NCBI GenBank assembly: GCA_029260655.1
Contig: JAJDCU010000031.1
Coordinates: 1 to 64,000 of the forward strand
Length of the DNA: 64,000 nt
DNA from: Phycisphaeraceae bacterium
GTDB taxonomy: Bacteria; Planctomycetota; Phycisphaerae; Phycisphaerales; Phycisphaeraceae
Reading direction: 5' to 3'
The translations under genes and the position numbers were made by a program. This document shows, one piece after another, positions 1 through 64,000 of the stretch. The notes beneath the pieces are model-generated. The model made no database searches and was not told the DNA's origin. It was given only the letters and a program-made list of their open reading frames with translations. Each line of letters starts with the position of its first letter. Position 1 is the stretch's first letter.

Positions 1-1820
1 CGCCGACGACGCATCGCCGCGACCGCGCCCAGACCCCATAGCGCCAGCGTCCCGGGCTCGGGGACGACCGCGCCAGGCGGCGGCGGGGTGCCGGCGTTCC
101 AGTTGCCAAGCACGATGTTCAGGTCTTCGATGCCGATGAAGCCGGGGTTCAGCGGGTCATCAAAACCATCGCCTTGCAGCAGGTTGCCGGGGGTGACGAT
201 CTGGTTCCAGTTGCTCAGGACCAGGTTCAGGTCTTCGATGCCGACGAACCCGTCGGCGTTGTAGTCGCCGTCGAGCAGCCCGGCCACCTCGCCGAGCAGT
301 TCCAATGTCAGGGATTGGCCCAACGCGCCGGCGATGTCTTCGTCCGAAAGGGTCAGCGTGTAGGTCGCGCTGAACGAGCCGACGATGCTGGTGTCGAAGC
401 TGGCGCTGAAACCATTGGACGCCCCGGCGGCAAGGCCCGCAAACCCCGCGAGGTTGCTGCCGAGCGCGGCGGTGTCGCCCGAGCCAACGATCGAGTCGAG
501 GTCAAGATCGGCGGTGAAGCCGAGGGTCGCGCTGAGGTTGTTAATATCGAAGGCGCTGTTAAGCGTGCCGCCGACGCCGACCGTGCCGAAGTCGATGGTC
601 AAGAGGTCCTGGTCGAGCCCGGAGGCAAACGACGCGTTGGCGTGGTCCAGGACGTCGAGGTTGACGGTGATAACATCGTCGGCATCTGCGGAGCCCAAGC
701 CCGCCGCGCCGGTGCTGATGTCGATGTTGTCGACGGTGATGGTGCCTGTCAGGAGCCCGGCGCTGGCGGTGGAGCCTGTGAGCCCGGCGTTAATCGTGGT
801 GTTACCCACGCCCCCAACAAAAGCATTGAACCGGCCGTTGACGTCGGAAGTCGCATCGCCCGCGGCGGTGACGGCGTAATAGGTCGGGTCTGCGCCGGTC
901 TTATCGAGGCTGACCGCCATAGCGGCGGGGATGGCCGACCCGGTGATGACCCTGCCCAAATCAGCCGTGGCCGACGAGCTGCCGTCTCCGGCAGGGACTC
1001 CGCCGAGCGCAAGCTGGCTGTCGTTGTTGCCGCCGCCGAAGACCGACCAGACGTACTCGGGGTGATCGATGTAGGCGTTTCGGTTGCTGGTAAATAAGAC
1101 AGGATTTTCCACGCGGCTATAGATGACGTGGTTGCGCCGGCGCTCGAAGTCGTCGGGCACATCCGCGTAGTTCCAGTGGATGAGTGTGTTGATATCACCC
1201 ACGATCCCGGTACTCAGGTCGGTGAGGGTCGCGTCGTAGCGTGTGTCGGAATAGAAAAGTTGGCGGGCGATATCACCCTTGTCGGCTTCGCCGGGGAAGT
1301 AGGTCCCGCCGGTCTGTGCCCCGAACGAGCCGGAGGAGGCGAGGTTGCCAAACGGCTTGTTGCTGCGTGAACTGTTGATACCGGGGTTGGCCGGCCGCAG
1401 CGCGTGGTGGTCGCCGAGGTTCCCGGTGGAGCTGTTGCTGGCCGATCCGGGCTGCAACGACTGGGGCCAGACGTGCTCGCGGTTCCAGGTCGCACCGGCG
1501 TCCCAGTTGCCGCTGTTCGAGGCACGGTTGTAGACCAGGAGGATGTTGCCGGGGATGGCGGGGTCGGCGTCGAAGAGCTTGGAGGAGTTACGGAATTCGC
1601 CGTAGGTCCTCTGGATGTGATCGTCTCCAAAGCCGGGGAAGGGGTCCACCACGCCGTCGGGGCCGAGGGTCATCAGCGTCACGAGTTGGCTTTTGAGTGT
1701 GGCGCCCTGCCCGGTGGCGGAGTTGTAATAGCCCACGGGGGCGTCGTAGGCGTCGCCCTGAGACACCCCGGCGGGAAGAAGCACCAACAGCAGGACAGAC
1801 AGATACTTACGGATACGCAT
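1..1820 (-). CDS. Secreted endonuclease I family nuclease with dockerin-like repeats and PEP-CTERM signal (3' end cut by window)
   Basis: The minus frame from the ATG at 1820 stays open to the window edge, giving at least 606 residues. It opens with a signal peptide (MRIRKYLSVLLLVLLPAGVS). Residues about 30-230 match the endonuclease I (EndA/NucM) family: NREHVWPQ around H116 and DHHALRPANPGINS around H138/H139, the ββα-metal type nuclease core that cuts DNA or RNA non-specifically. A long middle part of β-rich sequence follows. Near residues 512-536 and 548-572 are two GIEDLN(L/I)VL-x-NWN segments, the dockerin-like calcium-binding repeat common in planctomycete secreted proteins. The end reads VPEPGTLALWGLGAVAAMRRRR, a PEP-CTERM sorting signal, so the protein is probably exported and surface-anchored or released. 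Only the last residue(s) and stop are missing. The role (nutrient scavenging from extracellular DNA) is inference. Confidence 0.9.
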   Translation of the reverse strand, partial: MRIRKYLSVLLLVLLPAGVSQGDAYDAPVGYYNSATGQGATLKSQLVTLMTLGPDGVVDPFPGFGDDHIQRTYGEFRNSSKLFDADPAIPGNILLVYNRASNSGNWDAGATWNREHVWPQSLQPGSASNSSTGNLGDHHALRPANPGINSSRSNKPFGNLASSGSFGAQTGGTYFPGEADKGDIARQLFYSDTRYDATLTDLSTGIVGDINTLIHWNYADVPDDFERRRNHVIYSRVENPVLFTSNRNAYIDHPEYVWSVFGGGNNDSQLALGGVPAGDGSSSATADLGRVITGSAIPAAMAVSLDKTGADPTYYAVTAAGDATSDVNGRFNAFVGGVGNTTINAGLTGSTASAGLLTGTITVDNIDISTGAAGLGSADADDVITVNLDVLDHANASFASGLDQDLLTIDFGTVGVGGTLNSAFDINNLSATLGFTADLDLDSIVGSGDTAALGSNLAGFAGLAAGASNGFSASFDTSIVGSFSATYTLTLSDEDIAGALGQSLTLELLGEVAGLLDGDYNADGFVGIEDLNLVLSNWNQIVTPGNLLQGDGFDDPLNPGFIGIEDLNIVLGNWNAGTPPPPGAVVPEPGTLALWGLGAVAAMRRR

Positions 1821-1957
1821 AATGAGATTCTCCGCCCCGGGATTCGGTTCTGGGTTCAGTCAATCAATTCTACACGATGAAACCCGAAAAGCGCTCTGTT
1901 TTTTTCATGCTTTCCCGGTTTGGGGCCTGTGGGGAGGGATCAAAGCACCTCAGGCAT

Positions 1958-1986
1958 GAAAAAACCCCGGTTTAGAGACCGGGGTT
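1958..1986 (-). terminator. Intrinsic terminator after tRNA-Leu
   Basis: A perfect 9-bp stem (AACCCCGGT / ACCGGGGTT, arms 1963-1971 and 1978-1986) with a 6-base loop is followed on the minus strand by a run of T. It lies 15 bases past the tRNA 3' end and so ends that transcript. Confidence 0.85.
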
Positions 1987-2000
1987 GATCGGTATTGAAA

Positions 2001-2084
2001 TGCCCGTGACAGGATTCGAACCTGTACTCCGTTGCCGGAACTGCCACCTGAAGACAGCGCGTCTGCCAATTCCGCCACACGGGC
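2001..2084 (-). tRNA. tRNA-Leu (anticodon CAG)
   Basis: On the minus strand the sequence folds as a class II tRNA of 84 nt: acceptor GCCCGTG paired with CACGGGC, D arm GCGGAATTGGCAGACGC, anticodon stem CTGTC/GGCAG around loop TTCAGGT (anticodon CAG), a long variable arm (TTCCGGCAACGGAG), and T arm ACAGG-TTCGAAT-CCTGT. The discriminator base is A. The 3' CCA is not encoded. It reads CUG leucine codons. Confidence 0.96.
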
Positions 2085-2226
2085 TGGTCGTGTCGGGAGG
2101 GCACAGTTTAGCCGGATCGCCCGGGCGAGCAAGCGGGACATTAAGGGCCGCGGCGAGTCACACGGTGAGCGTGTCATAGAAGACCGACGGCCGGTATAGC
2201 GTCCTCCGCCGAGCCTGCGAATCGGG

Positions 2227-2778
2227 TCACAAGTCCAACACGGTGATGTGTGTGTTGCTGTAGATGCAAAGCTCCCCCGCGACCTCCATCGCGGCCCGGC
2301 ACAACTCCGCCGGCGCGAGATCGGTATGCCCCAAGAGCGCCCGCCCCGCCGCAGTGGCGTAAGACCCGCCTGACCCGATCCCAAGCACGCCGTCGGTCGG
2401 CTCGATCACATCCCCGGTCCCCGATACCAGCAGGCTGCACGACTTGTCCGCCACCACCAACAAACTCTCCAGCCGGCGCATCGCCCGGTCCGTACGCCAC
2501 TGCTTGGCAAGCTCGACCGCCGCCTTCTTGATGTTCTCCGGCGAATCCTTGAGGTGCGTCTCGAACCGCTCGAGCAGCGCAAACGCATCCGCCGCCGCAC
2601 CCGCGAACCCGATCAGCACCCCCGCGCCATCAGCTCCCCCTTCGTCGAGCTTGCGCACCTTCACCGCATCGGCCTTGGCGACCACCTCCCCCAGCGTCAC
2701 CTGCCCGTCACCGGCGATGGCGACGGAATCTCCCCGGCGGATAGAAAGCACTGTGGTGGCATGGAAGGTGGTTGACAT
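2227..2778 (-). CDS. hslV: ATP-dependent protease peptidase subunit HslV
   Basis: The 183-residue product is the proteolytic subunit of the bacterial proteasome-like HslUV complex, a threonine protease that works with the AAA+ unfoldase HslU in the cytoplasm. The N-terminus [16 protein letters not shown] has the mature TTVL start after a 7-residue propeptide, so T8 should become the N-terminal nucleophile. [36 protein letters not shown] and [15 protein letters not shown] are family motifs in the right order, and the length matches. No hslU lies beside it or anywhere in the window, unlike the usual hslVU operon. The nearest upstream minus-strand gene is the small regulator at 2977, separated by a palindromic repeat, so they are unlikely to form a tight operon. 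Confidence 0.95.
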
Positions 2779-2877
2779 GGGGACATTCTATGGCCACAGC
2801 GGCATGACCCCCAAATACGTTTGGCGACTCATTGTGCTCCGGGTTGTATCCGGTAAGCGGATCGACTTTTAGTACGA

Positions 2878-2953
2878 CCGTTTAGCGGCGGATCGAAGAT
2901 CCGCGCGTCGGCCAAGTGACGAACAAGGCGATCTACGATCGCCCGCTAAACGG
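2878..2953. repeat. 76-bp imperfect palindromic repeat, copy A
   Basis: The element starts CCGTTTAGCGG and ends CCGCTAAACGG, with an inner GGATCGAAGATCC palindrome. A reverse-complement relative sits at 45516-45587; the first 35 or so bases of the two differ at about three positions. Both lie between two minus-strand genes. It resembles a REP/BIME-type dispersed palindrome; its function is unknown. Confidence 0.75.
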
Positions 2954-2976
2954 GTGAAAACGACTTGAAAGATAAG

Positions 2977-3282
2977 TTAATCAGCCAGATCCCCCAGCAC
3001 CTGCTTCATCGTCCCGCAGTAGGTTTCCAGCGACCCGCGGCCCTTGGGTGTCAGTTGGAACGATGTGTTGGGGCGTTTGCCGACGAAGGTTTTCACGACC
3101 TTGACGTAGCCGGCGTCTTCGAGCTTGCTCATGTGCGAGGAGATGTTCCCGCCGGTGAGCCCGGTCTGTCGTTGTAGAAAAACAAAGTCGGCGGACTCAA
3201 CGACGTAGAGGCAAGCGAGCATGCTCAGCCGGGCGGGCTCGTGGATGACCTTGTCGATCGTGTTGTGCCAGGTGCTGTCCAT
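2977..3282 (-). CDS. Small winged-helix transcriptional regulator
   Basis: The 101-residue protein is a stand-alone winged helix-turn-helix of the ArsR/MarR-like type (similar to HTH_34). The recognition region is FVFLQRQTGLTGGNISSHMSKLEDAGYVKV, followed by the wing KTFVGKRPNTSFQLTPKGRGSLE. There is no ligand-binding domain, so it probably acts as a small dimer. It is the second gene after a membrane protein, 16 bases downstream of it, and both would be read from the strong promoter at 3960-3988. Pairs of this kind often have the regulator controlling its own operon; here that is inference from order and from an inverted repeat over the -10 box. Confidence 0.85.
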   Translation of the reverse strand: MDSTWHNTIDKVIHEPARLSMLACLYVVESADFVFLQRQTGLTGGNISSHMSKLEDAGYVKVVKTFVGKRPNTSFQLTPKGRGSLETYCGTMKQVLGDLAD

Positions 3283-3298
3283 GACGTATCGCCCTTGA

Positions 3299-3913
3299 TC
3301 AGGAGTTCGTCGCCGTAACAGGGTAGCGCTTCATGAACCGGGCGAGCATCACCATGCCAATGACAGACACAACCGTGCCCGCGCCGAGCAAGCCCCAGCC
3401 CGGGTCGAGGTCGGCTACGGCGACGACGAGGCCCGCCAATATAAGCAACCCCGCGTAGGCCACGAAGCGCCCCTGGCCGAGCATCAGGGCGGCGCACAGC
3501 GACAGCACCGAAAGCAAGGCCGGTGGGAGCCCCGCGATCCATTGCACTTTCATCGCGAGCAGATCTGAATCGCCCTCGTGGCGCACCATCACAAACTTGT
3601 ACAGCACGACAAACAACACAAGCGCCGCGACCCCCAGCCCAAAGGTCGACAACAGCCAACGAACCTGGCGTGTCTGTCGCTGCCGGGTGAACGTAACCTG
3701 TCCCATCCGTGGCGCGGTGATCGACTGGCGAAGCACCAACCAGATCGGCACGCCCAAGGCGGGGACGATCGGCCCAAGCGCCGGGTAGCCAAAGATCCAG
3801 GGCAAGCCCATCAGCGCCAAACACCCCCCGGCGACGATGTCCAGCGTGCCGTCCTGCCAGGTGCCGCGGTAGAGTTTGGATTCGAGTTTCGCTGCGCCTT
3901 GGACCGCATTCAT
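3299..3913 (-). CDS. Predicted membrane protein of unknown function
   Basis: I do not recognise a named family for this 204-residue protein. It has about five hydrophobic segments: around residues 25-45 and 45-62 (GGCLALMGLPWIFGYP; LGPIVPALGVPIWLVL), 88-108 (LLSTFGLGVAALVLFVVLYKF), 128-148, 152-168 and 175-193. It has a soluble N-terminal stretch rich in charged residues. The ATG at 3913 lies about 40 bases after the mapped promoter. It precedes and is probably co-transcribed with the winged-helix regulator at 2977, suggesting a regulated membrane function such as stress response or transport. No catalytic motif is visible. Confidence 0.75.
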   Translation of the reverse strand: MNAVQGAAKLESKLYRGTWQDGTLDIVAGGCLALMGLPWIFGYPALGPIVPALGVPIWLVLRQSITAPRMGQVTFTRQRQTRQVRWLLSTFGLGVAALVLFVVLYKFVMVRHEGDSDLLAMKVQWIAGLPPALLSVLSLCAALMLGQGRFVAYAGLLILAGLVVAVADLDPGWGLLGAGTVVSVIGMVMLARFMKRYPVTATNS

Positions 3914-3947
3914 GGCGTTTCCTTTCCCTGCTGTCCGCCCGATTCAG

Positions 3948-3988
3948 TTTGCATAGCAAAGTATATTGCAAATCAAATAAATTGTCAA
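3948..3988 (-). promoter_or_regulatory. Near-consensus sigma-70 promoter with overlapping inverted repeat
   Basis: On the minus strand TTGACA (3983-3988) and TATACT (3960-3965) are separated by exactly 17 bases, one mismatch from consensus overall. The half-sites TTTGCA (around 3967-3973) and TGCAAA (3948-3954) form an inverted repeat over the -10 box, a plausible operator for the regulator encoded two genes downstream. Confidence 0.75.
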
Positions 3989-4057
3989 CACCCATTTCCA
4001 TCCTTTTCTGAACACCCGGCCAGACATCGACTTGTGGCTGGCGGGTATAACGGTGCC

Positions 4058-5020
4058 ATGCCCGAGGCCCACGAGGAACAAGCCGCCCACGACGATGCCG
4101 GCCATATGCCGGTCCTGGCTGAGCAGGTGCTGGGCCAACTCGATCCAAAGCCGGGGCAGGTCGTGCTGGACTGCACGGCGGGACGCGGCGGGCACGGGGC
4201 GCTGCTGATCCCGAAGCTGGGGCCCGGCGGGCGGTATGTGGGGCTGGACACGGACCCTGCGAATGCGGACTACAGCCGGCATCGGCTATCGCCTATCGCT
4301 AAACAGGCCGGGGTCGGCCTGGACGTGGTGCATGCAAACTTCCGGGATGCCCGGGGCGTGCTTAGGCAGCTTGGGATTGAAGGCGTGGACGGTCTGCTGG
4401 CGGACCTGGGCTTCGCCTCGAACCAGATGGACGACCCCGCCCGTGGGATGGCGTTCAGCGAAGACGGGCCGCTGGACATGCGGCTGGACACCGGCGCCAC
4501 GGTGACGGCCGAGCAGTTGATCAATCAGCTACCCCAGGACGAGTTGGCGGACCTGATCTACGAGTTCGGGGAGGAGCGTCTTAGCCGGCGAATCGCCCGG
4601 AAAATTGTGGAATTACGGACGCACGAGCCGATAACAACGACTGGCGCGCTGGCGAGACTTGTCCGACGGGCGTACGGCCCGAGGAAGTCTTCGAGCAGGC
4701 GTCAACGGATCGACCCGGCGACGCGGACGTTCATGGCGCTACGGATCGCGGTGAACGACGAGATGGGGGCGCTGGACCAGTTGCTGACCGATTTGCCGGG
4801 GTTGTTGAATCCGGGGGGACTGAATCCGGGGGGACGTGCCGCGGTGATCAGTTTCCACTCGCTGGAGGATCGGCGGGTCAAGCGGGCTTTCCTTGGGCTT
4901 GGCAAAGATGCGGGCTTCAAGGTGTTGACACGAAAGCCTGTCACCGCCAACGACGACGAGGCACGGGCCAACCCACGGAGCCGGTCCGCGAAACTGCGGG
5001 CGATCGAACGGTCCGGATGA
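4058..5020 (+). CDS. rsmH: 16S rRNA (cytosine(1402)-N(4))-methyltransferase RsmH
   Basis: RsmH (MraW) uses SAM to methylate N4 of C1402 in 16S rRNA. The 320-residue product shows the SAM-binding loop DCTAGRGGHG near residue 33, the GLDTDP acidic loop, the DLGFASNQMDDPARGMAFSEDGPLDMRLD block and the C-terminal ISFHSLEDRRVKRAF motif. The frame is open further upstream, but the ATG at 4058 gives the usual N-terminus, with HMPVLAEQVL close to the start; the upstream part would run antisense through the 3299 gene and is rejected. This is the first gene of a shortened division-and-wall cluster that continues with a LysM protein, ftsL-like and ftsI. No mraZ precedes it. Confidence 0.95.
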   Translation: MPEAHEEQAAHDDAGHMPVLAEQVLGQLDPKPGQVVLDCTAGRGGHGALLIPKLGPGGRYVGLDTDPANADYSRHRLSPIAKQAGVGLDVVHANFRDARGVLRQLGIEGVDGLLADLGFASNQMDDPARGMAFSEDGPLDMRLDTGATVTAEQLINQLPQDELADLIYEFGEERLSRRIARKIVELRTHEPITTTGALARLVRRAYGPRKSSSRRQRIDPATRTFMALRIAVNDEMGALDQLLTDLPGLLNPGGLNPGGRAAVISFHSLEDRRVKRAFLGLGKDAGFKVLTRKPVTANDDEARANPRSRSAKLRAIERSG

Positions 5021-5192
5021 CGATACGGGTTTGCTTCGTGAGGGAACACCCGGTGGTATGACCGGGAAGATACTTGCCGTCTAAGGCGTCTGACTGATGC
5101 CTAAACCGGTGACGACCGCTAACGATTGCGTTACACTTTACTTTCGCCGTCATGGAAGACGGCACGGGCCTGAAACAGGGACGAACCAGGTC

Positions 5193-6266
5193 ATGACACG
5201 TGAAACCAAAATCGGGCTGCTCTTGGGCATGGGTGTGATCCTGTTGATCGGGATCATCGTCAGTGATCATCTCGGCGCCGGGACATCGGACGATCCTGCG
5301 GACTTTACCGGGTTCGCCGCCGACGCCCACAGGTCCATCAACGCCACGGACGCGATCCCCGCGCACCCCCCGGCCGGGCCCGCACAGATCATCGATCCGT
5401 CCAGGCAATTCTTCCCCGACGATCTCGCCCCCCCACTGCCCTTAGCGCCTCAGGCACAGCTTGAGCCGGCCCCAGAATCAACCGCGCCGGGCCAACCGCT
5501 GATCGCCGCCAACGTCGGTGAACTTCCCGCGGCGCAGCGGCAAGAGGTGCCGACCCTGACCGTTGGTAACGAGCCGACAGCGTTGCCGCACATCACCGCC
5601 GCGCCGTCTTTGGAGACAGGAAGAACCGACGCGCCGCCCCGATCGCCCTCCGTGATCCGACATACCGTGCGCAGCGGCGAGACGCTGACCAAGATCGCTC
5701 AACGCTATTACGGCAACGGCGATTACTGGCGCGCGATCGCCCAGGCTAATCCCTCAACCGTCACCCGGGCCGGCCGGGTCCGCCAGGGCGTGGTTCTGGA
5801 TATCCCCAAGCGCGCAGACGCGGCGCTGGGCCCGGACTTCATCCCGGTGGACATCCGCGCCGCTGACCGTGACGCACCGGCCGCTGGCGGGACGATCAAA
5901 GTCGTCGCCGGCGACACGCTCTCTGAGCTGGCAGCCAAACACATGGGCAGCGCCGGCAAGTGGCGGCAACTGCTCGAAGCGAACAGCGACACACTGGACG
6001 ACCCGCAGGACCTGCGCGTGGGGATGAAACTGCGTGTGCCCGGCTTGGTGGCCACTGTGGTCGACCGATCCGACAGCGACCGCACGACACGGCCGAGTTC
6101 TGGCGGCAAGACCTACACCGTCCGCGCCGGGGACAACCTGACTCAGATCGCCCGGAAGACCCTCGGGGACGGCAGCAGGTGGGACGACATCTACCAGGCC
6201 AACCGCAACAAGCTTTCCGGCCCCGACAAGCTCGTCGTCGGCCAGGAGCTGTTGATCCCGGGCTGA
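5193..6266 (+). CDS. Membrane-anchored protein with three LysM domains
   Basis: The 357-residue product starts MTRETKIGLLLGMGVILLIGIIVSDHL, a short cytoplasmic tail and one transmembrane helix, followed by a Pro/Ala-rich linker of about 130 residues. Three LysM domains follow: HTVRSGETLTKIAQRYYGN near residue 155, IKVVAGDTLSELAAKHMGS near 235, and YTVRAGDNLTQIARKTLGD near 310, each ending in LxIP or LRVP. LysM binds N-acetylglucosamine in peptidoglycan, so the protein probably tethers the inner membrane to the wall. An upstream ATG at 5097 is in frame but adds a basic stretch before the helix; 5193 is preferred. Its place between rsmH and ftsL/ftsI suggests a septal role, which is inference. 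Confidence 0.9.
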   Translation: MTRETKIGLLLGMGVILLIGIIVSDHLGAGTSDDPADFTGFAADAHRSINATDAIPAHPPAGPAQIIDPSRQFFPDDLAPPLPLAPQAQLEPAPESTAPGQPLIAANVGELPAAQRQEVPTLTVGNEPTALPHITAAPSLETGRTDAPPRSPSVIRHTVRSGETLTKIAQRYYGNGDYWRAIAQANPSTVTRAGRVRQGVVLDIPKRADAALGPDFIPVDIRAADRDAPAAGGTIKVVAGDTLSELAAKHMGSAGKWRQLLEANSDTLDDPQDLRVGMKLRVPGLVATVVDRSDSDRTTRPSSGGKTYTVRAGDNLTQIARKTLGDGSRWDDIYQANRNKLSGPDKLVVGQELLIPG

Positions 6267-6345
6267 TACCCGGTCCCGGCCGCGATGTTCGGCCACGGAT
6301 GCTGCCCCTGATCGTAAACCCATAACCGCACCGGTGGCCGACACT

Positions 6346-6639
6346 ATGTTCGCGAAGCTGTTGACGGCACTGGTGCTTCTGGTGGTGATCGGATCGGCGG
6401 TATTCAGCCTCCGTCAGCAGCGGCTGGAACTGATGCACCAGATCACCGATCTGCATCGGCAGATGAACCGCGACCGCCAGGCGACCTGGGGCCTGCAGGT
6501 GCGCATCGCCGAGAGCACCCAACCTGATGCGCTGCACGATGCCCTGACCCGGACGGGGCTTGAGATGGAGCCCGCTGCAGCGCACACACAAGACACCCAA
6601 CCCCACACCCTCGCCGACGCACGAAATGACGCACCCTGA
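6346..6639 (+). CDS. FtsL-like small division protein
   Basis: This 97-residue protein has one N-terminal transmembrane helix (MFAKLLTALVLLVVIGSAVFSL) followed by a short coiled coil (QQRLELMHQITDLHRQMNRDRQATWGLQVRIAES). That is the plan of FtsL, the bitopic septal protein that joins FtsB/FtsQ and activates FtsWI. FtsL sequences diverge greatly, so position just before ftsI is the main argument. A GTG at 6334 could add four residues; the ATG is preferred. The 3' end overlaps the start region of ftsI, consistent with translational coupling. Confidence 0.75.
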   Translation: MFAKLLTALVLLVVIGSAVFSLRQQRLELMHQITDLHRQMNRDRQATWGLQVRIAESTQPDALHDALTRTGLEMEPAAAHTQDTQPHTLADARNDAP

Positions 6640-8452
6640 CCACGGACCCTCGATGTCCCCAGACGATCCGGTATTGCGCCCGACCGGGCGCGTCACCGAA
6701 GCGGATCAAAGCCCCGCGCGGGTCTTGTGGGTCGGACGGGTCATGGTCATCCTGATCAGCCTGGCGCTGCTGGGCTTGCTGGCGCGCGTCGTTCAGCTTC
6801 AGGCCGGGCCCGAGCAACGGATCGCCGCCAAGGTCGACTCGCAGCAAAGCACCTACCCGCTGGCCGCCCGACGGGGAACGATCCTGGACCGGCGAGGCCG
6901 GGTCCTTGCCACCACACGGGTTGCCCACCGCCTGTTCGTCGACCCCGCGCTGATCGTCGACCACTCCAGCTTCCCGGAGAAGGCGGGGTTCGGGCTGGGA
7001 TATGACCCGGTCGAGATCGCGTTGGCCTTGGCGGCGCGCCCCAAGAGCCGGTACATCGTGCTGGATCAGCGTCTAAGCGAGCAACGGCTGGCGGCGTTCA
7101 AGACGATCAAGCTCCCGGGTTTGGCCACCGAGCCGGTGCTGGTGCGCGATTACCCGCAAGGCACGCTGGCCGGTCAACTGATCGGATTCGTCGGCACCGA
7201 CGGCGAAGGGCTCGAGGGGCTGGAAAAAGATCTTGACAAACAGCTACACGCCAGTTCCGGGCGCATCCGCTACCAGCGCGACGCACGCGGCAGAGCCCTG
7301 TGGGTCCAGGCCGGCAGCTACCAGCGGCAGACCGACGGCCAGAACCTGCGCCTCTCGCTGGACGCGGTGATCCAGTCCATCGCCGAAAAGCACCTGGCGC
7401 AGGCCGTCGAAAAATTCAACGCCGAAGGCGGTCAGTTGGTCGTGATGGACCCGATGACCGGCGAAATCCTGGCGATGGCGAATTACCTGAAGAAAACGGA
7501 TACGCACCCAACGCCTTTCAGCCCGGCGCACTTCGGCGCCAGTGACCCCGAGGCCCGTCGAAACCGCGCGGTGACCGATGTGTTCGAGCCCGGGTCGATC
7601 TTCAAGCCGATCATCTGGTCGGCCGCCACACAACTGGGCGCGGCCGACCCCAGCGAAATCATCGACTGCTCTACGACCGGCGTTCACCGGACAAGCAAGG
7701 GGCGCGTCCTCCGCGATGCCGACCCACACGGGCGGATCACCTGGGACGAGGTGCTGATGTTCTCGAGTAACATCGGGATGTCTATCGTCGCCGAGCGCGT
7801 CGGCGCCGAGAAACTGCACGAGGCGGTCAGGCGGTTTGGGTTCGGCGCGCCGACCGGGTCGGGCCTGCCCGGGGAGGTCGGAGGTGTCGTGCACCCACTG
7901 AAAAAATGGACGCACTACTCGGTCACATCGATCCCGATGGGCCAGGAGCTCAGCGTCACGCCGCTACAGATGGTGCGCGCTTATTGCGCGATCGCCAACG
8001 GCGGGCTGCTGCCAACCCCCACGGTTAAACCCGCCGATGGGCAAGGCGGTCCCTTGGCGTATGACATGATGCGCGTGCTGGACGCCCGCATCGCGGACTA
8101 CACCCGTTCGGTCATGAGGCGTCAGGTCACCGACGGCGGCGGACGCTACGCGAACTCCAAGCTCTACGAGCTATTTGGTAAGACGGGCACGGCCCAGCTC
8201 CCGGACTTTGAGAACGGCGGCTACCACCAGGACCAGTACGTCTCGTCTTTCATCGGCGGGGCGCCGGTCAACGCGCCGAGGTTGATTGTCGGATGCTTCA
8301 TCCATCGGCCCGACAAGAAAATCGGGCACTACGGCGGGATTGTCTCCGGCCCGGTGGTCAAGCAGGTGATGGAGCAGAGCCTGATGTACCTGGGCGTCCC
8401 CCCCGCCGACGACGCGTCGGCTCAGCGCGATACGATGGCGATGAACCGTTGA
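6626..8452 (+). CDS. ftsI: Peptidoglycan D,D-transpeptidase FtsI / penicillin-binding protein
   Basis: This class B penicillin-binding protein cross-links peptidoglycan at the septum. The 608-residue product has one transmembrane helix near residues 35-55 (VMVILISLALLGLLARVVQL), the pedestal/dimerisation domain beginning RRGTILDRRGRVLATT, and the transpeptidase domain with S324-I-F-K327 (PGSIFKPI), S380-S-N382 and K519-T-G521. ATG 6626 overlaps the ftsL-like stop by 14 bases; ATG 6653 is an alternative start nine residues later. An SxxK, SxN, KTG triad implies an active enzyme and a sensitivity to β-lactams. No murE or murF follows, so the usual dcw order breaks here and the next gene is gcvT. 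Confidence 0.93.
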   Translation: MTHPDHGPSMSPDDPVLRPTGRVTEADQSPARVLWVGRVMVILISLALLGLLARVVQLQAGPEQRIAAKVDSQQSTYPLAARRGTILDRRGRVLATTRVAHRLFVDPALIVDHSSFPEKAGFGLGYDPVEIALALAARPKSRYIVLDQRLSEQRLAAFKTIKLPGLATEPVLVRDYPQGTLAGQLIGFVGTDGEGLEGLEKDLDKQLHASSGRIRYQRDARGRALWVQAGSYQRQTDGQNLRLSLDAVIQSIAEKHLAQAVEKFNAEGGQLVVMDPMTGEILAMANYLKKTDTHPTPFSPAHFGASDPEARRNRAVTDVFEPGSIFKPIIWSAATQLGAADPSEIIDCSTTGVHRTSKGRVLRDADPHGRITWDEVLMFSSNIGMSIVAERVGAEKLHEAVRRFGFGAPTGSGLPGEVGGVVHPLKKWTHYSVTSIPMGQELSVTPLQMVRAYCAIANGGLLPTPTVKPADGQGGPLAYDMMRVLDARIADYTRSVMRRQVTDGGGRYANSKLYELFGKTGTAQLPDFENGGYHQDQYVSSFIGGAPVNAPRLIVGCFIHRPDKKIGHYGGIVSGPVVKQVMEQSLMYLGVPPADDASAQRDTMAMNR

Positions 8453-8465
8453 TCGGGCCAATTAG

Positions 8466-8494
8466 TTGTCAATCCATGGGCTACCCGCTAGCCT
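8466..8494 (+). promoter_or_regulatory. Possible gcvT promoter
   Basis: TTGTCA (8466-8471) and TAGCCT (8489-8494) are separated by 17 bases. The implied start site near 8500 coincides with the alternative GTG start at 8498, which favours translation from the ATG at 8543. The -10 box is poor, so this is tentative. Confidence 0.35.
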
Positions 8495-8542
8495 GACGTG
8501 ATTGATCGACCGGCCCCCGCTCACAAGGTGCCCAATCCACGC

Positions 8543-9667
8543 ATGGAACAAGAAGCCCCCACGCTCCTAGAAACTCCCTTCCACCGATTCCACCAGGAGC
8601 ACGGCGCGAACCTGATCGACTTCGCCGGCTGGGAGATGCCCATCCGCTACGGCTCGATCATGGAGGAGCACAAGCAGGTCCGCAACGCCGGCGGGCTGTT
8701 CGACGTCTCGCACATGGGGCGTATCTACTTCTCCGGCCGCCACGCCAGACGGTTCCTCGAGCGTCTGCTTACCCGCCGGGTCAGCGACATGAAGGAAAAC
8801 ACCTGCCGGTACAGCCTTATCTGCAACGAAGAGGGCGGGGTGAAGGACGATGTGCTGATCTACCGCTTTTCAGATAAGTGGCTGCTGGTCGTCAACGCAT
8901 CGAATCGCGCCAAGCTGCTGGATCACTTCGAGCAGATCCAAGGCGAATTGAAGGTGAAGATCGATGACCAGACCGAGTCCACCGCGATGGTTGCTGTTCA
9001 GGGCCCGAAGGTGATGGACATCATCGGCCAGTTCTCCAGCGAGGTCCCATCGCTGAAGCGCTACAGTTTCTGCCAGAAGAACCTGATGATCCTCAAGATG
9101 GTCATCAGCCGGACGGGCTACACCGGGGAAGACGGCGTCGAGGTGATCCTCCCGGCGAAGATGGCGGACATGGCGGTGAAGCTGCTGCTTAAGGACAAGG
9201 GCGAGTCGGCCGCGATCAAGCCCACGGGGCTGGGGGCACGCGACACGCTCCGCATCGAGGCGGCGATGCCTTTGTACGGCCACGAGCTGGACGAAGACAC
9301 CGACCCCTTCGAGGCCGGGCTCGATTTCGCAGTCAATCTCGACAAAGACCAGGACGACAACGGCGAGACGTTCATCGGGCAAGAGGCGCTCAAAGAGATC
9401 AAGGCCCAAGGCCCGCGGCGCCAGCTCATCGGCATCCGCATGCAGGGCCGACGCACCCCCCGCCAGGGCAACGCGATCTACAGCGATGGCACGCAACTGG
9501 GCGCCGTCACCTCCGGCTGCCTCTCGCCGACCCTCGGCCACCCGATCGCGATGGCCTACGTCACACCGGGCTCCTGCTCGATCGGCGACCCCGTCACACT
9601 CGCCGCCGGCTCCAGCCGCGTCGAGGGCGAAATCATCGCCCTGCCGTTTTATAAGCGCGCGAAGTAG
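8543..9667 (+). CDS. gcvT: Glycine cleavage system aminomethyltransferase (T protein)
   Basis: GcvT takes the aminomethyl group from the lipoylated H protein and passes the methylene to tetrahydrofolate, releasing ammonia. The 374-residue product shows FHRFHQEHGANLIDFAGWEMPIRYGSIMEEHKQVRNAGGLFDVSHMGR, then FSRTGYTGEDGVEV-like ISRTGYTGEDGVEVILP and the GLGARDTLRIEAAMPLYGHELDEDTDPFEAGL block, all GcvT signatures. The C-terminal barrel contains GCLSPTLGHPIAMAYV. An upstream GTG at 8498 would add 15 residues, but lies at the likely transcription start. No gcvH or gcvP is in the window. Confidence 0.95.
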   Translation: MEQEAPTLLETPFHRFHQEHGANLIDFAGWEMPIRYGSIMEEHKQVRNAGGLFDVSHMGRIYFSGRHARRFLERLLTRRVSDMKENTCRYSLICNEEGGVKDDVLIYRFSDKWLLVVNASNRAKLLDHFEQIQGELKVKIDDQTESTAMVAVQGPKVMDIIGQFSSEVPSLKRYSFCQKNLMILKMVISRTGYTGEDGVEVILPAKMADMAVKLLLKDKGESAAIKPTGLGARDTLRIEAAMPLYGHELDEDTDPFEAGLDFAVNLDKDQDDNGETFIGQEALKEIKAQGPRRQLIGIRMQGRRTPRQGNAIYSDGTQLGAVTSGCLSPTLGHPIAMAYVTPGSCSIGDPVTLAAGSSRVEGEIIALPFYKRAK

Positions 9668-9694
9668 CTTTCGCCAGCACCGTCCGAGGCGCGG

Positions 9695-10249
9695 ATGAGC
9701 GAACTACAGACATTACAACTCGATCAGAATGAGGACGATGACACAGCGTTTCTCGATATCGTGCAGTGTTCCGTTCTAGGCACCGCACGCCTGGTCCGCC
9801 CGAAAATATTACACCTCATCCATATCGACCATAAATGGCGGCGCTTCTCCGGCAAACTCCTCGGTGCGGTCGGTGTCCGCAAGCCCGAACTGACCGTCCC
9901 GCCCTTCAACCCTCATCGGGTCTTAAGCGAGCGTGTATTCGAGATGGCTGATGACGCCAGAGGAATAGCACTGGCAAACGTCCCACCGCTGCACGCCTCC
10001 CGCGGAAGCGAAGAAAATACGCGTGTTCGTTTAAGGACGATCTACGACTCGGCCGTCATCGCCTGGTACAGCGGACGGTCGGGCGTTAATAGCCGTGCCG
10101 CGCTGATGATCTACACTCTTAGTGGCTACGAGCCTGCAACGTGGTACGCGGGCTTCGAAAAAAGAGAAAAGTGGGAAGTCGTACACCGTTCCGGCGTCAG
10201 CGAACAAGAGTTTTCAGAGATTCTCGCTCAGGGTTCAGACGTCAAGTGA
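9695..10249 (+). CDS. Hypothetical protein, 184 residues
   Basis: I do not recognise this protein. It has no signal peptide and no membrane segment, an acidic N-terminus (LQLDQNEDDDTAFLDI), and an aromatic C-terminal half (AVIAWYSGRSG, YTLSGYEPATWYAGFEKREKW). A GAGG sequence five bases upstream of the ATG supports the start. It follows gcvT by 27 bases on the same strand and ends 24 bases before the convergent sigma factor gene. It uses more A/T-rich codons than its neighbours, so it could be a lineage-specific or acquired gene. Confidence 0.6.
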   Translation: MSELQTLQLDQNEDDDTAFLDIVQCSVLGTARLVRPKILHLIHIDHKWRRFSGKLLGAVGVRKPELTVPPFNPHRVLSERVFEMADDARGIALANVPPLHASRGSEENTRVRLRTIYDSAVIAWYSGRSGVNSRAALMIYTLSGYEPATWYAGFEKREKWEVVHRSGVSEQEFSEILAQGSDVK

Positions 10250-10273
10250 GGATTGGATGTCCGTACACGCTCG

Positions 10274-11158
10274 TCACGCCGAGCGGCGTTCGTCGACTTC
10301 CATTTTGGCTCGAGCGGCGGCCAGTGGGCGGTCGCTGTTGAGCCGGGCGTTGAGTTTACGCAGGGCCTCGGCCTCGATCTGACGGACGCGCTCGCGGGTG
10401 AGACCGACGTGCTTGCCGATCTCTTTAAGGGTCAGCGGTTCTTCGCCTTCCAATCCGTAACGGAGGCGCAGGATCTTCGCCTCTCGGTCGTCGATAGCAT
10501 CGAGGAGGATGGCGATGGTCGCCAGGTCGTCGTCGAGCAGGACCTGCTCATCGGGGCCCAGTGTTTTTTCATCGCCGAGCATCTCTGCCAGCGAGGGCGC
10601 TTCGCCGTCGGCGCCGCTGCCGCCGGTCTGGGCGGGCCTTTGAAAAGCGCGGACGGCCTTGTGGATGATCCGGACCTTCTTGGCGGGCAGTTCCATCCGT
10701 TCGGCCAGTTCCTGGATGTGGGGCTGTCGGCCCAGTTCCTCTTCCAGGTCACGCGAAGCACGCTTCCACTTGGCGATCAGCTCGACCATGTAGGCCGGGA
10801 TATGGATCGGCTGGACGGCGTTGATCAGGGCGCGCTTGATCCCCTGCTTGATCCACCACGTGCCGTAGGTCGAAAACCTCGCGCCCATGTCGGGGTTAAA
10901 ACCCTCGACCGCCTTCATCAGCCCGATGTTGCCTTCCTCGATCAGGTCGGTCAACGGCAGGCCGCGGTTCATGTAGCGCTTGGCGATCGAGACGACCAGG
11001 CGCAGGTTGGACCTGACCATGTGCTCGCGCGAGGCCATGCAGTCCCGCTCGATGATGTTGCGGCACAGTTCTTTTTCCTGGTCCGCCGTCAGCAAGGGGG
11101 ATTCGTCGATCTGCTTGAGGTAGATCTCCAGCCCGCTCTTGACACGTTTGCTCGCCAT
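10274..11158 (-). CDS. RNA polymerase sigma-70 factor (RpoD-like, lacks region 1.1)
   Basis: The 294-residue product has sigma region 1.2 (SGLEIYLKQIDESPLLTADQEKEL), region 2 (LRLVVSIAKRYMNRGLPLTDLIEEGNIGLMKAVEGFNPDMGARFSTYGTWWIKQGIKRAL), a region 3 and region 4 (LTLKEIGKHVGLTRERVRQIEAEALRKL). Region 2.4/3.0 reads WWIKQGIKRALINAVQPIHIPAYMVELI. It is shorter than housekeeping RpoD, lacks region 1.1, and so fits a group 2 or planctomycete multi-copy primary-like sigma factor. The ATG at 11158 is chosen because region 1.2 starts near residue 8; the upstream extension is proline-rich and unconserved. It is divergent from the GT9 gene, with inverted repeats between them. Confidence 0.9.
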   Translation of the reverse strand: MASKRVKSGLEIYLKQIDESPLLTADQEKELCRNIIERDCMASREHMVRSNLRLVVSIAKRYMNRGLPLTDLIEEGNIGLMKAVEGFNPDMGARFSTYGTWWIKQGIKRALINAVQPIHIPAYMVELIAKWKRASRDLEEELGRQPHIQELAERMELPAKKVRIIHKAVRAFQRPAQTGGSGADGEAPSLAEMLGDEKTLGPDEQVLLDDDLATIAILLDAIDDREAKILRLRYGLEGEEPLTLKEIGKHVGLTRERVRQIEAEALRKLNARLNSDRPLAAARAKMEVDERRSA

Positions 11159-11270
11159 TACCGTGTTTCCGCCGAGGTTCCGGGGTACTTCCGGGGTGCT
11201 CCCGGGGGCTGGCGGGCGCAGCCCCAAACAAGCTGGGGTCTTTCACGCCGCTCCGTGGCTAGCGTCGGCG

Positions 11271-11321
11271 TGATAAGCCCACCGCTTAAGGCTTATCAGA
11301 GCCAGAGCCCAAGGCTGGGCT
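11271..11321. promoter_or_regulatory. Two inverted repeats between divergent sigma factor and GT9 genes
   Basis: TGATAAGCC (11271-11279) and GGCTTATCA (11290-11298) form a perfect 9-bp inverted repeat with a 10-base spacer. A second hairpin, AGCCCA (11306-11311) and TGGGCT (11316-11321), follows. They lie in the divergent promoter region and could be an operator or RNA hairpins. Confidence 0.45.
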
Positions 11322-11409
11322 ATTATCGGATGTGCCATGCGTCACAGACGGGCGTTAAGATAGCCGTACACGGCTTAACCGGCCCCGCTGAGCTCCTGGC
11401 AGAACCCCG

Positions 11410-12291
11410 ATGAACGTCATCTTCCACTACGGCGCCCTAGGGGACTTCGTGCTGACGCTGCCGCTGCTGCGCAGCCTGACGGGGCCAACGACCCTGGTGA
11501 CGAGCTGGGCGCGGGCCTCGCTGGCGTCACGGCTCGTGCCCGGGACCACGCCGATGGACATCCAGATGTGGGAGTTCCTCCGCTTGCATACCAAGGGCGG
11601 GCCCACCTCGGTCAGCCCGGCCATCGGCGATCTTTTCAGCCAGGCCCGATCGATCATCAGCTTCATCAGCACCGGGGACGACGACTGGGCCGACAACGTC
11701 GCCCGGCTGGCCCCCGATGCCAAACGGGTATTCATCGACCCCCGGCCTGGCGAAGACTGGGAAGGTCATATCTGCGGCTGGCATCGAGACCAGGCTGCCG
11801 GACAGGGGCTGAAGCTGAACAAGGACAACCGCCCCAAACCCACGGGCGTCAAGGACGGGCCGGTCGTGGTCCACCCCGGCAGCGGCGGGGTCGATAAATG
11901 CTGGCCGGTGGAACGCTTCGAGGCGATGATCGACGGGCTGACCGCGCGCGGTCAATCGGTGGTGCCGCTGTTAGGCGAAGCCGAGGTCGAGCGCTGGCCT
12001 AAGGATGTGCTGGACCGCTGGCGCGATACATACTCCGCCAGGGTCTTCGGTACTTTAGATGAGCTGCACGGCGCGCTGCCCCAGGCCTGTGCGTACGTCG
12101 GCAATGACTCGGGCCCGACCCACCTGGCGGCGCAGATGGGCTTGGCGACCGTCGCACTGTTCGGGCCAACCGACCCGAGGCGCTGGGCGCCCGTGGGGCC
12201 AAACGTCACCGTCCTTGCACCGGAAGCGCCCGCCGCGATGGACTGGCTGGACACCGATGCGGTGGTGGATGCCTGCCCCCAGCCGGGCTAA
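11410..12291 (+). CDS. Glycosyltransferase family 9 (heptosyltransferase-like)
   Basis: The 293-residue product resembles ADP-heptose:LPS heptosyltransferases (WaaC/WaaF fold, GT-B). The N-terminus MNVIFHYGALGDFVLTLPLLRSL is the family's first β-α unit with the GxLGDxVLTLPLL motif. VVVHPGSGGVDKCWP and the C-terminal GNDSGPTHLAAQMGLATVALFGPTDPRRWAPVG are the nucleotide-sugar-binding motifs. It would add a sugar to lipid A core or a similar surface glycan at the inner membrane; the true substrate is unknown. It ends 9 bases before ispH and is likely co-transcribed with it. Confidence 0.88.
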   Translation: MNVIFHYGALGDFVLTLPLLRSLTGPTTLVTSWARASLASRLVPGTTPMDIQMWEFLRLHTKGGPTSVSPAIGDLFSQARSIISFISTGDDDWADNVARLAPDAKRVFIDPRPGEDWEGHICGWHRDQAAGQGLKLNKDNRPKPTGVKDGPVVVHPGSGGVDKCWPVERFEAMIDGLTARGQSVVPLLGEAEVERWPKDVLDRWRDTYSARVFGTLDELHGALPQACAYVGNDSGPTHLAAQMGLATVALFGPTDPRRWAPVGPNVTVLAPEAPAAMDWLDTDAVVDACPQPG

Positions 12292-12300
12292 CATGCATCG

Positions 12301-13254
12301 ATGAAGGTGTTGCTTGCCAACCCGAGAGGATTCTGTGCCGGGGTCGAGATGGCGATCCAGACCGTCGAGCAGGCGGTGCGCATCGTCGGCACCCCCCTGT
12401 ACGTCTATCACGAGATCGTCCACAACCGCCACGTCGTCGAACGCTTTGTCGAGCAGGGCGTGGTATTTGTCGATCATATCGACGACGTGCCGGAGAACTC
12501 CGCCGTCGTCTTCAGCGCCCATGGCGTAAGCCCACAGGTCCGGCAAGACGCCACGGCCCGCGGCTGCACGATGATCGACGCGACCTGCCCGCTGGTCACC
12601 AAGGTCCACATGGAGGCCCTGCGCTACGCCAAACAGGGCTACAACATCCTGCTGATCGGACACGCCGGGCACGACGAGGTCGTCGGGACGGTCGGCGAAG
12701 CGCCCGGCGCGATCACGATCGTTGAATCCCCCGAAGACGTCGCCGCGCTGACGTTCGGCGAGGATGACGGAATCGCCTACCTCACACAGACCACCCTCAG
12801 CGTCGACGACGCCGACCGGATCATCGCCGCGATCCGTCAGCGCTACCCGCATGTGAAGAAGCCGCCGACCGAAGATATCTGCTACGCCACGACCAACCGC
12901 CAGCGCGCCGTGCGAGAATTGTCACCCAGGGCGGACCTGGTGCTGGTGGTCGGCTCACAGAACAGCTCGAACTCGGTAAGGCTAACGGAGATCGCCCAGA
13001 ACGCCGGGACCCGGGGTACCCCCGCTCGCCTGGTCGACGACGCGACCGAGATCGACCCCGCATGGTTCAACGGCGCCAAGACCGTGCTGGTCACCGCCGG
13101 CGCTTCTGCCCCCGAACACCTGGTCCAGCAGATCGTCCGGAAACTCGTCGACGACTTCGCCGGCGAGGTCGAACACGCCACCATCGTCGAGGAAGACATG
13201 AGTTTTAATCTGCCAGTGAGCCTGCGCGTGTTGGCCCAGAGCTCGGCGAAGTGA
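12301..13254 (+). CDS. ispH: 4-hydroxy-3-methylbut-2-enyl diphosphate reductase
   Basis: IspH carries out the last step of the MEP pathway, reducing HMBPP to IPP and DMAPP with a [4Fe-4S] cluster. The three cluster cysteines are visible in NPRGFCAGVEMAIQ (C13), DATCPLVTKVH (near 96) and DICYATTNRQ (near 198). YHEIVHNRHVV, FSAHGVSPQV and GSQNSSNSVRLTE are further family motifs. The 317-residue length is typical. Two other MEP genes, ispD and dxr, are elsewhere in this window. Confidence 0.96.
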   Translation: MKVLLANPRGFCAGVEMAIQTVEQAVRIVGTPLYVYHEIVHNRHVVERFVEQGVVFVDHIDDVPENSAVVFSAHGVSPQVRQDATARGCTMIDATCPLVTKVHMEALRYAKQGYNILLIGHAGHDEVVGTVGEAPGAITIVESPEDVAALTFGEDDGIAYLTQTTLSVDDADRIIAAIRQRYPHVKKPPTEDICYATTNRQRAVRELSPRADLVLVVGSQNSSNSVRLTEIAQNAGTRGTPARLVDDATEIDPAWFNGAKTVLVTAGASAPEHLVQQIVRKLVDDFAGEVEHATIVEEDMSFNLPVSLRVLAQSSAK

Positions 13255-13257
13255 TGC

Positions 13258-13414
13258 AACCGCGAAGGCGCAAAGAGCGCGAAGAAAAGAGAAGTATCCA
13301 CAGATTACGCAGATTAAGAAGAAGGAAGGCTGATTTGAATTCTCTGAAAATCTGCGTCATCTGCGAAATCTGCGGATAAGCCCTCGCCTTCGCGCTCTTC
13401 GCGCCTTCGCGGTT
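13258..13414. repeat. Nested large inverted repeat
   Basis: Outer arms of 27 bases (13258-13284 and 13388-13414; one mismatch) enclose inner arms (13295-13315 TATCCACAGATTACGCAGATT, and 13349-13378, its partly doubled complement). The whole 157-bp block could form a cruciform or a long RNA hairpin. Repeats built on the words CGCGAAGGCGCAAAG and CCACAGATTACGCAG are, from memory, widespread in planctomycete and related genomes. No ORF lies within it. Confidence 0.8.
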
Positions 13415-13460
13415 TTCCTGCTAAACTCAAGTGATCTGCCATCATCAGGAGTAATTATCG

Positions 13461-13901
13461 ATGTCCGACGAAGCCCCGAAGATCATTGTGGACGACGACT
13501 GGAAGGCGCAGGCTCAGGCCGAGAAAGAAAAGCTCGCCGAGCAGGCCCGCGCCGCCAAGGCCGAGAGCGCGTCGGCCGGGGCAGACAGCGGCGCAGCGCC
13601 GGACGGTTCAGGCGCACCCGGGGGCGGGGAACGTCAGATGCCCGCCGCGTCGTTCGAGACACTCATCAGCACCATGACCACGCAGGCGCTGTTCGCCATG
13701 GGTGCGATCCCCGATCCACAGACCGGCCAACGCATGGCCCACATGGACCTCGCCCGCCACCACATCGACATGCTCGCCGTCATCGAAGAGAAAACCAAGG
13801 GCAACCTCTCCAAGGAAGAAGCCGACCTGCTCGCCAACACCGTCTACGAACTACGCAACCGCTACGTCCAACTCACGATGTCGCAGCGCCCGACGGCGTA
13901 A
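13461..13901 (+). CDS. DUF1844 domain protein
   Basis: The 146-residue product has an alanine/glutamate-rich, probably disordered N-terminal third (AQAEKEKLAEQARAAKAES), then the DUF1844 core from about residue 60: SFETLISTMTTQALFAMGAIPDPQTGQRMAHMDLARHHIDMLAVIEEKTKGNLSKEEADLLANTVYELRNRYVQL. The family is helical, widespread and of unknown function. TCAGGAG 12 bases upstream is a usable ribosome binding site. It is followed after 9 bases by the zinc-ribbon membrane protein. Confidence 0.88.
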   Translation: MSDEAPKIIVDDDWKAQAQAEKEKLAEQARAAKAESASAGADSGAAPDGSGAPGGGERQMPAASFETLISTMTTQALFAMGAIPDPQTGQRMAHMDLARHHIDMLAVIEEKTKGNLSKEEADLLANTVYELRNRYVQLTMSQRPTA

Positions 13902-13910
13902 CAGTATCTA

Positions 13911-14462
13911 ATGGAATCCGAGCCATCCCGATATTGTCTTAAGTGCGGCTATGCTTTGGTTGTTGCCACAGACAACAAGTGCCCGGAATGCGGTCAAGCG
14001 TTCCACCCGGACCACCCAATCACGTTCGCCAATAAACCTCCATCACCACAATTGAAGCGATGGGCGATCAGTTTCGCGTGGGCTATTGCTTGTTCTTCGC
14101 CGATCGCTCTTATCTTATTTCTGCTGCCAGAGTCTCTAGTTGAGGATCGAGAAAACCTGATCATGCTTGTATGCCTTGCAATTTTATGTTTGAGTGTCGC
14201 CGCCTATGCCTTTAAATCATCAAGTTTCATTTCATTACTCGGTGTGGCAATCGGCGTATTCTGGGGTTTTCTCAATACTCTTAACGTGGCAATCTCTATC
14301 CAGAACCAGAGAATATCTGGTACGAATTGGCCGATATTTCTTCTCATGCTTGTTGTTTTACCAGCGGCGGCAATGTTGCTTGCCTCGCCAATTTGGCTAT
14401 TCAGATACAGAATATTGGCACGGCAGCGTAAGAGGATTCTGGAACAGCACGCCGCCGCCTAG
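13911..14462 (+). CDS. Zinc-ribbon membrane protein
   Basis: The N-terminus YCLKCGYALVVATDNKCPECGQAF is a CxxC...CxxC zinc ribbon of the type found on many planctomycete membrane proteins. Residues about 47-70, 80-98, 104-128 and 136-160 are hydrophobic, giving about four transmembrane helices, with a basic C-terminus (RYRILARQRKRILEQH). The function is unknown. The gene is clearly more A/T-rich than its neighbours. A second protein with the same ribbon plus membrane plan is at 47208. Confidence 0.75.
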   Translation: MESEPSRYCLKCGYALVVATDNKCPECGQAFHPDHPITFANKPPSPQLKRWAISFAWAIACSSPIALILFLLPESLVEDRENLIMLVCLAILCLSVAAYAFKSSSFISLLGVAIGVFWGFLNTLNVAISIQNQRISGTNWPIFLLMLVVLPAAAMLLASPIWLFRYRILARQRKRILEQHAAA

Positions 14463-14484
14463 ATCAGAATAGATCGGGCCAGCC

Positions 14485-15231
14485 TCACTTCTTCGGCTTA
14501 AACATCCTAAACAGCTTCTTGATCGGGTCGTAGTACTCATCGACGACTCGCTCCTTGAGGGGAATGATGGCGTTGTCGGTGAGGGTGATGTGTTCGGGGC
14601 AGACCTTGGTGCAGCACTTGGTGATGTTGCAGTAGCCCAGGCCGTTGTCGTCTTTTAGGTCCGCCAGGCGGTCTTCGGTGTCAAGGGGGTGCATCTCAAG
14701 GGCGGCGGTGTAGGCGATGAACCTTGGGCCGATGAATGTTTCGTGCTTGTGGTGGTCGCGCAGGACGTGGCAGACGTTCTGGCAGAGGAAGCACTCGATG
14801 CACTTGCGGAACTCCTGCACGCGGTCGACGTCGTCCTGCACCATCCGCCAGGTGCCGTCCTCGGCGTCGGGCTTGCGGGGCTTGAATTTCTTGATCTTTG
14901 TCTTGATTTCGAAGTTCCAACTGACATCGCAGACAAGATCGCGGATCAGGGGGAAGGCCTGCATAGGTTCGATGGTGACCGGCTGATCGGTGGGCAGGTC
15001 TTCCATCCGGGTCATGCACATCAACCTGGGCATGCCGTTGACCTCGGCGGAGCATGAGCCGCACTTGCCGGCCTTACAGTTCCATCGGCAGGCGAGATCC
15101 GGAGCGCTCTCGGCCTGGATCTGATGCACGGCGTCCAGGACAACCATGCCCTCGGTGACATCGGTCTGGTAGTCCGTAAACTGGCCGCCGTCCTTGTTCC
15201 CGCGCCAGACCTTGAAAGTAACCTGGGGCAT
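14485..15231 (-). CDS. sdhB: Succinate dehydrogenase iron-sulfur subunit
   Basis: SdhB carries electrons from the FAD of SdhA to the membrane subunit through three Fe-S clusters. The 248-residue product has the plant-type [2Fe-2S] cysteines in CRWNCKAGKCGSCSAEVNG...LMC, and ferredoxin-type cysteines in CIECFLCQNVCHVLR and CNITKCCTKVCPEHI. The ATG overlaps the sdhA stop by one base (TAATG), so translation is coupled. It is the last gene of the sdhC-A-B operon. Confidence 0.95.
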   Translation of the reverse strand: MPQVTFKVWRGNKDGGQFTDYQTDVTEGMVVLDAVHQIQAESAPDLACRWNCKAGKCGSCSAEVNGMPRLMCMTRMEDLPTDQPVTIEPMQAFPLIRDLVCDVSWNFEIKTKIKKFKPRKPDAEDGTWRMVQDDVDRVQEFRKCIECFLCQNVCHVLRDHHKHETFIGPRFIAYTAALEMHPLDTEDRLADLKDDNGLGYCNITKCCTKVCPEHITLTDNAIIPLKERVVDEYYDPIKKLFRMFKPKK

Positions 15232-17045
15232 TACTTGTTCTCCTCGATGATCTGCGCCAGGTCTTCACGGATCGGCGGGATGGGCACCCGTTCGATCTGC
15301 ATCGCGCCGTCCGGTCCTTTGCGGACGACATTGTTGAGCTTGGCTTCCTGCTCGTCCTTGTCCGGGTGATCCAGCCGGGTGTGTGCGCCCCGGCTTTCTT
15401 TTCGCAGAAGCGCCGAACGCGCGGTGGCCTCGGAGACTGTCAGAAGGTTCTTAAGATCCAGCGCCGTGTGCCAGCCGGGGTTGTAGTCGCGGTTGACATC
15501 GGCGGAGGCGTGTTCGGCACGGGCCTTGTACTTCTCAAGCTCGCCCAGCGCCTCGTTCAGCTCGTTTTCTTCGCGGACGATCCCGACCTTGTCCTGCATC
15601 ATCACCTGCAGGTCGCTCTGGATCGTGAACGGGTTTTCGGCCTTGTCGCCGCGGTCGAACGGGGCCTCGGCCCAGTTGGCGATTTTGTTGACCTGGTCGT
15701 TGTTGATTTGGCCGGCGCTGTTTTCCTTGGCGTATTTAGTGGCGTATTCACCGGCCCGTTTGCCGAAGACTACAAGATCGCTTAGCGAGTTGCCGCCGAG
15801 GCGGTTCGCGCCGTGCAGGCCTGCGGCACATTCACCGGCGGCGAAGAGGCCGGGGACAGTGGACATCTGGGTTTCGGCATCAACACGGATCCCGCCCATG
15901 ACGTAGTGCGTCGTCGGGCCGATCTCCATCGGCTCCTTGGTGATGTCCAAACCAGCCAATTCCTTGAACTGATGGTACATGCTCGGCAGCTTCTTCTTGA
16001 TGTGGCCCTCGGCGTCCTTGATGTGCTCTTTGATCCATGCGATGTCGAGGAAGACGCCGCCGTGCGGAGAGCCCCGGCCCTCTTTGACCTCGCGGACGAT
16101 ACAGCGGGCTACGTGGTCGCGGGTCAACAACTCGGGGGGGCGACGTGCGCTCTTGTCGCCGGTGACGTACCGCCAGCCCTCTTCCTCGTTGTCGGAGGTC
16201 GAGCTGGTGTACGCGTCGGGGATGTCGTCGAACATGAACCGCCGGCCCTCACTGTTGGTGAGGATCCCGCCCTCGCCGCGGACGCCCTCGGTGACGAGGA
16301 TGCCGCGCACGCTCGGGGGCCAGACCATCCCGGTGGGGTGGAACTGGATGAACTCCATGTCGATCAGGTCGGCGCCGGCTTCGTAGGCGAGGGCCTGGCC
16401 GTCGCCGGTGTATTCCCAACTGTTGCTGGTGATCTTGAACGCCCGACCGATCCCGCCGGTCGCCATGACGACGGCCTTGGCTTTGAAGACGATGAACCGC
16501 CCGTGCTCGCGCTCGTAGGCAAAGGCCCCGACGACCCGGCCGCCTTCCATGAGCAGCTCGACGACGGTGACTTCCATGTGGACCTTGATGCCCTGGTGGA
16601 TGCCGTGGTCCTGGAGCGTGCGGATCATTTCAAGGCCCGTGCGGTCGCCGACGTGGGCGAGCCTTGGGTACTTGTGTCCGCCGAAGTTCCGCTGGAGGAT
16701 CTTGCCGTCCTTGGTGCGGTCCATGACGGCGCCCCAGGCCTCGAGCTCATTGACCCGGTCGGGGGATTCCTTGGCGTGAAGCTCGGCCATCCGCCAGTTG
16801 TTCAGGTACTGCCCGCCGCGCATGGTGTCGGCGAAGTGGGTGGACCAGCTATCGCGGTCATCGACGTTGCCCAGCGCTGCGGCCATGCCGCCCTCGGCCA
16901 TGACGGTGTGGGCCTTGCCTAAGAGCGACTTGCAGATCAGCCCGCAGGTCACCCCGCTGCCGGAGGCTTCGATCGCCGCACGCAATCCCGCGCCGCCTGC
17001 GCCAATCACCAACACGTCGTATTCATGGGTCGTGAACTCACGCAT
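15231..17045 (-). CDS. sdhA: Succinate dehydrogenase flavoprotein subunit
   Basis: SdhA oxidises succinate to fumarate with covalently bound FAD. The 604-residue product has the Rossmann FAD-binding motif VLVIGAGGAGLRAAIEA near residue 12, the SLLGKAHTVMAEGGMAA region with the FAD-attachment His (AHTVMAEGG), HPTGMVWPPSVRGILVTEGVRGEGG as substrate-binding segment, and GLFAAGECAAGLHGANRLGGNSLSDLVVFGKRAG near residue 400. It starts one base after the membrane-subunit stop. Its product, fumarate, is used by the fumC product encoded at 50874. Confidence 0.96.
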   Translation of the reverse strand: MREFTTHEYDVLVIGAGGAGLRAAIEASGSGVTCGLICKSLLGKAHTVMAEGGMAAALGNVDDRDSWSTHFADTMRGGQYLNNWRMAELHAKESPDRVNELEAWGAVMDRTKDGKILQRNFGGHKYPRLAHVGDRTGLEMIRTLQDHGIHQGIKVHMEVTVVELLMEGGRVVGAFAYEREHGRFIVFKAKAVVMATGGIGRAFKITSNSWEYTGDGQALAYEAGADLIDMEFIQFHPTGMVWPPSVRGILVTEGVRGEGGILTNSEGRRFMFDDIPDAYTSSTSDNEEEGWRYVTGDKSARRPPELLTRDHVARCIVREVKEGRGSPHGGVFLDIAWIKEHIKDAEGHIKKKLPSMYHQFKELAGLDITKEPMEIGPTTHYVMGGIRVDAETQMSTVPGLFAAGECAAGLHGANRLGGNSLSDLVVFGKRAGEYATKYAKENSAGQINNDQVNKIANWAEAPFDRGDKAENPFTIQSDLQVMMQDKVGIVREENELNEALGELEKYKARAEHASADVNRDYNPGWHTALDLKNLLTVSEATARSALLRKESRGAHTRLDHPDKDEQEAKLNNVVRKGPDGAMQIERVPIPPIREDLAQIIEENK

Positions 17046-17046
17046 A

Positions 17047-17913
17047 TCAGAACAGTCTCCAGTCGGTCCAGACGCCCGCCGCGAGCATCCGGATATAGAA
17101 ATCGGTGAACCCGACCCAGATCAGGCTTGTCCACGCCCACTTCATGTGGTTGCGGTTGAGGCAACTGATGCACTCGTAGGGCTTCTTGCCCATGGGCAGT
17201 TTGGAGTGGTGGTCGCTGTTGCCGCCTGAGAAGTGGCGGGCGCAGTGGCAGCCGAAGGTGTACCCGCCCAGGAGGATGACGTTGAGTGTCATCACCAGCG
17301 TGCCGACGCCTATACCGAAACCGGCACGAGCCTCGCCGCCGAAAAGCATCTTGCCGCCCTTCGCTGCCCAGTCGTCTTGGAACTGCGTTGCAATGACCGC
17401 GTCATATGTCAGGACGACGATATAGAGCGCGGCTAGGTAGAACATATAGCGGTGGATATTCTGGATCAGCAGCGGCCAGAAGTTTTCGCCGCGGTACCCG
17501 TTGCGGGGTTCGCCGACGGCGCAGTTCAGCGGGTCGGCCCAGAAGGCCTTGTAATAGGCGCCGCGGTAGTAGTAGCAGGTAAACCTGAAGCCGGCGGGGA
17601 TGGTGAGGATGATCAGCGCCGGCGAGGCGGGGATAAAAGCGGGGATCCATGCGGGCCAGGCGCCAAACCAGGTGTGGTGGCCGACGCTGGCCTGGCCGAA
17701 GAGCGTGCCCGCGTCGAACAGCAGCGGCGAGTACATCGGCGAGAGGTACGGCCCGAACTCGTAGTTCGCCCCCTGGAACGCAGCCCAGGTCGAGTAGACC
17801 ACGAAAGCGCCCAGCCCCAGAAACACCACCAGCGGCTGGAGCCACCAGGCGTCGCGGCGCTGGGTCTGACCCAACCCACGCTGCTGGGGCAGTGACAGGG
17901 ACGATTGGCTCAT
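17047..17913 (-). CDS. sdhC: Succinate dehydrogenase membrane anchor, type F-like (candidate Rieske-site subunit)
   Basis: The 288-residue product has about five hydrophobic segments and is the single membrane subunit of the operon; no sdhD exists. FTCYYYRGAYYKAFWADPLNCAVGEP (residues 111-136) and NIHRYMFYLAALY (152-164) recall the mycobacterial Sdh1 membrane subunit, whose order of genes (C, A, B) is the same. C222-H-C224-xx-H227 and C248-xx-C251-xxxx-H256 could supply ligands for a [2Fe-2S] centre, as reported for the membrane-embedded Rieske-type cluster of Mycobacterium smegmatis Sdh1; that match is from memory. GGAGG seven bases before the ATG at 17913 fixes the start over the upstream alternative. 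It should pass electrons to quinone. Confidence 0.85.
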   Translation of the reverse strand: MSQSSLSLPQQRGLGQTQRRDAWWLQPLVVFLGLGAFVVYSTWAAFQGANYEFGPYLSPMYSPLLFDAGTLFGQASVGHHTWFGAWPAWIPAFIPASPALIILTIPAGFRFTCYYYRGAYYKAFWADPLNCAVGEPRNGYRGENFWPLLIQNIHRYMFYLAALYIVVLTYDAVIATQFQDDWAAKGGKMLFGGEARAGFGIGVGTLVMTLNVILLGGYTFGCHCARHFSGGNSDHHSKLPMGKKPYECISCLNRNHMKWAWTSLIWVGFTDFYIRMLAAGVWTDWRLF

Positions 17914-18035
17914 GGCGAGGCCTCCAAAGATCACAAGCGGGTATCGGGCGGCATGTTAGCAAAATACCCGTCGGTGTGAAAAAGCCTCGCCCCTCCCTTT
18001 ACCTCCCCTCCCAGATACCCCCACGAGACGGACAA

Positions 18036-18069
18036 AAAACAGCGCCGGCCTTTCGACCGGCGCTGTTTA
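18036..18069 (-). terminator. Intrinsic terminator of the histone-like gene
   Basis: On the minus strand AAACAGCGCCGGTCG pairs with GGCCGGCGCTGTTT across a short AAAG loop, followed by T6. It begins 28 bases after the stop of the lysine-rich protein at 18097. Confidence 0.85.
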
Positions 18070-18096
18070 AAGATTCTCAATCGCTTGGCTGCTGTC

Positions 18097-18900
18097 TTAC
18101 GCGGCCCGTCGGCGACGGGACGTGCTCGAAGCGGCACGCTTGAACTTAAGGCTCTTGGGAGCCGATTTACGCGACTTCGCCTTCGCAGTGGTCTTGCGAG
18201 TCTTGCTCTTGGCGGTCGTGGTCTTACGGCTCTTAGCCTTGGCAGCCGTCGTCTTACGCGACTTCGCCTTCGCGGTGGTCTTACGGGTCTTGGCCTTAGC
18301 GGTCGTCTTACGCTTCTTGGCCGTGGTGCTCTTGCGAGCCTTGGCCTTGGCGGTCGTCTTACGCTTCTTGGCCGTGGTGCTCTTGCGAGCCTTGGCCTTG
18401 GCGGGCGACTTACGCTTCTTGGCCGTAGTGCTCTTACGAGCCTTGGCCTTGGCGGGCGACTTACGCTTCTTGGCGGCAGCGGCCTTGCGGGCCTTGGCCT
18501 TCGCGGCAGCGGCCTTCTTGGCCTTCGCCTTGGCGGCGGCGATCTTACGGGCCTTGGCCTTCGCGGCGGCCAGCTTACGGGCCTTAGCCTTGGCAGCGGC
18601 CAGCTTGCGTGCCTTCGCCTTGGCGGCGGCGATCTTACGAGCCTTTGCCTTCGCGGCGGCCAGCTTACGGGCCTTGGCCTTCGCGGCGGCCGACTTGGCT
18701 GCCTTGCTCTTGGCGGCGGTCGTCTTGCGAGCCTTCGCCTTCGTGGCGGTCTTGCTCTTGGCCTTGGTGGCCGTCTTGCGCTTGGCCTTCACGGCCGTCT
18801 TGCGGGTCTTGGCCTTGGCCGTGGTCTTGCGAGCCTTGCTCTTGGGCGACTTCTTGGTTTTCGCCTTCGAGGTACTGCTCTTTCGTGTGGTGCTTGCCAT
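18097..18900 (-). CDS. Lysine/alanine-rich histone H1-like DNA-binding protein
   Basis: Almost the whole 267-residue product is low-complexity Lys/Ala/Arg/Thr: units such as AAAKAKARKL and TTKKRKSPAKAKARK repeat from about residue 60 to 210, and it ends AASSTSRRRRAA. This is the composition of histone H1-like C-terminal domains (Hc1/HctB, AlgP), which bind and compact DNA. There is no globular domain. The ATG at 18900 is preceded by GAGAGG with 9-base spacing. The gene has its own terminator, suggesting a single-gene transcript. The repeats make the opposite strand open in several frames, but those are shadows. A nucleoid role is inference from composition. Confidence 0.85.
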   Translation of the reverse strand: MASTTRKSSTSKAKTKKSPKSKARKTTAKAKTRKTAVKAKRKTATKAKSKTATKAKARKTTAAKSKAAKSAAAKAKARKLAAAKAKARKIAAAKAKARKLAAAKAKARKLAAAKAKARKIAAAKAKAKKAAAAKAKARKAAAAKKRKSPAKAKARKSTTAKKRKSPAKAKARKSTTAKKRKTTAKAKARKSTTAKKRKTTAKAKTRKTTAKAKSRKTTAAKAKSRKTTTAKSKTRKTTAKAKSRKSAPKSLKFKRAASSTSRRRRAA

Positions 18901-19204
18901 AATTGGAAGCCTCTCTGTCACTATGAACTATTGAGCTTTCGCCTACGCGGCGTGCTCCGGAGTCTTAAAGTAGAAAAAATCACCGATTGCGAAGCGAACA
19001 TCGTCAAGACGCCTGTCTTTATTGACACTTATGAAAGTATTGAGGGGGATTCAGTGCTATCGGACCGCCCCCGTCTGGCGCGATGTGGCGCAGCCGTGGC
19101 CGTGGCATCTAAAGAGCTAGAAGGGACTTACAAACCCCGGCGCGTGTTTTTCCCGTGTAAAGCGCGATATGCCGGCTGCGAATATTTTTTTACTGCGAAA
19201 TGAA
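18901..19204. other. Intergenic region, 304 bases
   Basis: This gap between the histone-like gene and the aldehyde dehydrogenase (both minus strand) holds the upstream region and ribosome binding site of the histone-like gene. I see no ORF with a credible start and no promoter good enough to name. The part from 18945 to 19060 is A/T-richer than the surroundings, as expected of a promoter region. Confidence 0.5.
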
Positions 19205-20581
19205 TTACTTCGCGAAACTGACGACGCGTGGCTGGCAAAACTGACGGTGTCCGTCGCGCGAGGCGTGGTATCCGTAGCCGGATTGGCGTGCGCCGACCCA
19301 GGGTGCGCCACAAGCACCGCCGACGGACTTGTTGACGCCGATCATGCCGGCGTTGAGTTGGCGTGCGACCCGGTTTGCGTGTTCGGGCTCGCCGAAAACG
19401 ACGGCGCCCAGGCCGAACTCGGTGTCGTTGGCCTTATCCACCGCCTCGTGCTCGTCGGCGACCGTGATGATGCAGGCGACCGGGCCGAACGTCTCGGTAC
19501 GGGCGATGTCCATGTCGTGTGTCACGGCGGTGAGGACGGTGGGCATGACGAAGTTGTGGTGGTGACCGGTGTGGCCGAACGCGACTTGTGCCCCCTGGGC
19601 TACGGCTTCGTCGACCTGTTTAAGCACGTGGTCGCGCTGACCGGCATTGACCATCGGGCCCAAGGCCGTGGCTTCGTCCAGACCGTCGCCGATAACGATC
19701 TCGCCGCTGGCTTTGACGAGCTCATCCATGAATGGACCCGCGATGCTGTCGGGGACATAGATCCGCTCGGTGCTGACGCAGACCTGTCCGGCGTTGCGGA
19801 AGCTGTTCCCGGCGGCGAAGCGTGCGGCGGCCTTGACGTCGGCATCCTCAAGCACAATCAGTGGGTCCTTCGATCCCAACTCCAGGATCATGCGCTTCAG
19901 GCCTGAGCTGGCCGAGGCCATGATGTGTTTGCCGGCCTCGCGCGAGCCGGTAAAGCAGATCAGGTCCACCTCCCCGGCAACCAGCGCCTTGCCCTGGTCG
20001 TCCCGGCCATGCACCACCTGAAGCACGTCCGGCGGCAACAGGTCGGTAAGCAGATCGGCGTATCGCTGCGCCGTCACGGGCGTTTCCTCCGACGGCTTGA
20101 GGATCACGGCATTGCCCGCCATCAACGCGGGGACCACCAGCCAGTGGATCATCATCACGGGGAAGTTCCACGGTGTGATGCATGCGCAGACGCCAAACGG
20201 GTCGTAGTAGATCGTCGACTTCGTCGTGCCGTCGTCGAGCTGCTCGGGGCTGATCGCTTCTACGATCGCGTCCAGCTCGTGATCAAACCCCCCGATCGTC
20301 GCGGCGATCTCACCCTTGGCCTCATTGATCGGCTTGCCCATCTCCTGGGTGATCAGCCGTGCAAACTCGTCGGCCCGGTCTCTAAGAAGCTTGCCCAGCG
20401 GGCGCATCGCGTCTCGGCGCTGCTCAAGGGATAGCGTGCCCCACGCCGGTTGCGCCTGGTGAGCCCGGTTAATCACCTGTGAAACCCCAGCGGCGGGCGT
20501 GACCGTCACCCGCCCCACCTCCGATTGGTCGTACGGGTTGATCGAACGCAGTTCCGCGGTGCTAGGGTCGGGCTCGGTCAT
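19205..20581 (-). CDS. NAD(P)-dependent aldehyde dehydrogenase (succinate-semialdehyde dehydrogenase type)
   Basis: The 458-residue product is an aldehyde dehydrogenase that oxidises an aldehyde to its acid with NAD(P). The catalytic cysteine is C268 in NAGQVCVSTERIYV, the general base E234 in LELGSKDPLIV, and N139 lies in CACITPWNFPVMM. SINPYDQSEVGRV at the start and the overall length fit the GabD/YneI-like succinate-semialdehyde dehydrogenase group, but substrate cannot be fixed from sequence alone. The N-terminus is shorter than E. coli GabD. It stands between the histone-like gene and the NlpC/P60 gene, 43 bases after the latter, with no obvious pathway partner. Confidence 0.88.
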   Translation of the reverse strand: MTEPDPSTAELRSINPYDQSEVGRVTVTPAAGVSQVINRAHQAQPAWGTLSLEQRRDAMRPLGKLLRDRADEFARLITQEMGKPINEAKGEIAATIGGFDHELDAIVEAISPEQLDDGTTKSTIYYDPFGVCACITPWNFPVMMIHWLVVPALMAGNAVILKPSEETPVTAQRYADLLTDLLPPDVLQVVHGRDDQGKALVAGEVDLICFTGSREAGKHIMASASSGLKRMILELGSKDPLIVLEDADVKAAARFAAGNSFRNAGQVCVSTERIYVPDSIAGPFMDELVKASGEIVIGDGLDEATALGPMVNAGQRDHVLKQVDEAVAQGAQVAFGHTGHHHNFVMPTVLTAVTHDMDIARTETFGPVACIITVADEHEAVDKANDTEFGLGAVVFGEPEHANRVARQLNAGMIGVNKSVGGACGAPWVGARQSGYGYHASRDGHRQFCQPRVVSFAK

Positions 20582-20624
20582 GGATAGGCTGCCTGGCTTT
20601 GATAGGTGGCTCCACGGCGTGGGC

Positions 20625-21725
20625 TCACTCGATCACCCGCTTGGCGAAACAGAACCGCCGGTCGCGTTTTTCGTTGTAGTCAGGGTCCTCGGGGTTGAAG
20701 CTGAGCACCCTGACGCCGGGGCCGCCGGACTCAAGCATCTTCCCATCGCCCAGGTACACGCCGGTGTGATTGATCCGCCCGCGTGAGTTCATGAAGAACA
20801 CCAGGTCGCCGCGGCGCATCTCCTCTCGGTGCCAGCGTGTGGCGGTGAGCCGGCCGACCAGGGCTTGCTGGTCCGTATCCCGAGGCAGCAGCAGGCCGAC
20901 GGTTGAGAACGCGTGCTGCATCAACCCCGAGCAATCGATCCCGGCATCGGTCGTGCCCCCCCATTTGTACGGCGTGCCGGCCAGGGCCATTCCGACTTCG
21001 ATCGCAGGGTCGATCGTGGCCGCCGACTTGCCGGGGTCCGGCTGCGGCATCACCGATGAAAAACCCTGGGCGTCAATCCGGTCGATGTCCTGCCCGCTGA
21101 TGTACCCGACGTACCCCTCCCAGCCGTGGCAGAGAAAAAACCCGTCATCAGCCGGGCGGAGCAGGAAGACGGGATCGCCGCGGCGCAATTGCGTAAGCGA
21201 CTCGCTTTCTGCATCCGGCCTCTTGAACAAGAAAGACCCTTCGGCGCGGACCACCCCGAAGCGAAGCTCGCCCAGCGCCTCGGCCGGCATCAGCTCGGTT
21301 TGATCGTCGACCGATTCAAAGCCCAGCAGGCCGAGATAGGTTTGCAGCGCCTCCTGGTGTTCCTGGTATTCAACGAACCCGGTCAGTAAAACCGCGCCGG
21401 CCTTGGGGTCCCAGTTGGCCTGGACATCAAAGGCAATCAGACGCGCATCGTTGAGTGCGGCACGCTGAAAATGCTGGATGTATTGCGACAGACGGTCGGG
21501 CTTGCCGACAAGGTCGGGTTCGATAGGCGTGATGATCCGCTCATAGAACAACTGCGAGCGGGTCTTGCCCTCGGCGGGTTTCAAGGGCAAGCCCCGGCGG
21601 ATCTCCTGGTCCTTGGGAACATCGGCCGCACCGGACGTCTGCGCCGAGGCCGCGGAAAAACCCGCCAGTACCAACAGCATCGCCAAGATAGGCCATTGCA
21701 CATCCATTCCTAGACACATCGACAT
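20625..21725 (-). CDS. Secreted NlpC/P60 peptidase with SH3-like domain
   Basis: The 366-residue product has a signal peptide (WPILAMLLVLAGFSAASAQ), an SH3-like middle part (RRGDPVFLLRPADDGFFLCHGWEGYVGYISGQDI) and a C-terminal NlpC/P60 domain. Catalytic Cys265 lies in GIDCSGLMQHAF and His320 in RINHTGVYLGDGKM. Such enzymes cut γ-D-Glu-diaminopimelate bonds in peptidoglycan peptides. AAGGAG seven bases before the ATG at 21725 fixes the start. The region between signal and SH3 (residues about 40-170) has no family I can name. It works in the periplasm on wall turnover; the gene is followed by the aldehyde dehydrogenase. Confidence 0.9.
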   Translation of the reverse strand: MSMCLGMDVQWPILAMLLVLAGFSAASAQTSGAADVPKDQEIRRGLPLKPAEGKTRSQLFYERIITPIEPDLVGKPDRLSQYIQHFQRAALNDARLIAFDVQANWDPKAGAVLLTGFVEYQEHQEALQTYLGLLGFESVDDQTELMPAEALGELRFGVVRAEGSFLFKRPDAESESLTQLRRGDPVFLLRPADDGFFLCHGWEGYVGYISGQDIDRIDAQGFSSVMPQPDPGKSAATIDPAIEVGMALAGTPYKWGGTTDAGIDCSGLMQHAFSTVGLLLPRDTDQQALVGRLTATRWHREEMRRGDLVFFMNSRGRINHTGVYLGDGKMLESGGPGVRVLSFNPEDPDYNEKRDRRFCFAKRVIE

Positions 21726-21912
21726 CAGAAGACTCCTTGGGCCAGACATACCCAACCCCGGGTAACACGGAAAACTGCCCGGGACAGCCCCCCCAAGCCT
21801 CCCAAATTCTCAAATTACACAAAGAAAAAAATCACTGCGCTTTATTACCCAACCAACCGATAATAGAGTTTATCAGGATGGCCCGTCCGACGCCTCGCAA
21901 AGGAGTTCCGCT

Positions 21913-22680
21913 ATGTCTGGGCAACTGCGAATATCATCCGTCCGCCCGCTGGTCCGCTACGTCGATGAGCAGCAGGCGGTCATCGACACGCACTTCCACA
22001 CGCAGCCGGCGATCCCCCAGGCCTCGGCCGGATTCACCGGCGAAGCGGATGTCCACATCTCCATCAAAGGTATGGACGGATTCTTCGACGAAGGCAACGC
22101 CCGAACACCCGTGCGCGACGGCGAGGGATCGGTCCGGTTCGAGGTCGTCTGCCCTCAACGTTGGTGGCCCGCCGGGATGGGCGATCAGCCGTTGTACGAG
22201 TTGACACTCCGCCTGATCGACGGCGACAACGTCATCGACCAACGCAGCGTCACCATCGGGCTGACCAGCGTCCGCCGCGACAGCGATGAGCTTGATCAGG
22301 ATCACCCCGGCTTCCTGGTCAACGGCCGACCCTGCCGGATTCAGAGCGTGGTCATGGTCGACCGTGTCAATGAAAACACGCTGCTGCCGGCCACAGGCGA
22401 CTCCCTGCTGATGGTCCGGGACCACTACGGGCCGGAGCTGCTGTACGAAGCGGCCGACCGCGCCGGCGTGCTGCTGATCCAGTCCGTCCCGATCAGCGCT
22501 CATGGCAGACCCGGTGAAGAGGTCGTCTCAGAGGTCGACCGCCTCTCGGCGCACCCCTGCCTGGCCGGCTGGTTTGTCGGCCACCTCGGCGAGGTCCGCG
22601 GCGCGGTCACACAGCGCATCAAGGCCCTGGACCCGACACACGCCGTCTTTGATCACTTCCCCGCCCCACGCGCGTCGTGA
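21913..22680 (+). CDS. Glycoside hydrolase family 2-like protein lacking the catalytic core
   Basis: The 255-residue product looks like an excerpt of a GH2 β-galactosidase/mannosidase. Residues 25-120 form an immunoglobulin-like β-sandwich (VRFEVVCPQRWWPAGMGDQPLYELTLRLIDGDNVIDQRSVTIGLTSVR), and DHPGFLVNGRPCRIQSV is the FxLNGxP(F/V) entry to the TIM barrel. RDHYGPELLYEAADRAGVLLIQSVPI matches the barrel segment where GH2 enzymes say YDxADxxGILV. The catalytic Glu motifs (NE, and the nucleophile Glu) are absent and the protein ends early. No signal peptide is seen. It may be a carbohydrate-binding or regulatory protein. AAAGGAG precedes the ATG. Confidence 0.7.
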   Translation: MSGQLRISSVRPLVRYVDEQQAVIDTHFHTQPAIPQASAGFTGEADVHISIKGMDGFFDEGNARTPVRDGEGSVRFEVVCPQRWWPAGMGDQPLYELTLRLIDGDNVIDQRSVTIGLTSVRRDSDELDQDHPGFLVNGRPCRIQSVVMVDRVNENTLLPATGDSLLMVRDHYGPELLYEAADRAGVLLIQSVPISAHGRPGEEVVSEVDRLSAHPCLAGWFVGHLGEVRGAVTQRIKALDPTHAVFDHFPAPRAS

Positions 22681-22747
22681 CCGACACGCCCGACGTTAGC
22701 GAATACACCGATCGACGCCGCCGGGGGACCGGGGGTAAGATAAAGCG

Positions 22748-23635
22748 ATGAGACACCTGCTCACCGCCTTGCCGCTGCTATTCATCTGCACCGCCTGCAC
22801 CGCAGAACCGGCCGCCACCCCGGATACCGCGCCGGACACCCAGCCCGTGGCATCGCAGCCGGACGCACCACTCACCCAGCCGCAGACACAGCCCGACGCT
22901 GCACAAAGTCAGCCCGACGACGGCTCGGCCGAAGACTGGCTACAGCGGATCGAAGGCGCCGCTGCGGAGGTAAAAACGCTCACCGCCGACCTGCGCTACG
23001 ACCGCAACCAGTTGTTGCTAGGCGATGAACAGCGCCGGTTCGGGACGCTGATCTATCAGACCGGGCCCCCGCCACGGTTCGCAATCCACTTCGATCGGCT
23101 GATCACCGACGGCCATCCGTCCCGGCCGGACCTGTGGTATCTCTACGATGGGCGTTGGCTGCTGAAACGTGACCACGAGTACAAGACCGCGGTGCGTTAC
23201 CAGCTCGTCCCCGACGACGAAGAAGCGGGTGAGGCAATGGAGCTGGGCGAAGGCCCGTTCCCGATCCCGCTGAATCTGAAGAAAGACCGGGTGCTTGCGC
23301 GGTTTGACGTGGTGCTTGTACCCCTTACCGAAGAAGACCCCGCCAACAGCATCCACCTCAAGCTCACGCCCCGGCCCGAGATCGAAACCGACCTGACCGG
23401 CATCGACCTGTGGTTCGACCGAGAAACCCTGCTGCCGGTTGAGGCATCCACATTGGACGACTCGGAAACGCAGACGATCGTGCGCCTGACGGAGACGAAG
23501 GCCAATGTCACGCTACCCGATCAATCCTTCGACACCGCCCTACCCACCGACCCGGGCTGGCAGACAGATGAGAACCGGATCGCAAGCAGTGATGACGGGG
23601 TGTCGCCCGAATCGCCTCAGAAGTCCACGGATTGA
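22748..23635 (+). CDS. LolA-like outer-membrane-type lipoprotein
   Basis: The 295-residue product has a lipoprotein signal, MRHLLTALPLLFICTACTA, with the lipobox cysteine at residue 17. A Pro/Gln/Asp-rich linker runs to about residue 60. The rest (VKTLTADLRYDRNQLLLGDEQRRFGTLIYQTGPPPRFAIHFDRL..WYLYDGRWLLKRD) follows the half-barrel plan of LolA/LppX/DUF2092 proteins, with GTLxYxxPPRFxIxF strands and a final DxSFDxxLPxD segment. These bind lipids or lipoproteins in the periplasm. The gene is 67 bases after the GH2-like gene on the same strand. Confidence 0.75.
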   Translation: MRHLLTALPLLFICTACTAEPAATPDTAPDTQPVASQPDAPLTQPQTQPDAAQSQPDDGSAEDWLQRIEGAAAEVKTLTADLRYDRNQLLLGDEQRRFGTLIYQTGPPPRFAIHFDRLITDGHPSRPDLWYLYDGRWLLKRDHEYKTAVRYQLVPDDEEAGEAMELGEGPFPIPLNLKKDRVLARFDVVLVPLTEEDPANSIHLKLTPRPEIETDLTGIDLWFDRETLLPVEASTLDDSETQTIVRLTETKANVTLPDQSFDTALPTDPGWQTDENRIASSDDGVSPESPQKSTD

Positions 23636-23680
23636 ATCCGTGGGCTTGGGCGGTCTTGTGAATCCACTAGGCGCAGAGCG

Positions 23681-24829
23681 CTACGGCAGCGCGTCGACCA
23701 CCTTGTCGATTTGCTCGACCGTGTTGTAGAAGTGCGGGCTGACGCGAAGCCGGCCCTCGCGCAGCGCGATGATGATCTTCTGCTGTTCCAGGCCGTGGAC
23801 GATCTTCCGGTGGCCTTCGGGTCCACCGACACGTTCCGGGGCGCTGAATATGACGATCCCGCTACGCTCGTTGGGGTCGGTGCGCGGGCTGAAGATCTCG
23901 TAACCCTTCTTAGCCGCCCCTTCACAGAACCGGCTGGTCAACGCATCGACCTGTTGCCAGACGTTGTCGATCCCGACATCTAAGAGCAGGTCGATGCTGG
24001 CCCCAAGGCCGTAGATCCCCGGGATGTTCCAGCTTCCGGGCTCGAATCGCCGGGCGTCGGGCTGGAACTGAAACCGGTAGTCGCCATAGTTCTCGGCGTC
24101 GACCATGTTCATCCACCCGACCACCGCCGGGTGCAGCATTTGGCACAGGTCCTGGCGGCAGTAAAAGATCCCCGCGCCCTCCGGCCCGAGCATCCACTTG
24201 TGACCGTCGGCGGCGAGGAAGTCGATCCCCATGGCTTGTACGTCCACCGGCAAGACCCCCACGCTCTGGATCGCATCCACACACAGATACCCCCCCGCCA
24301 GGTGGGCCATATCACTGATCGGCTTGAGGTCGATGCGGTGCCCGGATGCGAACTGGACGTGTGAGATCGAGACGACCCGTGTGCGGTCGGTGACCGCGTC
24401 GCAGACATCCTTGACGTTGATTCGGCCGTCCGGGTCCTGCCTGACCTCGATCAGTTCCACGCCCAGGCGCTTGAGATTCTCCCAGGGGTATCGGTTGGCG
24501 GGGTACTCGACATCCGTAATAACGACGTTGTCCCCGGGCTCATAATCCAGACCATTGGCGACCAGACTCAGCCCGGTCGACGTATTAGGGACAAAGGCGA
24601 TCTCCCGGTGGCTGTCGGCGTTGATCAGCCTGGCGGCGGCGCGCTTGACCTGGACGGCCCGCGTGTACCAGCCGGCATCGACGTAGGCGATCGTCTCGGC
24701 CTGCTTGGCGTAGCCGCGGATCGCATCGGCGGCCTTCCCGCTGATCGGGGCGACTCCGGCGTGGTTGAGGAATACCATCTCACGGAGGATCCCAAATGTG
24801 TCGGAATAGTCCTTCTGCAAGTCTGTCAT
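23681..24829 (-). CDS. Class V aminotransferase / cysteine desulfurase-like PLP enzyme
   Basis: The 382-residue product is a fold-type I PLP enzyme of the aminotransferase class V family. The PLP lysine is in AADGHKWMLGPEGAGIFYC, preceded by LCVDAIQSVGVLPVDV (PLP-contacting Asp/Gln) and HVQFASGHRIDL. It begins FLNHAGVAPISGKAADAIRGYA. Members include cysteine desulfurases, isopenicillin-N epimerases and selenocysteine lyases. The conserved active-loop cysteine of SufS is not obvious, so the substrate is open. The ATG at 24829 gives the normal family N-terminus. It is divergent from the TPR protease gene, starting 47 bases away. Confidence 0.85.
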   Translation of the reverse strand: MTDLQKDYSDTFGILREMVFLNHAGVAPISGKAADAIRGYAKQAETIAYVDAGWYTRAVQVKRAAARLINADSHREIAFVPNTSTGLSLVANGLDYEPGDNVVITDVEYPANRYPWENLKRLGVELIEVRQDPDGRINVKDVCDAVTDRTRVVSISHVQFASGHRIDLKPISDMAHLAGGYLCVDAIQSVGVLPVDVQAMGIDFLAADGHKWMLGPEGAGIFYCRQDLCQMLHPAVVGWMNMVDAENYGDYRFQFQPDARRFEPGSWNIPGIYGLGASIDLLLDVGIDNVWQQVDALTSRFCEGAAKKGYEIFSPRTDPNERSGIVIFSAPERVGGPEGHRKIVHGLEQQKIIIALREGRLRVSPHFYNTVEQIDKVVDALP

Positions 24830-24876
24830 GGGAAAAGCCGATCCTGGATACGGGACATCACACGGGCACACCGCAC

Positions 24877-27561
24877 ATGATAAATCGGATACCCCTTACC
24901 TGCCTGCTACTCACCGCCTTACTGGGGCCTGCGGCCTGGGTATCGGGCGATGAACCCGACAACCTCCCCGCTCCCCAGGTTCCCCCGGTGCTCCCGGCGA
25001 TCGAGCCATCGGCTCTGGTGCAGCAGGTGATCGACGACCCGTTGACCGATGATCAAGCCCGCATCGACCTGATGATTTTTCATGGCCGATGGGACGACCT
25101 GCCCGGGGCGTCTGAGCTGACGCTCAACCAGCGGGCCCGGCTGGCGCTGTTGCGCTACGAGCTGGATGCCCCGGAGCTGGTCGACGCCGAGACGGATGTT
25201 CTTCTGCGAGCCCGGGCGGCGCTGGAGCGCGGGGAGCCGACGCTGACGATTGAGCTTCTTTCCCAGACCGATTCGGCGCAGGCGGCGCTTCTTTCGGCGC
25301 AGGCACACGAGCAACTCGGTCAGCCGGCCCAGGCGGTGGCGCTGTTGACCCCCTGGCGTGAAAAGTTACGCGGCGAGCAGATCAACGACCCGGCGGAGCT
25401 GACCGCGGCGGCGCAGGCGCTGGCGGCGTTAGCCCGGCTGGAAGGAAGGCCGGCGCAGGACTACCAACTCGCGCTGGACCTGTTGGGGCGGGTGCGGCAG
25501 GAGTTGGACCCACTGTACTGGCCGGCCCACATCGCCGAAGCCGACCTGCTGATCGATAAGGACAATGCCAAGGAAGGCGTCGAAGCGCTGACCGCGGCGC
25601 TCGCGCTCAATAGCCGATGCGGCGAGGCGTGGTCCGGGCTCGGGCGGATGTCGGTCAGGGGCTACGCCTTTGACCGGGCTTCGGCTGTGACCGAAAAGCT
25701 TGGGCAGACAAATACATCGCACCCGCTGGCGGACATCATCGAGGTCCGTAGCCTGTTGCAGCAGCGCGACGTGGCCGCGGCGCAGTCGGCCGTATCGGCG
25801 CTTCTGTCTCGATACCCCGGGCACAGGGAGGCGCTGGCGCTGGACGCAGCGGCCAAGGCACTGGCGTACGACGAGCCGGGCATGGAAGTGTCGCTTGCGC
25901 GTTTCGATCAGGTTTCGCCGGGCAACCCGCTGGCTCACTTCACCACCGGGACATACCTGGGAACCGCGCGTCAGTACGACCAGGCCGAGGCGATGCTGCG
26001 AAAGGCGGTGGAGCTTGCGCCCAACTGGCCGGCGCCGCGGATCGAGCTTGGGCTCTTGTTGATGCAGGCCGCCCATGATGAAGATGCCCAGCGTGAGTTG
26101 GCCGCCGCCACCCGTCTGGACCCGTTTAACCGCCGCGCCGCCAATCAGCTCGCCATGCTCAACGACCTGCTGGCCTACGATCGGATCGAGACCGAGCACT
26201 TTGTGATCCGCTACAAGCCCGGGGTCGACGAGGCGCTCGCCCGTGACATGCCTGAGAAGCTCGAAGCGATCTACCGCGATGTCACCAATGCTTTTAGCCA
26301 CCGGCCCAAACACATCACCCGGATCGACCTGATGCCCGACGAGCAGCACTTCGCCGTACGCATCACCGGGATGCCCGAGATATGGACGATCGCCGCGGCG
26401 ACCGGTGACGCGATCGCCATGACCCCGCCGCGCGAGGGCTCGGGCCAGCACGGGGGGTACGACTGGCCCAACGTCGTCCGCCACGAGTTCGTCCACACCG
26501 TGACCCTCGACCAGACGCGCAACCGCATCCCCCACTGGTTCACCGAGGCCTGCGCGGTGTCACAGGAGTCGACCGGGCGGTCGTACGTCACCTGCCGGCT
26601 GCTGGCCGAGGCGCTACACAAAGACAAGCTCTTCACGCTGAACCAGATCAACTGGGGGTTCGTCCGGCCCAAGACCCCGGCCGACCGGCCGCTGGCGTAC
26701 GCCCAATCGGACTGGATGCTCGAATACCTTGCTTACCGCTTCGGACACCAGGCGATTGTCGACATGCTCGGGCTCTACTACGAGGGGACGCCGGATACCC
26801 AGGCCCTGGAACAAGTCACCGGTCAGTCGGCGGAGGCTTTCTTCGGCGGGTTCAAAGCCTGGGCCGGCGAGCAGGTCCGGCAGTGGGGTCTTGCACCACT
26901 TGTTGACAAGCACGACGCTGGCGAGACTACGAAGCGGCTGATTGAAGTGCTAACGGGGTCGGGTAGACCGGTTAGTGATGCCGAACTGCGCTCGCTGCTG
27001 AAACAGCACGGCGACCATCCGGACCTGCTTCGGCTGGCGGCCCAACGGGCGCTTAAGCGCGACGACCCGGAGGAGGCGACCCGTGCGGTGCTGCGATACG
27101 CCGACAGCCTGCCGGTCGACCCCTGGCCGCACGAGGCGCTGGTGCGCATCGCTCTGGCGTCAGGCCAACTCGACCAGGCGATCGGGTCGCTTGAAACCCT
27201 CGACCGGCAGGAGCCCGGCTCGGGGCGCTGGGCGCATGAGCTTGCCAAGGCCCACCGCCAGGCCGGGCGTTATGCACAGGCGGTGCGCGCAATCGAACGT
27301 GCGCTGGACCGTGAGCCATACCACGCAGGCTACCGCGAGTTGGCCGCGGCGATCGCGTTACAGGACGGGGACACGCAGAGGGCGCTGCACCACATCTACG
27401 CCGCAAGCGTCATCGAGCCGGACCGCGCGACGCACCAGGTACGGCTGGCGGCTCTGTATCACCGGATGGGCAAGCTTAACGAGGCAGACGCCGCCGCTCG
27501 GTCTGCGCTGGGGCTTGATGAGGATGCGCCGGTAAGAAAGTTCCTGAAGACATCGCCCTGA
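24877..27561 (+). CDS. Secreted TPR protein with a gluzincin metallopeptidase domain
   Basis: The 894-residue product has a signal peptide (INRIPLTCLLLTALLGPAAWVSG). Residues about 110-420 and 720-890 are tandem TPR-like helical repeats (for example YDQAEAMLRKAVELAPNWPAPRIELGLLL). Between them is a peptidase MA-like domain: VVRHEFVHTVTLDQ carries H536-E-x-x-H540, and E557 in WFTEACAV is 16 residues later, the HExxH-E plan of gluzincins. The segment YDRIETEHFVIRYKPGVDEALARDMPEKLEAIY is the typical entry to this domain. It should be a periplasmic or surface zinc peptidase in a protein-binding scaffold. Partner and substrate are unknown. It has no operon partner on its strand. Confidence 0.82.
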   Translation: MINRIPLTCLLLTALLGPAAWVSGDEPDNLPAPQVPPVLPAIEPSALVQQVIDDPLTDDQARIDLMIFHGRWDDLPGASELTLNQRARLALLRYELDAPELVDAETDVLLRARAALERGEPTLTIELLSQTDSAQAALLSAQAHEQLGQPAQAVALLTPWREKLRGEQINDPAELTAAAQALAALARLEGRPAQDYQLALDLLGRVRQELDPLYWPAHIAEADLLIDKDNAKEGVEALTAALALNSRCGEAWSGLGRMSVRGYAFDRASAVTEKLGQTNTSHPLADIIEVRSLLQQRDVAAAQSAVSALLSRYPGHREALALDAAAKALAYDEPGMEVSLARFDQVSPGNPLAHFTTGTYLGTARQYDQAEAMLRKAVELAPNWPAPRIELGLLLMQAAHDEDAQRELAAATRLDPFNRRAANQLAMLNDLLAYDRIETEHFVIRYKPGVDEALARDMPEKLEAIYRDVTNAFSHRPKHITRIDLMPDEQHFAVRITGMPEIWTIAAATGDAIAMTPPREGSGQHGGYDWPNVVRHEFVHTVTLDQTRNRIPHWFTEACAVSQESTGRSYVTCRLLAEALHKDKLFTLNQINWGFVRPKTPADRPLAYAQSDWMLEYLAYRFGHQAIVDMLGLYYEGTPDTQALEQVTGQSAEAFFGGFKAWAGEQVRQWGLAPLVDKHDAGETTKRLIEVLTGSGRPVSDAELRSLLKQHGDHPDLLRLAAQRALKRDDPEEATRAVLRYADSLPVDPWPHEALVRIALASGQLDQAIGSLETLDRQEPGSGRWAHELAKAHRQAGRYAQAVRAIERALDREPYHAGYRELAAAIALQDGDTQRALHHIYAASVIEPDRATHQVRLAALYHRMGKLNEADAAARSALGLDEDAPVRKFLKTSP

Positions 27562-27614
27562 ACCATCTCATGGCCACCTCTAACAATACCCATGCCCAAG
27601 GTGTTCGGTAGACT

Positions 27615-27635
27615 CCGCTAAGCCGCAAGCGGCTT
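27615..27635. repeat. Short palindromic repeat R1, copy 1
   Basis: CCGCTAAGCCGCAAGCGGCTT lies between the TPR protease gene and ispD (convergent). It matches CGCTAARCCGCAAGCG copies at 44661, 50819 and 51914. AGCCG-CAAG-CGGCT can form a hairpin followed by TTT on the plus strand, so here it could serve as a terminator. Confidence 0.7.
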
Positions 27636-27671
27636 TTCCGCGACTTCGATACCTGCGAGCGAGCGCCCCCT

Positions 27672-28523
27672 TCACTCGTCCTCGTCATCACCAAACAACC
27701 GCTTCTCGGCAAGTTGCCCGGCCTGCGCGGCGTCTCGCTTTTCCATGAGCGCTTCGGCGAGTTCGGCGTCGCCTGGGTGGGTGATCTTCAGGTTCCCCGG
27801 CTCGCCCTGAACCACGTGTACGGGCTCGCCCAGCGCTTCAACGAGCTGGGCATCATCGGTGATGTCAGACGGGTCGAGCCGGCCTTCGGTGATCTGCTGG
27901 TAAGCCCTGCGCAGCAGCCCGGCCTTGAAGACCTGGGGGGTCTGCACAGCGACCAGGTCGCTTCGGTCGACCGTCTGGACAACACGATTCGTGGGGGATT
28001 GCGGCTTATCCTGGGGGCCGAGGATCGCGTCAAGCGGGTCGGCGTCTTCTTGCAATGTATCGTCTGGCTCAACGCGCTTGAGCGTGGAACCGACTTCACA
28101 GGCTGGGATCACCGCATCGAATCGCTCGGCGGCGGCGAAAACACGGTCGACTAATTCGGGGCTTGCAAGCGGGCGTGCGGCGTCATGGATCGCGATATGG
28201 GTGGCGGCTTCATCGACCGCCTGTAGCGCGTTGGCGACGGTCTGCCAGCGCTGTGTTTCACCGCCTGCGACCACCGTGACGCCCAGGAAACCGAGCTTGT
28301 CTCCGAAACGGAATTGAAAATCGTCCAGACAGCTCGGTCCGACCGCCAGGATCACCTGCCCGACATCGGCGCGCTGGATAAATAACTCAACGGCGCGCAG
28401 GAACACCGGCTTACCGGCCAGGTCCATCTCGATCTTGTTTGGGCACGGCCCGGCTGAGCCCTGCGCAAAACGTGTGCCCGACCCGGCCGCGGGGAGGATC
28501 ACGGATACGTTCATCTGGGTCAT
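27672..28523 (-). CDS. ispD: 2-C-methyl-D-erythritol 4-phosphate cytidylyltransferase
   Basis: IspD joins CTP and MEP to give CDP-ME in the MEP pathway. The 283-residue product has the nucleotide-binding start VSVILPAAGSGTRFAQGSAGPCPNKIEMDLAGKPVFLRAVELF, the GGETQRWQTVANAL segment, HDAARPLASPELVDRV, and TPQVFKAGLLRRAYQ followed by DITDDAQLVEALGEPVHVVQGEPGNLKITHPGD. It has an insertion of about 15 residues after STLKRVEPDDT (QEDADPLDAILGPQDKPQSP). ATG 28523 is used; ATG 28514 is also possible. It lies 49 bases past the sppA stop, so the two may be co-transcribed. Confidence 0.94.
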   Translation of the reverse strand: MTQMNVSVILPAAGSGTRFAQGSAGPCPNKIEMDLAGKPVFLRAVELFIQRADVGQVILAVGPSCLDDFQFRFGDKLGFLGVTVVAGGETQRWQTVANALQAVDEAATHIAIHDAARPLASPELVDRVFAAAERFDAVIPACEVGSTLKRVEPDDTLQEDADPLDAILGPQDKPQSPTNRVVQTVDRSDLVAVQTPQVFKAGLLRRAYQQITEGRLDPSDITDDAQLVEALGEPVHVVQGEPGNLKITHPGDAELAEALMEKRDAAQAGQLAEKRLFGDDEDE

Positions 28524-28572
28524 CGATAAACCTGCTGGGCGTGGCACGTGGACGGTGACGCGGGCGTCTGAC

Positions 28573-30558
28573 TTAACGGACCACGATCACGGCGGGCATG
28601 AGGGTCAGCACCGGCTCGCGTTGCAGCAGCATCAGGCCCTTCAGTGACGCGCTGACACTCGGCCAGGTACGCGGGCCCAACACCTGCTTGGCGGCTTGCA
28701 GCCAAGGCGCGGCGGAAGAAGCCGATGGGGATTGCGCACCGAACACCTCGTTGAGGTACGTCTGCAAAGACATCGGCGCGGGCAGGTGGATCACGTCGTA
28801 GTCATCATCTGCCAGCCCAAGCTCCTGGGCCAGATCCGTCATCGCCACGGCGACCCCGCCCAATTTATCCGCCATCCCATTATCCGCCGCCTGACGCCCG
28901 GTGAAGAGCCTTCCCTCGGCCACCGAAGCGATATCAGGCAGGCGCGACCCCCGGCCGATCGTCACACGCTGCACGAACTGGTCGTAGATCAGTTCCATCG
29001 ACCTACGCACGGCCAGACGCTGATCCTCGGTGAACGGCTCGACGCTGTTGAACATCGAGCTCATCGGGCCCCGGCTGCGCTGATGCACGCTGATACCGAT
29101 TTTCTCGTAGAGCCCGCCGAGCACGATCTTCCCGCCGACCACGCCGATCGATCCGACGATCGAGGTCGGGGTGAGGTAGATCTCGTCGCCGGCGCTGGCG
29201 ATGTAGTAGCCGCCGCTGGCGGCCATGGACCCGATCGAGACGTAGACGGGCTTGTTTTCGCCGAGGTCTCGGACGGCTTGCCAGATGATCTCGCTGGCCA
29301 GCGCCGAGCCGCCGGGGGAATTGATCCGCAGGATGACACCCTTGATGTTGTCGTCGTCACGCGCATCGCCCAGGACCTCGACCATGGTCCTACTGCCGAT
29401 CGACTTGGTGTCGAACATCCCCTGGCCGTGGGACGAATCGCCGGAGTGGATCGGGCCGTCGGCGTGGACGACCGCGATCGTCGGGCGGGTCGTTCGGGTG
29501 TCCGCTTCCTTAAAAAGCATCCCGAACAGCATCATCGGGTTATTAATCTGAAGCGAAGTGCTGCCTAAGCCCATCGAGTCGTCCCAGTTGAAGTTGTCGC
29601 CGAACTCGACCTCGGTCACGTCGATCAGGTCGCGGTCGGTCAGGCGGTCGACGACGCGCCGGCGGAGATAGTCGGTGTCGGTCATCGTCCAGCTATCGCC
29701 CAAAAGCCCCTCGACCTCGTCCTGGGTCATGGACCGGCCGGCTGTGATCAGCTCGATGATCTGGCCGTACAGGTCGTCCAGGAGCGCATCGATGTTCTGG
29801 TTCCACTCTTCACTGGGCCCGGTACGCATCAAGGACTCCGAAGCGCCTTTGAACTTGCCGATCTGCACCATGTCGGCCTTGGCGCCGACCAACTCGAGAA
29901 GCCCCGCCAGATACATCTCCTCGATAGACAGCCCAAGCAACTGAACCTCGCCCTTGTGCTGCAGCAGGATCAGGTCCGCCGAACTCGCCAACACGTACTC
30001 CATCGTGTCGTACGCCTCGGCGTAGATAAGCACGCGCTTGCCGGCCTCACGCACCTGCGCGACCTTGTCGGCGATCGCAAGCACCTGCGACAGCCGCAGC
30101 ATCGGCTGGTCCAGGTAGATCACCACCCCCAGGTACTCATCATGCTCGGCGACATAATCCAGTTGATTAAGCACGTCGCCTAACGACGGGCCGGCCTCCT
30201 CGGCGTCGACCCAGGCGAAGGGCGCCGGGCCGTCACGCAGCGCTTCGGATAACTCCAGCCAACCGACCACCGGGGTGACCGGGGTGTCGTCCTCTGCTTC
30301 TTCAGCGCCGGCTTGTGACGGGGTGTCCTGAGTCGTCTGGCTTGAATCCTCCGGCCCGGCGGTCTGGTCCTGACCGTCGGTTTGGGTCTGGCTGCCATCA
30401 GCAGCCTCCACCGCCTTGGCGGATGGATCCTGGGCTCGGGCCGTGGGGCTGAACACCTCCGAAGTCGCGGCGGCCCCCGCCAGCGCGGCCCATGCCAGAC
30501 CAGACAAGATGATCAGGCTCCAAATCCCACTCCGCGTTTTACCAAGACGTGCATTCAT
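28573..30558 (-). CDS. sppA: Signal peptide peptidase SppA (67K type)
   Basis: SppA degrades cleaved signal peptides in the membrane using a Ser/Lys dyad. The 661-residue product has an N-terminal helix (IWSLIILSGLAWAALAGAAA), a Thr/Gln/Asp-rich spacer to about residue 85, then two crotonase-like SppA domains as in the long E. coli form. The nucleophile region is VYVSIGSMAASGGYYIASAGDEIYL, followed by SIVGSIGVVGGKIVLGGLYEKIGI. The N-terminal domain shows YLDQPMLRLSQVLAIADKVAQVREAGKRVLIYAEAYDTMEYVLASSADLILL. The ATG at 30558 is preceded by GGGAG and yields a normal signal; the longer frame upstream is not conserved. Confidence 0.9.
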   Translation of the reverse strand: MNARLGKTRSGIWSLIILSGLAWAALAGAAATSEVFSPTARAQDPSAKAVEAADGSQTQTDGQDQTAGPEDSSQTTQDTPSQAGAEEAEDDTPVTPVVGWLELSEALRDGPAPFAWVDAEEAGPSLGDVLNQLDYVAEHDEYLGVVIYLDQPMLRLSQVLAIADKVAQVREAGKRVLIYAEAYDTMEYVLASSADLILLQHKGEVQLLGLSIEEMYLAGLLELVGAKADMVQIGKFKGASESLMRTGPSEEWNQNIDALLDDLYGQIIELITAGRSMTQDEVEGLLGDSWTMTDTDYLRRRVVDRLTDRDLIDVTEVEFGDNFNWDDSMGLGSTSLQINNPMMLFGMLFKEADTRTTRPTIAVVHADGPIHSGDSSHGQGMFDTKSIGSRTMVEVLGDARDDDNIKGVILRINSPGGSALASEIIWQAVRDLGENKPVYVSIGSMAASGGYYIASAGDEIYLTPTSIVGSIGVVGGKIVLGGLYEKIGISVHQRSRGPMSSMFNSVEPFTEDQRLAVRRSMELIYDQFVQRVTIGRGSRLPDIASVAEGRLFTGRQAADNGMADKLGGVAVAMTDLAQELGLADDDYDVIHLPAPMSLQTYLNEVFGAQSPSASSAAPWLQAAKQVLGPRTWPSVSASLKGLMLLQREPVLTLMPAVIVVR

Positions 30559-30599
30559 AGTTGGTGGCTCCCGGCCAGAAGAAACAGGCTGTGTACCTC

Positions 30600-30887
30600 T
30601 CGAATTACACAAGGATACGCTCTCTAACCCCGTCTGTCCTGAGACGCCAGAGACGAGAATCCCCAGATGTGGTCTTAGGGGTTGCCCGGGCGTCTTATTG
30701 AGGCCCCCAGATGAGATGACGCCTGGCTGGAGACGATCGGAATTGGCCCTGAAACCGTATCGGCCCCGTCCCCCCGCGGAAGCCGATCTGGCTAGCCGCA
30801 CAGCCGGGCTTATCTACCGAATTAGACTGCCGCAACCACTTATCGGACCAATAGATGAGTTTTGAGGGAACTCATGTTGTTTTTTTT
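30600..30887 (+). ncRNA. Candidate small RNA or untranslated transcript ending at a T-rich hairpin
   Basis: A hairpin (ATGAGTT 30855-30861, AACTCAT 30869-30875) followed by T8 at 30880-30887 reads as a plus-strand terminator, yet no plus-strand gene ends near it; the closest, at 27561, is 3.3 kb away. Upstream are small potential hairpins (CGTCT/AGACG, CCCC/GGGG). The 5' boundary is arbitrary. The stem is only 7 bp, so this is a lead, not a call. Confidence 0.3.
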
Positions 30888-30906
30888 CAGCACACCCGTG
30901 TTGCCC

Positions 30907-30936
30907 TTGGACAACAGCCCGGATTATCGGTATAAT
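30907..30936 (+). promoter_or_regulatory. Promoter of the PEP-CTERM gene at 31178
   Basis: TTGGAC (30907-30912) and a perfect TATAAT (30931-30936) are 18 bases apart. The first good ORF downstream starts at 31178, which implies an untranslated leader of about 235 bases. Confidence 0.65.
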
Positions 30937-31177
30937 GATTTCGCGTTGGAATGGATCTCTCCGGTCATTTAAGCCTTTGGGGACATGGGGGTTAAAAGAA
31001 AATCGGTCAATAAAAAGCCAATCCTTGGGTCATTTGGGGCTGCGGCATGCGGGTTGTGGTACCACCATTACCCCGGCAAGAGCCCCAACAAATGTGAGTT
31101 GTCGGCTACGAGGGAATCAGGTGGACCGGCCAGCACGCGACATGTGCCGGCCAATGAAAAGTAAGGATGTTGTAACC
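30937..31177 (+). promoter_or_regulatory. Long, possibly structured 5' leader
   Basis: Between the promoter and the ATG at 31178 there is no good ORF. The stretch contains GGGTTGTGGTACCACC with a GTGGTACCAC palindrome near 31055, a GGCC-AGCAC / GTGCC-GGCC stem around 31128-31153, and the Shine-Dalgarno AAGGA at 31162-31167. It does not match a riboswitch class I can recall. Together with the sppA upstream region it makes a 619-base gene-free gap. Confidence 0.45.
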
Positions 31178-31849
31178 ATGAAATCGATCATCACCACTCT
31201 CGCCATCGGTACCGTCCTGAGCTTGGCCGGCCAAGCCTCCGCCCTGACCCTGTCAGGCGACGTCAACATGGTCTTCGCACCTGCCGACGTCACCGCGGAC
31301 GCCCGCACCAACAACAACCGGGCGCTGATGTTCACCGAACAACGCGACACCACCCTGGCCAGCAGCCTACAGGTAGAAGCCTACCTCCCGGGTGTGTATG
31401 ACGCTTCCTCGACAGCCGCCGGGCGCACCCTCGCCGCGGGCCGGGTCGTCACCAGCTTCTTCCTTCACAGCGATGTGAGCGCCGATGCCGCCACACCCAA
31501 GACCATGAGCGGCAGCATCACCTTCAACGAAAAGATCCTCGGCGTGATCTTCGGTGACTTCGCCGCAAGTGACACTCTCGTCGGCGCACCGGGCACCACC
31601 TACGAATCTGCCGTCGGCCACGGGCTGGACCTGTCCGATCCCAACGGCGACTCGTTCCGCATCAGCAACAACCGCATGCGGCTGGATTTCAACTTCAACG
31701 TCAGCGGCATCACCGACCAGATCCGGATCATCACCGCCGGCCAAGCCGCCACCGTGCCGCAGGAAAACCCGATCCCCGAGCCCGTGACCCCCGCGTTGCT
31801 GGCCATGGGCCTGGGCAGCCTGGCACTGCGTCGCCGGCACATCGCCTAA
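31178..31849 (+). CDS. PEP-CTERM sorting-signal protein
   Basis: The 223-residue product has a signal peptide (MKSIITTLAIGTVLSLAGQASALT) and ends PEPVTPALLAMGLGSLALRRRHIA: the PEP motif, a hydrophobic helix and an arginine cluster, which direct processing by exosortase. The body is β-rich, with SFFLHSDVS and MSGSITFNEKILGVIFGDFAASDTLVGAPGTTY, resembling small PEP-CTERM β-sandwich proteins in which an FxxxILGV-like segment recurs. Its function is unknown; most such proteins are exported surface or matrix proteins. AAGGA ten bases upstream supports the ATG at 31178. It is a single-gene transcript with its own promoter and terminator. No exosortase gene is in the window. Confidence 0.88.
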   Translation: MKSIITTLAIGTVLSLAGQASALTLSGDVNMVFAPADVTADARTNNNRALMFTEQRDTTLASSLQVEAYLPGVYDASSTAAGRTLAAGRVVTSFFLHSDVSADAATPKTMSGSITFNEKILGVIFGDFAASDTLVGAPGTTYESAVGHGLDLSDPNGDSFRISNNRMRLDFNFNVSGITDQIRIITAGQAATVPQENPIPEPVTPALLAMGLGSLALRRRHIA

Positions 31850-31877
31850 GCGACTTTCGATACAACGTCCACTTTTA

Positions 31878-31913
31878 CAACCCGCGGCTCAAGCCGCGGG
31901 TTGTTTTTTTGTG
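31878..31913 (+). terminator. Intrinsic terminator of the PEP-CTERM gene
   Basis: CAACCCGCGGC and GCCGCGGGTTG form a perfect 11-bp stem with a TCAA loop, followed by T7. It starts about 30 bases after the stop codon at 31849. Confidence 0.93.
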
Positions 31914-32191
31914 ATCCTCTGGGATCTCCGGGGAAAACGACATGGGAGGCTGGTCCCACCTTGAAATGTGAAACGATTGATGGTGACTGCCTTGCGTATC
32001 GCCGTCTGTCACCCGTGAGATACAGGTCCAAGACCGGGACGCCACCTTCGAACTTCAGGATAAACCTCAAAGTAAACACACGAGGGTCTTGGGCGAGCAC
32101 TTCAATGTTTCGTATCGCCTGAACGTGAAGCCCAGGCCGGCTTTTCGGCTTCGTATGCCGGCGGCCATTGGTGGTGCTATGATCGGTGTTA
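31914..32191. other. Gap before the ABC exporter (with the terminator, 342 bases without a gene)
   Basis: No plus-strand ORF here has a credible start. An extended -10-like TGCTATGAT at 32166-32174 is a weak candidate promoter for the exporter starting at 32192. On the minus strand an open stretch reads like protein (LRFILKFEGGVPVLDLYLTGDRRR) but has no start codon nearby, so I do not call it. Confidence 0.4.
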
Positions 32192-34246
32192 ATGAGCCCG
32201 CCTAGATCCAGCAGCCGAAAATACCGGACGTACCGCCAGGACTTTGCCAAGCGGCACGAGCATGGAGACTCCAAGTCGTCTAAACCGGGGGCCGGCGCCG
32301 ATGGTGTGCCGCGCGCCCGGCAATTGGGCAAGCAGCGCAGCCGAGGGTTTATAACTCTATTCAAGCGGTTTTTTGGGCTTCTGCGGGGCCACCGCACGGC
32401 CCTTGGGCTGGCGGTGCTGACACTGAGCATCTCAACGGTGGTGGACCTGGTGCCGCCGCTGGTGTCGAAGATCGCGATCGACAACGTCATCAATGGCCAG
32501 CCGATGGAGGGTGGCCTCCTGAGCCGGGTGGGGGATTGGCTGCCGGCGAGGGATGATCCCAAGCGGCTGCTGTTTTTCCTGTTCGTGGTCGTGGTGCTGA
32601 TGAACGCCGGGTCGATCCTCACACGGGTCTGGGGCCGGTGGCAGGCGACGCGGATCACACACCGTGCGCGTATCGAGATGCGCCGTCGAGTGTTTAACCA
32701 CGCGATCCGACTGCCGCTGCACCGTGTATTTTCCCTGAAGTCAGGCGGGGCATCGAGCATCATCCGCGAGGACGCCGGGGGCGTGGGCGACCTGGTGTTT
32801 TCGATGATCTACAACCCGGCGGGCGCGATCATCCAACTCGTGGGGATCCTGCTGATCCTGGGGTTCATCGAATGGCGGTTGCTGCTGGGCGCGTTGGTGT
32901 TGCTGCCCGTGGTGTTCATGACGCACCGGACCTGGATCGGGCGTATCCGTCCGCTTTGGCGAGACATCCGTGCGACGCGCTCACACATCGACGGCCGGGT
33001 GACCGAGGCGTTCGGCGGGGTGCGGGTCGTTCGGATCTTTTCACGCGAGCGGACCGAGGGGACGAACTTCGCCACCGACACCCACTTCATGACCCGCCAG
33101 GAGCTGCTTGGCTGGTGGTGGAACCGGGCGATCGACATCGTCTGGCGGATGCTGATCCCTGTCGCGCTGGCGGGCGTGTTGTGTTACGCAGGGGTGCGGA
33201 TCATCGATGACCGCGCCGCGGTGTTGGCCGGAACACTTGCGCCGCACGAGGCGCTGACGGTCGGCGACCTGTTCATGTTCCTGTGGTACTTGGCGAGCCT
33301 GCTGCAACCGTTGGCCCTGCTGGCATCGAGCGCGGCGGGATTGCAGACGTCGCTTGCCGGGCTGGACCGTGTGCTGGACCTGTTGGCCGAGCCGCTGGAG
33401 AGCCCGACCAAGCCCGGGGCGGCGGTGCTTGACCCCAAGGATGTGCTGGGCCGCGTACAGATGCAGGGCGTGACATTCCGTTACCCCAAGGCCGGAAGGT
33501 CTGCGCTGGAAGAGGTGAGCTTTCAGGCCGAGCCCGGCCAGGTTGTGGCGCTGGTCGGCCCAAGCGGCGCGGGCAAGACGACCCTGTGCAACCTGATCGC
33601 ACGGTTCTACGATCCGGGCGCCGGCGAAGTCAGCCTGGACGGGCGAGACCTGCGCCAAGTCCGTGTCGGGAGCTACCGCGCGATGGTCGCGATCGTCGAG
33701 CAGGACATCTTCCTGTTCGACGGCACGGTATCGGACAACATCGCCTACGGCCGGCGAGGTGCGACCCACAGCGAGATCGCCGAAGCCGCCCGACTCGCCA
33801 ACGCACACGCATTCATTAACGAACTGCCCAAGGGCTACGACACCTGGATCGGTGAGCGTGGCGTACGGCTCAGCGGCGGGCAACGACAGCGGCTGGCGAT
33901 CGCAAGGGCCCTGCTCGCTCGGCCTCGCATCCTGATCCTCGACGAGGCGACCAGCAATCTGGACACCGAAGGCGAACGCCTGATCCAGGCCAGCCTGCGC
34001 AACCTCATGGCCGACCGCACCAGCTTCGTCATCGCGCATCGGCTCAGCACGATCACCCACGCCGACCAGATACTGGTGATGGACCAGGGCCGGATCATCG
34101 AGCGCGGCCGGCACGACGAATTGATCGCCCGCAGCGGCAAGTACCGCCAGATGGTCCAGGCCCAGACACACCCCCAGCAGCCCGAGGATGACCAGGACAC
34201 GGATCAGCAGGCGACAGAACCGGCCACCGAGGCGGCTCAGCCGTGA
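32192..34246 (+). CDS. ABC exporter, fused membrane and ATPase domains (MsbA/LmrA type)
   Basis: The 684-residue half-transporter has six membrane helices between residues about 60 and 360 (for example LGLAVLTLSISTVVDLVPPLVSKIAIDNVI and LLFFLFVVVVLMNAGSIL) and a C-terminal ATPase. Walker A is GPSGAGKTTL, the Q loop AIVEQDIFLFDGTVSDNIAYG, the signature LSGGQRQRLAIARALL and Walker B ILILDEATSNLD, with the H switch in FVIAHRLST. As a homodimer it would export lipid or drug-like substrates from the inner membrane. A basic 45-residue N-terminal extension and an acidic Gln/Glu-rich tail are unusual. The ATG 32192 is used. The stop overlaps the next gene by GTGA, so they are coupled. Confidence 0.93.
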   Translation: MSPPRSSSRKYRTYRQDFAKRHEHGDSKSSKPGAGADGVPRARQLGKQRSRGFITLFKRFFGLLRGHRTALGLAVLTLSISTVVDLVPPLVSKIAIDNVINGQPMEGGLLSRVGDWLPARDDPKRLLFFLFVVVVLMNAGSILTRVWGRWQATRITHRARIEMRRRVFNHAIRLPLHRVFSLKSGGASSIIREDAGGVGDLVFSMIYNPAGAIIQLVGILLILGFIEWRLLLGALVLLPVVFMTHRTWIGRIRPLWRDIRATRSHIDGRVTEAFGGVRVVRIFSRERTEGTNFATDTHFMTRQELLGWWWNRAIDIVWRMLIPVALAGVLCYAGVRIIDDRAAVLAGTLAPHEALTVGDLFMFLWYLASLLQPLALLASSAAGLQTSLAGLDRVLDLLAEPLESPTKPGAAVLDPKDVLGRVQMQGVTFRYPKAGRSALEEVSFQAEPGQVVALVGPSGAGKTTLCNLIARFYDPGAGEVSLDGRDLRQVRVGSYRAMVAIVEQDIFLFDGTVSDNIAYGRRGATHSEIAEAARLANAHAFINELPKGYDTWIGERGVRLSGGQRQRLAIARALLARPRILILDEATSNLDTEGERLIQASLRNLMADRTSFVIAHRLSTITHADQILVMDQGRIIERGRHDELIARSGKYRQMVQAQTHPQQPEDDQDTDQQATEPATEAAQP

Positions 34247-35079
34247 CCCGGACCCCGAAAAAAGCCCGACGGCCACACAAGCTGGCGCTGTACCGGCAGG
34301 CGGTTCAGCACCCGCTGGCAGAGGCGTCGTTCCTGCACCGGACGTACCGGCATTACTACAAGGCGCTGCCCGCCCTGCTCCGCGAGGACTTCGCCGGCAC
34401 ATGCGCCGTCGCGTCGGCGTGGGCCCAGATGGACCAGGAACATCAGGCGATGGCGGTCGAGTCCCACGGCCCGACCGCGCGCTGGGCGCAGCGCACAGCC
34501 ACGAAGGAACTGGGCAGCAGCGCCGAAGACCTGCACATCGTCGAGGCGGATGTCCTGAGCATCGCCGGGCCGAAGGTCGACATCACCTGCGCGCTAAACT
34601 TCAGCACGTTCATCTATCACGACCGGGCGCAGCTTAAACACTACTTCAAGACTGCCCGGCGCGGGCTGCGCCAGGATGGCCTGTTCGTGATCGACGCCTA
34701 CGGCGGCCCGGGGGCGATGCGGGTCGGCACACAGACCCGGACCGTCCCCGCGGGCGATCCTCTGGTCGAGGATGACGGGCCCGGTTTCACCTACCACTGG
34801 GAGCAGCGGTCCTTCGACGCGATCTCCCACTTAACCGAGTGCCGGATCCATTTCGAGCTGGGCGACGGCCAACGGATCGACAGTGCGTTTATCTATCGCT
34901 GGCGGCTCTGGTCACTGCCTGAATTGACGGAACTCATGCTTGAATCTGGGTTTAAGCGTGTAGATGTCTGGTGTGACCGGTACGACCCCAAGGCCGGCAC
35001 CAGCGATGGGGTCTATCGGCCGATGCGGCAGATACCCGCCCGGGAGGACTGGGTGGCGTACGTGGTGGGGGCCAGATAG
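34243..35079 (+). CDS. Class I SAM-dependent methyltransferase
   Basis: The 278-residue product resembles class I methyltransferases: LREDFAGTCAVASAWAQ is the SAM-binding motif I variant, LHIVEADVLSI motif II/III, and ITCALNFSTFIYHDRAQLKHYFKTARRGLRQDGLFVIDAYGG motif IV-V. The C-terminal half (YRWRLWSLPELTELMLESGFKRVDVWCDRYD) is the usual end of the family. The substrate is unknown. It begins with GTG inside the exporter's stop (GTGA), a strong sign of translational coupling, so it may modify the exported compound or a lipid. Confidence 0.85.
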   Translation: MTRTPKKARRPHKLALYRQAVQHPLAEASFLHRTYRHYYKALPALLREDFAGTCAVASAWAQMDQEHQAMAVESHGPTARWAQRTATKELGSSAEDLHIVEADVLSIAGPKVDITCALNFSTFIYHDRAQLKHYFKTARRGLRQDGLFVIDAYGGPGAMRVGTQTRTVPAGDPLVEDDGPGFTYHWEQRSFDAISHLTECRIHFELGDGQRIDSAFIYRWRLWSLPELTELMLESGFKRVDVWCDRYDPKAGTSDGVYRPMRQIPAREDWVAYVVGAR

Positions 35080-35195
35080 CTCCAGAAAGACCGGGCCAAG
35101 GGCGGGTGATTTTCTTGCAGAAATCGCCGTTATGGCCTAGATTATGGGCCTTCCAATTATTGGACTTCGGCGTTTTAAGTCCAGGAGCTTTAATT

Positions 35196-37454
35196 GTGCT
35201 GATCCTCATCGTTGCCGAGGGCCCAGATAAGGGCCGGATATACGAGTGGGCGGACGACCAGACGGTGGTTGTCGGCCGAGAAAGCAAGCAACTGCGTCTT
35301 AGCGATCGCAAGGCCTCACGCCGACACGCGCGGTTCAGGTGCGAGGGCGGCAAATGGTACGTGCGCGACCTGGCTTCCAGGCACGGCACGTTCGTCAACA
35401 AGAAACGGATCTCAGGCAAAATCTCGCTGGAGGACGGCGATCTCGTTCAGGTCGGGCGGACCCGTTTGGTGGTCTCGCGTGTCCCGGTCGGTCAGGCTGA
35501 GCAGTTGGCTCGATCAAACGATCTGCCGGGCCCCACCGCCAGACCGGTTGTCCCCGCATTACGACGATTCATCCCCAGCGCCTCCACCACGGCCGCCCTG
35601 TCTGCCGCGGCGTTTGCCGTCGCATGCAGCGCCTGGTTGTATCACAACACGACAAGCGAAAACCGCATACTCCACGACGCTCTGCTCGCATCCCAATCCC
35701 AGGCGAGCACGGCCCAACTGGACGCGGTGGAATTACAGAAGCGCGCGGCCGAGGCACAGCTAGCGACCGCCGACCGCACCGGTGATATCCTCGCGGAGGT
35801 CCGGGCCCTGGGCACACAGAGCCGGCCGATGCTCGATGAGATCCTCGCATCGGTGCAGGAACAAAGCGGCAACACAGAGCAATTGAGTGATATCCGTCAG
35901 GCCCTTGCCGACCTGCACGAAGCGAACCAGCCGGCGCTCGACGCGATCCTGGCCGGCGTTCAATCGCAGTCGCAGCAGTTGGTCGCCCTGGCCGATCTGC
36001 GTGACGCGGTGATACAGCAGCAAGAGGACACCGCCCCGCTTCTGCCGGAGCTACGTGCGTTGGCGCAAACGGCGCAGGTCAACGAAAAGTCGCTGGCTCA
36101 TCTGCGGCGGCAGATCGAGTTGGCTCAAGCCCGCCCGGACCTGGATGCGGTGGTGCTGGACCAGATGGAATCGGTCATGGCCGAGTTGCGTGCCCGACCG
36201 ACCACCGACCAGATCGACGCGCAGGTGCGCCAGGCGCTGGCCGACGAGCACGAGCAGACGGCACAACTTCTGAATCAGATCGAATCGAAACTGACGCCGA
36301 CTCCCCAGACCCAGGAATTGCTGGCGCCGCTGCGTGAGGCGCTCGCCCGGCAGGCCCAGCGCAGCGAACAGTTGCTCGCCCAGGCGTTTAGCCGGCAAGA
36401 GCAGACCGCCGAGCAACTGGCCGAACTACGGACGATGATGCAATCACAGCCGGACCAGACCGCAACCGCGCTGCGCGGCGTGGTCGGCGAGTGGCAGATT
36501 CACGACGACCTGGGCGCGGTGCTGGCCGCGGTGAAGCAGATCGAAGCAGGCGCAGACAACCCGCAAAACACAGCCCTGCTGCAAGACCTGGCGGTGAAGC
36601 TCGAGTCGGCGCCGACGTCGCAGGAGCTTGCAAACGCGGTCGCCCAGGCGGTGACCCAACAGCTGGACGGGACACGTCCTCTGCTCGAACAGATCGCTAA
36701 CTCATTGACCGGCTCAGACGAGGAAAATGCGGCCCGGCAGGCATTGATGCAGCAGGTGCGATTGGCGCTGCAGGCGCAAGAGGAGGCCGACGCCCGGCTC
36801 GATCAGATCTACGACCTGCTTGAGTCGTCTGATACAGGCGCGGACAGCGAAGCGCTGCGACAGGTGCTCCGAGAGATCCGCTCGAAGTCGATAGCGGGCA
36901 TGGACGAGATGCGCTCGACGATCCGCCGGGAGATCCAGACCGGCATGACCCAGCAGCGTGTGGCCACGGCGCAAGCCACGCCCCCGCCCGCGCCTCAGGT
37001 CACCGACCCGGGGCCGACCACAGCCGGGCCGGTGCCTGCCGCCATAGAGAGCAACGATGGGTACGCGATGGCTTCGCCGCAAGACCAAGACACCCTCACC
37101 ATCACCGCCAACGACCCGCCCGACGATGAGGCTCTGACAAAAGTCGAGCGTGCCTACCGCCTGGCGTTTACGACCGGTCAGCCGATCTCGATCGGGGGCG
37201 GGCTGATGGATACACAAAACGGCGCTATCTCACTGGGGCGCACGCTCGACCCCGCCACCGCGAAAGCCGCCGGGATCACCGACTGGCGCGACTGGTATCT
37301 GCTGGACGACTTCGCCGAACGCATGCGGATGCAGCAGCAGGCGGTGAAGTACCGTGACGATCGGCGAGGCGACATGAACATCCTCGGCATCCCCGCCGAC
37401 GCCGTAAACACCGACGCCAACCTCACCGCACCCGGGCCCGGCAGCGGCGGGTGA
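35196..37454 (+). CDS. FHA-domain membrane protein with a long coiled coil
   Basis: The 752-residue product starts at GTG 35196, with AGGAG eight bases upstream. Residues 1-95 are an FHA domain (VVVGRESKQLRLSDRKASRRHARFRCEGGKWYVRDLASRHGTFVNKKRI), which binds phosphothreonine peptides; the GRE, SRRH and HGTFVN signature residues are present. A transmembrane helix lies near 125-149 (TTAALSAAAFAVACSAWLY). Residues 150-590 are Gln/Ala/Leu-rich coiled coil with 35-residue repeats. A Pro-rich linker and a compact C-terminal region (TKVERAYRLAFTTGQPISIGGG..) end it. FHA is inside, the coiled coil outside if the N-terminus is cytoplasmic. Function unknown; it could link kinase signalling to the envelope. 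Confidence 0.85.
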   Translation: MLILIVAEGPDKGRIYEWADDQTVVVGRESKQLRLSDRKASRRHARFRCEGGKWYVRDLASRHGTFVNKKRISGKISLEDGDLVQVGRTRLVVSRVPVGQAEQLARSNDLPGPTARPVVPALRRFIPSASTTAALSAAAFAVACSAWLYHNTTSENRILHDALLASQSQASTAQLDAVELQKRAAEAQLATADRTGDILAEVRALGTQSRPMLDEILASVQEQSGNTEQLSDIRQALADLHEANQPALDAILAGVQSQSQQLVALADLRDAVIQQQEDTAPLLPELRALAQTAQVNEKSLAHLRRQIELAQARPDLDAVVLDQMESVMAELRARPTTDQIDAQVRQALADEHEQTAQLLNQIESKLTPTPQTQELLAPLREALARQAQRSEQLLAQAFSRQEQTAEQLAELRTMMQSQPDQTATALRGVVGEWQIHDDLGAVLAAVKQIEAGADNPQNTALLQDLAVKLESAPTSQELANAVAQAVTQQLDGTRPLLEQIANSLTGSDEENAARQALMQQVRLALQAQEEADARLDQIYDLLESSDTGADSEALRQVLREIRSKSIAGMDEMRSTIRREIQTGMTQQRVATAQATPPPAPQVTDPGPTTAGPVPAAIESNDGYAMASPQDQDTLTITANDPPDDEALTKVERAYRLAFTTGQPISIGGGLMDTQNGAISLGRTLDPATAKAAGITDWRDWYLLDDFAERMRMQQQAVKYRDDRRGDMNILGIPADAVNTDANLTAPGPGSGG

Positions 37455-37477
37455 TCACAGCCTGCAAGCCGACAACA

Positions 37478-38371
37478 CTACCCTGTTATGGACAGCGCCG
37501 CGGCGCCGATAGCGGCGGCGAAGTTGTCAGATTGACCCACACTTAGCGTCCACTTGACCGGGGCGGCCTTGGTAATCCCATCGCGCGCCATCGCTTCGAT
37601 CTGCTGTAGCGCGGGGCTGTAGATGTTGACGGTCCCGCCCATCAGGACGATGTGGTCCGGGCGGTACAAGGCGAGCAGAATGCGTATCCCGCGTGAAAGC
37701 GCCGCGGTCGCGCGTTTCATCACCGGGTGTTCGAACCGGTCGGCTGACTCAAACGGCACGCCCGCGGCTTCGAGTGTGCGGAAACCGACATAGCCCTCGA
37801 GCGCTCCGCGTCCTGAGCCGGGTGTGACGGGGGCGTCGGATTCACCGCCCGAGACGTCCATGTGTCCGAAGTGGCCGCTGGTGCCGCGTGTGATGATGAC
37901 CGGTCGGCCCTCGTCCAGGACCGCCCCGCCGACGCCGGTCCCAAGCGACAGGTACAGGGCCCTGCCGGGCATGGGGTTTCGCCGGTGTTCGCAGGCCGCC
38001 GCCGCGTTGGCGTCGGTTGCCGCTGTTACGGGTACGCCCAGTCCGAGGGTATCCTCGATCCAGTCAGGGATCGACACGCCGGCCAGCGCCGGCACGTTCG
38101 CCGCCATCTCGATCACGCCGTTTTCACACATCGGCCCGGCGATCGACACGCCCACCGAACTCACAGAGCCGCGGTCGAGCCCGGCTTGTTTCAACAGTAA
38201 GTCAAACGCCGAGACGATAGCCCCTGACAGCACCTTGACCGACGGCATCTCGTGCGGCTCACCGCGCAGTGTCCACGGCTTCCCGCCGTCGCGCACCAGC
38301 GCCATCTTCACGCTCGACCCGCCGATGTCGATGCCAAGCGCCCAATCGGTGGAGTCTGTTTGCGTCTGCAT
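37478..38371 (-). CDS. ROK family sugar kinase
   Basis: The 297-residue product has the N-terminal phosphate-binding loop LGIDIGGSSVKMALV, the TDANAAAACEH segment with the catalytic Asp, and LYLSLGTGVGGAVLDEGRPVIITRGTSGHFGHMDV, as in ROK glucokinases and N-acetylmannosamine kinases. The zinc-binding CxCGxxGC motif of many ROK proteins is missing. It should phosphorylate a hexose or amino sugar with ATP. ATG 38371 is chosen over 38398. It is the third minus-strand gene after the GntR/LacI-type regulator and the sodium:solute symporter, so it may act on the imported sugar. Confidence 0.88.
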   Translation of the reverse strand: MQTQTDSTDWALGIDIGGSSVKMALVRDGGKPWTLRGEPHEMPSVKVLSGAIVSAFDLLLKQAGLDRGSVSSVGVSIAGPMCENGVIEMAANVPALAGVSIPDWIEDTLGLGVPVTAATDANAAAACEHRRNPMPGRALYLSLGTGVGGAVLDEGRPVIITRGTSGHFGHMDVSGGESDAPVTPGSGRGALEGYVGFRTLEAAGVPFESADRFEHPVMKRATAALSRGIRILLALYRPDHIVLMGGTVNIYSPALQQIEAMARDGITKAAPVKWTLSVGQSDNFAAAIGAAALSITG

Positions 38372-38428
38372 GGGTATGTTCGATTGCCCGGGCGTCACGA
38401 TAGCCTCGCCCAGATCATACTACAGCGG

Positions 38429-40453
38429 TCAGGCCGGCTCATCCTTCTGCGGCTCGCCGAGCAGGTAACCAAACACAAACGCGACGAATCCGCCGATCAT
38501 GGCGTACCAGGGCCAGGCAATCGCTACCTTCTTGGGCGCGCCGGCCTCAAGGTCCCGCAGTACCGGCCGGGCTTCTTCATTCTCAATCTGGTTTCCGCCG
38601 TCGTCCACAAGCGGCTGCTTGGTCAACGGGTGTATGTAATAGACCGGCTCGGCGTCGGGGTCGCGGATCGGCTCGCCGGTAGCCGGGTCTTCCAGCTCGG
38701 GATAGACCATCACCACCTCACCGGTATCAGGATGGTGCTCGTGGAAGTAAGCAAATCGAGTGATCCCCATGACCAGAGCCAGACCGATGACCAACCAAAC
38801 AGTCTTGATTAGCCGGAGGGTGCGCAGCTCGGCGTCGTGAGTCTTGATCGTCGAGACCACCCAAGTCACCAGCAGAATCGCCAGGACAATACCGCAGGCC
38901 CAGTAGGCCCAATGATCATGGAACCGAAGCGCGAACACGGTCATGACCGACAGCGGCGCGGCCCAAACCAGGCCCCGGCCATTGACTTTCAGCGGCAGCC
39001 ACGCCAGCAGGAACGTTGCCAGCAGCGCACCGTGGACGTAGCCCGCGAGCCCAAGCGCGAGGCTGAGGATCGGCACATCTGTCGCGTTCTTAAACGCATC
39101 GACCGCGAACGCCGCCAGACACAGCAGAACACCCCACACGAGGATCAATACGCGGGAAACCCTTACGATCCGTCGGCCCTCGCCGTCGGACTGCTCGCTC
39201 ATCGTTAGCTCTGCTTTCGGGTCGATGCCAAGCGCCTTGGCGCGCAGCGGCAGGTAGACGGTCGAAAGCGTCGTCTGTGATAGAGCGGCCAGGATCGAGG
39301 TCATGCTGGAGATGGCGGCGGCGAAGATGCCGGCGATGATCAGCCCGGCGAGCCCCTGGGGGATCTGGGTGAGGATGAAGATCGGGAATATCCGGTCAGG
39401 CTCCTCGTAGTACCTGTTCAGCGCCTCACCGGTGAGAGCCTCGGGGTAGGTCTTGTAGTAGGCATAAATGCCGGCGCCGACCAGCATCATCGTCGCGGTG
39501 ATCGCCTGCCCGATCCAGCTGGAAAGCACCGCCAGCTTCGCCCCGCCGGGCCCGCGGCAGCAGAAGATGCGTTGGGCCATGAGCTGATCCGTGCCGTAGG
39601 CCCCGATGTTCCCAAACACGCTGGCGATCGCGGCGGTCCAGATCGTGAACTCCTTGGTTGGGCTGAACTGCATATCCAGATCCCATAGCTGGAACTTGCC
39701 CGCCTCGTCAGCGACCTGCACCATCTGCGACCAGCCGCCGGGCAGATTCGAAACGATCACGCCGATCGCTGTCACGGCGCCGGTGATGAACACCAGGAAC
39801 AGCATGAAGTCGGTCCAGACCACCGTCGAAATACCGCCGATGACGGTCCATGCGACAGAGACGATCCCGATGATCAACACAGCCCAGACCAGTGTGTCGA
39901 CATGCGTGACCTCCTGAAGTGCGCCCAACGGCCCGGCGAGTACCAATTCCAGGATCACGGCGGTGAGATACACGCGCGAGGACTGTGCGAGCAACCCGCC
40001 GAGCGAGAAAAGCGCCGTGGTGATCCGGCGTGCGCCCTCGCCCAGCTTGTTACCCATGTAGTCGTACGGGCTGAAAATCCTTTTCTGGTAGTACGCCGGA
40101 ACCAGAATGAACGCGACAAAGAAGCGGGAGATGAGCCCGGCGATCAGCCCCAGTTGCATATAAGTGAAGTTGCCGCCGTCAGCGAAGACGATCGCCGGGA
40201 CGCCCACGAATGTCACGGCGGAAATTTCCGTGGCGATGATGGAACCGCTGACCGCAAACCAGGGCAGCCCCTTACCGCCGAGGAAGAAGTCGTCCATATT
40301 CTTCTGTTTGCCAGCCAGCAAAGTACCCAGCAGCGTGGTAACCACCATGTAGCCCAACAAGACCGACCAATCAACCCAGGTGAAGTGTCCTGAAAGCGAG
40401 CCCGCTGCCTGTGATGCCGGGCCGGTGGCGGCCAGTACCGTGGTCCAGAACAT
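38429..40453 (-). CDS. Sodium:solute symporter (SSS family)
   Basis: The 674-residue product has about 13-14 transmembrane helices with SSS family motifs: GGKGLPWFAVSGSIIATEISAVTFVGVPA near residue 60 and the long GLIIAGIFAAAISSMTSILAALSQTTLSTVYLPL segment with the Na+-site serines/threonines. Relatives carry glucose, galactose, myo-inositol or sialic acid with Na+. Before the last helix sits a charged, non-membrane loop of about 90 residues (HHPDTGEVVMVYPELEDPATG...), which is unusual. It lies between the regulator and the ROK kinase on the same strand. Its upstream region has tandem A/T repeats and two copies of AAAACCGATCGA. Confidence 0.92.
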   Translation of the reverse strand: MFWTTVLAATGPASQAAGSLSGHFTWVDWSVLLGYMVVTTLLGTLLAGKQKNMDDFFLGGKGLPWFAVSGSIIATEISAVTFVGVPAIVFADGGNFTYMQLGLIAGLISRFFVAFILVPAYYQKRIFSPYDYMGNKLGEGARRITTALFSLGGLLAQSSRVYLTAVILELVLAGPLGALQEVTHVDTLVWAVLIIGIVSVAWTVIGGISTVVWTDFMLFLVFITGAVTAIGVIVSNLPGGWSQMVQVADEAGKFQLWDLDMQFSPTKEFTIWTAAIASVFGNIGAYGTDQLMAQRIFCCRGPGGAKLAVLSSWIGQAITATMMLVGAGIYAYYKTYPEALTGEALNRYYEEPDRIFPIFILTQIPQGLAGLIIAGIFAAAISSMTSILAALSQTTLSTVYLPLRAKALGIDPKAELTMSEQSDGEGRRIVRVSRVLILVWGVLLCLAAFAVDAFKNATDVPILSLALGLAGYVHGALLATFLLAWLPLKVNGRGLVWAAPLSVMTVFALRFHDHWAYWACGIVLAILLVTWVVSTIKTHDAELRTLRLIKTVWLVIGLALVMGITRFAYFHEHHPDTGEVVMVYPELEDPATGEPIRDPDAEPVYYIHPLTKQPLVDDGGNQIENEEARPVLRDLEAGAPKKVAIAWPWYAMIGGFVAFVFGYLLGEPQKDEPA

Positions 40454-40518
40454 GCGGGTGGCTCCGTCGAGGTGTCCAAGGGATGGGGCAACCGGATGTG
40501 GCTGCAACACAAGCGAGA

Positions 40519-40596
40519 CGTATAATAATCTATAATAATCGGCCGTGCCTGTCGACCAGATCGCAATCAAAACCGATCGAAGTAAAAACCGATCGA
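40519..40596 (-). promoter_or_regulatory. Symporter upstream region with tandem AT repeats and paired AAAACCGATCGA sites
   Basis: Two tandem copies of TATAATAATC lie at 40521-40540, giving TATTATA-type -10 boxes on the minus strand; a TCGACA about 17 bases upstream of TAGATT could be a -35. Farther upstream AAAACCGATCGA occurs twice (40569-40580 and 40585-40596), 16 bases apart, suggesting a dimeric regulator binding site. Confidence 0.5.
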
Positions 40597-40696
40597 CGGG
40601 TCAGGCAGACCAGTCTGATGTGCTTGGAATCGTAAAGCAGGAAATAGCCGGGCCGGTGGTCCAGCCCAGCCGGGTGAATGAGTCCGTCAGGAAACC

Positions 40697-41791
40697 TTAA
40701 TCATTGTTGCGCGGCGCGCCCGACGATCGGCGGATGACCAGTTCGGCCCTGAAGACCTCGTTCTTAGGCTTCTGCTGGTCATGCTCCAGCGCCTTTCTGA
40801 CCGCCGTAATCGCGGTGTGACCGATCTGCATCAGCGGCTGGCGCAGCGTGGTCAGGGGTGGGCGAAGATGCGAAGCGCTGGGCGGGTCGTCCACCGCAAC
40901 GACGGTCAAGCTCTGGGGAATCTTCAGCCCCAGCATGCTGGCCGCCTGATACACATCCAAAGCGAGGTAATAACCGCCGGTAAATACGGCCGTAAGGCCT
41001 TCCTCGCCCAGCATACGGTTGAGCTTGAGTTTGTCGTCAGACCCCAACCGCCAACCCGGGACCTCGACGACAGGACGGTCTTTCTCGGCTATCCCAAGCG
41101 ACTTGCACGCGCGGACAAACCCGCTGAGACGGTCCTGGCTGTTACCAAAATGACCGCCCCCGGCGAGGTAGCCGATCCGGCGGTGGCCCAGGTGGTACAG
41201 GTGGTTGACCGCCTGCCCGGCAAGGTCCTGGTGGTCCGTGTCGACCGAAGCCACGCCATCACGCCCGCTGCTCGCCCCGACCACGATGGTCGGCACCTTA
41301 TCCGCGACCTTGTCAGCCAGGGTGTCCAGCCTCTGAGGATCCGGGTTGATTAAGACATAGGCGTGGGCGTCCTGCCGTGTATCACCATCGAAACCCAGGA
41401 GCAGAAGGTCGACGCGGTGCTCAACGGCGGCCCGATGCATGCCTTCGAGTATCTGGCTGAGATAGAAGTCCGAGAGGGACGCCTCCTGATGAAGCACCAC
41501 ACCTACCCGCAGCCTCGGGCGGGCTTCGTGATGGTTTTCGACCACATATGTGCCCCGGCCGCGCGTCCGCTCGAGCACCCCGACCGTCACAAGTTCCTGC
41601 AGCGCACGGTGAGCAGTAACCAAAGACACCGCCATCTGCCGGCTTATCTCCTTGGTGCTGGGCATCCGCTTACCCGGCTGATAGTGGCCTGTGCTGATCG
41701 CCTCGATCAAGGCCTGCTTGACCGACTCGTAAAGCGGCTGCCCGGGCTTGGCGACGACCGGTCCGATTTCTTCCTGTTGATCTAGAACCAT
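40697..41791 (-). CDS. GntR-type DNA-binding / LacI-type ligand-binding regulator
   Basis: The 364-residue product joins a GntR winged helix (YESVKQALIEAISTGHYQPGKRMPSTKEISRQMAVSLVTAHRALQELVTVGVLERTRGRGTYVV) to a LacI/periplasmic-binding-like sensor domain (LRVGVVLHQEASLSDFYLSQILEGMHRAAVEHRVDLLLLG ... VASVDTDHQDLAGQAVNHLYHLGHRRIGYLAGG ... AVFTGGYYLALDVYQ). This is the AraR-like hybrid plan, which binds a sugar and releases DNA. It probably regulates the neighbouring symporter and ROK kinase. ATG 41791 is chosen, 22 residues before the DNA-binding domain; in-frame upstream starts exist but would add an unrelated leader. Confidence 0.9.
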   Translation of the reverse strand: MVLDQQEEIGPVVAKPGQPLYESVKQALIEAISTGHYQPGKRMPSTKEISRQMAVSLVTAHRALQELVTVGVLERTRGRGTYVVENHHEARPRLRVGVVLHQEASLSDFYLSQILEGMHRAAVEHRVDLLLLGFDGDTRQDAHAYVLINPDPQRLDTLADKVADKVPTIVVGASSGRDGVASVDTDHQDLAGQAVNHLYHLGHRRIGYLAGGGHFGNSQDRLSGFVRACKSLGIAEKDRPVVEVPGWRLGSDDKLKLNRMLGEEGLTAVFTGGYYLALDVYQAASMLGLKIPQSLTVVAVDDPPSASHLRPPLTTLRQPLMQIGHTAITAVRKALEHDQQKPKNEVFRAELVIRRSSGAPRNND

Positions 41792-42146
41792 GGATTGACC
41801 CCGATTAGGCTGAAAACGCGTCGTTATTTCACCATCAGGAAACATGCTGGGATCGATACCAATCCCGAGCCCTCCAACGGCTGACAACCGAATGATGCCT
41901 GAGCTGAAAACTGCCCTGTCCGATCCACAACTGCTTGGCTAACATTTGGTTAACGGAAGATATTATACACGAAGAGCCGCCACAGTAAAAGCAGCTGAGC
42001 TGATTATAATCCTATGTTTATAAATATATAATAACAGCCCCAAACGTATTAATTGAGAGGAATTGAGGGTCAAGACAGGGCCTTTTGTTATATAATTAAT
42101 TGCCCCGGCTGATTCTGGGCAATCCACAACCCGCCCGGGTTCCGCT
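41792..42146. other. AT-rich intergenic region upstream of the GntR/LacI-type regulator
   Basis: This 355-base gap has no gene. Positions 41940-42105 are strikingly A/T-rich compared with the window. It holds the promoter below, further TATA-rich tracts near 42012-42034 and 42088-42105, and a second possible minus-strand promoter (TTGACC, 16 bases, TAATAC) near 42045-42075. Confidence 0.6.
41962..41989 (-). promoter_or_regulatory. Promoter for the GntR/LacI-type regulator
   Basis: TTTACT (41984-41989) and a perfect TATAAT (41962-41967) are 16 bases apart on the minus strand. The transcript would have a leader of about 165 bases before the ATG at 41791. Confidence 0.65.
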
Positions 42147-43295
42147 CTACGGCGCAGGCTTAGCCCGCCTGGGGCCCAGAGCCGTCACGGTAAATTCCCC
42201 GCCATCGGCCGTCTGGCGTATGGCATAGCGCTGGGGGTAATTGTGATGCTTGAGCAGGTTGGCGTGGTGGATGCTCAGAACGTGCTCACCGGAGCCCCAG
42301 GTGTCCGCCGGGACGTGCGCCGCGGTGGCCACGACGGTCTTATCCCCGGGGTCATAGGACACCGCCAGCCGCTTGCCGTCGAGATACACCGCGAGTGTCG
42401 AGGACAACGTCCGATCGCGCTCGTGCCCCCACCAGTCCTTGGGCAGACCGTCATCCAGCACGACGCTGATCCGCAGCGTGCCGTCATCGAACGCGACGAC
42501 CGGGGGCGTCTGCGTCGGCCGACCGCCGTACGCATACTCACACAGACCCACGTAAATGGCATACGCTTCGCGCAGGTTGTAGTCGGCGTCGCGCAGGCGC
42601 TGCTCCTCATCATGGTTGCTGAAAAACGACGATTCGCAGAGGATCGCCGGCACCCGGCACTGGCGCAGCACCCCGAACCCCCCGGCATACATCAACTGAT
42701 CGCTCATCAACGGCGAGGTCACCGCCACATTGGTCCGCATCTCGGTGCCGAGCCGGTGTGCGATGTACCTGGCCACATCTAGCGACGACTCGGACACGTT
42801 CACCTGCCCGTGATACCAAACACTTGAAAAGTTCGCCGACTCACGCGACGAGGCGTTGTGGTGGAGGCTGATAAACAGGTCCGCCCCCCTTCCGCCGTCG
42901 GGCCGCTCAAGATTGTTCGCAACCTCGGCCCGGTCCTTGAGGCTCACGAATTCGTCGCCGTGACGGGTCAATGTGACATGGGCGCCCGCATCAACGAGCA
43001 ACCGCTCAAGGAGCTTGCCGACGCGCCAGTTCATCTCGGCCTCGCGCACGCCGGTCGGGCCCCGCTTGTAGCCCTCCTTGTGCGCCTCCCCGCCGTGGCC
43101 GGGGTCCAGCACGATCACCCAGCCCTGCAGGTGCTTCTCCGCCGGGTGCCGCGGCAGGTCGATTTTGCCGTGACGCTTCCAGTCGGGGCGGTGATCCAGC
43201 CGGCTCACCGACTTGTCCAGTGAGGTGGGGCCGCAGCCGGCCAACACAATAAAAGCCATGCCCAGCATCCATACCCGCATATTGCGCCATGTCAT
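42147..43295 (-). CDS. Lipoprotein N-acetylmuramoyl-L-alanine amidase (Amidase_3)
   Basis: The 382-residue product has a lipoprotein signal (RVWMLGMAFIVLAGCGPTS; lipobox LAGC) and an Amidase_3 domain that cuts the bond between MurNAc and L-Ala in peptidoglycan. Zinc ligands are visible in VIVLDPGHGGEAHKEG (His), REAEMNWRV (Glu) and LFISLHHNASS (His); the catalytic Glu is in VPAILCESSFFSNHDEE. An extra β-rich domain of about 110 residues follows (VVAFDDGTLRISVVLDDGLPKDWWG..). GGGAGG seven bases before the ATG at 43295 fixes the start. It acts in the periplasm in wall remodelling and is divergent from the acyltransferase gene. Confidence 0.92.
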   Translation of the reverse strand: MTWRNMRVWMLGMAFIVLAGCGPTSLDKSVSRLDHRPDWKRHGKIDLPRHPAEKHLQGWVIVLDPGHGGEAHKEGYKRGPTGVREAEMNWRVGKLLERLLVDAGAHVTLTRHGDEFVSLKDRAEVANNLERPDGGRGADLFISLHHNASSRESANFSSVWYHGQVNVSESSLDVARYIAHRLGTEMRTNVAVTSPLMSDQLMYAGGFGVLRQCRVPAILCESSFFSNHDEEQRLRDADYNLREAYAIYVGLCEYAYGGRPTQTPPVVAFDDGTLRISVVLDDGLPKDWWGHERDRTLSSTLAVYLDGKRLAVSYDPGDKTVVATAAHVPADTWGSGEHVLSIHHANLLKHHNYPQRYAIRQTADGGEFTVTALGPRRAKPAP

Positions 43296-43393
43296 ATAAA
43301 AGCCTCCCGTCAGTAGGTCATAGCGATCCCGTGCTATGACTGACCGACCGCATTGGTTCAACGTATCCTGGGATGATATCTTGATTCCACACC

Positions 43394-44650
43394 ATGCTCG
43401 ACTTCTTAGACCTCCCTTACCGGTTCTTTCCGCCCAAGCGTAACGCTCTGGTCGCGTGGCTGATCGGGCAGAATAACTGCTGGCACCGCCTGCCCAAGGT
43501 CCTGAAAGTGGACCGTATTGAAGTTTCGGGGGTTGAGGCCTTGCGATCCAAGCTCAATCGTCAAGGGCGGGGCCGGGACCGTGTGCTTTTTCTGCCGAAC
43601 CACCCGACCCATGCGGATGCGGCGATCTTCATCGAAGCCCTTCGGCAAGCAGGCGTGTCGACACAGATGATGGCGGCGTACGACGTGTTCCTGCGAAGCC
43701 GGTTCGATGCCTGGGTGATGCAAAAGATGGGGGCCTTTTCGGTCGACCGCGAGGGCAGCGACCAACGGGCGATGAAACAAGCGTCGGCGGTCCTGGCGCG
43801 CGGCAAGCACGCGCTGACGATCTTCCCCGAGGGCAATGTCTACCTGCGCAACGATCAAGTGACGCCCTTCAACGACGGCGCGGCGTTCCTGGCTATCCGC
43901 GCTGCGAAAGAGCTGAGTAAACACAACATACGGGTGATGGCCGTGCCCGTGTCGATCAAGGTGACGCACCTGACGGACTGCCGGGCGGCGGTATCGGGTC
44001 TGCTCGACGGGCTGGCGGGGCTGCTGGAGCTGGCCGTCAAACCCACGTCACCGCCGCGTGACACCCTCGTACAGGTCGGGACGGCGGCGCTGCGCCGAAA
44101 CCTTCGGCAGCGCGGCCTGGACGCCCCGGACACGCTCGACCTGGCCGAGTTGATCGAGCACTCGGCCGGGGCGGTGCTAAACGACCTCGAAGCGAAGCTG
44201 ACCACCCAGCCAAAGGACGGCACGTCGTTGATCGACCGGGTCCGAACCGCCCGGCGTGTGATCCACGAAGTGCGGACAGATGAGAACCGTGTGGCCGACC
44301 ACGCCGCCGCGCTGACGTGGGCGGACCAGGCGATGCTGGCGTTTCGGATCGTCAGCTACCTGCCGGGCTATGTCGCCGAGAGCCCGACACTGGACCGCAT
44401 CAGCGAGACGATCGAGAAGCTGGCCGAGGATGTTCGTCGGGAGATGATCGAGCCGATCGCCACGCGCCGAGCACTGGTGCGCTTCAACGAGCCGATCCCT
44501 CTGGACCGCTACATCGGCGAGGGCAAACGTGGACGGGCGGCGATCCGCGAGCTGACCGCAGACAGTGAGGCGGCCGTGCAGCGCGGGCTGGATGAGCTCA
44601 ACGACGCCAATCCACACCCCGGCGGGAAGCCCTGGGACGGGGTTGGATAA
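43394..44650 (+). CDS. PlsC-type acyltransferase domain protein
   Basis: The 418-residue product has the glycerol-phosphate acyltransferase motifs: H(x)4D in VLFLPNHPTHADAAIF and FPEGN in HALTIFPEGNVYLRND. That places it in the PlsC/LPLAT superfamily, which transfers fatty acyl chains to lysophospholipid-like acceptors. The C-terminal half (residues about 215-418) has no domain I can name and is mostly helical with many charged residues. There is no clear transmembrane helix apart from hydrophobic patches, so it may be peripheral. Substrate unknown. It is a single gene ended by a short R1 repeat. Confidence 0.85.
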   Translation: MLDFLDLPYRFFPPKRNALVAWLIGQNNCWHRLPKVLKVDRIEVSGVEALRSKLNRQGRGRDRVLFLPNHPTHADAAIFIEALRQAGVSTQMMAAYDVFLRSRFDAWVMQKMGAFSVDREGSDQRAMKQASAVLARGKHALTIFPEGNVYLRNDQVTPFNDGAAFLAIRAAKELSKHNIRVMAVPVSIKVTHLTDCRAAVSGLLDGLAGLLELAVKPTSPPRDTLVQVGTAALRRNLRQRGLDAPDTLDLAELIEHSAGAVLNDLEAKLTTQPKDGTSLIDRVRTARRVIHEVRTDENRVADHAAALTWADQAMLAFRIVSYLPGYVAESPTLDRISETIEKLAEDVRREMIEPIATRRALVRFNEPIPLDRYIGEGKRGRAAIRELTADSEAAVQRGLDELNDANPHPGGKPWDGVG

Positions 44651-44655
44651 TAGCG

Positions 44656-44678
44656 CACGCCGCTAAACCGCAAGCGTG
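44656..44678. repeat. Short palindromic repeat R1, copy 2
   Basis: CGCTAAACCGCAAGCG (44661-44676) lies between the acyltransferase and pgl genes (convergent). Flanking CACGC and GCGTG extend the dyad, so the sequence can form a hairpin. Confidence 0.7.
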
Positions 44679-44709
44679 TGTCTGGTTACACCCCCGGCCA
44701 CGGTGTGCA

Positions 44710-45489
44710 TCATGCCCCGGTGGCCTCGGCGTCCAGGTACCACGTCAACTCACCATCCGTCGGCTGTATCCCGGTGATCGGGACGTTGACCGGGTCCGGG
44801 CCAGTACGTATCTGATCCGCAACACGGCGCAGCGCCTCGGACTTCTTCGCGCCGATGCACAGCACCGCCAAAGACCTTGCGGCGTTCAGCAGCGGATAGG
44901 TCATCGTAACACGCGGCGGCGGGGTGACGTTCGGGCCGTCGTTGACGACGATCCAACGGTCGGTCACGTGAATCGCGTCGGAGTTGGGGAACAGGCTGGC
45001 GGTGTGACAGTCGCCGCCCATCCCAAGCAGCACGAAGTCCATCCGGGGCGGCCCCTGGGTCGCGCCAAAGGCCGTTCGCATCTCCTCTTCATACATCGCG
45101 GCGGGGTCGTCCTTCATCACCATCATCGGATGGACCTGGCTGGCCGGGGTCGGGATGTCCTCCAGCAACGCTCCGCGCAGGCTCTTGAAGTTGTTCCGCT
45201 CGTCGTCGTCAGGCACACGCCGCTCGTCGACGATCCAGATATGTGTCCGCTCCCACGGGATCTCCCGGAACCGCGTATCGATCAACAGCCGCTGGTAGAA
45301 AGGCCAGGGCGTCGTCCCGCCGGACAGCGCGATGTGGAACGCCCCGCGCTCGTCGTCGGCCCTGAGAGCGAGCGAGGTAAAGACCAGCCCCAGGTCGTCA
45401 TAGAGGGTGTCCGCATCAGGCGCGACATGGACCTCCCCGGGTAATGCCAGGCCGTGGTCGGCGGCGGGGTCGTTTAGTTCATAGGTCAT
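44710..45489 (-). CDS. pgl: 6-phosphogluconolactonase
   Basis: Pgl hydrolyses 6-phosphogluconolactone, the product of Zwf, in the oxidative pentose phosphate pathway. The 259-residue product shows FHIALSGGTTPWPFYQRLL, the family's phosphate-binding SGGxTP motif, then IWIVDERRVPDDDERNNFKSLRGALLE and DFVLLGMGGDCHTASLFPNSDAI (GMGxDGHTASLFP with a Cys where most have Gly). TMTYPLLNAARSLAVLCIGAKKSEAL is the usual C-terminal part. It follows zwf on the same strand with a 104-base gap that holds a palindromic repeat. Confidence 0.93.
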   Translation of the reverse strand: MTYELNDPAADHGLALPGEVHVAPDADTLYDDLGLVFTSLALRADDERGAFHIALSGGTTPWPFYQRLLIDTRFREIPWERTHIWIVDERRVPDDDERNNFKSLRGALLEDIPTPASQVHPMMVMKDDPAAMYEEEMRTAFGATQGPPRMDFVLLGMGGDCHTASLFPNSDAIHVTDRWIVVNDGPNVTPPPRVTMTYPLLNAARSLAVLCIGAKKSEALRRVADQIRTGPDPVNVPITGIQPTDGELTWYLDAEATGA

Positions 45490-45515
45490 CCATGACTCCC
45501 AACATCTGGTTCCGT

Positions 45516-45587
45516 GTTTAGCGGGTGATCGCAGGTCGTCGGCTGCGCCCTGGCGGACGCGCGGATCTATGATCCGCCGCTAAACGG
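45516..45587. repeat. 72-bp imperfect palindromic repeat, copy B
   Basis: This is the reverse-complement relative of the element at 2878-2953, between zwf and pgl. Its ends are GTTTAGCGG and CCGCTAAACGG, with an inner GGATCTATGATCC palindrome. In an operon transcript it would form a stem-loop and might change the ratio of zwf to pgl messenger. Confidence 0.75.
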
Positions 45588-45593
45588 GTGCGC

Positions 45594-47111
45594 TTAATCG
45601 TTGTGCCAGTACCTCCCGTCGCGCGCCATCATGATGTCGGCGGCGCTTGGGCCCCAGGTGCCGGCGTTGTAGTTCGGCAGGTCGTCTTGGGGGTTTTCAT
45701 TCCAGTAATCCAGCACGGGCTGGACCGCTTCCCAAGCGTTCTCGATCTCGTCGCGGTGCTTAAATAGCGTCTGGTCACCGCGCATCGTGTCGTGCAGCAG
45801 GGTCGCGTAGCCGTCGGGGGGCTGGACCTTCCACTGCTCGACGTAGTTGAAGTCCATCACCACGTCCTTGATCTTCATCCCTAGCCCAGGCACCTTGCCC
45901 TCGAACCGGATCCGAACGCCCTCGTCCGGCTGGATACCGATCACGATCTGGTTGGCCTTGTATTTCTTGGCCTCCTCGCGGAACAGGCAGTGCGGCGTGG
46001 GCTTGAAGTAGATAACGATCTCGGTCAGCTTCTTCGCCATCGCCTTGCCCGAGCGCAGATAAAACGGCACGCCGCCCCACCGCCAGGTGTCGACGTTGAA
46101 TTGCATGGCCGTGTAGGTGTCGGTCTGACTCCCGGCCGCAACGCCGTCATTCTCCCGGTAGCCATCGAGCGTTTGGCCGTTGATCGAGCCCGGGCCGTAC
46201 TGCCCGCGCACCGCGATGTTGGGCACATCGTCTTCCTTGGGGACCCGCAGCGCCTTGAACACCTTGATCTTCTCTGTGCGGATGTCCTCGGCGTGCATCG
46301 AGACCGGCGGCTCCATCGCCACCACCGACAACACCTGCAGGAGGTGACTCTGCACCATGTCGCGCATCGCCCCGCCGTTGGGGCTGTCGTAGTAGCTGCC
46401 CCGGCCCTCCACGCCGACCGTCTCGCTGGCGGTGATCTGAACGTGGTCGATGTACTGCCTGTTCCACAGCGGCTCGAACATGCTGTTGGCGAAACGCAGC
46501 ACCATCAGGTTCTGGACAAGCTCCTTGCCCAGGTAATGATCGATCCGGTAGGTCGCGTTCTCATCGAACACGCCGGCAACGACGTTGTTCAGGTGAGCCG
46601 CAGACGCCGGGTCTGCGCCGAAGGGCTTTTCGATCACGATCCGCTGCCAGGGCTTGTTATCTCCGATGCTGCAGAACATCCGCCCCTCGGTCACCAGGTC
46701 GCTCGCCCCGATCTGCTGGATGATCGGCTCGAAGAACTGCGGCGCCATCGACAGATAGAAAAGCAGGTTCCGCCCCGTGCCGTGATCCTCCGCCAGCGAG
46801 CCGACCCGGGCCTGGATCCCGGTCCAATCCTCACCCTTGGTCGAGTCCGCCGCGTGGTAGTGCACCCGCTTGGCAAACTCACGCCACTTGCCCTCGTCCG
46901 GGTAATTCTTCTTGGAGAACTCATACATACCGTCCCGGAATTCGTCATCGCTGAACTTCGACCGGGCGATCCCGAGGATGGCAAACTTTTCAGGAGCCAT
47001 CCCGGTGTCCCAGAGGTGGTACAAAGCCGGGATCAGCTTCCGCTTGGTCAGATCACCCGAGGCGCCGAAGATGACGATCAGACAGTTGGACGCGGTGAGG
47101 TTGTTGGGCAT
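45594..47111 (-). CDS. zwf: Glucose-6-phosphate 1-dehydrogenase
   Basis: Zwf oxidises glucose 6-phosphate with NADP to 6-phosphogluconolactone. The 505-residue product has the nucleotide-binding IVIFGASGDLTKRKLIPALYHL, the IEKPFGADPASAAHLN segment and the substrate site RIDHYLGKELVQNLMVLRFAN, with the catalytic His in the next block. The C-terminal part shows WRWGGVPFYLRSGKAM. ATG 47111 is used; a TATATA tract 8-13 bases before it suggests a very short leader or a nearby promoter. The pgl gene follows. Confidence 0.96.
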   Translation of the reverse strand: MPNNLTASNCLIVIFGASGDLTKRKLIPALYHLWDTGMAPEKFAILGIARSKFSDDEFRDGMYEFSKKNYPDEGKWREFAKRVHYHAADSTKGEDWTGIQARVGSLAEDHGTGRNLLFYLSMAPQFFEPIIQQIGASDLVTEGRMFCSIGDNKPWQRIVIEKPFGADPASAAHLNNVVAGVFDENATYRIDHYLGKELVQNLMVLRFANSMFEPLWNRQYIDHVQITASETVGVEGRGSYYDSPNGGAMRDMVQSHLLQVLSVVAMEPPVSMHAEDIRTEKIKVFKALRVPKEDDVPNIAVRGQYGPGSINGQTLDGYRENDGVAAGSQTDTYTAMQFNVDTWRWGGVPFYLRSGKAMAKKLTEIVIYFKPTPHCLFREEAKKYKANQIVIGIQPDEGVRIRFEGKVPGLGMKIKDVVMDFNYVEQWKVQPPDGYATLLHDTMRGDQTLFKHRDEIENAWEAVQPVLDYWNENPQDDLPNYNAGTWGPSAADIMMARDGRYWHND

Positions 47112-47207
47112 AGCTATATATAAACACAAAACACCCGCTTAGGGCAAACAACGGCGGGCGGGTGTGTATAACTGCCTCGGCTGGATCGACTTCCCGCTCA
47201 CGTAAGA

Positions 47208-47957
47208 TCACGGGGACCACGTGTCACCATCGGCGTTATTCAAATACTCAATTGCCAGCTCCCGGCAGCGCCGGCGGCAGGGTATGACGATAAGCCGTTT
47301 CGACCACCATTGGTTGAACACGATCAGTGCTGTGGCCCCCAGGATCACTAGATATGACCAGGGCGATACCAGATACGGATACACCGGAGATCGACCTTCG
47401 CTGCCATCAAAATGAAACACGATCTGCGCCATCACCATGCCAACCCAGACAATCCATGGCATGGGACCAATCACGAAGACAACAGAATAGATGAGTGTCA
47501 GAATCCACAGCCAGATGCCATAGAATGAGATGAATGCTTTGTAGGCGGCAGCCATAGTAAGAGCTGTGACCAGCAACCATATCGAAAGCATAGTCCAGAC
47601 TATGACAACGATTACCCAACGCTGGTCAGCACCGGCAAGAGATGCAATCTGTGCGATAACATTACCGATGATCAAAAGTGGTATCGGCAATCCCAAGAGT
47701 GCTAATACACCCGAGCGGACCTCTTGGAGAACGGGCAGAAACCCTACCTTTTGGCCGGCGATTTGATCAGACAGGTCTTCGAACCGGCACGCCTGACCGC
47801 ATTCAGAACATTCGCAGATACCCGCCATGAACTGGCCACGCAGGTTGTACCCACAGCACAGGCACTTGGGCTCCTTGGCGTATTTTTTCAGTGCCCGGAT
47901 CGTCCGGACCTTTATCTTGATCCGTGGCTTGATCGGTTTCCCCGGCTCGTCTGTCAT
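47208..47957 (-). CDS. Zinc-ribbon membrane protein, coupled to mnmG
   Basis: The 249-residue product has a basic N-terminus (KPRIKIKVRTIRALKKYAKE), a zinc ribbon (CLCCGYNLRGQFMAGICECSECGQACRFEDL) and about five to six transmembrane helices between residues 85 and 235. Its ATG shares one base with the mnmG stop (TGATG), so it is translated after mnmG by reinitiation. It is clearly A/T-richer than mnmG. The CxxCGYxLRG ribbon is typical of planctomycete membrane proteins of unknown function; the 13911 protein has the same plan. Any link to tRNA modification is only by position. Confidence 0.8.
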   Translation of the reverse strand: MTDEPGKPIKPRIKIKVRTIRALKKYAKEPKCLCCGYNLRGQFMAGICECSECGQACRFEDLSDQIAGQKVGFLPVLQEVRSGVLALLGLPIPLLIIGNVIAQIASLAGADQRWVIVVIVWTMLSIWLLVTALTMAAAYKAFISFYGIWLWILTLIYSVVFVIGPMPWIVWVGMVMAQIVFHFDGSEGRSPVYPYLVSPWSYLVILGATALIVFNQWWSKRLIVIPCRRRCRELAIEYLNNADGDTWSP

Positions 47958-49891
47958 CACGCGCCCCCGTTGTTCAGGGCGACAGATATGACCATCAGGT
48001 CGGCGGGGTTGACGCCGGCGAGGCGGGCGGCTTGGCCGAGGGTTGTGGGGCGGAACTTGTTGAGGGTCAGCGCCGCTTCGGTGCGCAGGCCGGGCAATCC
48101 AGCGTAGTCTAATTCGGGGGGCAGGGGTGCGGCTTCCTGGCTGGCGAGTTGGTCGATCTGCTTTTGTTGCCGATGGATGTAGCCGGCGTAACGCAGATCG
48201 GCGAGGAATGCATCCACAACCCGGCGGTCGCGGGCCAGGTCTGGCAGCGGGTCGCCGTTGAGTTGGGCCAGTAGCGCGTCGGTGTCTATTTCCTGACGGG
48301 CGACCCAGCGCGACATCGGTTGGCCTTCGACGCTGCGGGTGGCGATGTCTTTTTGCAGGGCGGCGTGCGCTTCGCGCGTGGCCTGGTAGCACTCCCAACG
48401 CGCATCATCGATCAAACCCAGCTCGCGCGCCAATGGCGTCAAGCGTTCACTCGCGTTGTCGGCCCGCAGCAGCAACCTAAACTCGGCACGGCTGGTAAAC
48501 ATCCGGTACGGCTCACGCGGGGTCTTGGTCACCAGGTCGTCCAGCATCACCCCGATGTACGCCTGGTCACGGCGCAGACGTACCATCTGCTCTCCCCGAC
48601 CAAACCGCACGGCATTGACCGCGGCGATCAACCCCTGCCCCGCCGCCTCCTCGTAACCACTGGTCCCGTTGATCTGACCGGCCAGGAAAAGTCCCGGGAC
48701 ACGCTTGGTCATGCACGTCGCGTCGATCTGGTGCGGCCAAACCATGTCATACTCGACCGCGTAGCCGTGACGGAGGATGATGGCGTTTTCACAGCCGGGC
48801 ATCATGCGCACGATTTGTTCCTGCACATCCGCCGGCAGGGAGGTGCTGATCCCGTTGCAGTAGATCTCGTTGGTTTCAAGCGATTCCGGTTCGAGGAAGA
48901 CGTGATGCGACGAACGGTCGGCGAAGCGCACGACTTTGTCTTCGATCGACGGGCAGTAGCGTGGGCCGGCCGTTTCTATCTGGCCGTTGTACATCGGGGT
49001 GCGGTCGAGGTTGGCGCGGATCAGGTCGTGCCCCCGCGCGGTGGTGTGCGTGATCCAGCAGGGCTTTTGTGCGAGGACGGGGAAGTGGTCGGCGGGGGAA
49101 CCGGAGATTCCGGGAAATCCGGGGGCGGGGGTCATCTCGCTGAACGGGATTGGCTCGTCGTCGCCGGGTTGAAGTTCGAGGGTGCTGAAGTCGATTGACT
49201 CGGCGGCGAGGCGCGGGGGTGTGCCGGTCTTGAGTCGGCCAAGCTCGAAACCTAGCTTGGTTAAGGCGGCACTGACCCCGACCGATGGCGCTTCACCGAC
49301 TCGCCCGCCTGGGGTTTGTGACGGGCCGGTGTGCATCAGGCCGCGCATGAATGTGCCGGTGGTGAGGATGGTTGCGCTGCTTCGCAAGGACTGGGTGGGT
49401 CTGTGGTCTGGGGTCTGGGGTAGATAGGTGATGCCGACACACTTGCCGTCTTCGATGATGAAGTCTTGGACAGCGCCGGTGAGGATGTCGAGGTTGGGTC
49501 GTGTGGCGAGGAGGCGTTGGACTTCCCGGGCGTAGGCGTACTTGTCGCTCTGGCAGCGCGGGCCGCGGACGGCTGGGCCTTTACTGATATTCAGGATGCG
49601 GAACTGAATCCCGGTCGCGTCGGCGGCCAGGGCCATCAGCCCCCCCATCGCGTCGATCTCGCGGACCATCTGCCCCTTGGCCAGCCCGCCGATCGCTGGG
49701 TTACAGCTCATGGCCCCGATCTTGGATGGGTCCATCGTGACCAAAGCCACTTTGCCCTTAGCCCCCCCGGATGCAGCCCCCCCCCTGGCGTCAAACTCGG
49801 GGCGCAGCCTGTTCGCCGCCGCCCACGCCGCTTCCGCGCCGGCGTGACCGCCACCGATCACGATCAGGTTGTAGTCAAGGCCGTCCGGCAT
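47957..49891 (-). CDS. mnmG: tRNA uridine 5-carboxymethylaminomethyl modification enzyme MnmG (GidA)
   Basis: MnmG works with MnmE and uses FAD and methylenetetrahydrofolate to make cmnm5U34 in certain tRNAs. The 644-residue product has the FAD-binding start YNLIVIGGGHAGAEAAWAAA, SCNPAIGGLAKGQMVREIDAMGGLM, RGPRCQSDKYAYAREVQRLL, and GLFLAGQINGTSGYEEAAGQGLIAAVNAVR, all diagnostic. An insertion of about 15 residues after the first helix (RPEFDARGGAASGGAKG) is lineage-specific. The C-terminal MnmE-binding helical domain ends EAALTLNKFRPTTLGQAARLAGVNPADLMVISVAL. It is the first gene of a two-gene unit with the zinc-ribbon protein. Confidence 0.96.
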   Translation of the reverse strand: MPDGLDYNLIVIGGGHAGAEAAWAAANRLRPEFDARGGAASGGAKGKVALVTMDPSKIGAMSCNPAIGGLAKGQMVREIDAMGGLMALAADATGIQFRILNISKGPAVRGPRCQSDKYAYAREVQRLLATRPNLDILTGAVQDFIIEDGKCVGITYLPQTPDHRPTQSLRSSATILTTGTFMRGLMHTGPSQTPGGRVGEAPSVGVSAALTKLGFELGRLKTGTPPRLAAESIDFSTLELQPGDDEPIPFSEMTPAPGFPGISGSPADHFPVLAQKPCWITHTTARGHDLIRANLDRTPMYNGQIETAGPRYCPSIEDKVVRFADRSSHHVFLEPESLETNEIYCNGISTSLPADVQEQIVRMMPGCENAIILRHGYAVEYDMVWPHQIDATCMTKRVPGLFLAGQINGTSGYEEAAGQGLIAAVNAVRFGRGEQMVRLRRDQAYIGVMLDDLVTKTPREPYRMFTSRAEFRLLLRADNASERLTPLARELGLIDDARWECYQATREAHAALQKDIATRSVEGQPMSRWVARQEIDTDALLAQLNGDPLPDLARDRRVVDAFLADLRYAGYIHRQQKQIDQLASQEAAPLPPELDYAGLPGLRTEAALTLNKFRPTTLGQAARLAGVNPADLMVISVALNNGGA

Positions 49892-49969
49892 AAGCGGAGG
49901 ATTATAGCCGACTAAATAAGTGCAGACGCCATGAGCTATTTACGTACCCCCAAGCCGATCTTAAGCGGT

Positions 49970-50770
49970 TCAATCAAACCCGAGACCGATCTCGACATCC
50001 ACAGGGATATCGATTTGCTGTAATCCGTCGTAAACCTCCAATTGGATATTGAACTGACCCACATCCTGGGCAAATGCAAATTCGACCTGCGCAGAGCTCT
50101 CTGATCGCTGCGAGGAAAATGGCTTGCCACTAAGTTTGGTCCCGTCAGGCGAAGTAAAATCCCATGAGGCGATCGATTCAAAGAAGGAATTGTCCATCTT
50201 CATGACCAGCTTGAATTGCCCCTGCCCCCAATCACTTGGGCCAAAACTAACGAGCTGAACCGAATGCTCGCCAAGCATGATCTGCCCGGGCTCAGTGGCG
50301 ACATTAGCGGCATTAACATTGATCTTCCCGGTCGACACCATCACGGTAAGATTGCCTTTGAGGGTAAAGCCCGTCGCGCCTTTGGCCGGAGCTTGGGGTG
50401 TTGCAAGTTCAACAATAAGTTGCTTGCCGTCCTTGCTGATTTGTGGAAACGGTTTGATCGGATTGAAATTGATGATGTAAGTCTTACCACGCTGTAGGCG
50501 CTGCTTTAAGATGTCCTTACCGGTTGAGTCGGTGGCTTTGTCCAGCGAGCTGAGGTCATGATCAACCCTGACAGCCGGGTGATCCAACCCCGTGATCAAA
50601 AGGTTCACGACCGTTCCGGCAGAAACGCCTCTAGGCGTAAGACTGAAATGCATGTCGTGAATATCCGGCGATCCAACTGTCAATCCGACTGGCCTGACAG
50701 CGACCTCGGCTTGAGTAATGGAAGCAACGGCCGATACCAGGCAGGCGGTCACAAGCGTGGTGAGTTTCAT
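49970..50770 (-). CDS. Secreted protein of unknown function
   Basis: The 266-residue product has a signal peptide (MKLTTLVTACLVSAVASITQA) and a β-rich body with no family I recognise. Notable segments are PRGVSAGTVVNLLITGLDHPAVRVDHDLSSLDKATDSTGKDIL and SFFESIASWDFTSPDGTKLSGKPFSSQRS, with a repeated VxVxL strand pattern that suggests one or two β-sandwich domains. AGGGA before the ATG at 50770 supports the start. It is A/T-richer than neighbouring genes and has no clear operon partner; an R1 repeat lies just upstream. Confidence 0.75.
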   Translation of the reverse strand: MKLTTLVTACLVSAVASITQAEVAVRPVGLTVGSPDIHDMHFSLTPRGVSAGTVVNLLITGLDHPAVRVDHDLSSLDKATDSTGKDILKQRLQRGKTYIINFNPIKPFPQISKDGKQLIVELATPQAPAKGATGFTLKGNLTVMVSTGKINVNAANVATEPGQIMLGEHSVQLVSFGPSDWGQGQFKLVMKMDNSFFESIASWDFTSPDGTKLSGKPFSSQRSESSAQVEFAFAQDVGQFNIQLEVYDGLQQIDIPVDVEIGLGFD

Positions 50771-50812
50771 GCGTGTCCCTTGATCGTGTTGGGTGGCTGT
50801 TGATTCAAGTTG

Positions 50813-50838
50813 TGAAAGCGCTAAACCGCAAGCGTTCA
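50813..50838. repeat. Short palindromic repeat R1, copy 3
   Basis: CGCTAAACCGCAAGCG (50819-50834) lies between fumC and the secreted-protein gene. Flanking GTGAA and TTCAC extend the dyad symmetry. Confidence 0.7.
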
Positions 50839-50873
50839 CTGGAACGCGAATGTGTGATTCGGTCACTGGCCTA

Positions 50874-52292
<1,419 letters not shown>

Positions 52293-52398
52293 GGTGTGTG
52301 TCCTAAATACGTCCAATATCGGACGAACCGGACTCTACACGAATCGAGCGGGGTTGCAACGTCGGGGAGATAGCGAGCGGGTAGGGGTGACGCGCAAA

Positions 52399-52440
52399 AA
52401 ACCCCGGCCAAGGCCTTATGGCCATGACCGGGCTTGGGGG
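52399..52440 (-). terminator. Intrinsic terminator of the coiled-coil gene
   Basis: On the minus strand CCCGGTCATGGCC pairs imperfectly with GGCCTTGGCCGGG across an ATAA loop and is followed by T6. It begins about 45 bases after the stop at 52480. Confidence 0.75.
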
Positions 52441-52479
52441 TTGATCATTGGGGCTTGTTGATGACGCGCGGAATCGGGG

Positions 52480-54951
52480 TCAGGCGGCCTTGCGATCGGG
52501 GCCCGGGTCGGGGGGCTGGTTCTGCTTGGCGGTCTGCCCGGCTTCGTCACGGGTGTCGACCAGCTTGGCGGCCTTCTTGCCCATGCGGCTGGCCATCTCC
52601 TGCAAGGGGGTGGTGAGCTTACTGGCATTGACGACGGGCGGCTCCGTCGAGCCGGCCGAATCCGGGGTGTCACGCCGGATCGCACTGCGGACGCTATTGC
52701 CGACGTCGGCGATCTGCCCGAGTTCCTCGATGACCTGACGGCGTAGCGGAGACACGACGTTCTCGACCTCTTGCCGGACACGGGTCATGTGTTCATGCAG
52801 CTCACGCTCGGCGTCCTGTGCGGCGGCTACGGCCTGAGGCTGAAGGTCGGCAACACGCTTACCGAGCTGATCCTCCACGACCTGGACCATTGCCTGCGCG
52901 TTATCGCGTAGCTTGCTGAGCCTCTGGGTGAACTGACTTTCGATCGCTTCGATCGCCTGATGGGTCTGCGGCTCGATACCCTTGAGCCGGCGGCTAAGCT
53001 GCTGCTCGATCAGCTCGACCATGCTCTGGGATGAGGCGCACAGGTCCTGAACACGTCGCCGCATCTTCTCCTGGGTGTCTTCGATGGAGAGTTCGGCCTG
53101 CTGCTGGAGCTCTCGCTTTTGCTGTTCCAGGGCCGCCTGTGTCTCTTTGTGGAGCGATTCTTGTTGGGCCTTGGTCGTGTCTTCGATCTGGGCCTGGGTC
53201 TTTTGTGTCAGGTCGTCCACGTGTTGCTGGTAGTTGGACAAGTCTTCATGAAGCCTGGCCTTGAACGGATCGGTGAGGGCTTCAGCCCGGCTCATCGCCT
53301 GGACAACCTGCTCGCGCACCGTGCTTTCGATCACGTCGGCCACGTGGCTGGCTCTCTCGTCGGCCTTAGCGGAGGCCTCGGCGGCCTGGGACTCTATTCG
53401 CTGGGTCGCATCGACCGCCTCGGCGTAGCTCTGATCCAGCGACGCGGTCAGCCGGCCGTGGATCTGCTGAGCCGTGGACTCGGCGCGGACGTCGGCCTCA
53501 TCGAGAGCCTGGTCGATACGTCTGGACAACTTGACCACCATTTCGTCCGCCGTGTCGTTGACTTGCTGCACGGCCTGCTGGGTCTTGCGGTCCCACGATT
53601 CCGTGAGGGTTTGGCAGGCCTTTTCCGTTTCTTCTTCGAGCGTCTGACGCTTGGTTTCCAGTTCGGCGGCAACCGCTTCGATACGCTCTCGCTGCTGCCC
53701 GATCAGGTGGTCTGCCAGCGCCTTGGCCCGCTCGTCAAACGTGCGGATCAACTCGGTCTGCTTCTGGACAAACATCGCCTGGAGCTTCTCGCTCATCGCC
53801 TGCTCGTGCTGATCCAGGGCCTGCTGTTGGCTATCCAGGCGTAGGGCGAGCTGCTCATCCTGCTCCTTGAACCTTTCGTCCAGTGAAGCCTGCTGCTGGG
53901 ATTGAGCCGCCTCGTGTGCTTTCAGGCGCTGGGCGAACCGCTCATCCTGTTCCTTGAGCTTTTCGTCCAACGAAACCTGATGCTGAGACAGCGCTGCTTC
54001 GTGAGCCTTCAGGCGATCGGCCAAAAGTCCATCCAACAACTGTTGCGCCTGAGTGGGCAGGAGGTCGATCCGTTGCTGGATCGTGTCGTCTGCCCGGTCG
54101 GATAGTTCCTGAACGCGGTCGTCAAGGTTCTGGATCGCGTCGTTAAGCGAGGCGGTCTGGGCGCGTGCGTCTTCGATGACGCTGTTCAGCGCCAGCTTGG
54201 ACGGCTCCAAGGCCTGCTGGGCCTGAGCGGGCAGGTTGTCGAGTTTGCCGGCGAGGTCCTTGTCGGCGGCGGCGATGATGTGTTGGATCCGCTCGCCGCA
54301 TTCGGTGGTGTGGATTTCTAATTGCCCAAAGATCGGGGAGATCAGCTTCTGGGCTTCGTCGCGCGCCAGCCCGGCTGCGGCGGCGGTGCGGTCGTCGATC
54401 TCGGTGAAGGTTTTCTCGATCTGGTGGTGCAGGTCCCGCAGTTGCTCCCGGGCCGATCCCTGCGCGTGGCGGAAGTCGCCGAGCCGATCGCCTACGGTTT
54501 CATTCAGTTGCTCTAACTGTGTCCGGGCGTCCTGCACGATCAGGTCCATGGAAGTCTGAACGGCCTGCTTGGCCGCGACGAGCTCGGGTTGGAATGAGCG
54601 GGCCTTGTCCAGCTGCGCGTTGAGCTGCTCGGCGAGATCCTGAACACCGCGTCGGATCTGGTCCACCTGCTGTGTGCGTTTTTCCAGCGTGGCCTCATCC
54701 TCGTGAAGCCGGTCGTAGCGATTTCGTACGGCGTCGTCGATCGCGCGAACCTTGCCGGTGAGTTGGGCGATCTCCTCGGCGGGCGGGACGACCCCGGCGG
54801 TGCCGAAGCGCGCCTCGCAGTCCTTGAGCATCCGAAGCAGACGCAGGCGTTCGTCCTTGACGCGATCGAGGATAGCCAGCAACTCGGCGGCGGCGGTGTT
54901 GGCGTTGTTGGCGAGGGGGTTGGGCTGACCTTGAGGGTATACGTTGCTCAC
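52480..54951 (-). CDS. Long soluble coiled-coil protein
   Basis: The 823-residue product has no signal peptide and no transmembrane helix; from about residue 20 to 760 it is nearly all Gln/Glu/Ala/Leu heptads. A 29-residue unit repeats: RLKAHEAALSQHQVSLDEKL... is followed directly by RLKAHEAAQSQQQASLDERF..., and then a weaker third copy. The N-terminus (NVYPQGQPNPLANNANTAAAELLAILDRVKDERLRLLRML) and C-terminus (KLTTPLQEMASRMGKKAAKLVDTRDEAGQTAKQNQ) are conserved-looking caps. It could be a cytoskeletal, SMC-like or scaffold protein; no ATPase motif exists. It has its own terminator and is divergent from the antiporter gene. Confidence 0.85.
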   Translation of the reverse strand: MSNVYPQGQPNPLANNANTAAAELLAILDRVKDERLRLLRMLKDCEARFGTAGVVPPAEEIAQLTGKVRAIDDAVRNRYDRLHEDEATLEKRTQQVDQIRRGVQDLAEQLNAQLDKARSFQPELVAAKQAVQTSMDLIVQDARTQLEQLNETVGDRLGDFRHAQGSAREQLRDLHHQIEKTFTEIDDRTAAAAGLARDEAQKLISPIFGQLEIHTTECGERIQHIIAAADKDLAGKLDNLPAQAQQALEPSKLALNSVIEDARAQTASLNDAIQNLDDRVQELSDRADDTIQQRIDLLPTQAQQLLDGLLADRLKAHEAALSQHQVSLDEKLKEQDERFAQRLKAHEAAQSQQQASLDERFKEQDEQLALRLDSQQQALDQHEQAMSEKLQAMFVQKQTELIRTFDERAKALADHLIGQQRERIEAVAAELETKRQTLEEETEKACQTLTESWDRKTQQAVQQVNDTADEMVVKLSRRIDQALDEADVRAESTAQQIHGRLTASLDQSYAEAVDATQRIESQAAEASAKADERASHVADVIESTVREQVVQAMSRAEALTDPFKARLHEDLSNYQQHVDDLTQKTQAQIEDTTKAQQESLHKETQAALEQQKRELQQQAELSIEDTQEKMRRRVQDLCASSQSMVELIEQQLSRRLKGIEPQTHQAIEAIESQFTQRLSKLRDNAQAMVQVVEDQLGKRVADLQPQAVAAAQDAERELHEHMTRVRQEVENVVSPLRRQVIEELGQIADVGNSVRSAIRRDTPDSAGSTEPPVVNASKLTTPLQEMASRMGKKAAKLVDTRDEAGQTAKQNQPPDPGPDRKAA

Positions 54952-55140
54952 GCTGATGCTCCAAAAAGACTGACGGGGCCTGGGCCGACCCGCGCGAGGC
55001 CGGCTAGTCGTACATCGGCGAGGGATGTGGCGGCGGTCTAACGGCCGATGGCCGGCGTGTTATCGGATCGCTGCTTTCCCACCGCGGCACCCAGGCAATC
55101 GCGTAAACTATGCCGGCAACAGGAACTCACACAGCGGCAT

Positions 55141-56553
55141 ATGGGAGCAACATTGGGGTTTTTCGAGATCATCGCGGTCTTATTGACGCTGACGGCGCTG
55201 TTGGCGTACCTGAACCAGCGGGTCCTTAAGCTGCCGCCGGCGATCGGGCTGATGGTGCTGGCGCTGGCGTTGTCGCTGGGTCTTATCGGACTTGGCCAAC
55301 TCATCCCGTCGGTCACCGATCGGGCCCGTGAGCTGCTTGGCGCGATCGACTTCGACGCGACGCTGCTGAACGGGATGCTGGGTTTCATGCTGTTCGCCGG
55401 GGCGCTGCACGTGGACATGGGCCGGCTGTGGCGTCAGAAGTGGCCGGTCGCGCTGCTGGCGACGGTGGGCGTGTTGATCTCGACAGCGCTGATCGCGGTA
55501 GCGACGTGGTGCACGTTCGTATGGCTAGGCCGGGAGCTGCCGTTTGTTTATTGCCTGTTGTTCGGCGCGCTGATTTCACCGACCGATCCGATCGCGGTGC
55601 TGGCAATCCTCAAGACGCTGGGCGTGCCTGAAAGCCTTGAGATGAAGATCGCGGGCGAGTCGCTGTTCAACGACGGCGTGGGTGTGGTGGTGTTCCTTGC
55701 CTTGATGGGCGTCGCCGGGCTCGGTGGACACGGGCATGGGCAGCAGATCAACACCGTCGAGCCTGCGCCATCCTTGCCTGCCCAGGTTGTAGATTACACC
55801 GGGCTAAACGATCCGCAGGTGCAAATCAGACAAGACCCGTCACCCGTTCCCGTTCATGCCGACCGCCCTCAAGCAAGCGAGGTGGCAAAGCTGTTTCTGG
55901 TAGAAGTCGTCGGTGGCGCGTTGTTCGGCCTGGTGATCGGCCTAACCGCGTTCCTGATGCTCAGGAGCGTGGACAACTATCAGGTCGAGGTGATGATCTC
56001 ACTGGCGTTGGTGGCCGGGGGCTACGCGCTGGCGTCACGGCTGGGGCTGTCCGGACCGATCGCGATGGTGGTCTGTGGTCTGTTGATCGGCAACCATGGC
56101 CGAGCCCTGGCGATGTCGGACACGACACGGGAGCAACTGGATACATTCTGGGAACTGATAGACGAGATACTCAACGCTGTGCTCTTCGTGCTGATCGGGC
56201 TGGAGGTGCTGGTGCTAACGTTCGACCGGTTGAACCTGGAAGTCGGGCTGCTGGCGATCCCGGTGGTGCTGGCGGCGCGACTGATCGCCGTGGGCCTGCC
56301 GATCTCGATGCTCCGCAAGTTCCGCCAACTCACCCCCCACGCGATCAAGGTCCTGACCTGGGGCGGGCTGCGGGGCGGGATCTCGGTGGCCTTGGCCCTA
56401 TCCTTGAAAGAGTCGCTGGGGCAGACCGATCCGGCCTCCTACCACGCCATCCTATTTATGACGTATTCGGTGGTGGTATTCTCGATTATCGTGCAAGGGC
56501 TGACTCTGCCAGGGGTGCTCAGGCGTCTGGGGATAACGCGAAATAAGATATAA
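55141..56553 (+). CDS. Monovalent cation:proton antiporter (CPA1, NhaP type)
   Basis: The 470-residue product has about 12 transmembrane helices. GALISPTDPIAVLAILKTLGVPESLEMKIAGESLFNDGVGVVVFLAL holds the conserved TDPI(A/V) and ESLFNDG motifs, whose Asp residues carry the exchanged ions, and GGLRGGISVALALSLKE is the C-terminal signature. It exchanges Na+ or K+ for protons at the inner membrane. An extramembrane loop of about 60 residues (HGHGQQINTVEPAPSLPAQVVDYTGLND...) sits in the middle. ATG 55141 is chosen because the first helix starts seven residues later. Confidence 0.92.
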   Translation: MGATLGFFEIIAVLLTLTALLAYLNQRVLKLPPAIGLMVLALALSLGLIGLGQLIPSVTDRARELLGAIDFDATLLNGMLGFMLFAGALHVDMGRLWRQKWPVALLATVGVLISTALIAVATWCTFVWLGRELPFVYCLLFGALISPTDPIAVLAILKTLGVPESLEMKIAGESLFNDGVGVVVFLALMGVAGLGGHGHGQQINTVEPAPSLPAQVVDYTGLNDPQVQIRQDPSPVPVHADRPQASEVAKLFLVEVVGGALFGLVIGLTAFLMLRSVDNYQVEVMISLALVAGGYALASRLGLSGPIAMVVCGLLIGNHGRALAMSDTTREQLDTFWELIDEILNAVLFVLIGLEVLVLTFDRLNLEVGLLAIPVVLAARLIAVGLPISMLRKFRQLTPHAIKVLTWGGLRGGISVALALSLKESLGQTDPASYHAILFMTYSVVVFSIIVQGLTLPGVLRRLGITRNKI

Positions 56554-56655
56554 TTTATTATATATCAATGATTTACATGACAATCCGAGCTCTCGGTGCC
56601 GGTGCCCGTGGCCTTTCAGCAGCTTGCTAATAAGCCGACAACCCGCTACAAAATG

Positions 56656-56692
56656 GCCTCAAACACCGCATCCCGCATGCGGTGTTACGGCC
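56656..56692 (+). promoter_or_regulatory. Stable hairpin in the metK leader
   Basis: AACACCGCAT (56662-56671) and ATGCGGTGTT (56677-56686) make a perfect 10-bp stem with a 5-base loop, extended by GGCC/GGCC pairing outside. A second hairpin (TGGAAC...GTTCCA, about 56745-56762) follows before the metK ribosome binding site. There is no T run, so it is not an ordinary terminator of the upstream antiporter gene. Confidence 0.55.
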
Positions 56693-56792
56693 TCACAGGA
56701 AGACACCCACCCCCGCCCAATGTCGGCTCGGGCCGTCCCAGCTGTGGAACATGGGCGTTCCAAAACGATATAAATGATTAGGACGTAACAAG

Positions 56793-58022
56793 ATGGCAAA
56801 ACGCAAGGATAGCGGAAATTACCTGTTTACCAGCGAATCCGTCTCGATGGGCCACCCCGATAAGGTCTCGGACCAGGTCTCGGACGCGATCCTGGATAGC
56901 TTGCTGAAGGTGGATCCCAACGCCCGTGTGGCTTGTGAGACTTTCTGCACCACCGGGCTGGTCGTCGTCGGTGGTGAGATCACGGTCCATAACCAAAAGG
57001 CTGTCGAGGCCCTGAACAACGCCGAGCACACCGTCCGAAACACCCTCCGAAAGATCGGATACACCGGCGATCTGGGGATGCGCTTCGACGCGGATTCCTG
57101 CGGCGTGATGCGCACGATGCACTCGCAGTCGGCGGACATCAGCCAGGGCGTGACCTCGGGCAAGGGCCTGCACAAGGAGCAGGGCGCCGGCGATCAAGGC
57201 CTGATGTTCGGCTATGCCTGCAGCGAAACACCCAGCCTGATGCCGCTGCCGATCGACCTGTCACACAAACTGGTTGCCCAGCACGCGAAAGTGCGTCAGG
57301 CCAACAAAATCAAAGGCCTGCGCCCCGACGCCAAGAGCCAGGTCACGGTCGAATACGACGAAAAACACAGGCCGGTGCGGATCGACACGGTCGTGTTGTC
57401 TACTCAGCACACGCCCTTCTGGAACGGCAAGAAGAGGCAGGCCGACCTGAAAAATGCGGTCATCAAACACATTATTAATCCGTGCATGCCTAAGAAGCTG
57501 TACGACCCCAAGAAGGTGACGATCCACGTCAACCCGACGGGTCAGTTCGAGATCGGCGGGCCCCACGGCGACGTCGGGCTGACCGGGCGGAAGATCATCG
57601 TCGACACCTACGGCGGCCGGGGTCGCCACGGCGGGGGCGCGTTCTCCGGGAAAGACCCCTCGAAGGTCGACCGGTCCGCCGCCTACATGGGCCGGTACAT
57701 CGCCAAGAACATCGTCGCCGCCGGGCTGGCGGATATCTGCGAGGTCCAGTTGTCCTACGCGATCGGGGTCGCCCAGCCAACAAGCGTCCACATCGAAACT
57801 TTCGAGACCGGTAAGGTCGACGATTCAACGATAAGCAGGCTCGTCCGAGAACACTTCCCCCTGACGCCGATGGGGATCATCAAACACCTGGGCCTGCGCA
57901 AGCCGATCTATACCAAGACAGCCGCCCACGGCCACTTCGGGCGTAAGCCCGGCGCCGACGGCAGTTTCTCCTGGGAAAAGACCGACCGCGCAGCCAGGCT
58001 CGCCAAGGCCGCCGGGGTCTGA
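56793..58022 (+). CDS. metK: S-adenosylmethionine synthetase
   Basis: MetK makes SAM from methionine and ATP. The 409-residue product starts [26 protein letters not shown] and contains [24 protein letters not shown], the metal and ATP-binding [35 protein letters not shown], and a C-terminal [22 protein letters not shown] nine bases before the ATG supports the start. Its product serves the SAM-dependent enzymes here (RsmH and the 34243 methyltransferase) among others. The leader is structured and may be regulatory. Confidence 0.97.
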
Positions 58023-58135
58023 CTCAGGCACCCGGGTAACGACAGGCCGTCATCGATCAGGCGGCGCGAAATATTGGAGACCCGCTGGGTCGGTCGCAGC
58101 GTAATAAGACCTACGCTCCCGACCCCTGCGGACCT

Positions 58136-59905
58136 ATGTTGACAAAAAAAGGCATCCCGGTTTCACCAGGCGTGGCTATCGCGCCGGCGATGGTGTTGGA
58201 TGGCGAGGATCAACCGATCCCACGCCGGACGGTGGCACCTAGCCAGATCCCCGCCGAACTGACCCGGCTCGAGGGTGCGCTGTCGGCCTCAACCGCCGAG
58301 ATCCAGGAACTCAAAGACAAGACCGCCGCCACGGTCGGGCAGGAGTTGGCGGCGATCTTCGGCTTCCACATCGGGATGCTTGCCGACGAGAGCCTGGTCG
58401 GCGAGATCCGTTCGGCGATTCAAAACCAACTCATCACCGCCGAGTTCGCCGTCTATTCCGTACTCAAGGGACTGGGCAAGAAGTTCCTCCAGGCAGACTC
58501 GAGGTACATGCGCGAACGGGTCTCAGACGTGTGGGACCTGGAGCGGCGGATCCTGCGTCACCTGATCGGCAAGGCCCGTGACGAGCTGAGCCACCTCAAG
58601 CACAACGCCGTCGTCATCGCACACGACCTGACGCCCAGCCAGACCGCATCGCTGGATAAGTCCAAGATCAAGGGCATCGCCACCGACGCCGGGGGGCTCA
58701 CCAGCCACACCGCCATCCTCGCACACGCGCTGGGCATCCCCGCGATCGTCGGGCTCGAAGACATCACAAGCCAGGTCAACACCGGCGCGATGGTCATCAT
58801 CGACGGGCAGCGCGGCGTCGTCACGATCGACCCCGACGCCGAACAGTTGATGCAGTCTCGCCAGGAGGCCGACCGGATGGTCGCCTTCGAGGACAGCCTC
58901 ACCGAGATCCGTGACCTGCCCGCGGTCACCAAGGATGGCACGAAGATCAATCTCCAGGCCAACATCGAGTTCCCAAACGAGATCGACCAGGCCATCCGAA
59001 ACGGCGCCAAGGGGATCGGCCTGTACCGCACGGAATTCCTGTTCCTGGCGTCCAAGGCCGAGCCGACCGAGCAGCAGCAATACGAGACCTACCTCGAAGC
59101 TATCCGCAACCTCGACGGTAAGCCCCTGACCGTTCGCACCCTGGACCTGGGTGCCGACAAGGTCTTCAAGCTTCAATCGGAAGCCGGTGAAACCATCGAG
59201 CGCAACCCCTTCCTGGGATGCCGATCGATCCGCCTGTGCCTGCAGAACCTGCCGCTGTTCAAGACCCAACTGCGTGCGGTCCTGCGCGCCTCCACCGAGG
59301 GGCCTGTGCGGATCATGTTCCCCCTGATCAGCAACATCATGGAACTGAGGCAGGCCCGGATGATCCTCAGCGACGTAAAGGAAGACCTCGAAGACCAGGG
59401 CGTGGCCTTCGGCGAAGACATCCCCGTAGGGATCATGGTCGAAGTCCCGTCGGTGGCTTTGCAGGCCAAGACGTTCTGCCGGGAAGTGGATTTCATGTCC
59501 ATCGGGACCAACGACCTGATCCAGTACACGGTCGCGGTGGACCGTGGCAACGAGCGGATCGCCAGCCTGTATTCGGGGGCGCACCCGGCGGTCATCACCC
59601 TGATCCGGGAGGTCACCCGGGCCGGGGACAAGGCGGGCGTGGAGGTCAGCCTGTGCGGGGAGATGGCCAGCGCCCCGGAGTATACAATGCTGCTGATAGG
59701 GTTGGGGCTACGGTCGCTGTCGATCACCCCCCCCGCCCTGCCGGAGGTGAAACAGATTATCCGCACTGTGTCCATCGACCAGTGCAGGCGTGTCGCCCGT
59801 AAGGCCGTCACGTTCGATTCGGACAGAGAGGTCGCCAACTATTTACGCGACCAGGTAAGCAAAGCTATCCCCGGCGTGTTCGATGGACGTTCCATCGGTT
59901 ACTGA
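58136..59905 (+). CDS. ptsI: Phosphoenolpyruvate-protein phosphotransferase (PTS enzyme I)
   Basis: Enzyme I moves phosphate from PEP to the histidine of HPr, the first step of the PTS. The 589-residue product has the typical start KKGIPVSPGVAIAPAMVL, the phosphorylated His191 in GGLTSHTAILAHALGIPAIVG, and the PEP-binding barrel with GIGLYRTEFLFL, RTLDLGADK, NPFLGCRSIRLCL, GIMVEVPSVAL, IGTNDLIQYTVAVDR and VSLCGEMASAPEYTMLLIGLGLRSLSI. No ptsH or enzyme II gene is nearby, so it may serve a regulatory PTS as in many bacteria that lack PTS sugar import. It follows metK with a 113-base gap. Confidence 0.95.
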   Translation: MLTKKGIPVSPGVAIAPAMVLDGEDQPIPRRTVAPSQIPAELTRLEGALSASTAEIQELKDKTAATVGQELAAIFGFHIGMLADESLVGEIRSAIQNQLITAEFAVYSVLKGLGKKFLQADSRYMRERVSDVWDLERRILRHLIGKARDELSHLKHNAVVIAHDLTPSQTASLDKSKIKGIATDAGGLTSHTAILAHALGIPAIVGLEDITSQVNTGAMVIIDGQRGVVTIDPDAEQLMQSRQEADRMVAFEDSLTEIRDLPAVTKDGTKINLQANIEFPNEIDQAIRNGAKGIGLYRTEFLFLASKAEPTEQQQYETYLEAIRNLDGKPLTVRTLDLGADKVFKLQSEAGETIERNPFLGCRSIRLCLQNLPLFKTQLRAVLRASTEGPVRIMFPLISNIMELRQARMILSDVKEDLEDQGVAFGEDIPVGIMVEVPSVALQAKTFCREVDFMSIGTNDLIQYTVAVDRGNERIASLYSGAHPAVITLIREVTRAGDKAGVEVSLCGEMASAPEYTMLLIGLGLRSLSITPPALPEVKQIIRTVSIDQCRRVARKAVTFDSDREVANYLRDQVSKAIPGVFDGRSIGY

Positions 59906-60011
59906 CACGCGGGACACGAAAACCGCGGCATGAATGCTCGCCGGCGAACACAAACGCCCGCTTGAGCACAAACCCGCACTAGAATGAAAGTGGTTGTAGG
60001 TCACAGGTGCC

Positions 60012-60118
60012 AAGTCGAAAGTCTAATGCCGAAAGTCGAAAGCTCGAAGCGGGAAACCGTTTTGAGGCCGGAGAATTTCTGCCCAAGACTATTGGCTTTC
60101 GGCTTTCGACTTTCGACT
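60012..60118. repeat. Inverted repeat built on AGTCGAAAG words
   Basis: The left arm (60012-60042) has AGTCGAAAGTC...GCCGAAAGTCGAAAG; the right arm (60089-60118) is close to its complement (GGCTTTCGGCTTTCGACT). They flank a 46-base centre just before the RNase E/G start. It is the second large inverted repeat of this style in the window. Confidence 0.7.
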
Positions 60119-60126
60119 AACCCCCC

Positions 60127-62604
60127 ATGCCAAAAATTGAAATGCTGATCAACTACGTCCCCGGCGAGGAGTGCCGCATCGCCATCGTCGAGGACGGGGT
60201 CCTGGAAGAGTTCTACCAGGAACGCGCCAGCGCCGGCTCACACGTCGGCAACATCTACAAGGGCAAGATCACCAACGTCGAGCCCTCCATCCAGGCCGCC
60301 TTCGTCGACTTCGGCGAGGGACGCAACGGCTTCCTGCACATCACCGACCTGCACCCGATGTACTTCACCGGCAAGCACCACGAAGACGTCGAGCAGGTCG
60401 GCAGCAAAACCCCTCGCCACGAGAGGCCCCCGATCCAACGATGCCTCAAACGCGGGCAGGACATCCTTGTCCAGGTCCTCAAAGAAGGTATCGGCACCAA
60501 GGGACCGACCCTCACCAGCTACCTGTCGATCCCCGGCCGGTTCCTGGTCATGATGCCCCAGATGCAGAGGCTGGGCGTCTCACGCAAGGTCGACGACGAC
60601 GACGCACGCAGGGAGATGCGCAAGATCCTCGCCGAGCTTAAGCCCCCCGAGGGTTTCGGCTTCATCATCCGCACCGCCGGGATGGGCCAGACCAAGACCG
60701 ACCTCAAGCGGGACCTGGCCTACCTCGTCCGCCTGTGGAAGAGCATCGAACGGCGGAAGAAGGGCCTACGCGGTGTCGGCGAACTCTACACCGAGCAGGA
60801 CCTGATCATCCGCACCATCCGTGACGTGTTCACCAACGACATCACCCGGGTCGTGATCGACAACCCCCAGGCCGCGCAGCGCGCCAACGACTTCCTCGCC
60901 ATCGCCAGCCCCCGATCCAGACCCAAGGTCGTCTACTACCACGACCCGGTCCCCCTGTTCCACCGGTTCGATATCGAGAGTCAGATCGAGGGGATCAACG
61001 CCCGCGAGGCCCCGCTGAAGTCCGGCGGGTCGCTGGTTTTCGATCAGACCGAGGCCCTGGTCGCCATCGACGTGAACTCGGGCAAGAGCCGCGAGGCACG
61101 TGACGCCGAGACCAACGCCTTTAACACCAACAAGGAAGCGGTCGACGAGATATGCCGTCAGCTTCGGCTACGCGACCTCGGCGGCGTGATCGTCAACGAC
61201 TTCATCGACATGCGCGACACCAAGCGCCGACGCCAGATCGAGTCTCGCTTCCGCGAGAACCTCAAGAAAGATCGGGCACGCACCCGCGTCGGATCGATCA
61301 GTCAGTTCGGGCTGTTGGAGATGACACGCCAGCGGATGAGGCCGTCGCTCAAATCGTCCCTCTCGTCGATCTGCTCGGCCTGCGAAGGCCACGGCCAGGT
61401 CAAGAGCCCCGAGTCCGTCGTGCTCGACGTGATGCGCGGACTGGCGCTGGCCCTGCACCGCGAACAGGTCGTCCGCGCCGAGTTGATCATCAGCCCCGAC
61501 GCAGCCTTCCAACTGCTCAACCGCAAGCGCTCCCAACTCGTCGAGCTCGAGAAGCGGTACGCCAAGCCCGTGACCGTCCGCGTAGGCGGGGCGACCATCG
61601 ATCACGTCGAGATCCGACTGTTCGACGAGCGAGGCGGACAGCTTGACTTCGATACACTCAGCAACCTCAAGGATATCGCCAAGCCGTCCGAGACGACCTT
61701 CCTGGAGATGCAGGGCGATGAACTGCCGCAGGTCGATGGCGTCGACCTGGAGGTGGAAGACGACGAAGCCCTGTCGCTGTCGGGATACCCGGGCCCGGAC
61801 GAGACCCACGAGGACGCCGAGCAAGACGACCAGGCCAAGCCCGCCGCGCGCAAGCGCCGACGACGCCGACGCGGCAAAGGCAGCCGGTCCGATGAGCAGG
61901 CCGACACCCAGACGCAAGACCCGGATGGGTCCACAGATGGAGATAAGGCTTCTCCCAAGTCCAGCACCGCCAAAGATGATCAGGACGATCAGGCAGACGC
62001 CACGGACGAAGCAAGCGAGGCCGCCACAGGCGCCAAGAAAAAATCCCGCCGTCGCCGCCGTGGTGGGCGTGGGCGTAAGAAGCAGACGGATGCGCAAGAC
62101 CAGGATGGGGCTAAGCCTGTTGACGAATCCGACGCGAAGCAAGGCGCTGTCTCGAACGATAGCACCAAAGCCGCAGACGCAAAGCCGGGCCCCGACGCCG
62201 AGCCGGACGGCGACAAGCCACCGAAGCGAAAGCGGCGAAGCCGAAGCAGGAAAAAACCCGCCCAACCCCTGGCCGAAAGCTCTGAAGCCACAGACAAACT
62301 GTCCAGCCAACCTGACAACGCCCAGGACTCATCGACCCAAGAGCAAGCGGCCGAAGCGACCGATCAGCCCAAGGACGGGGCGAAACCCAAACGCCCGCGC
62401 CGCCGTAGACGCTCAAGCACGAAAGCAGGCGATAAGGCAGACGCCAAGGCCTCCAAGCAGACGGCGACCGTTGCCGACAACAAGACCGATACCGACAGCG
62501 CCAAAAGCAACACGCCCAAGCCTGCGGCCGTGAAGGTCAAGGCCAGCGGGGGATACGTCAACCACGTGATCGAACGACCCGAGCCGGCGCAGGAGACGAC
62601 ATGA
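60127..62604 (+). CDS. Ribonuclease E/G family endoribonuclease with long basic/acidic tail
   Basis: This endoribonuclease processes rRNA, tRNA and messenger RNA from monophosphorylated 5' ends. The 825-residue product has an S1 domain near residues 37-125 (GSHVGNIYKGKITNVEPSIQAAFVDFGEGRNGFLHITDL), the DNase I-like catalytic domain with D315 (VAIDVNSGK) and D358 (VIVNDFIDM), and the zinc-link C416-S-A-C419 where E. coli RNase E has CPRC. Residues about 560-825 are disordered, with alternating acidic stretches and Arg/Lys clusters (KRRRRRRGKG, KKKSRRRRRG), a likely RNA-binding and degradosome-assembly tail. The stop overlaps dxr by ATGA. Confidence 0.94.
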   Translation: MPKIEMLINYVPGEECRIAIVEDGVLEEFYQERASAGSHVGNIYKGKITNVEPSIQAAFVDFGEGRNGFLHITDLHPMYFTGKHHEDVEQVGSKTPRHERPPIQRCLKRGQDILVQVLKEGIGTKGPTLTSYLSIPGRFLVMMPQMQRLGVSRKVDDDDARREMRKILAELKPPEGFGFIIRTAGMGQTKTDLKRDLAYLVRLWKSIERRKKGLRGVGELYTEQDLIIRTIRDVFTNDITRVVIDNPQAAQRANDFLAIASPRSRPKVVYYHDPVPLFHRFDIESQIEGINAREAPLKSGGSLVFDQTEALVAIDVNSGKSREARDAETNAFNTNKEAVDEICRQLRLRDLGGVIVNDFIDMRDTKRRRQIESRFRENLKKDRARTRVGSISQFGLLEMTRQRMRPSLKSSLSSICSACEGHGQVKSPESVVLDVMRGLALALHREQVVRAELIISPDAAFQLLNRKRSQLVELEKRYAKPVTVRVGGATIDHVEIRLFDERGGQLDFDTLSNLKDIAKPSETTFLEMQGDELPQVDGVDLEVEDDEALSLSGYPGPDETHEDAEQDDQAKPAARKRRRRRRGKGSRSDEQADTQTQDPDGSTDGDKASPKSSTAKDDQDDQADATDEASEAATGAKKKSRRRRRGGRGRKKQTDAQDQDGAKPVDESDAKQGAVSNDSTKAADAKPGPDAEPDGDKPPKRKRRSRSRKKPAQPLAESSEATDKLSSQPDNAQDSSTQEQAAEATDQPKDGAKPKRPRRRRRSSTKAGDKADAKASKQTATVADNKTDTDSAKSNTPKPAAVKVKASGGYVNHVIERPEPAQETT

Positions 62605-63818
62605 CCACCGACCGGCGGACAAACCGGCGGTTGATCGTCCTGGGGTCGACCGGATCGATAGGCACGAACACGCTGAACGTCGTCGATCACCTCAACCGCA
62701 CGGCGTCGGCGTCGATCAAGGTCGTGGGCCTGGCGGCCGGGCGTAACATCAAGGCGCTAATCGATCAGGCGCGTTGGTTCAACGTCGAAAACGTCGCCAT
62801 CGCCGACGCCGATCAGCAACAGCAGGTCAGCGATGCCCTGCCCGATTGCACGGTGTTCGCCGGCCCCGACGCAGCCGAGAAACTGGTACACGAGGTCGAG
62901 GCGACCGACTGCGCCGCCGCGATCGTCGGGGCCGCGGGCCTAAGACCCACTCTCGCGGCGATCCGGCACGGGCTGACGATCAGCCTGTCGAACAAAGAAA
63001 CACTCGTCGCCGCGGGCGAGCTGGTCAGGCCGATGCTAAGCGAGTACGGCGCCACACTCATCCCCGTCGACTCCGAGCACTCGGCGATCTTCCAATGCCT
63101 CAACGGTCACGGGTCAAGCCCGCGCAACCGGGTCAAGCGTATCGTGCTGACCGCCTCGGGCGGGCCGTTCAGGACAGCCGACAAGCAGACCATCCAAAAC
63201 GCGACCGTCGATCAAGCGCTGCGCCACCCGACGTGGAGCATGGGCCCGAAGATCACGATCGACTCGGCGACCATGATGAACAAGGCCCTGGAGATCATCG
63301 AGGCGCACTGGTTGTTCGACCTGCCCGGCGAGAAGATCGACCTGCTGATCCATCCCGAGTCGGTGGTCCACAGCTTCGTGGAGTTCACCGATAACTCAAC
63401 GCTTGCGCAGCTGGGTCCGCCTGATATGCGGACACCGATCCAGTACGCCCTGACATACCCGGACCGGGCCGGCGGGTGCAGCGACGCGATGGATTGGTCG
63501 AAGTTAAGGGGGCTGAGTTTTGAGCCGGTGGACTTCGAGCGTTTCGAGTCCCCGAAGCTGGGCTACCGGGTGATCGAGGCCGGGGGAACAGCCGGGGCCG
63601 TACTCAACGCCGCGAATGAGACGGGGGTGAAGGCTTTTCTCGAACGGCGTATCCCGTTCGGGCGTATCGTGGAACTAACGGGCGAGGCGCTGTCGGAGAT
63701 ACCCGTCGAGCGTGTCGACAGCCTCGAAACGGTGCTGGACGCCGACCGACGCGCCCGGCAGTACGTCAGAAGCCGGCTGGCCGACCTGAGCCCGACGCCC
63801 CCGGTACCCGCCCGATGA
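62601..63818 (+). CDS. dxr: 1-deoxy-D-xylulose 5-phosphate reductoisomerase
   Basis: Dxr converts DXP to MEP with NADPH, the first committed step of the MEP isoprenoid pathway. The 405-residue product has the NADPH-binding LIVLGSTGSIGTNTLNVVD, SLSNKETLVAAGELV, the metal/substrate site PVDSEHSAIFQCL, TASGGPFR, and HPTWSMGPKITIDSATMMNKALEIIEAHWLF. The ATG overlaps the RNase E/G stop by four bases (ATGA), so it is translationally coupled. rseP follows, the common dxr-rseP order. Confidence 0.96.
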   Translation: MTTDRRTNRRLIVLGSTGSIGTNTLNVVDHLNRTASASIKVVGLAAGRNIKALIDQARWFNVENVAIADADQQQQVSDALPDCTVFAGPDAAEKLVHEVEATDCAAAIVGAAGLRPTLAAIRHGLTISLSNKETLVAAGELVRPMLSEYGATLIPVDSEHSAIFQCLNGHGSSPRNRVKRIVLTASGGPFRTADKQTIQNATVDQALRHPTWSMGPKITIDSATMMNKALEIIEAHWLFDLPGEKIDLLIHPESVVHSFVEFTDNSTLAQLGPPDMRTPIQYALTYPDRAGGCSDAMDWSKLRGLSFEPVDFERFESPKLGYRVIEAGGTAGAVLNAANETGVKAFLERRIPFGRIVELTGEALSEIPVERVDSLETVLDADRRARQYVRSRLADLSPTPPVPAR

Positions 63819-63875
63819 AAACCGAACCGCCTGACTCGCCTGACCGAACCAAGTGAAGCACACGGGACCGCTGAT

Positions 63876-64000
63876 ATGGACTTTCTGACAAACAACACCT
63901 TATTCTCCATCGCCCTTATCGTCTTGGGCTTTGGGTTCCTGATCTTCGTCCACGAGTTGGGCCACTTCCTGGTCGCCAAGATGGTCGGGATCAAGGCGAC
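63876..64000 (+). CDS. rseP: Site-2 zinc metalloprotease RseP (5' part only)
   Basis: The first 41 codons are present. They encode FSIALIVLGFGFLIFVHELGHFLVAKMVGIKA, the first transmembrane helix with the HELGH zinc motif and the FLVAK(x)xG run typical of RseP. The full protein is a membrane protease that cuts anti-sigma factors or signal-peptide remnants within the membrane. It lies 57 bases after dxr on the same strand, as in many genomes. The rest is outside the window. Confidence 0.9.
   Translation, partial: MDFLTNNTLFSIALIVLGFGFLIFVHELGHFLVAKMVGIKA

Follow-up and report, generated by a model that had tools for sequence, protein, structure and literature searches.

The protein encoded at positions 35196 to 37454 of the window has two conserved ends joined by a long middle that has drifted in sequence. 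At the N-terminus is an FHA domain with an intact phosphothreonine-binding face, and near the C-terminus is a small domain that we could assign to no known family; between them lie one membrane stretch and a helical region with a heptad-like period. We propose, with about an even chance of being right, that the protein is a single-pass, phospho-regulated connector in the inner membrane, linking the cytoplasm with the envelope.

The gene and its layout

The window, by which we mean the whole 64,000-nucleotide stretch of DNA analysed, is on contig 31 of a genome of 3.5 Mb (G000). The reading frame is open throughout, and the parts of the protein are listed in the table. The GTG given there is likely to be the start, since it is preceded by an AGGAG and the orthologues in the other genomes of the genus, which are full-length in all five (59–63% identity), have an ATG at the matching residue. 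The GTG at 35106, where a mechanical search for open reading frames begins the gene, was rejected as over-extended at the 5′ end.

Features of the gene and its surroundings (positions in the window; residues numbered from the GTG start)
Feature	Positions	Strand	Basis
Class I methyltransferase-like gene upstream, 278 aa (read from sequence)	34243–35079	+	No Pfam/NCBIfam match
Ribosome-binding-like AGGAG, 8 bases 5′ of the GTG start	35183–35187	+	Read from sequence
Whole gene, 752 aa, GTG start	35196–37454	+	ORF, orthologue starts, AGGAG
FHA domain, residues 1–96 (Pfam 24–87), face R28, S41, R42, T65, N68	35196–35483	+	Pfam, alignments
Uncharged stretch, residues 125–154, with single predicted membrane helix ~128–150	35568–35657	+	Hydropathy; model helix 131–167
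Helical rod, probable coiled coil, residues 155–585, heptad-like period	35658–36950	+	Structure model, periodicity
35-residue repeat, copy 1, residues 212–246	35829–35933	+	Self-alignment, L033 matches
35-residue repeat, copy 2, residues 247–281	35934–36038	+	Self-alignment, L033 matches
Proline-rich linker, fast-evolving, residues 586–644	36951–37127	+	pLDDT mostly <50; regional conservation
Conserved C-terminal domain, residues 645–720, no known family	37128–37355	+	Alignment, profile searches, models

Two conserved ends and a drifting middle

Compared with six distant members of the family, the FHA domain and the C-terminal domain have identities of 0.52 and 0.54, while those of the coil segments are 0.17–0.24, of the linkers and tail 0.13–0.19 and of the membrane stretch 0.21. 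These regional values come from six same-genus and six distant rows of alignment A2, a subset of the 21 members. The same pattern is seen within the genus, where pN/pS is 0.15 for the FHA domain, 0.21 for the C-terminal domain and about 0.3 for the coil, rising to 0.64 in the proline-rich linker and 0.81 in the tail. That the ends are conserved while the rod and linkers drift suggests two functional heads with a spacer between them.

The FHA and C-terminal domains share one open frame in 20 of the 21 members, and the frames range from 621 to 1750 residues when the split gene of G425 is left out. In that genome (L079, 6994–9237) the FHA domain is in a frame of 748 residues and the match to the C-terminal domain in a separate one of 530, as if a frameshift had broken the gene in that assembly. 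The longest member, G021 (1750 residues), was too long for the full-length alignments A2 and A3 and was left out of them. Alignments A1 and A2 predate eight further members, and L070, whose ORF was not located, is missing from A3 and A4.

The FHA domain

PF00498 matches residues 24–87 with an E-value of 4.6e-17 (62.7 bits against a curated cut-off of 20.7). The preliminary description had taken the phosphothreonine face to be intact, and the wider family agrees with it: R28, S41, H44, T65 and N68 are kept in all 21 members and R42 in 20, and the binding-face positions (glycine-arginine, Ser-Arg-x-His, Gly-Thr and Asn) are invariant in both 12-row alignments. Among solved structures the domain is closest to GarA and OdhI. 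The Ser, Arg and Thr aligned to it are given as consensus cleft residues in an excerpt of the DgcB paper, which also describes the phosphothreonine pocket of OdhI (PMC6733907). The domain is a putative phosphothreonine binder.

The predicted membrane helix and topology

The predicted membrane helix is of modest hydropathy (Kyte-Doolittle 1.43, within a range of 1.41–2.32 over the 21 members), and the second-highest peak of the window protein is 0.83. It lies beyond a variable linker that follows the FHA domain. Each of the 21 members has one uncharged stretch of 22–33 residues, and in prediction each is a single-pass protein with a positive cytoplasmic side; 64 Lys and Arg residues flank the stretch on its N-terminal side and 40 follow it. 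The single helix of the preliminary description is thus supported by position and conservation, despite the modest hydropathy, and the FHA domain would be placed inside with the C-terminus outside.

In 20 of the 21 members the helix comes after the FHA part. The exception is G021, where it is found at residues 1457–1483, behind a coil of about 1260 residues. In this one genome the coil would lie in the cytoplasm and both heads would keep their sides, which means that not every member has its rod outside the cytoplasm.

The helical rod and its 35-residue repeat

Residues 131–594 were modelled as helices with short breaks, in a model of the full protein with a mean pLDDT of 49.8 and low confidence outside the C-terminal domain. 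The hydrophobic period of the window protein is 3.46, heptad-like, and was equalled in strength by one of 1000 shuffles. Across the 21 members the period peaks at 3.22–3.88, some of them away from 3.5, and in 20 no more than 17 of 1000 shuffles were as strong. The rod is probably a coiled coil, and probably oligomeric. This fits the far-side helical coiled coil described earlier, for which about 430 helical residues are modelled with the period given above. Drawn as one straight helix, the 481-residue helical segment would be about 72 nm long (0.15 nm per residue). The usual periplasm is narrower than this, and the rod would be expected to bend, to form a bundle or to sit in an expanded periplasm.

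Internal 35-residue repeats had also been reported. Residues 212–246 align without gaps to residues 247–281, with 15 of 35 identical and a BLOSUM62 score of 61, a score that at a spacing of 35 was reached in none of 200 plain shuffles and none of 200 register-preserving ones. The top-scoring pair of 35-residue windows in the coil scores 65, again at a spacing of 35; at any spacing this was reached by one of 200 plain shuffles and by none of 200 that preserved the register. The pair is also found in another genus (L033, residues 176–207 and 212–242, E about 3e-7 each). The adjacent pair is therefore real, but it is a single tandem pair with weak echoes rather than an array, as no further clear copy was found in the window protein. 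As 35 residues are five heptads, a tandem copy leaves the coil in register.

A longer series is present in G021, where a profile built from its own units finds 23 or more copies, each about 35 residues long. This 23-unit profile gave weak matches in nine of the 20 other members (best E 0.0005) against one of 21 controls (E 0.005). With matches this faint, we dropped the idea of a homologous repeat common to the whole family.

The C-terminal domain

The most distinctive part of the protein is one that the preliminary description had left out. The domain is about 75 residues long, and among 13 aligned members A9, Y10, A13, F14, G37, L40, G49, W53 and W56 (numbered as in the first row) are invariant. 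It was modelled with pLDDT in blocks of 80–87 over residues 681–710 of the full model and of up to 96 when the C-terminal region was modelled separately. The modelled order is a helix, two short strands with a loop between them, and then a short and a long helix.

A profile search of this region had been proposed, and neither that search nor those of PDB sequences and folds led to a known family. Pfam gave nothing below an E-value of 0.09 for the domain in any of the 13 members, and no credible match to its profile was found among PDB sequences. The hits to dTor designed repeat proteins in the PDB (3.9e-10 and 7.8e-8) were rejected, being built from 14-residue alignments of which no single stretch was over the threshold. 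Fold searches with the C-terminal model gave a best E-value of 0.92 and no Z of 2 or more, though disordered parts may have hurt the search.

Strong E-values for the domain are confined to the Phycisphaeraceae, where it is found in 21 of 51 genomes. The profile matched five of 397 genomes of the class, each within the same family. In a sample of the phylum, 13 of 392 genomes matched at E ≤0.01, of which four are strong matches from Phycisphaeraceae and nine are weak and partial (E 0.001–0.01). We take these nine to be chance matches; the four of them that were inspected are short fragments, mostly around Trp-x-x-Trp. When 84,980 species genomes were scanned, 12 loci could be confirmed, all in records titled Phycisphaeraceae, Phycisphaera, Phycisphaerae or Planctomycetota, and no relative of the domain was confirmed in viral contigs.

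Comparison with known systems

That no described family has this plan, as first stated, is too strong. An FHA domain followed by a membrane helix and a periplasmic part is known from GltG and from PrgH, YscD and CdsD, according to excerpts of the papers that describe them (PMC3169522, PMC3635987). The other half of the statement stands: no characterised family spans the whole protein, and among the published matches listed we recognised no description of a protein family with this FHA domain, coil and C-terminal domain. The protein is a variant of the known plan of FHA-membrane connectors, and its novelty is the domain at the tip; it resembles such connectors, and of the families tested it is a member of the FHA family only.

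In the excerpted account of GltG, part of the gliding machinery of M. xanthus, an FHA domain is followed by a membrane helix and a TonB-like C-terminus (PMC3169522). The window protein is like GltG (NF033760) in its N-terminal FHA domain, single predicted membrane helix, far-side C-terminal domain and lack of a signal peptide. GltG, however, has a TonB-like domain (PF03544) and forms a core complex with AglRQS (as excerpted, PMC3169522), whereas in the window protein the coil is long and the C-terminal domain unrelated. PrgH, YscD, MxiG and CdsD of type III secretion share the order of cytoplasmic FHA fold, membrane helix and periplasmic part, and in the excerpted source the FHA-fold cytoplasmic domain of PrgH, YscD and CdsD belongs to a ring protein of the inner membrane (PMC3635987). 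YscJ_FliF, the sole type III gene sought, has one match in G000, on another contig, which may be the flagellar FliF.

In sequence the FHA domain is closest to the phosphothreonine-binding fold of OdhI, GarA and FhaB (FipA) of Actinobacteria (NF041660, NF049868; PDB 6i2q, 2kb3). These are small FHA proteins without a rod or C-terminal domain, and the equivalog cut-offs were missed (53.4 against 200 bits and 67.1 against 125). TolA and TonB have a membrane helix, a long span and a small C-terminal domain, without an FHA domain; their C-terminal domains have no match in the window protein. The eukaryotic, tail-anchored SLMAP has an FHA domain, a coiled coil and a membrane helix in one chain, at least in the excerpted text, and the order resembles that of G021, a likeness of plan only (PMC2712456).

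A possible connector across the inner membrane

In the reading that we prefer, the FHA domain would bind a threonine-phosphorylated partner in the cytoplasm and the membrane helix would carry the chain across the inner membrane. The coiled-coil rod, probably oligomeric, and the flexible proline-rich linker would keep the C-terminal domain off the membrane, where it could bind a partner in the envelope. Kinase activity in the cytoplasm might then lead to the recruitment, clustering or release of an envelope structure.

The plan by itself would also suit a static protein that scaffolds or tethers an envelope machine in the style of PrgH and YscD, with the FHA fold used for packing between proteins and no phospho-regulation. 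The FHA-fold domain of PrgH is considered unlikely to bind phosphothreonine in the excerpted source (PMC3635987), so an FHA domain, helix and periplasmic part in this order are no proof of phospho-binding, and PF16697 (Yop-YscD_cpl) does match residues 6–94 (E 3.5e-12). PF00498 nevertheless outscores it, and R28, S41, T65 and N68 are present in every member, while the phosphopeptide residues are poorly conserved in the PrgH relatives covered by the excerpt (PMC3635987). With no Pfam match to the ring-building periplasmic domains of PrgH/YscD (SctD) either, we think a static scaffold possible but doubtful. That the protein passes force across the envelope, as a connector of the GltG, TolA or TonB type coupled to energy or to a motor, is improbable. 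Its cytoplasmic FHA domain, single helix, extracytoplasmic span and small C-terminal domain are a GltG-like plan, the NCBIfam model of GltG matches with an E-value of 3.3e-10 and eight of 12 members match that model at E ≤0.001, but the score is 39.2 bits against a cut-off of 650, the match covers residues 26–203 only and includes the FHA domain, and PF03544, the TonB-like domain, has no match in the window protein at E ≤1.

An altogether cytoplasmic FHA coiled-coil adaptor, whose helix is not a true span, would account for the Ala-rich character and modest hydropathy of that helix, a region of low model confidence. It is hard to reconcile with an uncharged stretch in all 21 members whose hydropathy goes up to 2.32, the second-highest peak of the window protein being 0.83, and we regard it as very improbable.

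Returning to the phospho-regulated connector, a more specific form of it can be put forward tentatively, although we think it rather unlikely to hold in every part. The Phycisphaeraceae would have their own phospho-gated connectors, with an FHA reader inside and an undescribed binding domain outside, in which the coil has been resized partly in 35-residue (five-heptad) steps and, in one lineage, moved across the membrane with the heads keeping their sides. If so, the coil would be a spacer of tunable length and the new domain an envelope anchor, in bacteria about whose cell biology little is understood.

The strictly conserved ends lead us to expect a phosphothreonine ligand in the cytoplasm and a partner for the C-terminal domain beyond the membrane, and a small undescribed domain together with a defined set of orthologues offers a way to probe whether phosphothreonine signals reach the envelope in Planctomycetota.

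Gene neighbourhood and other FHA proteins

It had been suggested that the protein carries Ser/Thr-kinase signals and that such kinases be sought nearby; an HRDLKPxN-like motif was found in none of the 217 neighbouring ORFs. Seven kinase matches in G000 exceed the Pfam cut-off, all of them on contigs other than that of the window, and the genome has seven FHA domains in total. Ser/Thr kinases are absent or very few in Phycisphaera according to an excerpt of a published survey (PMC11032199). In the neighbourhoods of the members no obvious partner gene linked to the FHA gene was found. In the window an ABC transporter (32186–34246) lies upstream of the methyltransferase-like gene, and on the opposite strand downstream are a ROK-family protein and a sodium:solute symporter, with an amidase further on.

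In 11 of the 21 genomes the methyltransferase-like gene is the immediate upstream neighbour, in the same orientation, and in three more it is no further than about 2.1 kb away; in the rest it is cut off by a contig end (two) or not adjacent (five). It is, however, present in 46 of the 51 family genomes, often in two copies, some of which were missed by ORF calling at the loci and found by searching the 51 genomes. In six genomes that lack the FHA gene a polyphosphate kinase comes after the methyltransferase-like gene in the same orientation (L090, L094, L096, L098, L099 and L100), and the same order was read from coordinates in a seventh, G088. As the gene is nearly universal and has polyphosphate kinase after it elsewhere, the case for a function shared with the FHA gene is weak and its frequent position upstream looks incidental. 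Mutual exclusion of polyphosphate kinase and the FHA gene, an idea prompted by the lack of the kinase in G000, did not hold up, 19 of the 21 FHA-bearing genomes having the kinase. G000 has no polyphosphate kinase match while all five other genomes of the genus have one, and this may be an assembly gap.

A link to exosortase and PEP-CTERM sorting was also considered. Some genomes have an exosortase gene in the neighbourhood of the FHA gene, yet exosortase matches occur in all 51 family genomes, which leaves such neighbours uninformative about an association. Elsewhere in the window, the protein at 30935–31849 (+) has a weak match to a PEP-CTERM model (NF038129, below cut-off) and an end like a sorting signal, its listed start being probably too far upstream. 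Another, at 52480–54951 (−), is a coiled-coil-rich protein of 823 residues without a membrane helix, whose match to PF01442 (2e-16) does not reach the curated cut-off.

A possible kinase-FHA cluster is seen on contig 32 of G000 (L114, L115), which opens with a kinase match and has two FHA proteins within about 7 kb. The genus also has a second FHA membrane protein, at 8694–11708 of L034 (G000, contig 53) and in L035 and L036, in which a long stretch of acidic, low-complexity sequence separates the FHA domain from one membrane helix, with a von Willebrand A domain after it.
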